Virus record (IMG/VR): IMGVR_UViG_3300046665_000330
Location: 1-25,925 of that record
Reading direction: 5' to 3' (one strand)
From: a virus
Length of the DNA: 25,925 nucleotides
In this document: positions 1 to 25,925 of the stretch, one piece after another
Layout: every line of letters begins with the position of its first letter
How positions within the stretch are numbered: position 1 is the stretch's first letter
The notes under the pieces: model-generated
The model's database searches: none
What the model saw: only the letters and a program-made list of their open reading frames with translations
What the model was told of the DNA's origin: nothing
Translations under genes and position numbers: made by a program

Positions 1-26
1 AGGAACCACTAGTATTAAGTCCCTAC

Positions 27-1010
27 GTGAAACCCTTCAGCATCCAGTCGAACAAAGACCTGGCGGAGAAGCTTCGATGGAAATCCTCGAAGATGCTAAC
101 GCTGCTTGGGAAGAACAAATCGGAGCACTACTCGATTCTTTCTCTGCGAAAGAGGGGACCGATTACGAGATATCGGATCCTGCACAATCCTGATAGCTTG
201 ATGCGTGTTGTTCAGTATAAGATCCTAACCCAGATACTGAATAAAATTGAGGTTCCGGAGTACGTCCATGCCTTTGAGAAGGGCAAGAGTATTCCGAAGA
301 TGGCCGAAAGCCATGTGGGCAAGGATATGGTCGTGAGTATCGACTTAGAAGATTTTTTCACTTCTATCAAGCAATACCAGCTTTTCGATTTGTTCCAGCA
401 TCTTGGCTTCAGCCAAGCACCAGCTAGAACTCTGTCAGAACTTTGTACTTATGAGTCATTCGTCCCACAAGGAGCATTGACCAGTCCAAAGATCAGTAAC
501 ATCATTACTGCACTGACATTCGGGCCTGCTATCAAAGAGTTCTGTGATGAGAACAATCTGACGCTCAGCATCTATGCTGACGACATCACAATCTCGATGG
601 ATGCAGAGACGCGAGAGAAGTTAGGGAAAGGTATTGTTGGAAAGATTCTTCAGAAAGTATCAACCGAAGTTGGACGCTATCGATTCAGAGTCAATAAGTC
701 GAAGACCAAGGTTATGCGCTATTTCCAACGGCAATATGTATGCGGAGCCGTTGTGAACGTCAAGGTCAATCTGCAAAAATCTGAGCGTAACAAACTCAGG
801 GCTATGGTTTACAACTGCAACAAGAACGGTGTCGAAGCGGAGGCCGCTAGATCCGGTATCAGTGCAGAGTTGTTCTACAGTAAACTAATGGGGCGATTGA
901 ACTGGTTCAGTCAGCTGAATCCCACAGCTGGTGCTCGTTTGAAATCAAAGCTAAGACAAATCGATATGGGCAAGCAAGAAAGCGATCCTATCGTCGCAGA
1001 GGAAACGTAA
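27..1010 (+). CDS. Retron-type reverse transcriptase
   Basis: RNA-directed DNA polymerase of the retron/bacterial RT group. Visible motifs: palm motif A SIDLEDFF (catalytic Asp106), the retron-like (N)AxxH variant AESH at 93-96, PQGALTSP at 147-154, the catalytic YADD box at 183-186, the lysine-rich VNKSKTK motif at 222-228, and VCG at 238-240, where retron RTs usually have VTG. A short thumb ends in GRLNW (289-293). At 327 residues it has the size of a stand-alone retron RT, with no maturase or endonuclease domain. QGxxxSP rather than the SQ form argues against a diversity-generating retroelement. The GTG at 27 has no clear ribosome site and the frame stays open to the left edge, so the true start may lie outside the window. 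A structured intergenic region and a terminator follow. The RT assignment is firm; retron membership is likely but needs its ncRNA. Confidence 0.88.
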   Translation: MKPFSIQSNKDLAEKLRWKSSKMLTLLGKNKSEHYSILSLRKRGPITRYRILHNPDSLMRVVQYKILTQILNKIEVPEYVHAFEKGKSIPKMAESHVGKDMVVSIDLEDFFTSIKQYQLFDLFQHLGFSQAPARTLSELCTYESFVPQGALTSPKISNIITALTFGPAIKEFCDENNLTLSIYADDITISMDAETREKLGKGIVGKILQKVSTEVGRYRFRVNKSKTKVMRYFQRQYVCGAVVNVKVNLQKSERNKLRAMVYNCNKNGVEAEAARSGISAELFYSKLMGRLNWFSQLNPTAGARLKSKLRQIDMGKQESDPIVAEET

Positions 1011-1320
1011 AAGTATTTATGTCGTTAGACTCTGAAACACCGTAAGTTAATCGTATCCGCCATTACGAAAGACTTGCCAGTTTTTTCTGACTAGTTCTTC
1101 TGGGTAAAAGAACTGTAGTCTGCTTCCGGAGCTTGGCCCGTACTACCGTAGTAAGAAGTTATTCTTAACCGTAGTATAGACAGGGAGAGTTGAAATGGAC
1201 CGCATAATTCCACACCTCGGTGCAGTAGGTGGACTCGTATACTGCAATGAAATGAACGTAGTACCCATGATAACTTCTTAGGAACAGAAAAGAGAAAGCC
1301 GGGGTTGAACCCGGCTTTTT
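1011..1320 (+). ncRNA. Structured region after the RT, candidate msr-msd-like RNA
   Basis: This 310-base gap after the RT holds no long ORF but much potential structure. An 11-base perfect inverted repeat (TAAGAAGTTAT at 1152-1162, ATAACTTCTTA at 1270-1280) encloses about 107 bases, like the a1/a2 repeats that frame a retron msr-msd RNA. Inside it is a 7-bp hairpin, TGCAGTA/TACTGCA (1221-1227, 1240-1246). Upstream is an 11-bp hairpin with a 2-base bulge (1089-1120). A terminator closes the region at 1297-1322. In most known retrons the ncRNA precedes the RT, so a downstream position is atypical; the bases upstream of the RT are not in this window. I could not place a branching guanosine. A 28-codon ORF (1195-1281) occupies the same bases and is a competing explanation. 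Confidence 0.35.
1195..1281 (+). CDS. Possible 28-residue peptide after the RT
   Basis: This short ORF begins with ATG six bases after a good Shine-Dalgarno run (GGGAGAG, 1183-1189) and stops 15 bases before a terminator, the layout of a real last gene. The peptide (MDRIIPHLGAVGG at its start) is mildly hydrophobic, with one Cys. No family is recognised. It shares its sequence with the hairpin and the right arm of the inverted repeat in the candidate ncRNA, so at most one of the two readings may be right. As a tiny gene beside an RT it could be an effector or toxin, but nothing in the sequence shows that. Confidence 0.3.
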   Translation: MDRIIPHLGAVGGLVYCNEMNVVPMITS

Positions 1321-1322
1321 TT
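1297..1322 (+). terminator. Rho-independent terminator (bidirectional)
   Basis: The hairpin AGCCGGG/CCCGGCT with a 6-base loop (1297-1316) is followed by a T run to 1322. It closes the RT unit. On the minus strand the same hairpin is followed by TTTCTCT, so it can also end the glycosyltransferase transcript, whose stop codon lies in the T run. Confidence 0.85.
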
Positions 1323-2487
1323 AGTCTTTCGAAGTTAGACGTTGAATCACATGGATCCACTGCCTTTCAGTCTTCTCATTGTATCTATCGAGATTGTTGT
1401 GGTTTTTAAACACCCAACCTTGAGCACGAGCATAGATGTTGGCAATAAACAACTTCTCTGCAATGTCATCAGAATCGTTAGGATCCGCATGGAATAAGCC
1501 ATCTACCCAATCGACTTCTGCAGAAACAACTACTGGTACCCCTTGAGAAACTTGATCGGCAGTTACAATGTTGAAAGTTTCGGTGTAAGATACTTGTAGG
1601 CCGAAGTCCATTGTGCCGATCAGTTTGATGAAGTCAGCGTGCTTCATCCATGCATGCTCAACAAGCTCATGATCAATACCCTTAAAGATCATGCGCAGAT
1701 TCTTAAGTACCTGGTTGGAGCCAGCGTTCTCAAGACGAGTAGCATTGATGTGGAAAAACAACTTCTTACCAATACGATCAGCAAACTTAATTGCAGCTAG
1801 CGCTTGCATTACATGGTTCTTCAGAGGTCTGATTGCACCAAAACATCCGATATGAACTTCGTTGTGGCGAGGACAATAGTCTGGACGGTTAGCTTTCAGC
1901 TTCTGAATCGGATAGTAGTTAGGAAGATACGGGCAACGTTCCTTTGCTTCATTTAGTGACCAATCGGCATGATGGTTATACACTAGCTGAGCAATCTCGT
2001 TGTTCGTATTTTCTGCATTTGAAGAAACGTACACATTCTTGTAGTCTGTGTAACGCATTGACCAATCAAAAGCAATTCCTTCGTTAGCAAGGAATGGTGA
2101 CTTGCTGTGGTTACGAATAACCCATTTAACATTCGGATGCAACTTGTGTAAAACTTCGAACTTCTCTGGAACTACCCAGTAGGCTTCAACGACTACGACA
2201 TCGGGTTTAAAACGAGTGACTTCTCTGTCAATAGCATTGTTGTCTTCAACATGCACGATCTCTGCTTCAAACATATCTGGATGATCGTTAAGCATATCAA
2301 CCATGAAACGAGCGCTATTAAACAACCCACTTTCCAACGTCCCAGTACTACAGTAACCATCTTCACCTGTGTAGCAATTCTCTCTATACTTCAAAATAAA
2401 CTGAATCTTCTTTCTCACAACCTCTCCTTTATCTGTTTGACTCTTTCCAAAAAGCGAACCGAGCCAATTCCAAAATTTAGTAAACAT
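1321..2487 (-). CDS. GT-B glycosyltransferase (GT4-like)
   Basis: This is a 388-residue protein with a GT-B fold signature. The phosphate-binding region IGCFGAIRPLKNH (213-225) opens the C-terminal Rossmann-like domain. The C-terminal sugar-nucleotide motif, with Glu303 of the E-x7-E type, lies in a stretch of the form ETFN...ADQ...GVPVVVS at 303-322. The N-terminal half has the hydrophobic strand PDVVVVEAYWVVP. Such enzymes move a sugar from a nucleotide donor to an acceptor. The acceptor is unknown and could be a virion protein, host surface sugar or modified DNA. It starts 3 bases after the spike gene stops, so the two are probably translated together; this favours a late, virion-related role. 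The first 15 residues are amphipathic and aromatic (FWNWLGSLFG) and may bind a membrane or partner. Confidence 0.78.
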   Translation of the reverse strand: MFTKFWNWLGSLFGKSQTDKGEVVRKKIQFILKYRENCYTGEDGYCSTGTLESGLFNSARFMVDMLNDHPDMFEAEIVHVEDNNAIDREVTRFKPDVVVVEAYWVVPEKFEVLHKLHPNVKWVIRNHSKSPFLANEGIAFDWSMRYTDYKNVYVSSNAENTNNEIAQLVYNHHADWSLNEAKERCPYLPNYYPIQKLKANRPDYCPRHNEVHIGCFGAIRPLKNHVMQALAAIKFADRIGKKLFFHINATRLENAGSNQVLKNLRMIFKGIDHELVEHAWMKHADFIKLIGTMDFGLQVSYTETFNIVTADQVSQGVPVVVSAEVDWVDGLFHADPNDSDDIAEKLFIANIYARAQGWVFKNHNNLDRYNEKTERQWIHVIQRLTSKD

Positions 2488-2490
2488 AAA

Positions 2491-3531
2491 TTATCCCATT
2501 TGAACGCCACCGGATGTGACATTAACGAAGTGACCGTTAAACGTTGTTTTTGCGCCATCACTACTAAGATTGACTTCGGCACCACTACTATGTTTTAGGT
2601 CAATGACACTTCCGTTAAGTGTAACAGTTTGTTGCCCTTCGTAATCAAGTTTGATCTGTGAACCATCCCAGGTGGCGGTATGGTTTCCGCCAAAGTCAAC
2701 CGTGACCTTAGTACCGTCTTGGTAGATCTTTGTTTGACCAACTACTTGAGTTACTGCTCCTGACACTCCATCAACAATTCTATACATTGAACCGGCTGGA
2801 ACTTCTTCCCGGAATATAATTGAAGAGATTGCAGGAGGAACCCCTGCATTTTGATAGTTAGTCTTTACAGCTTGAGCTAAGGCAACATCACCGTAGTACA
2901 AGTTGTATCCGTAGTTCTCAATTCTTGCTGCACTGTCTGTGGCAGCGTATCCAGTGTAGCGATATACTCGACCTTTAATATTCTTCACGATATCTGAACT
3001 GACATCGGTAAAGTGCTCGAAGTTACGAGACACGATACGAACAACGTCATCCCATTTAGAGAGGAAGATTTCAGCCAATCTTGAGCTTCGCATTAGAATT
3101 GAGCCGCCACGGAGAACCGCTAGTATACCACCTCCGCTTGAGGAAATTACACGATCTCCTACAGCTAAATCGCCTGGCTTGTTAGTATCATTGATTGCAT
3201 TAACGCCTTCAGGGCTAAAGTTACCAGTGTCTACTGTTAATGATCCAGTATCGATATTGACTGGAAACGCACTGTCCGTAGTTTGAGTTCGAGGCAAGAA
3301 GACAAGGATTAGTGGGTAACCAAGTCCGTGCATAACTACTACTCGGTCCCCCATAACTGGAGTAACTCGGTCGCCAGCACGGCTAGAGCCACCTGACGGC
3401 TGACCCCACTGAACCTGGTCTAGGTTCTGTCCACGAAGTGTTTTAACCTTGCAGAATCCTCTGGTTGGATCAACTTCGGATACGGTGCCTTCATCAAAAG
3501 AATTATCAATTTTCGATGGATTGTTAAACAT
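2491..3531 (-). CDS. Baseplate central spike-like protein
   Basis: This 346-residue virion protein begins with an OB-fold-like segment (about 12-80: GTVSEVDPTRGFCKV, then GDRVVVMHGLGYPLILVF), as in gpV/gp45-type spike proteins of contractile tails. The middle holds GDRVISSSGGGILAVLRGGS, common in phage spike families. The last 85 residues are regular short beta repeats (TVDFGGNHTATWDG, IKLDYEGQQTVTLNGS), expected to form a trimeric beta-helix needle. No terminal HxH iron-binding motif is seen. The spike would sit at the tail tip and pierce the outer membrane. The ATG at 3529-3531 has a GAGG site upstream. The start faces the divergent phosphoesterase gene across a 61-base gap. Confidence 0.72.
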   Translation of the reverse strand: MFNNPSKIDNSFDEGTVSEVDPTRGFCKVKTLRGQNLDQVQWGQPSGGSSRAGDRVTPVMGDRVVVMHGLGYPLILVFLPRTQTTDSAFPVNIDTGSLTVDTGNFSPEGVNAINDTNKPGDLAVGDRVISSSGGGILAVLRGGSILMRSSRLAEIFLSKWDDVVRIVSRNFEHFTDVSSDIVKNIKGRVYRYTGYAATDSAARIENYGYNLYYGDVALAQAVKTNYQNAGVPPAISSIIFREEVPAGSMYRIVDGVSGAVTQVVGQTKIYQDGTKVTVDFGGNHTATWDGSQIKLDYEGQQTVTLNGSVIDLKHSSGAEVNLSSDGAKTTFNGHFVNVTSGGVQMG

Positions 3532-3545
3532 GATTTATGCCTCAA

Positions 3546-3564
3546 TTTGGTATAAGTATTATAG
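3546..3564 (+). promoter_or_regulatory. Repeated phage promoter box, copy 1
   Basis: TTTGGTATAAG followed by TATTATAG, 29 bases before the TTG start of the phosphoesterase gene. TGGTATAAG matches an extended -10 element (TGnTATAAt with G at the last position). No TTGACA-like -35 is visible. The same box recurs at 5375, 12876 and 13926, always upstream of a plus-strand unit. Confidence 0.7.
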
Positions 3565-3592
3565 AATAAGTCTTTACACCCAAGGAGGTATT

Positions 3593-4429
3593 TTGAAAGT
3601 CCAACCAATTTCAGATCTTCATCTGGATTGTCTAGAAGGAGAAAAGTGGGATGGAGTCTTGCATTCCATTATCAACCCTGAAGCAGATGTAATAGTGTTC
3701 GCTGGAGACATGTGCGAATATCGCAACATTCGTCTTCTCAAACGGGCACTGGCCGATGTACACCAGAGAATTATTTATGTACCGGGGAACCATGAATACT
3801 GGGGCTCGAATAATTTCAAGGGTCTTGTCAAGGACTTGAAGACTGAGTTCTCTGATATGAAGAACGTAAGTATTCTGAACGAGGACTATCGTCAGATAGA
3901 CGGTGTTATTTTCATTGGCGGAACGTTGTGGACCAATTTGTGGAACCCAATCAACGCCAACATCGTTCAGCATTACATGGCGGATTTCAGGCAGTGTCCA
4001 GGCCTGACTACCGATTGGACCAACATGCAGCATGAGTCCATGACTAAATTCATAGAAGAGTGTCTGAGAGTAGATACCTTCAAAGAACTGAAGAAAATCG
4101 TCGTTACTCATCACGGCCCGAGCTTCAGAGCTGTAGCAAAGGAGTATCGGTTCAGTCATGCCAATTGTGGCTATTTCAGCGCATTGGATCATATTCTGGA
4201 ATCTGAACGATCCCCTGATATCTGGATCCACGGTCACAGCCATATTGCTATGGATGAAAAGATCGGCAATACCAGGGTCATCAGAAATCCGTTCGGGTAT
4301 CAAGGGTATGGAGAGAAGGACACCGGGTTTAATAAGGAGTTTCTTATCGACACTTCAACCCTTACCCGGGAAGTAAGCGAATCAGTGATCGAAGACATGA
4401 TTGCTGAATTTGAATCCAAGTTTCTATAA
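3593..4429 (+). CDS. Calcineurin-like metallophosphoesterase
   Basis: This 278-residue enzyme carries the whole metal-binding set of the calcineurin-like family: SDLHLD at the N-terminus, FAGDM, PGNHEYW, VVTHHGPS and HGHSH. These residues normally bind two metal ions and hydrolyse phosphomono- or diesters; the substrate (nucleotide, nucleic acid or phosphoprotein) cannot be read from the sequence. I chose the TTG at 3593 because AAGGAGG lies just upstream (3582-3588) and the first metal motif comes only six residues later. An in-frame ATG at 3449 would run through the promoter box and the divergent spike gene. It is the first gene of a unit running to the terminator at 5332. Its length is ordinary for the family. 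Confidence 0.9.
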   Translation: MKVQPISDLHLDCLEGEKWDGVLHSIINPEADVIVFAGDMCEYRNIRLLKRALADVHQRIIYVPGNHEYWGSNNFKGLVKDLKTEFSDMKNVSILNEDYRQIDGVIFIGGTLWTNLWNPINANIVQHYMADFRQCPGLTTDWTNMQHESMTKFIEECLRVDTFKELKKIVVTHHGPSFRAVAKEYRFSHANCGYFSALDHILESERSPDIWIHGHSHIAMDEKIGNTRVIRNPFGYQGYGEKDTGFNKEFLIDTSTLTREVSESVIEDMIAEFESKFL

Positions 4430-4440
4430 GGGAAAATATC

Positions 4441-4866
4441 ATGCGTGAAGACCACGTTAAGGCAATATTTCTGCTGGCAGGTTTCGAAGTCGAGAAGACG
4501 TTTCAGATCGAAAACAAGTACTGGCCAGAAGCGTATGTCGAGCTTCGTAAGGCTTCACCGTGGTGGCTGGTCAAGACAGAGTATGGAATGATCGAGATCG
4601 GCTGGCGTAAGCGTGTCATCAGCATCGACTGGCAAGAGACCGGTTATGTTTCGGAGCAGAACGGTGAGCATACGTACGACAGCATTACCGACGATAATGT
4701 GACCCGTGGACCGTGCGATGTTCATGCGTATAGTGTACCAAAGGCAGTCGAGTATATGACCGCTCTTCGACGCAACATAGATTTCGAAAAGGCCGAGAAA
4801 GAAAAGGCCAGTAGGTCTGGTGGTAGTAAAGCCAGAGTAAGCGTAGGAGCAGGTGCAGTTATCTAA
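4441..4866 (+). CDS. Hypothetical protein, 141 residues
   Basis: No family recognised. It is a soluble mixed alpha/beta protein rich in aromatics (KYWPEAYVELRKASPWWLV; EIGWRKRVISIDWQETGY), with a Lys/Glu-rich stretch (FEKAEKEKASRSGGSKAR) and a short tail that is probably flexible. The ATG lies 11 bases after the phosphoesterase stop, with only a weak GGG site, so translation is probably coupled. Codon use is like its neighbours. It is a likely accessory early or middle protein of this plus-strand unit. Confidence 0.72.
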   Translation: MREDHVKAIFLLAGFEVEKTFQIENKYWPEAYVELRKASPWWLVKTEYGMIEIGWRKRVISIDWQETGYVSEQNGEHTYDSITDDNVTRGPCDVHAYSVPKAVEYMTALRRNIDFEKAEKEKASRSGGSKARVSVGAGAVI

Positions 4867-4880
4867 GGCGCAAGTAAAAA

Positions 4881-4899
4881 CCCCGGCATTGCACCGGGG
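4881..4899. other. Intercistronic hairpin
   Basis: CCCCGG/CCGGGG with a 7-base loop, just after the 4441-4866 gene. On the plus strand it is followed only by TAAATTT, so it would end transcription poorly. On the minus strand it is followed by TTTTTAC. It may be an attenuator or RNA-stability hairpin inside the plus-strand unit. Confidence 0.5.
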
Positions 4900-4905
4900 T
4901 AAATT

Positions 4906-4990
4906 TCTTGGTAGAAAGGAGCGAAACAACCAAGAGCTTGTAGAAACTTGTAGTTGTTCTTCGAGTAGGACGGGGAATCCCTCGTTTCGC
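4906..4990 (+). other. Structured leader with tRNA-like 3' half
   Basis: GCGAAAC (4921-4927) pairs perfectly with GTTTCGC (4984-4990), enclosing 56 bases, for a total of 70, the size of a tRNA. The 3' part GGAATCCCTC before the closing arm looks like a worn T-arm. TCTTGGT (4906-4912) can pair with ACCAAGA (4929-4935). CTTGTAG occurs twice (4937-4943, 4947-4953). There is no D-arm with GG, no U at position 8 and no TTCRA loop, so a working tRNA is not supported. It could be a tRNA relic or a leader controlling the next gene. Confidence 0.35.
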
Positions 4991-5035
4991 AAGTGTAAAT
5001 TAATTTTAACATAGACTGATTTAAGGAATCAAGAC

Positions 5036-5323
5036 ATGGCAAGTCAAATTCTTTCCCTGAAAAAAACTGAGGCTCAGAGTCGAGATGTCGATGAAATGGT
5101 TCTGAGAAAGTTCGTTGGTGCAATGCACACCCTTGAAGGTCGCAAGAACCTCCACATGGTCAGTAACGATAGGGATTCGATGATGAACTATCGACTGGCG
5201 TATACTGCCGCAATAACCCTATATACGATCTGTACGGAGGTTCTCGGCATGAGCATGGCAGTGTATCTGAAGTTGCTCAGCGCTCACTTTGAATATATCC
5301 ACACTCCGGTCTTGGAGTGGTAA
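5036..5323 (+). CDS. Hypothetical helical protein, 95 residues
   Basis: No family recognised. Mostly helical; the middle (YRLAYTAAITLYTICTEVLG) is hydrophobic but broken by charged flanks, so it is more likely a buried helix than a clear membrane segment. The ATG at 5036 follows AAGGA at 8 bases. It is the last gene of the phosphoesterase unit, with a strong terminator 8 bases after the stop. A structured leader of about 85 bases precedes it, which may control its expression separately from the genes upstream. Confidence 0.72.
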   Translation: MASQILSLKKTEAQSRDVDEMVLRKFVGAMHTLEGRKNLHMVSNDRDSMMNYRLAYTAAITLYTICTEVLGMSMAVYLKLLSAHFEYIHTPVLEW

Positions 5324-5331
5324 CAAAAAAG

Positions 5332-5356
5332 GCCCAGGTAAAACTGGGCTTTTTTT
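5332..5356 (+). terminator. Rho-independent terminator
   Basis: GCCCAG/CTGGGC with loop GTAAAA, then seven T. A run of six A precedes it, so it is also possible on the minus strand. It ends the unit that starts at the 3546 promoter box. Confidence 0.88.
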
Positions 5357-5374
5357 AGCATCTGGAAGGCCTAT

Positions 5375-5392
5375 TTTGGTATAAGAATAATG
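5375..5392 (+). promoter_or_regulatory. Repeated phage promoter box, copy 2
   Basis: TTTGGTATAAGAATAATG, directly after the 5332 terminator and 38 bases before the next start codon. Same extended -10 form as the other copies, with no -35 element seen. Confidence 0.72.
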
Positions 5393-5429
5393 TAGCTAAA
5401 AAAAGTGCCACCTAACGAGGAGAATCCAA

Positions 5430-5756
5430 ATGAATAATAGATACGTTCGTGTCAGACATGGTACCAATGGGAAATCAGTATTGATTACCTTCGAGATTCC
5501 AGGAGTGAGACTGGAACTACTACAATTAGAAGGCCAACCGACAGAGGCATTCGGCGTCAAAGGTCATTGTCTGGAAAATATTGTGACGGGGGCGAAGAAG
5601 AGGATAGAGATAGAAATCCAGCGGGTAGCTGGCACTCCCGATAGAGACAAGAGAATCAAAGACCTAGAGGCAGCACTTGTCTGCATTGACGAGGCTATTG
5701 CAAAAGACGAACACCGACTGGCAAGGAGATCCCCAGTACGAGGCGCATCAGCCTGA
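5430..5756 (+). CDS. Hypothetical protein, 108 residues
   Basis: No family recognised. The N-terminal half is beta-rich (YVRVRHGTNGKSVLITFEIP). The C-terminal half is a charged helix (DRDKRIKDLEAALVCIDEAI) that may form a coiled coil, ending in a basic tail. A strong site, GAGGAG, lies 8 bases before the ATG. It is a single-gene transcription unit with its own promoter box (5375) and terminator (5779), the pattern of a moron. It faces the convergent tail tube gene. Confidence 0.72.
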   Translation: MNNRYVRVRHGTNGKSVLITFEIPGVRLELLQLEGQPTEAFGVKGHCLENIVTGAKKRIEIEIQRVAGTPDRDKRIKDLEAALVCIDEAIAKDEHRLARRSPVRGASA

Positions 5757-5778
5757 GAGAGACCGTGGTAGGTACTTC

Positions 5779-5803
5779 GCCCAGTCTATCGGGCTCTTTT
5801 TTT
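5779..5803 (+). terminator. Terminator of the 5430 unit
   Basis: A short stem, GCCC/GGGC, with an 8-base loop, then CTCTTTTTTT. Weaker than the other terminators in stem length but with a long T run. It converges with the minus-strand terminator at 5811. Confidence 0.6.
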
Positions 5804-5810
5804 AGGCAAT

Positions 5811-5835
5811 AAAAAAGCCCAGACTAGCCGGGCTT
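5811..5835 (-). terminator. Terminator after the tail tube gene
   Basis: On the minus strand AAGCCC and GGGCTT (5815-5820, 5830-5835) form a stem with a 9-base loop followed by a run of T (5811-5815 region). It lies 6 bases after the tube gene stop. Confidence 0.75.
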
Positions 5836-5840
5836 AATTT

Positions 5841-6518
5841 TTATCCGTTGAAACTTACTGGAACTGGTCGGTCGAATTGAATCGAGACGTTTTCAGCAAT
5901 TACAGGCTGTGCACTTGCAACTGCGAAGCTGTAGTTCTGGAACATACAGTATTCGAGGTATAGACCTGCTAGAGCTTGACCAAAACCATCTGAACCACCT
6001 CCACGAGTCTTGAACACCATCAGAAGACCGAACGGTACTGCAAAGGTTTCTGAGTCAAGGTTCATCTGAATGTACGTATTCGGAGAGTCAGCACCAGCTG
6101 AACCGAAACCGCCGTTGTTCATTGCAGGGCGATAAGCTTGTTGTGACAGGGCGAAAAGAACGTTGCCTTGGTCAGCAAGGAACTTGCTTAGAGAGATAGC
6201 GTGCTGTGTCTTACCACGTGTGAAGAAGGAACGGTTTGAACCCACTTCAAACAGACGTGCTAGACCTGCGTCTGCGCTCATCTGAATGTTATCGGTTAGA
6301 CCGATAGGTACTAGATCACCTACGCCTGCTGAGAGGCCAGTGAAACGTGCTGGACCAGCGAATAGCGCTGTGGTGTCCGGTGAAGCTGAGAATTGTGAAA
6401 ACCGCTCATAGCCGTCTTGATTCAGCTTACTGATATACGAGTTTTTCCAGTCCCAGCCCATTGAAAATCCCCCTTCCTGTACCGTTGAAAGGCGATCGTT
6501 TGTTGGATCTGCTGCCAT
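5841..6518 (-). CDS. Probable tail tube protein
   Basis: This 225-residue beta-rich protein lies directly downstream of the sheath in transcription order, interrupted only by a homing endonuclease. Sheath then tube is the standard order in myoviruses. Its C-terminal half (PFGLLMVFKTRGGG..., LAGLYLEYCMFQNYS, NVSIQFDRPVPVSF) alternates polar and hydrophobic residues as tube subunits do. It would polymerise into the hollow tube inside the sheath through which DNA passes. The ATG has AGGA at 9 bases, and that site lies in the last codons of the upstream endonuclease gene. The assignment rests on position and general features rather than a diagnostic motif. Confidence 0.65.
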   Translation of the reverse strand: MAADPTNDRLSTVQEGGFSMGWDWKNSYISKLNQDGYERFSQFSASPDTTALFAGPARFTGLSAGVGDLVPIGLTDNIQMSADAGLARLFEVGSNRSFFTRGKTQHAISLSKFLADQGNVLFALSQQAYRPAMNNGGFGSAGADSPNTYIQMNLDSETFAVPFGLLMVFKTRGGGSDGFGQALAGLYLEYCMFQNYSFAVASAQPVIAENVSIQFDRPVPVSFNG

Positions 6519-6523
6519 GTTTT

Positions 6524-7246
6524 TTAATCCTGAGTTAGTATGAGATCAGCCTGAATCTCAGGCTTACGTAAATCTTTGATAGATTCTCCATCGAATCCTA
6601 TTTTAGTCAAAAACTCTTTATACTTTGAGTTGTTAGATGTTCTCTTGAATATTTTAGCTAAAGTGCTGTAGCACATACCATATTTTTTAGCAAGAACAAT
6701 TATAGAAGGAGTTTCCATAGAGATGTACTCTTTAATTATTTGAATCAAAGTCGGTTCATCTACGAGTCTTGATTTATCCGAGGAGGCCTTCCAAGCTTTT
6801 TTTATGGCACTAGCTACTTTTTCAGGATTAGCTTCTTGATACGCTTTAACACCTGCAATCTGATTAGCAAATCCGCGCTCCTGTTTAGTTGCTGAAATCT
6901 TAGCTCTAGTTGCTTCGTTCATTTCCGGACGTTCAGCAATGCCTGAAATGTTGTAACCAGTTTTTGCAGATTTGAACCAATCTAAATAAACTTGTTCTAG
7001 AATTTCTAATTTCGATTCTTCTACTGTCTCTAAGACTTCAAAATAAAATTTCTCTAACCCGTGTTTATTAACAGAATTTTGTAATTTTTCATTTTCATGT
7101 CTTTTATTTTCAAGAGCCCATAAATGCTGAGTATATCTTCTAGCGCCTTTTGAAGTGGACCCGATGTATATTTTACTAGTAACTACATTTACGATTTTGT
7201 ATATACAAGGTTTGTTGATATCAAAGTTGTTATGTATGAGATTCAT
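6524..7246 (-). CDS. GIY-YIG homing endonuclease
   Basis: This 240-residue free-standing homing endonuclease has the GIY-YIG domain at about 13-100: CIYKI (14-18, in the GIY position), IYIGS (26-30), an Arg pair before YTQH (36-37), a Glu-rich helix holding the likely catalytic Glu (81-84), and GYNISG. A NUMOD3-like motif follows (NEATRAKISATKQERG), then a helix-turn-helix region at about 160-200 (ISMETPSIIVLAKKYGM), which should read the DNA target. The gene is clearly more AT-rich than its neighbours, a sign of recent transfer. It sits between sheath and tube without breaking either. The ATG at 7244-7246 has only GGAAG set too close, so initiation may be weak. Confidence 0.88.
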   Translation of the reverse strand: MNLIHNNFDINKPCIYKIVNVVTSKIYIGSTSKGARRYTQHLWALENKRHENEKLQNSVNKHGLEKFYFEVLETVEESKLEILEQVYLDWFKSAKTGYNISGIAERPEMNEATRAKISATKQERGFANQIAGVKAYQEANPEKVASAIKKAWKASSDKSRLVDEPTLIQIIKEYISMETPSIIVLAKKYGMCYSTLAKIFKRTSNNSKYKEFLTKIGFDGESIKDLRKPEIQADLILTQD

Positions 7247-7252
7247 ACTTCC

Positions 7253-7281
7253 AGTATACTATGATTTATTTTTCCAATCAA
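7253..7281 (-). promoter_or_regulatory. Sigma70-like promoter before the homing endonuclease
   Basis: On the minus strand TTGATT (7276-7281), 17 bases, then TATACT (7253-7258). The spacing is ideal. However, the transcript would begin almost at the ATG, giving a leaderless message, so its use is uncertain. Confidence 0.35.
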
Positions 7282-7285
7282 TAGA

Positions 7286-7311
7286 TAAAAGAAAACCGCC
7301 CCGAAGGGCGG
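7286..7311 (-). terminator. Terminator after the tail sheath gene
   Basis: On the minus strand the hairpin CCGCCC-TTCG-GGGCGG (7296-7311) is followed by TTTTCTTTTA. It has a stable UUCG loop. It separates the sheath from the homing endonuclease gene. Confidence 0.85.
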
Positions 7312-7319
7312 CTTGATGA

Positions 7320-9956
7320 TTAGATAATCAAGAACAAATTTATGTAATTCATCGGATAAACAACCGAGATGTTCAAGTTGATAATCACTTGATCCTTGTT
7401 GTTCGGATCTTGCGCAAGACTTGAAATCTTATAGCTTAGAAGTGGCGCACCAATCTTAGGAAGCTTTTGACCCTTAACCAGCTCTGAAGCAGAGATGATT
7501 GTTTGACGCAGAGTATTCAGACTATCTGGTGTGACGTTCCACTTACCGATGAAGCTCTTAAGTTGATCGTGGTAGAAATAGCTCAGCCAGTCCCAGTTCT
7601 TAACAATTAGCAGTTCACGGAATTCAAGCACTGATACATCGGTTGTCAGTTCGTGGCGAACAAAAGGAATTGAACCTTGGGTTTCTTGTACGAACAGGAA
7701 TGTACCTACAGCAGCCATCGTATTCAGTTGAGCACGAGTGAAGTAGAAGTTTGAGAACTTCAGATCTGCAATACCTGCTACACCTACGTTTGTGAAACCT
7801 TGCTGTACTGGAAATCCTGCAACCATGCCACCAAGAGCAGCGCACAGGTAGTAGCCAGGCAAATACTTAACAACGCCATCTACGGTAATACCAACTGTAT
7901 CCGGCTGAACGTGGATCACACGCTTGTCGGTGAAGGTTGTGCTTGCAGCAGCTACAGCGGTAGCCTTTTGAGCCTTGCTTAGCGTACGACCAACGTAGTA
8001 ACTAACAGCAGTTGCAGTACCGGTTGCAGCTACTACTACTTGTTGATTGTTCAGTACTTGTTGTACTTGTAGTGAACCAACTTGAGTAGGTGTGCCAGTT
8101 GCAGCAGTTACGATTACTGAGTCGCCAGGAACGACACCGTCTGACATGAATGTTGCATTTGAAGCCGTCAGTACGTAGTTACCATTGATAACTGTAATTG
8201 TGTTATTTCCACCGTTTGCGTTAACGAAGCCGCTTGAGTACGGACCAATATTCTGGCTAGTAGGAATTGCGGTATTAACCAGTGCGATACGCCATGCAGC
8301 TTCTTGCGGAGTTGACATTTGGTCAACGTGTGCTTGGAAAGTTGACAGAATATCAATTTCTTGCGTAAGAGGAACTAGTGCGTAAAGACGATGGCCTTCA
8401 GCAAGTTCAAGAGCGGTTTCATAACCAATAAGGTCGTCGCTCGGTACTGCGATTACATTGATCTGAGTCGTAGTATTTGCCATGCAAATTACTGAAGCCA
8501 GGCCAAGCGGGTTTTGATCTGAAGTATCACCAAGGATACCTTCGATGTCACCAGTTGTTGACAGAACTTGGATAGCACCTGAAAGATCTGTGCGAAGAGC
8601 ACGATACGCAAAGTGAACTTCACCGCTAACAACACGACCGAAGATTACGAACGGATTAGGTTCGATTGAGATTTGGCCTGTCGTAGGAGCATTTGAAGCA
8701 TCGTAGTTAGCTGTGCTTGTGCTAGGATTTACAGCAGGAAGAAGCTGATTGTTATAAATCTTGCGAGTCTTAACAGTGAACAGAGCCTTCTTGATTACTA
8801 CTGCGCCTGCAGCTACTGCTGTACCTACGGCTGGGCTGATAGTAAGAACGTTTGTTGCAACGTTGCTTACTGATGCGACTAGATCTGCACCGTTAGCGCC
8901 TGCGCCACGGATAAGAACTGTGTCACCAACAACAATACCTGTTGCGAGTGCAACGGTAACTGAAGTAGCACCTACAGTAAGAGTACCAGGAACAGTAGTT
9001 TGAACGCTCATATCGCTAGGAAGAACGTCTGTGGTGTTCAGGGTGATCAGAGATGCAGTTGGGTTTACAACGCCAGTTACGGTTGTGCTGAATACATTAG
9101 CTACTGAGCTAGTATTCGTGTAGGCGATATCAATTGCGTCACCCGGTTCAACTAGAAGAGTTGAAGTCGTTTGGTTAACGTTTGAAACAGTAGCCTTTGT
9201 GATTACGCCACCAGTTACAGCTGTACCAGCTTGAGCTGAAATTGTGAACGTTGTTCCTGAGATATTGCTAATCGTAGCAGTTAGAGAAGCACCTGCTGCG
9301 CCTGCGCCAGCGATAGTGATAACGTCACCGATAACGAAACGAGTAGCGTTGGTAACTGCAGTTACGCTTGCTGAACCAACTGAAGTTGTACCTGTGCCGC
9401 TAGGCGTAGAGATATCAAGTTGGTTTGAGCCTGAATAGCCCAGGAAGCCGCTTACTAGGGTTTCTACCTTGGCGTTGTTCAGATACACCTGAACTGAACT
9501 TGGCTCAACGACTTGGCCAGGTTGTGTTGAAGGAAGACCAAAGGTGTTCACTACACCTGAGTTGCTGATGATAGCGGTCTTCGTTACTGATACGTTGCTT
9601 ACAGTTGTGCCTGCAGCCGTATCTGTAGTGGCTGTTAGGCCTGATACTGAAAGTACCGTTGCGCTAAGCGTACTACCTGTTGTAGAAGCTCCGGGGATAA
9701 GTAGAACGTCACCAATAGCGAAAGGAACAGGCGTAGTGAAAGTAACTACGGCTGAACCGAGGGTCATGCTACCGATTGCGCTTACTGCCGGAACTGCTGC
9801 GGTTTGGATAAGTGATGCGGTTGAACCTGCAACGTAGCTTACTACGTTGTATGCAGGACCAATCAGGCATACTTCCAGATCAGGAGTAACGTTAGCAACG
9901 CCGCCAGAGCTTTGGAGTTGTTGGTAAACGAGTACTGATGGGACGACATATGACAT
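7320..9956 (-). CDS. Tail sheath protein with repeat insertions
   Basis: The contractile sheath subunit. The N-terminus (SYVVPSVLVYQQLQ, LIGPAYNVV) and the C-terminal end (LIVKNWDWLSYF; YKISSLAQDP; VIINLNISVVYPMNYINL) match the pattern of myovirus sheaths, whose C-terminal domain links subunits. At 878 residues it is large, because of three tandem beta domains of about 66 residues (62-127, 188-254, 324-390) plus related spacers in the N-terminal half. A looser fourth copy may lie near 575-650. These probably project from the sheath surface. The start has a good site (AGGAAATAAAT before ATG), the same as at the capsid and decoration genes. The gene ends in a terminator. Confidence 0.9.
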   Translation of the reverse strand: MSYVVPSVLVYQQLQSSGGVANVTPDLEVCLIGPAYNVVSYVAGSTASLIQTAAVPAVSAIGSMTLGSAVVTFTTPVPFAIGDVLLIPGASTTGSTLSATVLSVSGLTATTDTAAGTTVSNVSVTKTAIISNSGVVNTFGLPSTQPGQVVEPSSVQVYLNNAKVETLVSGFLGYSGSNQLDISTPSGTGTTSVGSASVTAVTNATRFVIGDVITIAGAGAAGASLTATISNISGTTFTISAQAGTAVTGGVITKATVSNVNQTTSTLLVEPGDAIDIAYTNTSSVANVFSTTVTGVVNPTASLITLNTTDVLPSDMSVQTTVPGTLTVGATSVTVALATGIVVGDTVLIRGAGANGADLVASVSNVATNVLTISPAVGTAVAAGAVVIKKALFTVKTRKIYNNQLLPAVNPSTSTANYDASNAPTTGQISIEPNPFVIFGRVVSGEVHFAYRALRTDLSGAIQVLSTTGDIEGILGDTSDQNPLGLASVICMANTTTQINVIAVPSDDLIGYETALELAEGHRLYALVPLTQEIDILSTFQAHVDQMSTPQEAAWRIALVNTAIPTSQNIGPYSSGFVNANGGNNTITVINGNYVLTASNATFMSDGVVPGDSVIVTAATGTPTQVGSLQVQQVLNNQQVVVAATGTATAVSYYVGRTLSKAQKATAVAAASTTFTDKRVIHVQPDTVGITVDGVVKYLPGYYLCAALGGMVAGFPVQQGFTNVGVAGIADLKFSNFYFTRAQLNTMAAVGTFLFVQETQGSIPFVRHELTTDVSVLEFRELLIVKNWDWLSYFYHDQLKSFIGKWNVTPDSLNTLRQTIISASELVKGQKLPKIGAPLLSYKISSLAQDPNNKDQVIINLNISVVYPMNYINLFLII
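8787..9773 (-). repeat. Three tandem beta-domain repeats in the sheath
   Basis: The copies lie at 9576-9773, 9195-9395 and 8787-8987. The shared pattern is G-x-T/S-x-V-G-S/A...IGDVxxIxGAG(A)xGAxLxATVSxVS...TIS...AGTAVxxGxVxxK. About 60 to 70 residues of different beta-rich sequence separate the copies. Seen at protein level; similarity persists in the DNA for parts of the unit. Confidence 0.8.
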
Positions 9957-10043
9957 ATTTATTTCCTAAAAGGATTTTTGATACTCGCAGTCACTTAACT
10001 ACGAGCCGAATTCTTGACACATTATGCTGATATTTTAGCAGAA

Positions 10044-10631
10044 TTATTCAGGCTGAAGATTGAGAATGAAGTTCTTGATCTTGATACTGTCGTTCTTAAC
10101 TGACCAGCGCTCTTCACGCATCCAAGGAATCGTTATGGTAACTCTGAATTTCTCTTTGCCTTCGCTTGAGGCATCAAGTTCACAGCTACTTACAGTCATT
10201 GGAGAAGCGAAGTCTTTGAAGCCTTGGGTACTGCACAGATACGGCCTTGTCCACAAAATAAAGTGTTGAGCCATATCAGTTACAATCTCACAACTACCAA
10301 GCTGAGTAGTTTCAATCACTACCTGTGCTTGACCGGTATACAGAATGAAGTTCTCAATGTCCCTCAGGCCCATTGTTTGATTCATGGTCTTTGCTGCTGA
10401 CATATTATCCGTAAGAGAGAGTTTACTTACAGAGTATGAACCGCGATCAACCAGAATTCTGGGACGTTCATTGAATGGAATCTTATGAAGATTATTCATA
10501 TAGTCCAATTCAATCGTCCTCTTCTTTTCATCTGGGTCCCAAAAGAAAGTGGATCCAGCAGTGTACTGAGAGAAGTAATAACGCAGAGGTTGAAGAATCA
10601 GCTCATTTAAATCAACGGGGCTAAAAATCAT
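10044..10631 (-). CDS. Probable neck/tail-completion structural protein
   Basis: This 195-residue protein has no diagnostic motif that I recognise. It is mixed alpha/beta; the C-terminal half has strands typical of small virion connectors (KFRVTITIPWMREERWSV). The ATG overlaps the stop of the upstream gene by 4 bases (ATGA), so the two are translationally coupled and probably work together. Lying between the capsid and sheath genes, it fits a head-tail joining or tail-terminator role, which is inference from position. Confidence 0.6.
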   Translation of the reverse strand: MIFSPVDLNELILQPLRYYFSQYTAGSTFFWDPDEKKRTIELDYMNNLHKIPFNERPRILVDRGSYSVSKLSLTDNMSAAKTMNQTMGLRDIENFILYTGQAQVVIETTQLGSCEIVTDMAQHFILWTRPYLCSTQGFKDFASPMTVSSCELDASSEGKEKFRVTITIPWMREERWSVKNDSIKIKNFILNLQPE

Positions 10632-11515
10632 GGTAAGTACGAATCCAAGTATTGTGACGGAAAGTCCGGTAGGTCTCTCGTCACGAGTTGGAACTCTACG
10701 GCTCCCTTGCTAAGCTGAGTAAGAGTCAACATCTGACGGACTACATTGCCCTGAAGCTCCGTAGTAGCAATACGAGTAACCTCATATGCATTCCAATCTC
10801 CAGTACGGATTATAACATCTCCAAGACGGATATCAGGCATAGAAATTGTCCATGCTCCGATTACGTTTTCTTCGTCTTGTCCGATGTAGTTTTTGGTAAG
10901 GTTGTTTGGGGTTGGATCATACTGCAAGAAGATTTTTGCAGGAGTGAAGTATCCGCCTTCAAAACTAGTACCGATACAATTAGGGCAATTATCGCGGGTC
11001 GTATGCTCGTGAACAGGATCCCAACAAGTCGTACAACGTTTACCATAGTTTTTGCGCCTAAAGAGATATGAACTAATACCAGCGAATCTAGATAGCAGCC
11101 AATACTCACGTCGTTGAATCTCAATTGCCCGAAGTGTTACCCAATCTCTTTGGAACGTTTTCCAGGTTGTAGGGTTGGATCTAAGGGCGACACCACCCTT
11201 GTCGAGAAGAAGTACTTCAACGACGTAGTATCCATGATTAAATTTGGACTCTTCTCTAAGAGTAGTGTCGATGAAGTGGTTTCCGACGATTGGAGTTGCG
11301 TTGATTTTGACAAAATCTGAATCCTCTATTTGAGAGAAGTATACATCAAATACACAGTTACCCCACGAAGCCGGTATAGACCATTCTACGGTCGCCTGCT
11401 TATACCACTGTGGGTAGACCTTAACCTGGATAGCCGAAGCTCTCCTAGCGGTTGTAAGAGGCAACTGGCGGGTCTGAATAAGTAGACCTGGAGTGACTGA
11501 GAAGTTAAAGGACAT
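10628..11515 (-). CDS. Virion protein with zinc ribbon
   Basis: This 295-residue protein opens with a fibronectin III-like beta segment (VEWSIPASWGNCVFDVYFSQ), followed by an Arg-rich helix, a four-cysteine zinc ribbon (RCTTCWDP... NCPNC, two CxxC pairs about 14 residues apart) and a C-terminal beta region (WTISMPDIRLGDVIIRTGDW). The ribbon probably binds structural zinc. Its position between head and tail genes suggests a neck or baseplate-attachment part; the precise role is unknown. A short AGG site precedes the ATG, and a terminator separates it from the upstream gene. Confidence 0.65.
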   Translation of the reverse strand: MSFNFSVTPGLLIQTRQLPLTTARRASAIQVKVYPQWYKQATVEWSIPASWGNCVFDVYFSQIEDSDFVKINATPIVGNHFIDTTLREESKFNHGYYVVEVLLLDKGGVALRSNPTTWKTFQRDWVTLRAIEIQRREYWLLSRFAGISSYLFRRKNYGKRCTTCWDPVHEHTTRDNCPNCIGTSFEGGYFTPAKIFLQYDPTPNNLTKNYIGQDEENVIGAWTISMPDIRLGDVIIRTGDWNAYEVTRIATTELQGNVVRQMLTLTQLSKGAVEFQLVTRDLPDFPSQYLDSYLP

Positions 11516-11529
11516 AGTACCTGTATTTT

Positions 11530-11555
11530 AAAAGCAAAAGCCTCCCGAAGGAGGC
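11530..11555 (-). terminator. Terminator after the 11578 gene
   Basis: On the minus strand GCCTCC-TTCG-GGAGGC (11540-11555), then TTTTGCTTTT. The UUCG loop is the same design as at 7286. Confidence 0.85.
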
Positions 11556-11577
11556 CTTGTTTGAAGCTGTGATTTGA

Positions 11578-12021
11578 TTACCAAACCGGCATAATCGCCA
11601 AATCGGAAGAGACGTGTCCCCAACCACTTTCCATATTCAACTGAATCTTCAACTTGGTAGCAGACTCAGTAAACTGTTGCTGGAAACCTGCCGCTAGAGT
11701 TTGGTATAACTGAGCACGTTCTTCGATTGGAATCTGAAGACCACCATCGCTATATTCCATTGTGTTACGAGCTAGAAGCAACGCTTTGCCCAAGTATGCA
11801 TGCCATAAAGTTCCCCATAGAAGAACAGATTTTGACGGGAAGTTCTGCACACCGGCATTACCAATCGGAGGAATCGTATTGAACGAATCCACTGCAAGTG
11901 TCATTGAAAGAGAAATAAATGTGTCAGTCATCTCCTCACCTTCAATGAGGTAGTTGTTGACAGCATAGTCTGACGTATACTCTCTTACTTCTTGCGGGGT
12001 GAGGATTTGATTAACTGACAT
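11578..12021 (-). CDS. Probable head-tail connector protein
   Basis: This 147-residue helical protein has long amphipathic stretches (VLLWGTLWHAYLGKALLLAR; QLYQTLAAGFQQQFTESATK). No family motif is recognised. It lies 4 bases after the previous gene's stop and is followed by a terminator. The location between capsid and sheath genes suggests a neck component; this is positional inference. Confidence 0.6.
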   Translation of the reverse strand: MSVNQILTPQEVREYTSDYAVNNYLIEGEEMTDTFISLSMTLAVDSFNTIPPIGNAGVQNFPSKSVLLWGTLWHAYLGKALLLARNTMEYSDGGLQIPIEERAQLYQTLAAGFQQQFTESATKLKIQLNMESGWGHVSSDLAIMPVW

Positions 12022-12025
12022 TTAA

Positions 12026-12469
12026 TTACTCTGCAGTCTTACGACCACGCTTAGCCTTCTCTACTTCTGCTACGCCATTTGCTTGTTCAGCTGTTTGACC
12101 GATCTGTGAAGCTGCTGCTTCTGAAACCTTCTCTACTGATTCAACGTTCTTGCCGATTGATTCTGAAGTCGCTGTGCTCTTCTTTTCCGGAGCCTTTGAC
12201 GCATTCAGTTCATCTGCCGTCATGCCTTGGTAGCCTTCGTGTTCTACTACTAGCTGAGGAGCCTGGACCAATTCGCTTACGTCTGGTTCTTCTGAGTGAA
12301 CTTCTGCCCAACCATTATTTACCGCAGCCAGAATATCTGGGTGTTCTAGATCTGATTCAAGAATCTTTGCAAACGAACCTTGTTTAATAGTGATGTAACC
12401 TGCTTTCATCACAAGACCCGTTTGAAGCTTGTTGACCAGATAAAAATTCTTAAATACTACTTTAGACAT
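12026..12469 (-). CDS. Hypothetical virion-region protein with disordered tail
   Basis: This 147-residue protein has two parts. Residues 1-65 form a compact beta/alpha domain (KVVFKNFYLVNKLQTGLVMK... DILAAVNNGWAEV). The rest is low-complexity Ala/Glu/Ser/Lys, ending in a basic KAKRGRKTAE. The small N-terminal domain resembles short domains found near connectors in phage genomes, but no named family is assigned. It is likely transcribed with the 11578 gene. Confidence 0.6.
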   Translation of the reverse strand: MSKVVFKNFYLVNKLQTGLVMKAGYITIKQGSFAKILESDLEHPDILAAVNNGWAEVHSEEPDVSELVQAPQLVVEHEGYQGMTADELNASKAPEKKSTATSESIGKNVESVEKVSEAAASQIGQTAEQANGVAEVEKAKRGRKTAE

Positions 12470-12491
12470 TTGCTATTCCTTTCTTAAAGAT

Positions 12492-12809
12492 TCAAGTATT
12501 GTAATTCTGCCCGTACAGTTTGTCAATTTTTTCCATGATCTTGCGATCTTGGTGCTGGAAGTATTTGTGAACTCCAAACATACCTGTACCTATGGCTGCT
12601 GCTCCACCAACTCCAACCTTTACTCGTGACTGGAATGTGCGACCAGCTTCTACATGTGCCATGCGTTTAGCACGAAGAGCTGTAAGTCCCGTATCCTCAG
12701 CCTCACGCATAACACGAGCTTTTGTTGCCCATTCCTTTGCGCTCTTGCCTGATACCGTATCAAGCATTTTGAGGGTCTTAGATAGGTATTTGTTAAAACT
12801 ACCTGCCAT
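12492..12809 (-). CDS. Small protein with glycine-rich membrane segment
   Basis: This 105-residue basic protein starts MAGSFNKYLSKTLKML, which resembles the NKYLEKIA signal seen in the head block but lacks the E and IA. A helix rich in Arg and Ala follows, then a Gly/Ala hydrophobic segment (VGVGGAAAIGTGMFGV, about 69-84) that could span a membrane, and a charged tail. AAGGA precedes the ATG at 8 bases. It may be a distant member of the packaged small-protein family, or an unrelated membrane protein. Confidence 0.6.
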   Translation of the reverse strand: MAGSFNKYLSKTLKMLDTVSGKSAKEWATKARVMREAEDTGLTALRAKRMAHVEAGRTFQSRVKVGVGGAAAIGTGMFGVHKYFQHQDRKIMEKIDKLYGQNYNT

Positions 12810-12875
12810 GTTGGTTTCCTTTAATTTACAAAGAGTATTTTAACAGAGATCAAGAAGTAATACATCAGGGTTCAG

Positions 12876-12900
12876 ATTGGTATAAGAAGTGTAAGAATAA
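12876..12900 (+). promoter_or_regulatory. Repeated phage promoter box, copy 3
   Basis: ATTGGTATAAG, then AAGTG and a second TAAGAATAA. It is the same box as elsewhere with a short insertion, 14 bases before the GTG of the first small gene. Confidence 0.65.
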
Positions 12901-12913
12901 CAGAGGTTAAATC

Positions 12914-13009
12914 GTGCTTACAGAAGAAGAAATTATGACAGAAGCAGTTGCGGAGTTCTTGCGTATTTCAAAGATATACCTACTGGGGACTTCTTATGAA
13001 AATAAGTGA
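12914..13009 (+). CDS. Small hypothetical protein, 31 residues
   Basis: The GTG start lies 7 bases after AGAGG and directly behind promoter box 3. The peptide begins MLTEEEIMTEAVAEFLRI; it is acidic then hydrophobic, probably one amphipathic helix. Its end overlaps the next gene's start by 14 bases, so it may act as a leader that couples translation. No family recognised. Confidence 0.5.
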   Translation: MLTEEEIMTEAVAEFLRISKIYLLGTSYENK

Positions 13010-13265
13010 AATGACCGAGATTGTTAAGCGTACTCCACTCCCCATTCGTATGGCAATAGATCGGTGGGGTGAGAAAGATTCGGTAATCAAGAAACACGTA
13101 GTAGGCATTGACTACGCCTTGTCTAGCGGTATGAGTGATAAGGCTATACGTATCTTGATCGAGGATTTTCTGGATTACCTAGAGGCTAGATACTTCGTAA
13201 ACCGTGAAAAGACTCGTGCAAAGATAGTGTTCTTCCTGGCAGACCAACGAAAGAAGGAGAAGTGA
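12996..13265 (+). CDS. Hypothetical protein, 89 residues
   Basis: I chose the ATG at 12996 because GGGGA precedes it and the preceding small ORF overlaps it. An in-frame ATG at 12948 has no site and lies inside that ORF. The protein is soluble and helical with a basic C-terminus (NREKTRAKIVFFLADQRKKE). The pattern MSDKAIRILIEDFLDYLEA suggests a small helical bundle, perhaps nucleic-acid or protein binding. No family recognised. Followed after one base by the next ATG. Confidence 0.68.
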   Translation: MKISEMTEIVKRTPLPIRMAIDRWGEKDSVIKKHVVGIDYALSSGMSDKAIRILIEDFLDYLEARYFVNREKTRAKIVFFLADQRKKEK

Positions 13266-13266
13266 A

Positions 13267-13362
13267 ATGGAAGCTGAGGCGAAGAAAAGACGTATCAATC
13301 CGTTCCCGGTCCTGGCTCTGCTAGCGATCATTGCACTACTGGCTCCAAGAAGCAAGAAGTAA
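13267..13362 (+). CDS. Tiny membrane protein, 31 residues
   Basis: AAGGAG precedes the ATG by 7 bases. The sequence is a basic N-terminus (MEAEAKKRRINPFP), then a hydrophobic run (VLALLAIIALLA), then SKK. The core is about 12 residues with Pro at its edge, short for a transmembrane helix but enough for a membrane-inserted peptide. The tight spacing to both neighbours supports a real gene. Its function is unknown; tiny phage membrane peptides often act on host lysis or membrane enzymes. Confidence 0.58.
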   Translation: MEAEAKKRRINPFPVLALLAIIALLAPRSKK

Positions 13363-13376
13363 ACCGGAGACTCGAC

Positions 13377-13511
13377 ATGGAGCAGAAAGACAAAGACGAT
13401 ATCCGAGGTATAGTTGCTTCTCAAAACGAAGAGCTATATTCTCGGTTGGTAACTGTATCAATCATATCGGTATTTGTGGCGGTAGTGTCCATCGCAATGA
13501 TGAGACGTTAA
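13377..13511 (+). CDS. Single-pass membrane protein, 44 residues
   Basis: CGGAGA precedes the ATG. The N-terminal half is charged (MEQKDKDDIRGIVASQNEEL). The C-terminal half is one clear membrane helix (LVTVSIISVFVAVVSIAMM) ending in two Arg. By the positive-inside rule, the Arg end would be cytoplasmic. No family recognised. It follows the 31-residue membrane peptide by 14 bases and precedes a hairpin. Confidence 0.6.
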   Translation: MEQKDKDDIRGIVASQNEELYSRLVTVSIISVFVAVVSIAMMRR

Positions 13512-13518
13512 AGTCTAT

Positions 13519-13538
13519 GCCCGGTCAGTAAGACGGGC
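13519..13538 (+). other. Intercistronic hairpin, left arm of a distant inverted repeat
   Basis: GCCC-(G)-GTC, loop AGTAA, GAC-GGGC. There is no T run, so it is not a terminator. The block at 13520-13537 is almost the exact reverse complement of the terminator stem at 13886-13902, so the two flank the next gene as inverted repeats. Confidence 0.55.
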
Positions 13539-13557
13539 TAACTCCAAAGGGGATTTC

Positions 13558-13872
13558 ATGCTACCAGCGGTATATACACTGTACGTAGTTTCAGTTCTTA
13601 TAACTGCGTCTGTGTTAATAAAAATAGCTCCGTGGAAAAGAATGACACTAGCAAAATTAATTCCCAGGGCCGCAGGACTTGCGATCATTTCCTTAATTCC
13701 AATCTTCAATATCTTTCTAATAACTCTTATTCCATTTTTCAAAGAAGTGGATGCTGCAGTAAAACGGGCCAATCTGGCAAATGAAGACCAAGAAATAGAG
13801 TTCACCCAGGCGTACATAAAAACTAGAGTAATTAGGCATCTTTCCAAAATATTCAAGTTTGACAGATCTTAA
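13558..13872 (+). CDS. Two-helix membrane protein, 104 residues
   Basis: A strong AAGGGGAT precedes the ATG at 13558. Helix 1 is about 3-23 (YTLYVVSVLITASVLIKI). A basic loop follows (APWKRMTLAKLIPR), then helix 2 about 39-61 (GLAIISLIPIFNIFLITLIP). The remaining 40 residues are charged and cytosolic-like. It is last in the small membrane-protein unit and is followed by a terminator. Size and topology fit a holin, or a superinfection-exclusion protein such as T4 Imm, but no sequence motif separates these. Confidence 0.7.
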   Translation: MLPAVYTLYVVSVLITASVLIKIAPWKRMTLAKLIPRAAGLAIISLIPIFNIFLITLIPFFKEVDAAVKRANLANEDQEIEFTQAYIKTRVIRHLSKIFKFDRS

Positions 13873-13885
13873 GGGCCAGACTAAT

Positions 13886-13910
13886 CCCGTCTTACTGACG
13901 GGTTTCTTTT
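13886..13910 (+). terminator. Terminator of the 12914 unit
   Basis: CCCGTC/GACGGG with a 5-base loop (13886-13902), then TTTCTTTT. Confidence 0.85.
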
Positions 13911-13925
13911 AAATTCTCAAAGTCC

Positions 13926-13946
13926 AATCTGGTATAAGAATAATAG
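13926..13946 (+). promoter_or_regulatory. Repeated phage promoter box, copy 4
   Basis: AATCTGGTATAAGAATAATAG, 16 bases after the previous terminator's T run and about 40 bases before the next ATG. It matches copy 2 over 15 bases from TGGTATAAG onward. Confidence 0.72.
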
Positions 13947-13984
13947 AAACATCTATAACTATTCTATTTTTCAAGGACACTACC

Positions 13985-14314
13985 ATGAATAAGCAACTCG
14001 AAGTTCAAGTTCGTGAAAGAAACAAAGGTTTCGAAGTTGTAGTGGTTACGCCGAAACATGTTTTGAATCTTCTAGAAGAGCGTATTCCCGAAGGTTATAC
14101 GGAAATCGTCTGGAATACGATCCGTCAACGTAGCTTCCAGCATTTGCAAAGCTGGCTTGCAGAAGAAGAACAAGGATTCGGTGTTTTTGTTTACGAGGGG
14201 CGGTATTATGAATTTGACCGTCAAAATCGTATGTTTGTGAAGAACTGGCCTGAACCGACCCGCCGTGCTTTCGACTGGTTTCGCCGCTGTGTTCAGCCTG
14301 TACTTTCTAACTAA
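13985..14314 (+). CDS. Hypothetical protein, 109 residues
   Basis: AAGGA lies 8 bases before the ATG. It is soluble, with alternating strands and helices and many Arg and aromatic residues (EVQVRERNKGFEVVVV; WLAEEEQGFGVFVYEGRYYE; RRAFDWFRRCVQ). No family recognised. It is the first of two genes in a promoter-to-terminator unit lying against the major capsid gene. Confidence 0.72.
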   Translation: MNKQLEVQVRERNKGFEVVVVTPKHVLNLLEERIPEGYTEIVWNTIRQRSFQHLQSWLAEEEQGFGVFVYEGRYYEFDRQNRMFVKNWPEPTRRAFDWFRRCVQPVLSN

Positions 14315-14330
14315 AAGAGGAGTACGACCA

Positions 14331-14690
14331 ATGAAGACGATCAATGGCATTACCTACGCTCAGCTTCACAATCTCTCGACTGAAGAGCTGAATGATTTTC
14401 AAGCCGTGTTCGCCGCTAATCAGGTTCGTTTGGCCATGATCGGCGCAGGTTTTCCGAAAGAGGTAGAAGACAAGATTTCCGAAAAGTTCATGCCTATTGC
14501 TACGAAAAGAATGGCAGAGGTATTCCAGTTGCATCTCACCGACAGGCACTACGCTGCTCAGCGGATCTTGTACGACACGGAAGAAAGATTCGACCTTGCG
14601 GCTGATATGATGGTCGAAATGGGAAATGCATCAGCAATATCCAGTCAGATGATGCAGCTCATCCACGAGGATCTCGCCAAGGATCTGTAA
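14331..14690 (+). CDS. Hypothetical helical protein, 119 residues
   Basis: AGAGGAG at 14316-14322 sets the ATG at 14331. An earlier in-frame ATG at 14265 lies inside the preceding gene without a site. The protein is almost all helix (STEELNDFQAVFAANQVRLA; DLAADMMVEMGNASAISSQM) and acidic at the end. No family recognised. It lies 16 bases after its partner and ends 8 bases before a terminator. Confidence 0.7.
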   Translation: MKTINGITYAQLHNLSTEELNDFQAVFAANQVRLAMIGAGFPKEVEDKISEKFMPIATKRMAEVFQLHLTDRHYAAQRILYDTEERFDLAADMMVEMGNASAISSQMMQLIHEDLAKDL

Positions 14691-14698
14691 AATAAAAA

Positions 14699-14724
14699 GC
14701 CCAGCTAACAACTGGGCTTTTTTT
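14699..14724 (+). terminator. Terminator of the 13985 unit
   Basis: AGCCCAG/CTGGGCT with a 7-base loop, then a T run. AAAAA precedes it, so it may also act on the minus strand. Confidence 0.88.
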
Positions 14725-14740
14725 AGACTTTCAGAAATGA

Positions 14741-14766
14741 GAAAAGCCAGGATTTTACCCTGGCTT
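14741..14766 (-). terminator. Terminator after the major capsid gene
   Basis: AAGCCAGG/CCTGGCTT with a 7-base loop (14744-14766). On the minus strand it is followed by TTTTCTCA. It lies 50 bases after the capsid gene stop and converges with the plus-strand terminator beside it. Confidence 0.75.
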
Positions 14767-14815
14767 GTCTTAGATGGGATCACCTCCTCTCGGAAGTTCT
14801 AACCACGCTGGGTGA

Positions 14816-15709
14816 TTAGAAGTTTAGAACAACTGCACCATTTACGTTACCGATACCTGCGCCTACAGCTTCATAGGTGTGGAACTCGATAATGTCTGCT
14901 TCAGTCTTCAGGAAGACTGTAGGAGCTTGAAGCTCATAGAACTGACCTAGGTAGTTCTGAGGAGCAAAAACAAGTGCTTGGTTCGTCGGGAGGATGTTAG
15001 CCTTGTTCGTGGTGATGATCTTGTAACCGAAGAAGTTATCAAGAGTCGCTTCGCCTTGGAACAGAGCTGATGCTGCCGGTGAGCCTACGTCAGTTGCTGC
15101 AAAAGTCAGCAGGTCTGCGTACATTGATTGTGTCATAAGGATACAACCAACTGGTAGCTTGTTCAGAAGCATGAACTTGATACCAGCCATCAGGTTAGCC
15201 TTAGTAAAGCCACCAGCGATGGTATGGACGTTGCTGTTTGCCGTAGCAATTGAGATGATGTTATTGTAGAAGTTAACGTCTTCTTGTTCCTGAATATCCT
15301 TAACGCTGTTTTCTTGAAGGATAGTACGAATGTCGGTACGGTATGTAGCTAGTTCGAACTTGCTCTTACGGAAGTCAGCTGATTGGATCTTTTGGAACGT
15401 AACTGGATAACGTTGGGTCTTCCAGTAACGAATTTCCGGACGGCCAAGGAACGGAGCAGTAGCTGCTACTGAATCAGGTTCCTTTTCAACGATAACCGTC
15501 GGTTCTTCCGTCAGTTGGCGATCAAGCTCTGAAGCTGTGATTTGAACTGGTGTAAGAATCTTACGGGTAAAGCCGTCTTCACGAAGCTTCTGACGTACGA
15601 AAGCTGACATTGCAGCTGAAGCTTCTTTTGTATGACCTTGGTCAATCTTATCTAGGAAAGATTGATTCAGGAATTGTACGTTTACGGTTTCTGTAGTGTA
15701 TGCGCTCAT
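14816..15709 (-). CDS. Probable major capsid protein (HK97 fold)
   Basis: This 297-residue protein has the layout of an HK97-type shell subunit: a helical N-terminal arm (about 1-60), an E-loop-like segment (PEIRYWKTQRYPVTFQKI), a spine-helix region (TRDIRTIL-like through NFYNNIISIA) and a C-terminal A-domain with alternating strands (NFFGYKIITTNKANILP, ALVFAPQNYLGQFYELQAP). It would build the icosahedral head. K-E-A-S at 28-31 matches the K-x-A-S peptide repeated in the head block, so the N-terminal arm may be trimmed during maturation. The start has AGGAAAATAAA before ATG. It follows the decoration gene by 12 bases and is the last gene before a terminator. It is short for a jumbo-phage capsid protein, but position and composition agree. 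Confidence 0.75.
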   Translation of the reverse strand: MSAYTTETVNVQFLNQSFLDKIDQGHTKEASAAMSAFVRQKLREDGFTRKILTPVQITASELDRQLTEEPTVIVEKEPDSVAATAPFLGRPEIRYWKTQRYPVTFQKIQSADFRKSKFELATYRTDIRTILQENSVKDIQEQEDVNFYNNIISIATANSNVHTIAGGFTKANLMAGIKFMLLNKLPVGCILMTQSMYADLLTFAATDVGSPAASALFQGEATLDNFFGYKIITTNKANILPTNQALVFAPQNYLGQFYELQAPTVFLKTEADIIEFHTYEAVGAGIGNVNGAVVLNF

Positions 15710-15721
15710 TTTATTTTCCTA

Positions 15722-16144
15722 TTACGATACTTTGATTGTAAGATGAGCAGTTTGCGTTGAACTTGCTGCAACAACGTCAAGTACGAAACCAATAACTGGA
15801 TCAGTTGTACCATTCGCAAGTGCGATCTGACCAGACTTAGCAGTTACAGGTGAACCAGGAGCATATGCGCCTGCGGCATAGTTAGAGATACTTGCAATGA
15901 AGTTACCCCAAAGAACAACTGCCTTACCTGCGTACTGAGCTGAACTACTGTCGCCATTACCGACGATTACTAGGCCTACTGCATTGCTTGCGGTTGCGCC
16001 GGATTTGTCGATGGTGTTGTCTGCCTGTTTGGCAATCCAGTCGCCATTCTGCAGAGTTGAACCTGACTTAATCGGCTCGACACGCTCTAGAGAACCATCA
16101 TACGGCCAGCCACGGATGATCTCTGCGTTACGTTCCATTAACAT
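15722..16144 (-). CDS. Probable capsid decoration/stabilisation protein
   Basis: This 140-residue beta-rich protein precedes the capsid gene. It is Gly/Ala/Val-rich with short strands (AVGLVIVGNG, KAVVLWGNFIASI, GQIALANGTTDPVIGFVLDV) like DUF2190-type and other head-decoration proteins that cement the mature shell. There are two possible starts (MLMERN); the first has AAGGAAATAAAT just upstream, the same site as the sheath and capsid genes. Lying first after a terminator, it probably begins a transcript holding decoration and capsid genes, though no promoter was recognised. Confidence 0.65.
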   Translation of the reverse strand: MLMERNAEIIRGWPYDGSLERVEPIKSGSTLQNGDWIAKQADNTIDKSGATASNAVGLVIVGNGDSSSAQYAGKAVVLWGNFIASISNYAAGAYAPGSPVTAKSGQIALANGTTDPVIGFVLDVVAASSTQTAHLTIKVS

Positions 16145-16173
16145 ATTTATTTCCTTGTATATGTTCTATTTTT

Positions 16174-16205
16174 AAAAGAACCGAGTAAAGACTATATCTA
16201 CTCGG
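16174..16205 (-). terminator. Terminator closing the head-assembly block
   Basis: CCGAGTA/TACTCGG (16181-16187, 16199-16205) with an 11-base loop. On the minus strand it is followed by TTCTTTT. It lies after the last NKYLEKIA gene and before the decoration gene. Confidence 0.75.
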
Positions 16206-16266
16206 CTCAAAATTCTTTCACAACATTCCTATTTTAATGCGGAAAAATAGTAGTGTGGGAATTTGG

Positions 16267-16524
16267 TTATTTTTTATCGTTGCGATGCTTAATTTTTGAA
16301 TAAAGCTTACCGCCAGCAAGACCGCCTAAATATCCGCCGACGCCTGCACCGACAACAGCTCCGACAGGACCAGCAACACTACCTGCTGCACCGCCAAGTC
16401 CTAATCCAATACCGCCAGTAATAGTACCAGCTACAGTACCTCCCAACTTGTCGCCCTTCTTAGCACCGCGGTATCCGCCAATTACGTTAGTAATTGCAAT
16501 TTTCTCTAGATATTTATTTCCCAT
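16267..16524 (-). CDS. NKYLEKIA protein with glycine-zipper segment
   Basis: This 85-residue protein starts MGNKYLEKIAIT, the signal shared by six proteins here. After a basic stretch (GYRGAKKGDK) comes a glycine-zipper region (GGTVAGTITGGIGLG to YLGGLAGG, about 28-72), then a basic tail (KIKHRNDKK). Glycine zippers often insert into membranes and oligomerise. With a head-targeting signal in front, a role after ejection at the host membrane is possible. It is the last gene of the head block, 5 bases after the previous stop, and ends before a terminator. Confidence 0.75.
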   Translation of the reverse strand: MGNKYLEKIAITNVIGGYRGAKKGDKLGGTVAGTITGGIGLGLGGAAGSVAGPVGAVVGAGVGGYLGGLAGGKLYSKIKHRNDKK

Positions 16525-16529
16525 GATTA

Positions 16530-17129
16530 TTAGCTCAGCATGAATTCAAGAAGCGGATCAGTCTTAGGACGAGCCATACCTACACCATTGCCCATGCCCC
16601 AAGGTTCATCCATTGCTGAAGCAACTTTCTGAAGAACTGCTGGAGATACTTTTTGGAGTTGCTCTAGATCTTCTTGTGTAAACTGTGCTGCAGAAGCAAG
16701 CTTAGAAAGTTGCTCTGGAATCTCTATAGGCTGTTTGGTGGCTTCGATAAGTTCAGCTTGATGTTCGGAAGCTTGTTTCTCAATCTCAGCCTTTAGGCCT
16801 TCGATTTGAGCTTCTAGAGCATCAATGTATTCAGCTGTCTTGTTTAGAAGTTCAACTGTGGGATCTTCGTCAATTTCAAGAACGAAATTGGAGAGTTCAG
16901 CAACGTTAATGTTTGCTGCTTTAACAAGCTTTACAGCTTCTTCGTGATCAACGCCCTTCATGGCTAGAGCTGAAGTAGCCTCTTTTTCCATGATATGTTG
17001 AGCTACTTGATAACGAGCATCTGCATCGCTAAAACCAGCTTGCTTAAGGTGTTCGATTGCGACAGCTTCAGGAGTTGCCAGACGAACTGTTTCAGCGTGG
17101 TCTTTAAGGATTGTTGATAGTTTAGTCAT
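16530..17129 (-). CDS. Scaffold-like helical head protein
   Basis: This 199-residue, nearly all-helical protein has a coiled-coil region at about 95-130 (YIDALEAQIEGLKAEIEKQA). It has four K-x-A-S/T sites: KEAT 49-52, KQAS 118-121, KLAS 143-146 and KVAS 168-171. A GxDxxxAVxLVK module lies at 54-72 (SALAMKGVDHEEAVKLVKAA), with a looser copy before it. Size, helix content and repeated sites fit a scaffold or core protein that the maturation protease cuts up. Its start overlaps the previous gene's end by 8 bases. Confidence 0.65.
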   Translation of the reverse strand: MTKLSTILKDHAETVRLATPEAVAIEHLKQAGFSDADARYQVAQHIMEKEATSALAMKGVDHEEAVKLVKAANINVAELSNFVLEIDEDPTVELLNKTAEYIDALEAQIEGLKAEIEKQASEHQAELIEATKQPIEIPEQLSKLASAAQFTQEDLEQLQKVSPAVLQKVASAMDEPWGMGNGVGMARPKTDPLLEFMLS

Positions 17130-17613
17130 TTTGTTTACGTCTTTTCTCGATTACGCTTTTAGCGTGGTTGTGTCTGAAGTTATCAGCGTAAGCTGCGCCT
17201 GGAATAATACCTACTGCAGCTCCAGCAACTCCACCCATAGCTCTACCTGTATTTTGGGTTTTCTGTTTAATCATGTCGTGAGCATACACTGCAAAGCCTT
17301 TTGCCTCACGTTCCGGAGTTTTACCACCTGCCATAAGAGTTCTATACGCCTCTGCACCGAACTTCTTACCTTGCTTGGCACCAATCTTTGCTCCGATTTT
17401 ACTACCAAGCGTTGCTCCCGCATGATGTCCTAATCCAGCACCTAAGCCTACTACACCTATACCTAGAAGGCTTTTTCCAAAATTTTTAAGACTTGCACCA
17501 CCAGCAGTGGCGTATTCTACGTCGTAGTCTCTCCTTTCTTTTCCGGACAGAGTCTTTTTATACTCTTTACTCGGAAATAGAGAAGCAACTTTCTCTAGGT
17601 ATTTATTGGACAT
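17122..17613 (-). CDS. NKYLEKVA protein with Gly/Ala membrane-like segments
   Basis: This 163-residue protein starts MSNKYLEKVASL. Two Gly/Ala hydrophobic segments follow: GIGVVGLGAGLGHHAGATLG (about 51-70) and MGGVAGAAVGIIPGAAYA (about 126-143), separated by a Lys-rich region (KIGAKIGAKQGKKFG). The C-terminus is strongly basic (ending KRRKQND). No enzyme motif. It overlaps both neighbours (11 bases before, 8 bases after), so it belongs to one tightly coupled operon. Likely an internal head protein of unknown action. Confidence 0.72.
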   Translation of the reverse strand: MSNKYLEKVASLFPSKEYKKTLSGKERRDYDVEYATAGGASLKNFGKSLLGIGVVGLGAGLGHHAGATLGSKIGAKIGAKQGKKFGAEAYRTLMAGGKTPEREAKGFAVYAHDMIKQKTQNTGRAMGGVAGAAVGIIPGAAYADNFRHNHAKSVIEKRRKQND

Positions 17614-18028
17614 GTTTGTTAATCTGTTTATTTAGTTTAACACCGGCATAATCTGCCGCTAGTCCAGCTGCCCCGCTCAATGCCATAATTTTAGCATTGT
17701 GGAACTTAGCTCCTTGACCAAACATTTTCGGTGCCGAGTTCATGGCTTTATGGGCAGCGAAGCCGGTTGCTGTACCTAGCCCTGCAATGACACCAGTATT
17801 GATCAATTCTTGTTTATGCGTTAAATCTTGCGCAGCTTTATGCAACGCTCTGGCAAAGAGAGACTTCGCTCCTCTGACCAGTTTTGAACCCGGAGCCGTG
17901 ATTGGCGCAGGCTCTTTTACCTTCCCTAGGCTTACATCTTGCTTGACAGTCATACTAGCCGATTTGATTCGACCTTGACTATCTACATCAAAATTCAGAC
18001 TAGCGATTTTTTCAAGATATTTATTCAT
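17603..18028 (-). CDS. NKYLEKIA protein, 141 residues
   Basis: It starts MNKYLEKIASLNFDVDSQGR. A basic middle (KLVRGAKSLFARALHKAAQD) is followed by two hydrophobic stretches (TGVIAGLGTATGFAAH and KIMALSGAAGLAADYAG) and a short basic end. It is the first gene after the terminator at 18041, and the next gene overlaps it by 11 bases. The Shine-Dalgarno site is weak (TAGG). No known enzyme family. Confidence 0.72.
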   Translation of the reverse strand: MNKYLEKIASLNFDVDSQGRIKSASMTVKQDVSLGKVKEPAPITAPGSKLVRGAKSLFARALHKAAQDLTHKQELINTGVIAGLGTATGFAAHKAMNSAPKMFGQGAKFHNAKIMALSGAAGLAADYAGVKLNKQINKHVQ

Positions 18029-18040
18029 AGCCTAATATGC

Positions 18041-18074
18041 AAAAACCCCTCTACATCGAGGATACAGAGGGGTT
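18041..18074 (-). terminator. Terminator after 18092-18388
   Basis: AAACCCCTCT/AGAGGGGTTT (18043-18052, 18065-18074), a 10-bp stem with a 12-base loop. On the minus strand it is followed by TTTTTGC. It closes the frameshift pair. Confidence 0.85.
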
Positions 18075-18091
18075 TGTTCTTTATAAAAAAT

Positions 18092-18388
18092 TTACGCTAG
18101 TTCAGCGGCTTTCTTTTCTACTAGATCAACAGCGTTATCAAAGTCAACACCAGCTTCGACTAGAAGTCCGACAGCGGCTTGTTTCTCTTGATCTTTGCTC
18201 TTACCTTTTGCGGCCAACACGCCCATACCAGCACCAACTGCTGCTGCACCTGCTACGCCTGCAGCAACTCTGGTCTTATTAAGTGAACGGGTTTCGCCAA
18301 GAATATTCTTTGTTGCGCCACCCGTACCTGGGATACGTGTTACCTTAGGAGCTAACGAAGTGCCTGCTACTTTACCTGCCAGTTGCAA
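18092..18388 (-). CDS. Downstream frame of a probable -1 frameshift fusion
   Basis: As a separate ORF this would start at TTG with no good ribosome site. The frame is open upstream to 18415, where it meets the end of the previous gene at A AAA AAG, so it is probably read as a -1 frameshift extension of 107 residues (total about 391). It contains a Gly/Ala membrane-like segment (VAAGVAGAAAVGAGMGVLAA) and, near the end, a third copy of the module found twice upstream (GLLVEAGVDFDNAVDLVEKK). A single-gene reading with a sequencing slip in the A run, or weak TTG initiation, would give the same picture. Confidence 0.62.
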   Translation of the reverse strand: MQLAGKVAGTSLAPKVTRIPGTGGATKNILGETRSLNKTRVAAGVAGAAAVGAGMGVLAAKGKSKDQEKQAAVGLLVEAGVDFDNAVDLVEKKAAELA

Positions 18389-18405
18389 GACACCCGCTTC
18401 TTTCG

Positions 18406-19266
18406 TTAGCCCAGCTTTTTTACCAAGTTTACTGCCGTTTCAAAATCGAAACCAGCACCGATGAAGTGCGAAAGAGCAGCTTGCTTAATTTGTGAAGCTT
18501 CTTCACGTTCGATCTCAGCAGCAGCTTCCTTGACCATGTTTACTGCGTCTTCGAAGTCGAAGCCTTGGCCTACGAGTTCTGAAACTGCAGCAGCCTTTTC
18601 TTGGCCAGCCGTTACCCAACCACCAGTTTGAACTTGGTTAGGAGCTTGATCATTGATAGCGCCTTCGTCTTTAGCAACGCCAGGAGCAGGGTTTTGATCA
18701 ACGGGAGCAGCGCCGCGAGCCATTGCGTCAGCAACGATTGCGTCGAAAATTTGGTTGATAGTACCGCCATTGCCCTTACCGTCTGTGCCGGGTTGGTTCT
18801 GAATGACAGCATCTTGTTCAGCTACTTGAGCTGCAAGATCAATTTGAGTCTTGTTGGGTACAGCATTGCCAATACCATTCATGGTATTTTGGTCACCTAC
18901 TGAAGCCAGCTTCTCAAGAAGAGCTTCGGCTAGTGCCTTGCCTGCGTCAGCAGCTTGTTTGTTCATAGTATCCTCTGGTTTTACTTGATCAAGTTTAATG
19001 GATGCAACTTTTTGCATTACTTCTTTTGCTAAGTCAGCGCCTTTAGCCGCAGCTTCTTTGACACGTTCATCAGCATCGTTCTTCTCTTTAGCGTCCTTGA
19101 CTTCTTCCTTAGCTTCCTTTACATCTTTGTCAGCTTTGTCGATAGCCTTTTCAGCCTTATCTTCATCTTTCTTTTCTTCTTTCTCTGTATCTTCACTAGC
19201 TACTTTATGTAGACCAGCTTCAGTTTCCAGATCTTTAAGAAGACCGTCTAGAGTGAAACTCATCAT
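18406..19266 (-). CDS. Scaffold-like head protein with frameshift site
   Basis: This 286-residue protein has K-x-A-S sites at 21-24 (LHKVAS), 86-89 (MQKVAS) and 119-122 (LEKLAS). Residues 25-80 are a highly charged helix of Glu, Lys and Asp. Residues 130-220 are Asn/Gly/Gln-rich and probably flexible. Two copies of a 24-residue module end it (227-250, 262-285: G-x-G/A-G-F-D-F-E-x-A-V-N-x-V-K). The zero frame stops three codons after the slippery A AAA AAG (18415-18421). AAGGAT precedes the ATG. Next to the protease, it fits a scaffold or core protein processed during head maturation. Confidence 0.68.
   Translation of the reverse strand: MMSFTLDGLLKDLETEAGLHKVASEDTEKEEKKDEDKAEKAIDKADKDVKEAKEEVKDAKEKNDADERVKEAAAKGADLAKEVMQKVASIKLDQVKPEDTMNKQAADAGKALAEALLEKLASVGDQNTMNGIGNAVPNKTQIDLAAQVAEQDAVIQNQPGTDGKGNGGTINQIFDAIVADAMARGAAPVDQNPAPGVAKDEGAINDQAPNQVQTGGWVTAGQEKAAAVSELVGQGFDFEDAVNMVKEAAAEIEREEASQIKQAALSHFIGAGFDFETAVNLVKKLG
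18415..18421 (-). promoter_or_regulatory. A AAA AAG slippery heptamer
   Basis: On the minus strand the zero frame reads GTA AAA AAG CTG GGC TAA. The heptamer is in the correct phase for a -1 shift, after which the frame runs GCT GGG CTA ACG and stays open for 107 codons. A AAA AAG is the same site used in E. coli dnaX. A weak stem (CTTGC/GCAGG) lies about 23 bases downstream; no upstream Shine-Dalgarno-like stimulator was found. Confidence 0.65.
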
Positions 19267-19286
19267 GACTAATATCCTTTTTAACG

Positions 19287-19307
19287 AGGCTACGTGGATT
19301 GTAGCCT
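19287..19307. other. Hairpin between protease and 18406 gene
   Basis: AGGCTAC/GTAGCCT with a 7-base loop. The T run is poor on either strand (minus: CGTTAAAAAGG). Possibly a processing or attenuating hairpin just before the next Shine-Dalgarno site. Confidence 0.45.
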
Positions 19308-19322
19308 TTTGAAAATCTTAGG

Positions 19323-20837
19323 TCAATTCTTTTTCTTCTGAACCAACTTAAGCATCGCTGTTTTTGCGAGTTTGTAAGTTAGCTTATAGTCAGAAGCAGA
19401 TTTAACTAAAACTATTTTAACACCATCTGAAGTCTTGTTCAATTCTTGTTCTTTCATTTTACGTTCGATAACTTGCGTAATATACCACTTTGCTGCGAGG
19501 GCAGCGCCACCGATGGCAGCAATGGCAGAAAGAACCTTCATTAGACCTGACTTGTTCTCTTCTTCTGACTTCAGGTTTTGTTCACGGAACTTCTCATACA
19601 TAGTAGGTTCAATGTGTGGGCCATTGCCTACATAACCTACATTAGTTCCTTGCATAAATCCATAAGTCGAAGCTTGTTTGTTCAACGATACACGCTCTTC
19701 CACATACTGAGGTAGATACGAGGAATCCTGCATATGAGGAAGCATAGCGTGAACGATACCGATATTTGGTTCTGTTATTTCGCCAAAATCACGGTCGAAT
19801 TCGGGGAGTGAGCTAATACCAGCACGGTCAAAGTACGCAGCAGCCATTGGGCCAATACCACGTCCCTCTTCACCCATTAGTTTACGTCCAATTAGTTCAG
19901 CAAGAAAACCAATCGAAGGGCTAATACCAAGATGAGCAAAGGTACTAAAAGTTTCATTAAGCTTATAATTTCGGAGAACGTCAATGACGTCACCTTGCGG
20001 ATCACTAACTCGTGATACAAGATTATCAAGACTAGGATCGATAGATACAACATCGCCGTCAATCTCCTTCGTTAATTCTGAAAGCTTTTTGAGAGTAGCG
20101 CTCTTTTGAAGAGGCAGATCGTTAAGACCAGCCATGAGTGCTTCATCAACAGATCCAACAACTGCGCTTTCAGATGCTATTTTTTGTAGAACGGCGCTAG
20201 TTACGTCAGCTGGACGAAACACAATAGAAATGTCGAAAAATCGTAATGGAGCCAGGTTTAGAGCCATGACCTTACGACCATCAGGGAATACCTTACCAAG
20301 CTGTTCGCTCAAGTGTTCACAATACTGTTCACGAGTCTTTGCCTTGTTACCGCAAATAGAGCATACGTCGAATGGAGTACGGCAAGCCATTGAAGTCTTA
20401 GGCCAGTCCCCGCTCTCGATACGATCAACGATGTCAGGGGCTTTGTCATTCCATAGTTCAGCGATAAGTTCAACACGGTGCATTCTATCGTTATAGACAG
20501 AGTACACAACTTGACCTATGGCGATTTCTGGATTTTTGTTTACGTGGTTACGGAAAATATGGGCAGGAGCCGTCTCAAAGGTATTGTGATAATCAATGAG
20601 GTTGCTTTCTGGAAAGTAGTCGGCATTACGATTGGCACCGTAATACTCTCCTGCGCCCATAGCAAGAATGTGAAGATACGTCTTACCCTGTACTGGGGTA
20701 ATTTTGGAAGCGAATTCTTGGATGCGAGAATCCGTAGCCTGTTTGATAAGACTGCCTGTAAGATCCTTAGGATCGAGAATAGTTACCTGTGGTTCGTCAC
20801 GGTAAAAAGAAGACGTATCGATTAGTTTTGTTAGCAT
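19323..20837 (-). CDS. Probable prohead maturation protease
   Basis: This 504-residue protein has an N-terminal domain (about 1-215) resembling capsid-assembly serine proteases: His98 in FRNHVNKNPEIAIGQV and Ser149 in WPKTSMACR are the likely catalytic pair. A cysteine/histidine group follows (C159, C162, C173, H175; VCSICGN... YCEHL) that may bind zinc. Right after the domain comes LQKIAS (217-222), then LQKSAT, LNKQAS and LVKSAS, which may be self-cleavage sites. A membrane-like helix lies at about 431-455. It would cut scaffold, internal and capsid proteins before DNA packaging. Twice the length of simple prohead proteases, so the C-terminal half may act as scaffold. Confidence 0.68.
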   Translation of the reverse strand: MLTKLIDTSSFYRDEPQVTILDPKDLTGSLIKQATDSRIQEFASKITPVQGKTYLHILAMGAGEYYGANRNADYFPESNLIDYHNTFETAPAHIFRNHVNKNPEIAIGQVVYSVYNDRMHRVELIAELWNDKAPDIVDRIESGDWPKTSMACRTPFDVCSICGNKAKTREQYCEHLSEQLGKVFPDGRKVMALNLAPLRFFDISIVFRPADVTSAVLQKIASESAVVGSVDEALMAGLNDLPLQKSATLKKLSELTKEIDGDVVSIDPSLDNLVSRVSDPQGDVIDVLRNYKLNETFSTFAHLGISPSIGFLAELIGRKLMGEEGRGIGPMAAAYFDRAGISSLPEFDRDFGEITEPNIGIVHAMLPHMQDSSYLPQYVEERVSLNKQASTYGFMQGTNVGYVGNGPHIEPTMYEKFREQNLKSEEENKSGLMKVLSAIAAIGGAALAAKWYITQVIERKMKEQELNKTSDGVKIVLVKSASDYKLTYKLAKTAMLKLVQKKKN

Positions 20838-20861
20838 AATTCTATTTTACAGGCAGTGCGT

Positions 20862-21392
20862 TTAATTACGAATGTATTTGTTATAACCGTGTTCTAATAC
20901 TGTCCCTACTGCTGCTCCAGCGACACCGCCAACGATAGTGTTCTTAACGCCTCTAAGACCAACTCCAACTAAAGATTCATTATTTTTACGAGTAGTCTTA
21001 TTGACGCCCTCTAACGCACCTGCTGCCGTACCTACTGAAACAATGGGGCGCTGTTTTGCAAAATGCAACGCATCTCTAGCAGCTCGTGCAACGCTGGCTT
21101 GTTTTTCTTGAGAAGGAGTAAGTTTAAGGTTTACAGTTACCTTAGGTTTCTTTTTCAGCGCTTCTGAGATACCCTTAAGTTCATTCAAAGACTGAGCTTC
21201 TATTACACTGCGATGTTTATTATCTTGCTTATTCTCTAGACTATTTGCATAATTAGCAGCACCAAGAGTAAGACCAGTAGCAGACATGCCTAGACCAATT
21301 TTTGAAGTGGTAGAGCTTCTGTTCCAACCTTTTGCGAAGCTCTTTCCGAAATTGGAGATAGAGGCGATTTTTTCTAGGTACTTATTTTCCAT
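20862..21392 (-). CDS. NKYLEKIA protein, 176 residues
   Basis: It starts MENKYLEKIASISNFGKSFA. Features: a short hydrophobic segment (IGLGMSATGLTLGAANYA, about 32-49), a Lys-rich middle with KEKQAS-type site (SQEKQASVARAARD), and a C-terminal Gly/Ala segment (KNTIVGGVAGAAVGTVLEHG). It overlaps the ADP-ribosyltransferase-like gene by 11 bases and lies 24 bases before the protease gene. No enzyme motif. Likely packaged and cut near the signal. Confidence 0.72.
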   Translation of the reverse strand: MENKYLEKIASISNFGKSFAKGWNRSSTTSKIGLGMSATGLTLGAANYANSLENKQDNKHRSVIEAQSLNELKGISEALKKKPKVTVNLKLTPSQEKQASVARAARDALHFAKQRPIVSVGTAAGALEGVNKTTRKNNESLVGVGLRGVKNTIVGGVAGAAVGTVLEHGYNKYIRN

Positions 21393-22164
21393 GTTTTTTA
21401 AATTGGTTAGCGGCGTAGGCTAAACCTCCACCGATCATTGCAGCGCCCATTGCAGCCTTACCAGTACCCTTCAAGAAACGTTTAGTATTCGCTTTCGCAA
21501 ATTCTCTAATTTCACCAAGAGAATTCTTCTGATACGCCTTAGAACCCTCCATATACTTGTTTGAAACGTTGCCTTTATTGGTAAAGACTTCTTTTTCAAG
21601 TGTTGAGTATATAGTGCGCTTCTGTTGAGTTTTTGCAAACTTGGGAGAGAAGGCGTCTTCGTTTACCGTTTTGAAACTTGTTTTTACTTCAGGGTTCCGT
21701 ACCTTACGAAATTCGTCTTTTTTCCAAGTAGGAGCGTTGATATTAATTACACCCTTAGAACTTTCTTTACCAGGAATAGCATCTTTAAGACGTCCCACCA
21801 TATCGTGTATGTTAAAAGTACCATTCTCAATACGTGATGCTTGATTCGCATAGCTGTGTGCTTGCATTTTACTTCTAGTCATAAACGTTAAGTTGTCTGA
21901 CTTTAAATTTTGGCCTGTCGCATCTTGAGCGATATCGATAATACCTTTCTTCGCTCTTGGTTTAAGACCGTCTTTAAGAATTTGTTCTTTATTAGCAGCA
22001 GAGGTTCCGTGGTAAAGAGTCTCACGGCCAGTTATATGGCCACCGTGGTACTGCTTATTAACTACAGACGCACCGAGAACAGCAGCTCCACCACCAGCTG
22101 CTGTTTTCTGCTTTTTAGAAAAATGCTCTTTATCAGCGGCTATTTTTTCTAAATACTTATTCAT
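21382..22164 (-). CDS. NKYLEKIA protein with ADP-ribosyltransferase-like domain
   Basis: This 260-residue protein starts MNKYLEKIAADKEHF. A likely catalytic domain covers about 44-210. LYHGTSAANKEQILKDGL (50-67) is the first motif of PARP/KptA-like ADP-ribosyltransferases (His52); LTFMTRSKMQAHSYANQA (92-109) fits the second region with Tyr105; STLEKEVFTNKGNVSNKYM (187-205) fits the third, with Glu190 or Glu192 as candidate acid. Such enzymes transfer ADP-ribose from NAD to a target. The C-terminus has a hydrophobic Gly/Ala helix (KAAMGAAMIGGGLAYAANQF). A head-targeting-like signal on such an enzyme parallels T4 Alt, which is injected to modify host RNA polymerase. The target here is unknown. 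Confidence 0.6.
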   Translation of the reverse strand: MNKYLEKIAADKEHFSKKQKTAAGGGAAVLGASVVNKQYHGGHITGRETLYHGTSAANKEQILKDGLKPRAKKGIIDIAQDATGQNLKSDNLTFMTRSKMQAHSYANQASRIENGTFNIHDMVGRLKDAIPGKESSKGVININAPTWKKDEFRKVRNPEVKTSFKTVNEDAFSPKFAKTQQKRTIYSTLEKEVFTNKGNVSNKYMEGSKAYQKNSLGEIREFAKANTKRFLKGTGKAAMGAAMIGGGLAYAANQFKKHGK

Positions 22165-22166
22165 GT

Positions 22167-22694
22167 TTATACAAACGACTTAGGTGAGAATGAAGTGTTA
22201 TCTTTCCAACGACCTTCTAGATCCGTAAGGCTCTTGATAGTCATAATATCTACGCCATCGCCGTGAACGGCATTGGTGAGAACAGATTGTAGCAGATTCG
22301 GATCAGTTGCAACCATAGGTGCAAATTGATAAATCGTGTTAGCATAATTTTCAACCTTGGCACGAGGCGCAGATTGAAGAATATGTGAGCTATTAATTGC
22401 TTGGTGTAGGGATTGTAGAAAACGATTGTAGCGGAAATGGTCAACTACGTACTTACCTGTATTAGCCAACATCCAAAGCCCGCCGCCTACTGCGAGACCA
22501 CCAGTTGCTTTACCAGCCTCACGAAAGAAACTTTGTGCAACTTCGTGTTTTGGATCAAATACATTCTTGTCTGTTTTATCAGCAGCTTCTTTTTCTAGCA
22601 ATACTTGTGTAACGAAACCCGCTACAAATTGCTCAGCTAGATCTTCGTCTCCAGCAAACTTCTCAAGACCCAGTTGTTTAACTTCGTTTAACAT
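22167..22694 (-). CDS. Hypothetical head-block protein, 175 residues
   Basis: It starts MLNEVKQLGLEKFAGDEDLA: LEKFA near the N-terminus resembles the LEKIA signal but lacks NKY. LLEKEAADKTDK follows. A Gly-rich hydrophobic segment (GKATGGLAVGGGLWMLAN, about 60-78) may be membrane-active. The rest is helical. AAGGA lies 11 bases before the ATG. It ends 2 bases before the ADP-ribosyltransferase-like gene start, so translation is likely coupled. No family recognised; may be another packaged protein. Confidence 0.65.
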   Translation of the reverse strand: MLNEVKQLGLEKFAGDEDLAEQFVAGFVTQVLLEKEAADKTDKNVFDPKHEVAQSFFREAGKATGGLAVGGGLWMLANTGKYVVDHFRYNRFLQSLHQAINSSHILQSAPRAKVENYANTIYQFAPMVATDPNLLQSVLTNAVHGDGVDIMTIKSLTDLEGRWKDNTSFSPKSFV

Positions 22695-22721
22695 TTTATG
22701 TTGTTCCTTTAATCAATCTTA

Positions 22722-23804
22722 TTAATCACGCTGGAGAGCGCTCCAGACATCGTTACTTCTTCCAGTTGTTTTATCTGTGCCTGGATCGTAGAATGCTGCA
22801 TCTAAAACTGGGCCACCTGCTCTGATAACACCCGATACAGCGCTTGCTGAAGTTCTACCGATAGCCTTTGCTGTGTTCTTAGCTGTTGGCTTACCTAGAG
22901 CTGCAATGTTATTCTTAACAGAGTTGTTAATTGCCTTTCCAGCTGCTGCCGCTGCTCTGAATGGTGTAGACGCTGCAACACCAATAGCCTTACCAGCTAC
23001 ATAAGCAGGGTTTGCTTTTTGAGCTGCATTCATTGCAGACTTAGCACCACCTTGCATCGCCTTATTGAAGATATTAGATTTTACACCTTGAGCAGCATCT
23101 GCTGCACGTTTCTGAAGCTCTGAACGTTCACGTTGTTCACGGACCAGTGCACGAGCCTGTTTGTACAGTTCTGCAAATCCAGTAGCTTCTTTAAGTTGTG
23201 CAACTTTAAACAGTCCAAGCTCTCCAAGTTCACGGTATCCCTTAACCTCGCCAGAAACGAGGATAGAAAGCTCTGAGAAGGTCTTCTCATCCGTGACACA
23301 TGCCAGCTTATCCATCCAAGCGTCATCCTTACCAAGAGCCTTTGCGGCCTTCACAAGCATATCCGCTACTACAATACTATCCATTTCAATACGTTCAAGA
23401 GCTTCTTTGTTAGCTGAAGCCGACTTGATGAGGTATGTAAGCTGTTCTGCTTCGACCAATTGAAGGTCTGTTGCCGATGCTTCTTTTTCTAGTTCTGCCT
23501 TCAGTTCTTCGGTAGTTACTTGGGCAACCTTCTCCTGGAAATTATCAGGAATAGTAGCGGCTGACATAACTTCTGCAAACTTAGCTAGTGGGAATTCTAC
23601 TGTACGATCTTCTGCGTGCTGAAGAATTTTCAAATAAGCAATATTATTCGTTGATTCTACTGCCCGCTTTACTTGTTCTACATTCAGTTCATAAGCGGCT
23701 GCTTGTTTAGCTAGACCTTTGCTCAGAGGAACTTTGTTATTCAGGAAATCTTCAACTGCTTGAACTGAGATATCCCGAAGAAGTTCAGGGGTTACGTTTG
23801 CCAT
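22722..23804 (-). CDS. Helical head-block protein, scaffold/core-like
   Basis: I chose the ATG at 23804 (MANVTPELL) because GGAG precedes it by 6 bases; an ATG four codons upstream (23816) has no site. The 360-residue protein is helical to about 240, with K-x-A-S sites KEAS (107-110) and KSAS (127-130) and related KQAA and KVAQ. The last 120 residues are Ala/Gly/Lys-rich (KAIGVAASTPFRAAAAAGKA) and may bind DNA or membrane. Charge and repeated sites suggest a core or internal protein cut by the maturation protease. Its start overlaps the 56-residue NKYLEKIA ORF by 20 bases. Confidence 0.68.
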   Translation of the reverse strand: MANVTPELLRDISVQAVEDFLNNKVPLSKGLAKQAAAYELNVEQVKRAVESTNNIAYLKILQHAEDRTVEFPLAKFAEVMSAATIPDNFQEKVAQVTTEELKAELEKEASATDLQLVEAEQLTYLIKSASANKEALERIEMDSIVVADMLVKAAKALGKDDAWMDKLACVTDEKTFSELSILVSGEVKGYRELGELGLFKVAQLKEATGFAELYKQARALVREQRERSELQKRAADAAQGVKSNIFNKAMQGGAKSAMNAAQKANPAYVAGKAIGVAASTPFRAAAAAGKAINNSVKNNIAALGKPTAKNTAKAIGRTSASAVSGVIRAGGPVLDAAFYDPGTDKTTGRSNDVWSALQRD

Positions 23805-23955
23805 TTTTGGCTCCATGTTTCTGTGACTTTATTTTAACCTTGGCAGACAAGGAGACAAAAGGCTTCTTAGGGTGCTTAATAGGCTTTTGACCAGCACGCA
23901 TAGTAAGCTGACCACTCTTCTTCTTTGATGCGATTTTTTCTAGATACTTATTCAT
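23785..23955 (-). CDS. Tiny basic NKYLEKIA protein, 56 residues
   Basis: It starts MNKYLEKIASKKKSGQLTMR. It has 15 Lys, 2 Arg and 2 His but a single acidic residue (in the signal). Rest of the sequence is low in hydrophobics (KPIKHPKKPFVSLSAKVKIK). It begins 2 bases after the previous stop and overlaps the next start by 20 bases, the same coupling style as other genes of the block. Charge and size resemble small DNA-condensing internal head proteins. No strong Shine-Dalgarno site; translation is probably coupled to the gene before it. Confidence 0.68.
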   Translation of the reverse strand: MNKYLEKIASKKKSGQLTMRAGQKPIKHPKKPFVSLSAKVKIKSQKHGAKNGKRNP

Positions 23956-23957
23956 AA

Positions 23958-24647
23958 TTAGTCGTTACTATCTGAGTCAACCTTATATAGATCGCCATTC
24001 AACTCTGCCATACTAAAACCTTCCAGACTCTCAAAACCCTCGAAATCAGGTACCACTTCTCTAATAGCGATTTCAAGATCTTTCTTAGCTGCGCCAGCAT
24101 CCGTTGTCCAAATCTTAAGAAGACGTGCTATGTCCATTGACAGCTTCGTCCACTTAGTAGCTTCTCGACTAGATTCCGATGCGTTTTGGCTGAACATGGC
24201 CTCACGGCTCTTGTACACGCATGTCGTGAAGAGATCGACCAAACCTTCAACAGGAGAAATAGTTACTTGTTTACCCATTCTCCATGAGATGAATGGTAAA
24301 CCTTGACTGAGCGCCCAAGTTTTAAGAGCAGCTTCTGTTTTGTCACGCACATCCAAGAGTTCCATCTTACTTAGCTTATCCAGTTCCATAACATCATAAA
24401 AGATGTCGTTGTACATTTGGATAACTTCCGCTGGAATTTCAAGGATGTGGGAAATAGCGTTTACGTCGTTGCTGCAAAGAAGACTAGCTTCGACGTAACC
24501 CTTTTTTAGCTTCGATTCTTTTAAAGGTATGGCTTTCAGATAGGCGGTACGCTCCGGACAATCTTCTCCGGATAGTATCTTGTCAACTAGCGGGTCAGCC
24601 CCGCTAACTTCGTTACGGATGTGTAATTCTCTCTGATTAACGCGCAT
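23958..24647 (-). CDS. Hypothetical head-assembly region protein, 229 residues
   Basis: This soluble, mainly helical protein has no recognised family. Noted stretches: DVNAISHILEIPAEVIQMYN, which looks like a helix-turn-helix-like pair, a conserved-looking core (LPFISWRMGKQVTISPVEG) and an acidic C-terminus (DSDSND). It starts 10 bases after the upstream stop and ends 2 bases before the tiny basic NKYLEKIA gene. Position suggests a packaging or head-assembly role, but the sequence alone does not show which. Confidence 0.62.
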   Translation of the reverse strand: MRVNQRELHIRNEVSGADPLVDKILSGEDCPERTAYLKAIPLKESKLKKGYVEASLLCSNDVNAISHILEIPAEVIQMYNDIFYDVMELDKLSKMELLDVRDKTEAALKTWALSQGLPFISWRMGKQVTISPVEGLVDLFTTCVYKSREAMFSQNASESSREATKWTKLSMDIARLLKIWTTDAGAAKKDLEIAIREVVPDFEGFESLEGFSMAELNGDLYKVDSDSND

Positions 24648-24657
24648 ATCTTCATGT

Positions 24658-25925
24658 TTACTCTTTTACCGACATTTGTTTGCCGGGTGCTTCCGTATCG
24701 ATAGAATCGCTGACAGCAGCTAGTTCCTTCAGTTTAATGAAGTTATCGCCAAGTAAGCGGTATACGGTCTTAAGTGAAGCCAAGAATGCATAAACCTGAT
24801 CTGCATCATTTGCCTCTGCAAGACGACTGATGTGTACACGGGCCATGAATAGAGTACGACCAAGCTTATCAATCGCTTCTTCAATGTCTGGCAGATATTC
24901 TGAAATCTGTTCGAACATGTCAGGCGCTTGTAGAAGCTCAGAAATAATCGTAGCTTCAGTTACCTGAGCATCTCCAGCTTTCAGAGACTCTTGAACGTTA
25001 GAAACCATGCTGCCATTTGGCTTGTAAGCACCGTTCATCGTAACTTCATCTGGCTCGATACCTGTTAGGTCTTCTTCGCCGTAGTTAGGAATATTGCCGT
25101 CTGCTGAATCAGTCGTGAAACCAGCACGCTTAGTCATGTAGATCTTTGTGAACTTGACTTCCTTAGCCTGCTTTACAAATGATGCAGCATGTTCCGGATC
25201 AATACCCTCCCCTACTACTAGGCGCTTCATTACATCAGCTTCGAAACCAGCAGTCTTACCGTTGATAGCAAATTCGATGCCATCATAGCCGAGATTCATC
25301 TCTTCGCCAAGCCACTGAATATCTGTAAGCTTACGTTTGTGAGCTGCTGCGTTTACGTTTACTTCTAGCTCACCAGTAATGTCTCTACGCAGTTTGAGAA
25401 TAACCGAATTATGCGGAATAAAGATCTCATGCTTAGAGCCCTTACCGCAAATACTAATTTCACCTGCAACATTACGATAGCCGTACACAGTTACTGCACC
25501 ATACCCTGTTTGGTATGAAGAACCAGTTGCTTCTACGCCTAGGCTACTCAGAGCCACACGGTTAATAGAAATCGGACCCAGGAACTTACCTGAGTTAAGC
25601 ACGATTGCGATTTTATCACCAGATTCTACATCTTTCAACATTACTGGTGGATTATATTCGAAAAGAGTTTTTAAGACTTCTTTCCTGTCAAGATTGTCGC
25701 CTACCGTAATAAAGCTACCTGAAAGTGCATAGTCGCCTGATGTAAAAATTGCTAGTGACGAAGTAGGATCCTCGTAACTGCGACCATAACTTGTACTTAC
25801 ACCTCTTGGGCTAGAACCCACAGTATACATTTTCGGAACGTACGCATCACGAGACGAGCCATTAGTAAGCATAATTTCAAAATCTTTATCTCCGTCAAGA
25901 TTTGTGATGTTACGGAAGGTCCCTG
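24658..25925 (-). CDS. Head-block structural protein, 5' end outside window
   Basis: The frame is open across the right edge (upstream codons read FRNITNLDGDKDFEIM), so the ATG at 25872 is probably internal and the true start lies outside. The visible 420 residues begin with a beta-rich part (SSLAIFTSGDYALSGSFITV; GDKIAIVLNSGKFLGPISI). A copy of the head-block helix module follows (KRLVVGEGIDPEHAASFVKQ), then a helical C-terminus (DIEEAIDKLGRTLFMARVHI). No family recognised; with its neighbours it is likely a virion or head-assembly protein. The module links it to the scaffold-like proteins. Confidence 0.62.
   Translation of the reverse strand, partial: GTFRNITNLDGDKDFEIMLTNGSSRDAYVPKMYTVGSSPRGVSTSYGRSYEDPTSSLAIFTSGDYALSGSFITVGDNLDRKEVLKTLFEYNPPVMLKDVESGDKIAIVLNSGKFLGPISINRVALSSLGVEATGSSYQTGYGAVTVYGYRNVAGEISICGKGSKHEIFIPHNSVILKLRRDITGELEVNVNAAAHKRKLTDIQWLGEEMNLGYDGIEFAINGKTAGFEADVMKRLVVGEGIDPEHAASFVKQAKEVKFTKIYMTKRAGFTTDSADGNIPNYGEEDLTGIEPDEVTMNGAYKPNGSMVSNVQESLKAGDAQVTEATIISELLQAPDMFEQISEYLPDIEEAIDKLGRTLFMARVHISRLAEANDADQVYAFLASLKTVYRLLGDNFIKLKELAAVSDSIDTEAPGKQMSVKE

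Follow-up and report, generated by a model that had tools for sequence, protein, structure and literature searches.

The contents of the heads of large phages, and the way in which they are selected, are known in detail mainly for T4. A viral stretch of 25,925 bases, the whole of one 25.9-kb IMG/VR virus record and referred to here as the window, raises the question of why six genes with unrelated bodies should all begin with the same short peptide, M-x(0-1)-NKYLEK[IV]A. All six starts pointed out in the first-pass annotation are present on the minus strand, while a reversed control pattern has 0 matches in the whole window. Gene calls are mechanical, and the genomes used for comparison are uncultured contigs. 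The tagged genes, with tag coordinates that begin at the N codon, and one diverged relative are:

16267..16524, minus strand: tagged candidate cargo 1, 85 aa, glycine-zipper; tag NKYLEKIA at 16518-16495
17122..17613, minus strand: tagged candidate cargo 2, 163 aa; tag NKYLEKVA at 17607-17584; orthologs in L180 and L162 keep the tag
17603..18028, minus strand: tagged candidate cargo 3, 141 aa; tag NKYLEKIA at 18025-18002
20862..21392, minus strand: tagged candidate cargo 4, 176 aa; tag NKYLEKIA at 21386-21363
21382..22164, minus strand: tagged candidate cargo 5, 260 aa, weakly ART-like (KptA/PARP); tag NKYLEKIA at 22161-22138
23785..23955, minus strand: tagged candidate cargo 6, 56 aa, basic; tag NKYLEKIA at 23952-23929
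12492..12809, minus strand: homolog of tagged proteins with the diverged tag MAGSFNKYLSKTLK; homologs in L169 and L183 tagged intact

Worn copies of the tag had been suspected at two further places. The first, 12492-12809, bears this out, as its homologs start with MNKYLEKIAS (L169) and MSNPYLEKAAS (L183); the second, 22167-22694, is ruled out as a decayed tag, being a conserved head protein (the ortholog of gp221 from Salmonella phage Arash) whose LEKFAG belongs to the core motif described below. Among the six DNA copies of the tag, identity is 0.56 at third codon positions and 0.92 at the first two, and it falls to 0.27, the level of unrelated DNA, over the 150 nt downstream. Since synonymous sites differ and the adjoining 150 nt are unrelated, it is the peptide that is under selection, rather than the DNA that was recently duplicated. 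The window also holds a reverse-transcriptase-like protein with a YADD motif (27-1010, plus strand), which adjoins the tail genes and has counterparts of 94% and 58% identity in G001 and G002, and a GIY-YIG-type homing endonuclease-like ORF amid the tail genes (6524-7246, minus strand), with related ORFs elsewhere in the same two genomes.

The exact tag, back-translated, was scanned against 2.9 million viral contigs from IMG/VR and gave 93 stretches. Strict copies number 117 in 38 contigs of one lineage, and 113 of them stand at an N-terminus; outside this lineage, the octapeptide occurs 15 times, 12 times internally and 3 times N-terminally, and the lone outside contig with three N-terminal copies is probably a fragment of the lineage. 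The tagged proteins form about 62 families (63 clusters, one of them spurious) with no detectable similarity between their bodies. N, Y, K, and A are invariant among the collected tags; the search pattern itself restricted K and A, and the alternatives that it permitted for N and Y never turned up. The residue after the Ala is variable. Among the orthologs of cargo 3, N2, K3, K7, and A9 are invariant. Farther relatives carry the variants NVYLEKIA, NPYLEKAA, and NRYLEKAA, and the Arash lineage M[HQE]KE[AS]. In L165 (1004-1330), an N-tagged protein also bears a tag-like NPYLEKIS near its C-terminus, with KQAF just before it. Four near-complete genomes contain 33 copies, every one of them inside the head/RNA-polymerase segment ±8 kb, which covers 27-29% of the genome; judged by this location alone, the tag is not found equally on non-virion proteins. 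A host search in the genome collection had one 3.6-kb MAG contig as its sole match.

Dissimilar as they are, the bodies have common properties. Charge per residue is +0.083 in tagged families vs -0.007 in other genes (p 2e-24), and glycine-zippers occur in 42% of tagged families vs 4% of other genes (p 8e-18), the Pfam glycine-zipper match of cargo 1 being weak and below cut-off (E 0.058). Enzyme-like members include an SNF2 helicase (Pfam E 6e-17), an ATP-ligase-like protein, and the weakly KptA/PARP-like proteins: cargo 5 matches KptA with E 0.0011 and PARP with 0.012, and a fused homolog matches PARP with 3e-4, all below the curated cut-off. The AlphaFold model of cargo 5 was too poor in quality for use.

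The nearest annotated phages, by capsid and protease, are Arash and Vibrio phages D69, D148, and D181, and the order of the head genes in the window is that of Arash:

14816..15709, minus strand: major capsid protein (MCP); conserved predicted cleavage site HTKEA↓SAAM after residue 30
16530..17129, minus strand: ortholog of the Arash head protein gp225, with six copies of the core motif
18092..18421, minus strand: candidate -1 frameshift extension of the scaffold, 107 aa; slippery A AAA AAG at 18421-18415
18406..19266, minus strand: scaffold/core protein, 286 aa; five hydrophobic-x-K-x-A sites
19323..20837, minus strand: prohead protease, 504 aa, T4 gp21-like fold; hydrophobic-x-K-x-A sites ending at 34, 221, 247, 389, 481, and 494
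22167..22694, minus strand: ortholog of the Arash head protein gp221, with the core motif at 10 and at 33
22722..23816, minus strand: ortholog of the Arash head protein gp220, with nine copies of the core motif

These proteins are linked to the tag by its core, hydrophobic-x-K-x-A, whose recurrence in them the first-pass annotation had overlooked. Five head families were compared for 400 patterns: the scaffold, the prohead protease, and three more, each sampled from about 25 phages. The core came out on top, with 773 occurrences vs 109 expected and a z of 64 vs 13 for the runner-up. Followed by Ser, it occurs 227 times vs 8 expected (30-fold), and Ser after the Ala exceeds expectation 4.2x in head proteins and 2.8x in tags. 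In the MCP, the site near residue 30 is single, present in 27 of 28 sequences, and just ahead of the first conserved segment. In the protease, the motif flanks the protease core, and four of the six sites fall within the 19% of the chain that is modelled with low confidence. The protease model (pTM 0.42, confident in its core only) had 5jbl_B and 5jbl_A as its best Foldseek matches in the PDB (probability 1.00, TM 0.56 on the target), T4 gp21 being the sole convincing match. The core motif thus has the expected look of a maturation protease site, which falls short of proof. Known cleavage consensuses give no such signal: the T4 gp21 consensus [LI]-x-E↓[AGS] is at chance level in the pooled head proteins (116 vs 117 expected) and the tag, with no Glu at the corresponding position, does not satisfy it; A-x-E and S-x-E are not enriched; and the cleavage consensuses of T4, SPN3US, and phiKZ, as well as a herpesvirus-like [VLI]-x-A-S, are near or below chance. 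Farther afield, K..A is the top pattern around the protease in the head region of Bacillus phage G (L205), weakly so (17 vs 6.6), where starts such as MKKSRLKKVS and MSKKISRLKKTA are a possible distant version of the tag; in mycobacteriophage I3 the motif is weak (9 vs 3.9).

The closest precedent is the capsid targeting sequence of T4, an N-terminal peptide of about 10 residues on the unrelated, basic internal proteins IPI, IPII, and IPIII, which mediates import into the prohead core and is processed by a gp21-type protease; in IPIII, positions 4 and 7 direct targeting, and positions 8 and 10 processing (PMC9026906). The tag is likewise N-terminal, about 10 residues long, and borne by many unrelated proteins of a phage with a gp21-like protease, and targeting and cleavage are proposed for it; tags without the spacer residue have their Tyr at position 4, which compares with the targeting position 4 of IPIII. 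Y-x-E-x-I-A is common to both peptides, too short a string to prove descent. The core, however, is [LI]-x-E↓A in T4 and hydrophobic-x-K-x-A here, and unlike in T4, the same motif fills the scaffold, the protease, and the MCP, the tagged families number about 62 over the lineage, and multi-tag fusions exist. The first-pass annotation had T4 internal proteins and Alt sharing one type of start. For Alt, the ADP-ribosyltransferase among the T4 cargo, this is not established, because a propeptide of 7 residues is reported (PMC9026906). SPN3US and phiKZ offer a second comparison: their large virions contain many internal and ejected head proteins, including RNA polymerase, and the SPN3US prohead protease gp245 cuts after A-x-E, with Ser preferred after the cut and propeptides mostly of 111-254 residues. 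Besides this make-up of the virion, the likeness would lie in maturation by a prohead protease at a short motif with Ser favoured after the cut, and the difference in the shared short N-terminal tag, which was not found in the available portions of these accounts (PMC10052503, PMC5694885). No published description of the string NKYLEK, or of such a tag system, was found in the literature searched, which lay largely outside subscription journals.

Virion evidence comes from Arash, and concerns homologs or same-slot proteins rather than the NKYLEK-tagged proteins themselves. Mass spectrometry of its virions yielded 116 proteins, about 46% of its genes, a broad proteome for which carry-over was weighed by the authors; it includes gp217, the ortholog of the tagged helicase, with 38 unique peptides, all seven motif-rich head proteins (gp218, 220, 221, 222, 223, 225, and 242), and gp224 (PMC10585845). 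Coverage percentages were set aside as evidence of cleavage, as a figure of 100% from two unique peptides cannot be taken at face value. Arash and the three Vibrio phages share with the window lineage the order of the head genes and the motif-rich head proteins, but their stand-alone cargo is without the full NKYLEK tag. Arash gp224 has a shorter start, M-x-K-E-[AS] (in full M[HQE]KE[SA][ST]), and lies directly behind the scaffold, in the slot of a tagged gene in the window; homology to cargo 3 is undetectable (hhalign probability 0.6%). The Arash helicase is present in virions yet untagged, and no tag is conserved among RNA polymerase orthologs; the start MPKSA of the Arash beta subunit was ruled out as one, since its orthologs do not conserve it. 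As the virion helicase and RNA polymerase of Arash are untagged, the tag would be one of several import routes.

Taken together, NKYLEK[IV]A is probably an N-terminal head-import (capsid-targeting) peptide, and one case of the hydrophobic-x-K-x-A motif used in head assembly by this lineage. The earlier proposal of a head-import tag for ejected effector proteins is best separated into its parts. Import, the best-supported reading given the roughly 62 families and their confinement to the head/RNA-polymerase segment, is the firmest, and the tag very probably serves it. Cleavage after the Ala by the gp21-like protease is reasonably likely on the strength of motif and fold. Ejection of the cargo into the host, suggested by the analogy with T4 and SPN3US, has a little better than an even chance. 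Mechanistically, the tag would recruit its cargo to the prohead core through the scaffold, the protease, or both; the gp21-like protease would then cut the scaffold, itself, the MCP, and the cargo after Ala, as motif, position, and fold suggest; and the freed cargo, mostly small, basic, and glycine-zipper-rich, with enzymes such as the SNF2 helicase, would stay in the head with the DNA and enter the host. Some tags may escape cutting, because the residue after the Ala is variable.

The strongest competitor is that the tag only docks, binding helical repeats of the scaffold without ever being cleaved, so that the recurrence of the motif would reflect contacts between core proteins. Docking without cutting is possible because the core motif is also part of the scaffold repeat: a segment of about 30 residues, LEKAAxVxxLxxxGxxFxxAxxLVKEA, recurs in 18406-19266, 18092-18388, and 16530-17129 with the motif at both ends. 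Bracketing of these repeats, recurrence in gp225-type proteins and in the frameshift extension, and the unfixed residue after the Ala all favour docking alone. The extension belongs to a perfect slippery heptamer directly before the scaffold stop (GTA AAA AAG CTG GGC TAA); LTKEAG follows right after the junction, and a scaffold-type repeat stands at the end. Relatives with 94% and 76% scaffold identity conserve the slippery site and the beginning of the -1 frame, and L163/L181 have a longer in-frame scaffold with a similar end, which suggests that the site yields a frameshifted long scaffold; the stem-loop predicted after it (-26 kcal/mol, z -1.4) is not significant by shuffles.

What makes docking alone unlikely are the single MCP site ahead of the first conserved segment, the low-confidence linkers that house the majority of the protease sites, the excess of Ser after Ala, and the fusions of tagged modules. 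In several phages, these have a tag-like or core motif exactly at the junction (helicase, ligase-like, and ART-like proteins), where a second docking signal would be superfluous. The SNF2 helicase has the tag at its start in L170, L077, and L026, and in G001 is part of a longer ORF with an internal NVYLEKIA ahead of the helicase; the ligase-like protein stands alone in some phages and, when fused, is preceded by NPYLEHIQKQAS or NKYLQKAAF; and cargo 4 and the ART-like cargo 5 are a single 436-aa ORF in L168/G005, with NPFLDKAAS internally at the junction. Several ORFs have two or three internal tags, and in L146 (G008) one tagged 633-aa ORF combines two tags with a HELGH metalloprotease-like motif and a C-terminal DnaJ-like domain (E 3e-4).

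Such multi-tag ORFs, along with the strongly basic cargo, would also suit a tag that merely splits polyproteins, its N-terminal copies being remnants of past fusions and import being driven by the bodies through DNA binding and basic charge; this is improbable, as about 62 stand-alone families retain the tag exactly, its N, Y, K, and A never varying among the collected copies (K and A being restricted by the pattern itself). Even less credible is a signal unrelated to the head (a translation leader, a membrane anchor, or phage-nucleus import of late proteins). The tag is indeed short and N-terminal, and many bodies have glycine-zipper segments, but the scaffold, protease, and MCP all carry its core as their motif, every copy in the four near-complete genomes lies in the head region, and a nucleotide-level signal is excluded because the codons vary synonymously. 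Coincidence or recent local duplication of gene starts, which six neighbouring genes in one window might suggest, is already refuted by the unrelated downstream DNA and by the spread over 38 contigs and about 62 families.

If NKYLEK[IV]A is a head-import peptide, about 62 unknown families would become candidate injected proteins through a tag readable in sequence, a second system for packaging foreign proteins into phage heads would become available, and the shared motif would predict many cleavage sites. A broader proposal, for and against which the chances seem evenly balanced, is that one motif acts as a lineage-wide head code that marks cargo for import, sets where scaffold, protease, and MCP are cut during maturation, and splits multi-cargo fusions; were it true, the cargo repertoire of a large phage lineage would be readable by a simple pattern.

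Follow-up and report, generated by a model that had tools for sequence, protein, structure and literature searches.

Among tailed phages, the known cases of programmed frameshifting are mainly tail chaperones and capsid or tail proteins, and in E. coli the dnaX gene carries the heptamer A_AAA_AAG with a downstream stem-loop. In phage lambda, a −1 frameshift in the tail assembly chaperone gene gives rise to gpG and gpGT (PMC5009743). In gene 10A/10B of phages T7 and T3 and in the major head protein of Lactobacillus phage A2, a −1 shift extends a fraction of the capsid protein, often by an Ig-like domain (PMC5009743). The csoS2 gene of carboxysomes yields two forms of a shell-assembly protein through −1 frameshifting, with a reported efficiency of ~50%, and in retroviral Gag-Pol the cargo appended by the frameshift enters the particle on the structural part (PMC5009743). 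The internal proteins of phage T4 bear a ten-residue N-terminal capsid targeting sequence (PMC9026906).

The gene described here lies on the minus strand of a 25,925-nucleotide stretch of bacteriophage DNA (IMG/VR record IMGVR_UViG_3300046665_000330), analysed as a whole and referred to below as the window. An earlier note, made from the letters of the window, had proposed that a programmed −1 shift joins two of its reading frames. This proposal is now supported by conservation of the slip site and stop codon, by a stem-loop, by a −1 frame under coding selection, and by a second clade with a different heptamer in the same place; on this sequence evidence, programmed −1 ribosomal frameshifting is the best explanation of how the gene is decoded, and a highly likely one.

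The predicted slip site and its conservation

The zero-frame ORF (18406-19266, minus strand) encodes 286 aa, the predicted short product, consisting of a charged N-terminal part, a conserved middle and two copies of a helix-turn-helix-like module (copy 1, EKAAAVSELVGQGFDFEDAVNMVKEAAAE, 18514-18600; copy 2, KQAALSHFIGAGFDFETAVNLVKK, 18415-18486, terminating at the slip site; both minus strand). It ends with GTA AAA AAG CTG GGC TAA and carries the slippery heptamer A_AAA_AAG in X_XXY_YYZ phase at 18415-18421 (minus strand); the stop codon TAA (18406-18408, minus strand) lies two sense codons past the A-site AAG and is kept in all clade A records. The extension (18092-18415, minus strand) is open in the −1 frame for 107 codons, from 18415 down to 18095, with its stop at 18092-18094, a length reached by 0.08% of the dinucleotide-shuffled versions of this stretch. 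By computed translation, a −1 shift at the heptamer yields a fusion of 391 residues, to which the extension contributes a Gly/Ala membrane-like segment, VAAGVAGAAAVGAGMGVLA (18212-18268, minus strand; product residues 334-352; mean Kyte-Doolittle 1.84 across 19 residues), and a third module copy, AAVGLLVEAGVDFDNAVDLVEKKAAELA (18095-18181, minus strand), present in the −1 frame only. The sole near start for the downstream frame is a TTG at 18386-18388, which is CTG in the relatives L008 and L012, and among the clade members compared no ATG, GTG or TTG of the −1 frame was found near the stop in all members. The earlier note had read the same junction codons and phased heptamer, an open −1 frame of 107 codons, products of 286 and about 391 residues, a third module and a membrane-like segment after the shift, and a downstream ORF without a good start, all of which agree with these results; it had named no strand, and the gene is on the minus strand. 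Similar modules, KQAGFSDADARYQVAQ and KGVDHEEAVKLVKAA, are apparent by eye in a 199-aa protein encoded at 16530-17129 (minus strand).

Clade A comprises eight sequences including the window, the other seven records having been retrieved by searches with each half of the gene and with the exact DNA. They fall into three sequence types, identical to the window, 94% and 77%: two of the seven records match the window fully across the gene, four are of the 94% type and one is of the 77% type. The heptamer, CTG GGC TAA and the near flanks are identical letter for letter in 8/8 sequences, window counted, and the run comprises exactly six A in every one of them. A miscounted A run, for instance one of seven A, had been named in the earlier note as a refutation, and is excluded because all eight sequences have six A; the heptamer, whose presence in relatives the note had put forward as a check, is kept in the seven other records across the three types.

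Codon identity is unbroken for longest at the slip site, in a run that starts four codons before it, both between the window and L012 (16 codons) and between L008 and L012 (19 codons), whereas for the closer pair, the window and L008, the slip-site run ranks only fifth longest. The chance of the 13 unchanged codons past the slip is ~1e-5 at the synonymous-change rate of the remaining extension; because it is only ~0.01 at the lower, zero-frame rate, the unchanged codons taken alone are a good but not overwhelming point. Between the clade A types, differences in the extension are distributed over −1-frame codon positions 1/2/3 as 21/12/50, 22/15/48 and 45/36/106, and G+C content by codon position in the −1 frame resembles that of the zero frame; by these measures, the −1 frame evolves like coding sequence. 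Of the marks expected of a −1 frameshift site, clade A shows a heptamer that fits X_XXY_YYZ in the phase of the zero frame, an extension under coding selection and a slip site kept among relatives.

A stem-loop is predicted downstream of the heptamer at 18349-18412 (minus strand), with lower arms GGGCUAACGA (18403-18412) and UCGUUAGCUC (18349-18358) that are invariant in the three clade A types. Its z values are −3.1, −3.2 and −3.3 in the three types for a 68-nt stretch picked to contain the stem, and only −1.0 for a 121-nt stretch around it. The arms lie in unchanged sequence that includes the six-fold degenerate Ser/Leu codons TCG TTA, which are free to change; the lower stem pairs being invariant, there is no covariation. 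As folded, the stem begins 0-2 nt past the heptamer, nearer than the usual spacing, and an Rfam search returned no relevant family for it.

Split, fused and separate relatives

The analysis drew on 160 loci gathered with profiles of two proteins, the protease-like neighbour and the capsid protein, and it was through these that the phage relatives were found: tblastn of the 286-aa protein against phages, a search of the phage collection with 5 kb of DNA, and a scan of genome contigs each gave zero matches. In the close loci, the gene sits after the protease-like gene, in the same order as in the window.

A second candidate slip site is found in clade B, made up of Vibrio phage D69 and the contigs L052 and L056; three Vibrio phage records agree on it. 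Here the homologous gene ends with GGA AAG TAA after a G, placing the heptamer G_GGA_AAG at the stop, and the −1 frames are open for 128-167 codons. GGGAAAG is the lambda heptamer, of low-efficiency type. The three extensions are homologous to each other and to gp224 of Arash, which is a separate gene. Stem-loops in this clade have a z of −3.7 in D69, with a spacer of 6 nt, −5.5 in L052 and −1.0, which is not significant, in L056. The site was missed in the public annotation of D69, where the locus (L025 9663-10948, VPHD69_0271 + 0272) is entered as two hypothetical proteins and is probably one frameshifted gene, with its stop near position 156820 of the D69 record and a predicted junction reading AAAAGK-VKSALSG; an isolated phage may therefore exist for a direct test. 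Across the 1963 ORF ends in all loci, such heptamers occur within the last 12 codons in 89 cases, 23 of which also have a long −1 frame. This combination was observed in 6/39 genes of the scaffold-position family versus 17/1924 others (Fisher 3e-6, a p-value to be read as a guide only, the rows being related and the test ignoring shared ancestry).

Two further sites were noted in the course of this comparison. In a single record, L130, a gene at 155-973 (plus strand) homologous to window 22722-23816 ends with T_TTT_TTT and has a long −1 frame, which may reflect either a further frameshift, in a different head gene, or a homopolymer error. The gp22/gp23 gene of Bacillus phage G (L187 8729-10398), with an annotated join at GTA AAA AAG TAG in the same region, is lysin-type and was rejected as a homologue.

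Most relatives (e.g., L009, L032, L033, L037 and L116) have one continuous frame without a slippery site and end alike, with the Gly/Ala segment followed by the last module. The window fusion aligns through the junction with these single-frame relatives, and the K-K-A that the earlier note saw restored by the shift is found in frame in L116, as AAG AAG GCG. The fused relatives show the long product to be a genuine protein, and they leave room for the split having begun as an indel. Fused homologues without the slippery site had also been listed in the earlier note as a refutation; they do exist, but are not an argument against the clade A site. No heptamer is present at the end of the gene in the Arash group, where a second, separate gene comes next. 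The tree built for the adjacent protease-like protein places D69, L052 and L056 in one clade (100/100) far from the window, and pairs L012, which is split, with the fused L032/L033 (support 97/96) inside the window's group. These placements make repeated gain or loss of the split arrangement probable.

The main rival to programmed frameshifting is rescue, or "savior", frameshifting, in which an old indel would have split a continuous gene and slippage would restore the long product, the short form having no role of its own. Consistent with this explanation, most relatives, the close L032/L033 among them, have one continuous frame, the split L012 groups with those fused relatives in the protease tree, and selection would likewise preserve the heptamer and stem. 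We nevertheless consider rescue unlikely: the two clades differ in the heptamer found at this position, the extension is expressed from a gene of its own in the closest relatives of clade B (Arash gp224), and the low-efficiency lambda-type G_GGA_AAG fits a minor product better than a rescue. A point against the programmed reading itself is that L032/L033, very close relatives, get by with only the long form, and the short one is therefore dispensable in at least some relatives.

The presence of a homopolymer run and the existence of fused homologues could suggest that the gene is in truth fused and the A run an error of sequencing or assembly, which is next to impossible given that eight sequences of three types from several samples all have six A and the same stop, and that clade B has no long run, with three Vibrio phage records in agreement. 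Clade B also speaks against slippage of the polymerase rather than the ribosome; six consecutive A would permit it in principle, but GGGAAAG contains no long run and six A is short for polymerase slippage, making a transcriptional origin very improbable. Independent translation of the downstream frame, whether as a gene with a start codon of its own or through reinitiation past TAA, is hardly likely: Arash does have the corresponding domain of clade B as its own gene, and a TTG is present in the window, yet that TTG is replaced by CTG in L008 and L012, the −1 frame has no start codon near the stop in all members, and the conserved −1 sequence starts at the junction itself. Recent decay, by which a frameshift mutation would have truncated a gene still fused in relatives and left the remainder as a remnant, is extremely improbable with a −1 frame that remains open and shows third-position bias across lineages, and with an unchanged slip site. 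Programmed frameshifting is the preferred reading, with a slip that is very probably genuine and of use to the virus.

Neighbourhood and putative role of the protein

The gene lies between protease-like and capsid genes in the close loci. In the window, the upstream neighbour encodes a 504-aa, weakly head-maturation-protease-like protein (19323-20837, minus strand; phrog_18299, 1.2e-7), and downstream lies the gene for the major capsid protein (14816-15709, minus strand; phrog_2522, 1.7e-12; phage G gp27, 1.2e-4). The identity of the protease is drawn from phrog_18299 and from weak fold matches, in which the predicted structure (pTM 0.41) retrieved T4 gp21 as its fourth match and several herpesvirus proteases further down the list, without significance for any of them. 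Searches of Pfam and PHROG gave no match for the protein of the window gene, and a weak match to phrog_37946 was seen in 1/17 homologues. A fused homologue is predicted to be all-helical, with low confidence (mean pLDDT 50), and Arash gp223 is annotated as "structural protein". Based on its position, after the protease-like gene and before the capsid gene, and on its charged composition, the protein is most likely a prohead scaffold or core protein. The scaffold-type head-block protein of the earlier note is plausible from position and composition, although it has no match to a known scaffold family.

With programmed frameshifting, part of the ribosomes would end at TAA and release the 286-residue protein, and others would slip back one base on A_AAA_AAG, aided by the following stem-loop, to produce the 391-residue form. 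This minority form, carrying the Gly/Ala membrane-like segment and the third module, would co-assemble by the N-terminal part common to both forms and would supply the prohead with a restricted number of membrane-like tails. That ribosomes slip here in living cells, how often they would do so, the function as a scaffold and the purpose of the tail are what we infer.

In L008 and L012, the frameshift product continues into a Gly-rich C-terminal domain. The same domain constitutes a separate 85-aa protein in the window (16267-16524, minus strand), which starts with MGNKYLEKIA and matches L012 6267-6896. Six window proteins, all encoded on the minus strand, begin alike, with M(x)NKYLEK(I/V)A (16267-16524, 17122-17613, 17603-18028, 20862-21392, 21382-22164 and 23785-23955), and relatives have the same set-up; the protein at 21382-22164 has weak similarity to the Tpt1/KptA RNA 2'-phosphotransferase (Pfam PTS_2-RNA, 0.0011, below cut-off). 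The NKYLEK leader resembles in kind the T4 capsid targeting sequence, and by analogy with that ten-residue sequence on internal proteins, entry into the head may be gained in two ways, by the leader or by the scaffold tail. A more tentative possibility, which we regard as doubtful, is that scaffold frameshifting sets the number of membrane-active or cargo domains per head, the cargo being exchangeable and the NKYLEKIA leader serving as an alternative ticket. Elsewhere, the window encodes a reverse transcriptase (27-1010, plus strand; RVT_1, 2e-23; phrog_2825, 3e-54) and, among structural genes, a GIY-YIG endonuclease (6524-7246, minus strand; 3e-8).

Comparison with known systems

Like lambda gpG/gpGT, the window gene would shift late in its first frame and give a minority product with an extension, but it is located in the head block between protease-like and capsid genes, with no tape measure neighbour. 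No similarity of the window gene to tail chaperones was found, and assignment as a lambda-type tail assembly chaperone was rejected, the gene being flanked by protease-like and head genes and not by a tape measure gene. The likeness to T7/T3 10A/10B and A2 is that the shift adds a C-terminal domain and that relatives vary, having the domain by shift or in frame. In contrast to those systems, the capsid gene of the window is separate (14816-15709) and the tail is Gly/Ala membrane-like; a capsid protein extended by frameshift (T7 10B, A2) was rejected because the shift is not in the major capsid gene.

E. coli dnaX has the same heptamer and a stem-loop, and differs in that its −1 product is the shorter one. 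With csoS2 the window gene shares the production of an assembly protein in two forms, although csoS2 is non-phage and the ~50% efficiency figure is that of csoS2 only, and with retroviral Gag-Pol it shares only the logic of appended cargo. We know of no frameshift in T4 gp22 or the T4 internal proteins. These resemble the present system in a gene within the protease-to-capsid stretch whose product is helical and charged and whose neighbours share an N-terminal leader (PMC9026906, PMC3012670), and differ from it in that they have no sequence match to the window gene. The literature searched, with subscription papers lying mostly outside its scope, yielded no frameshift in a scaffold gene; the mechanism itself is known, and what that literature did not contain is its use in a scaffold-position gene with two sites in two clades. 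The two slip sites, together with the fused and separate versions, constitute a natural series for asking if head assembly depends on the proportion of two scaffold forms.
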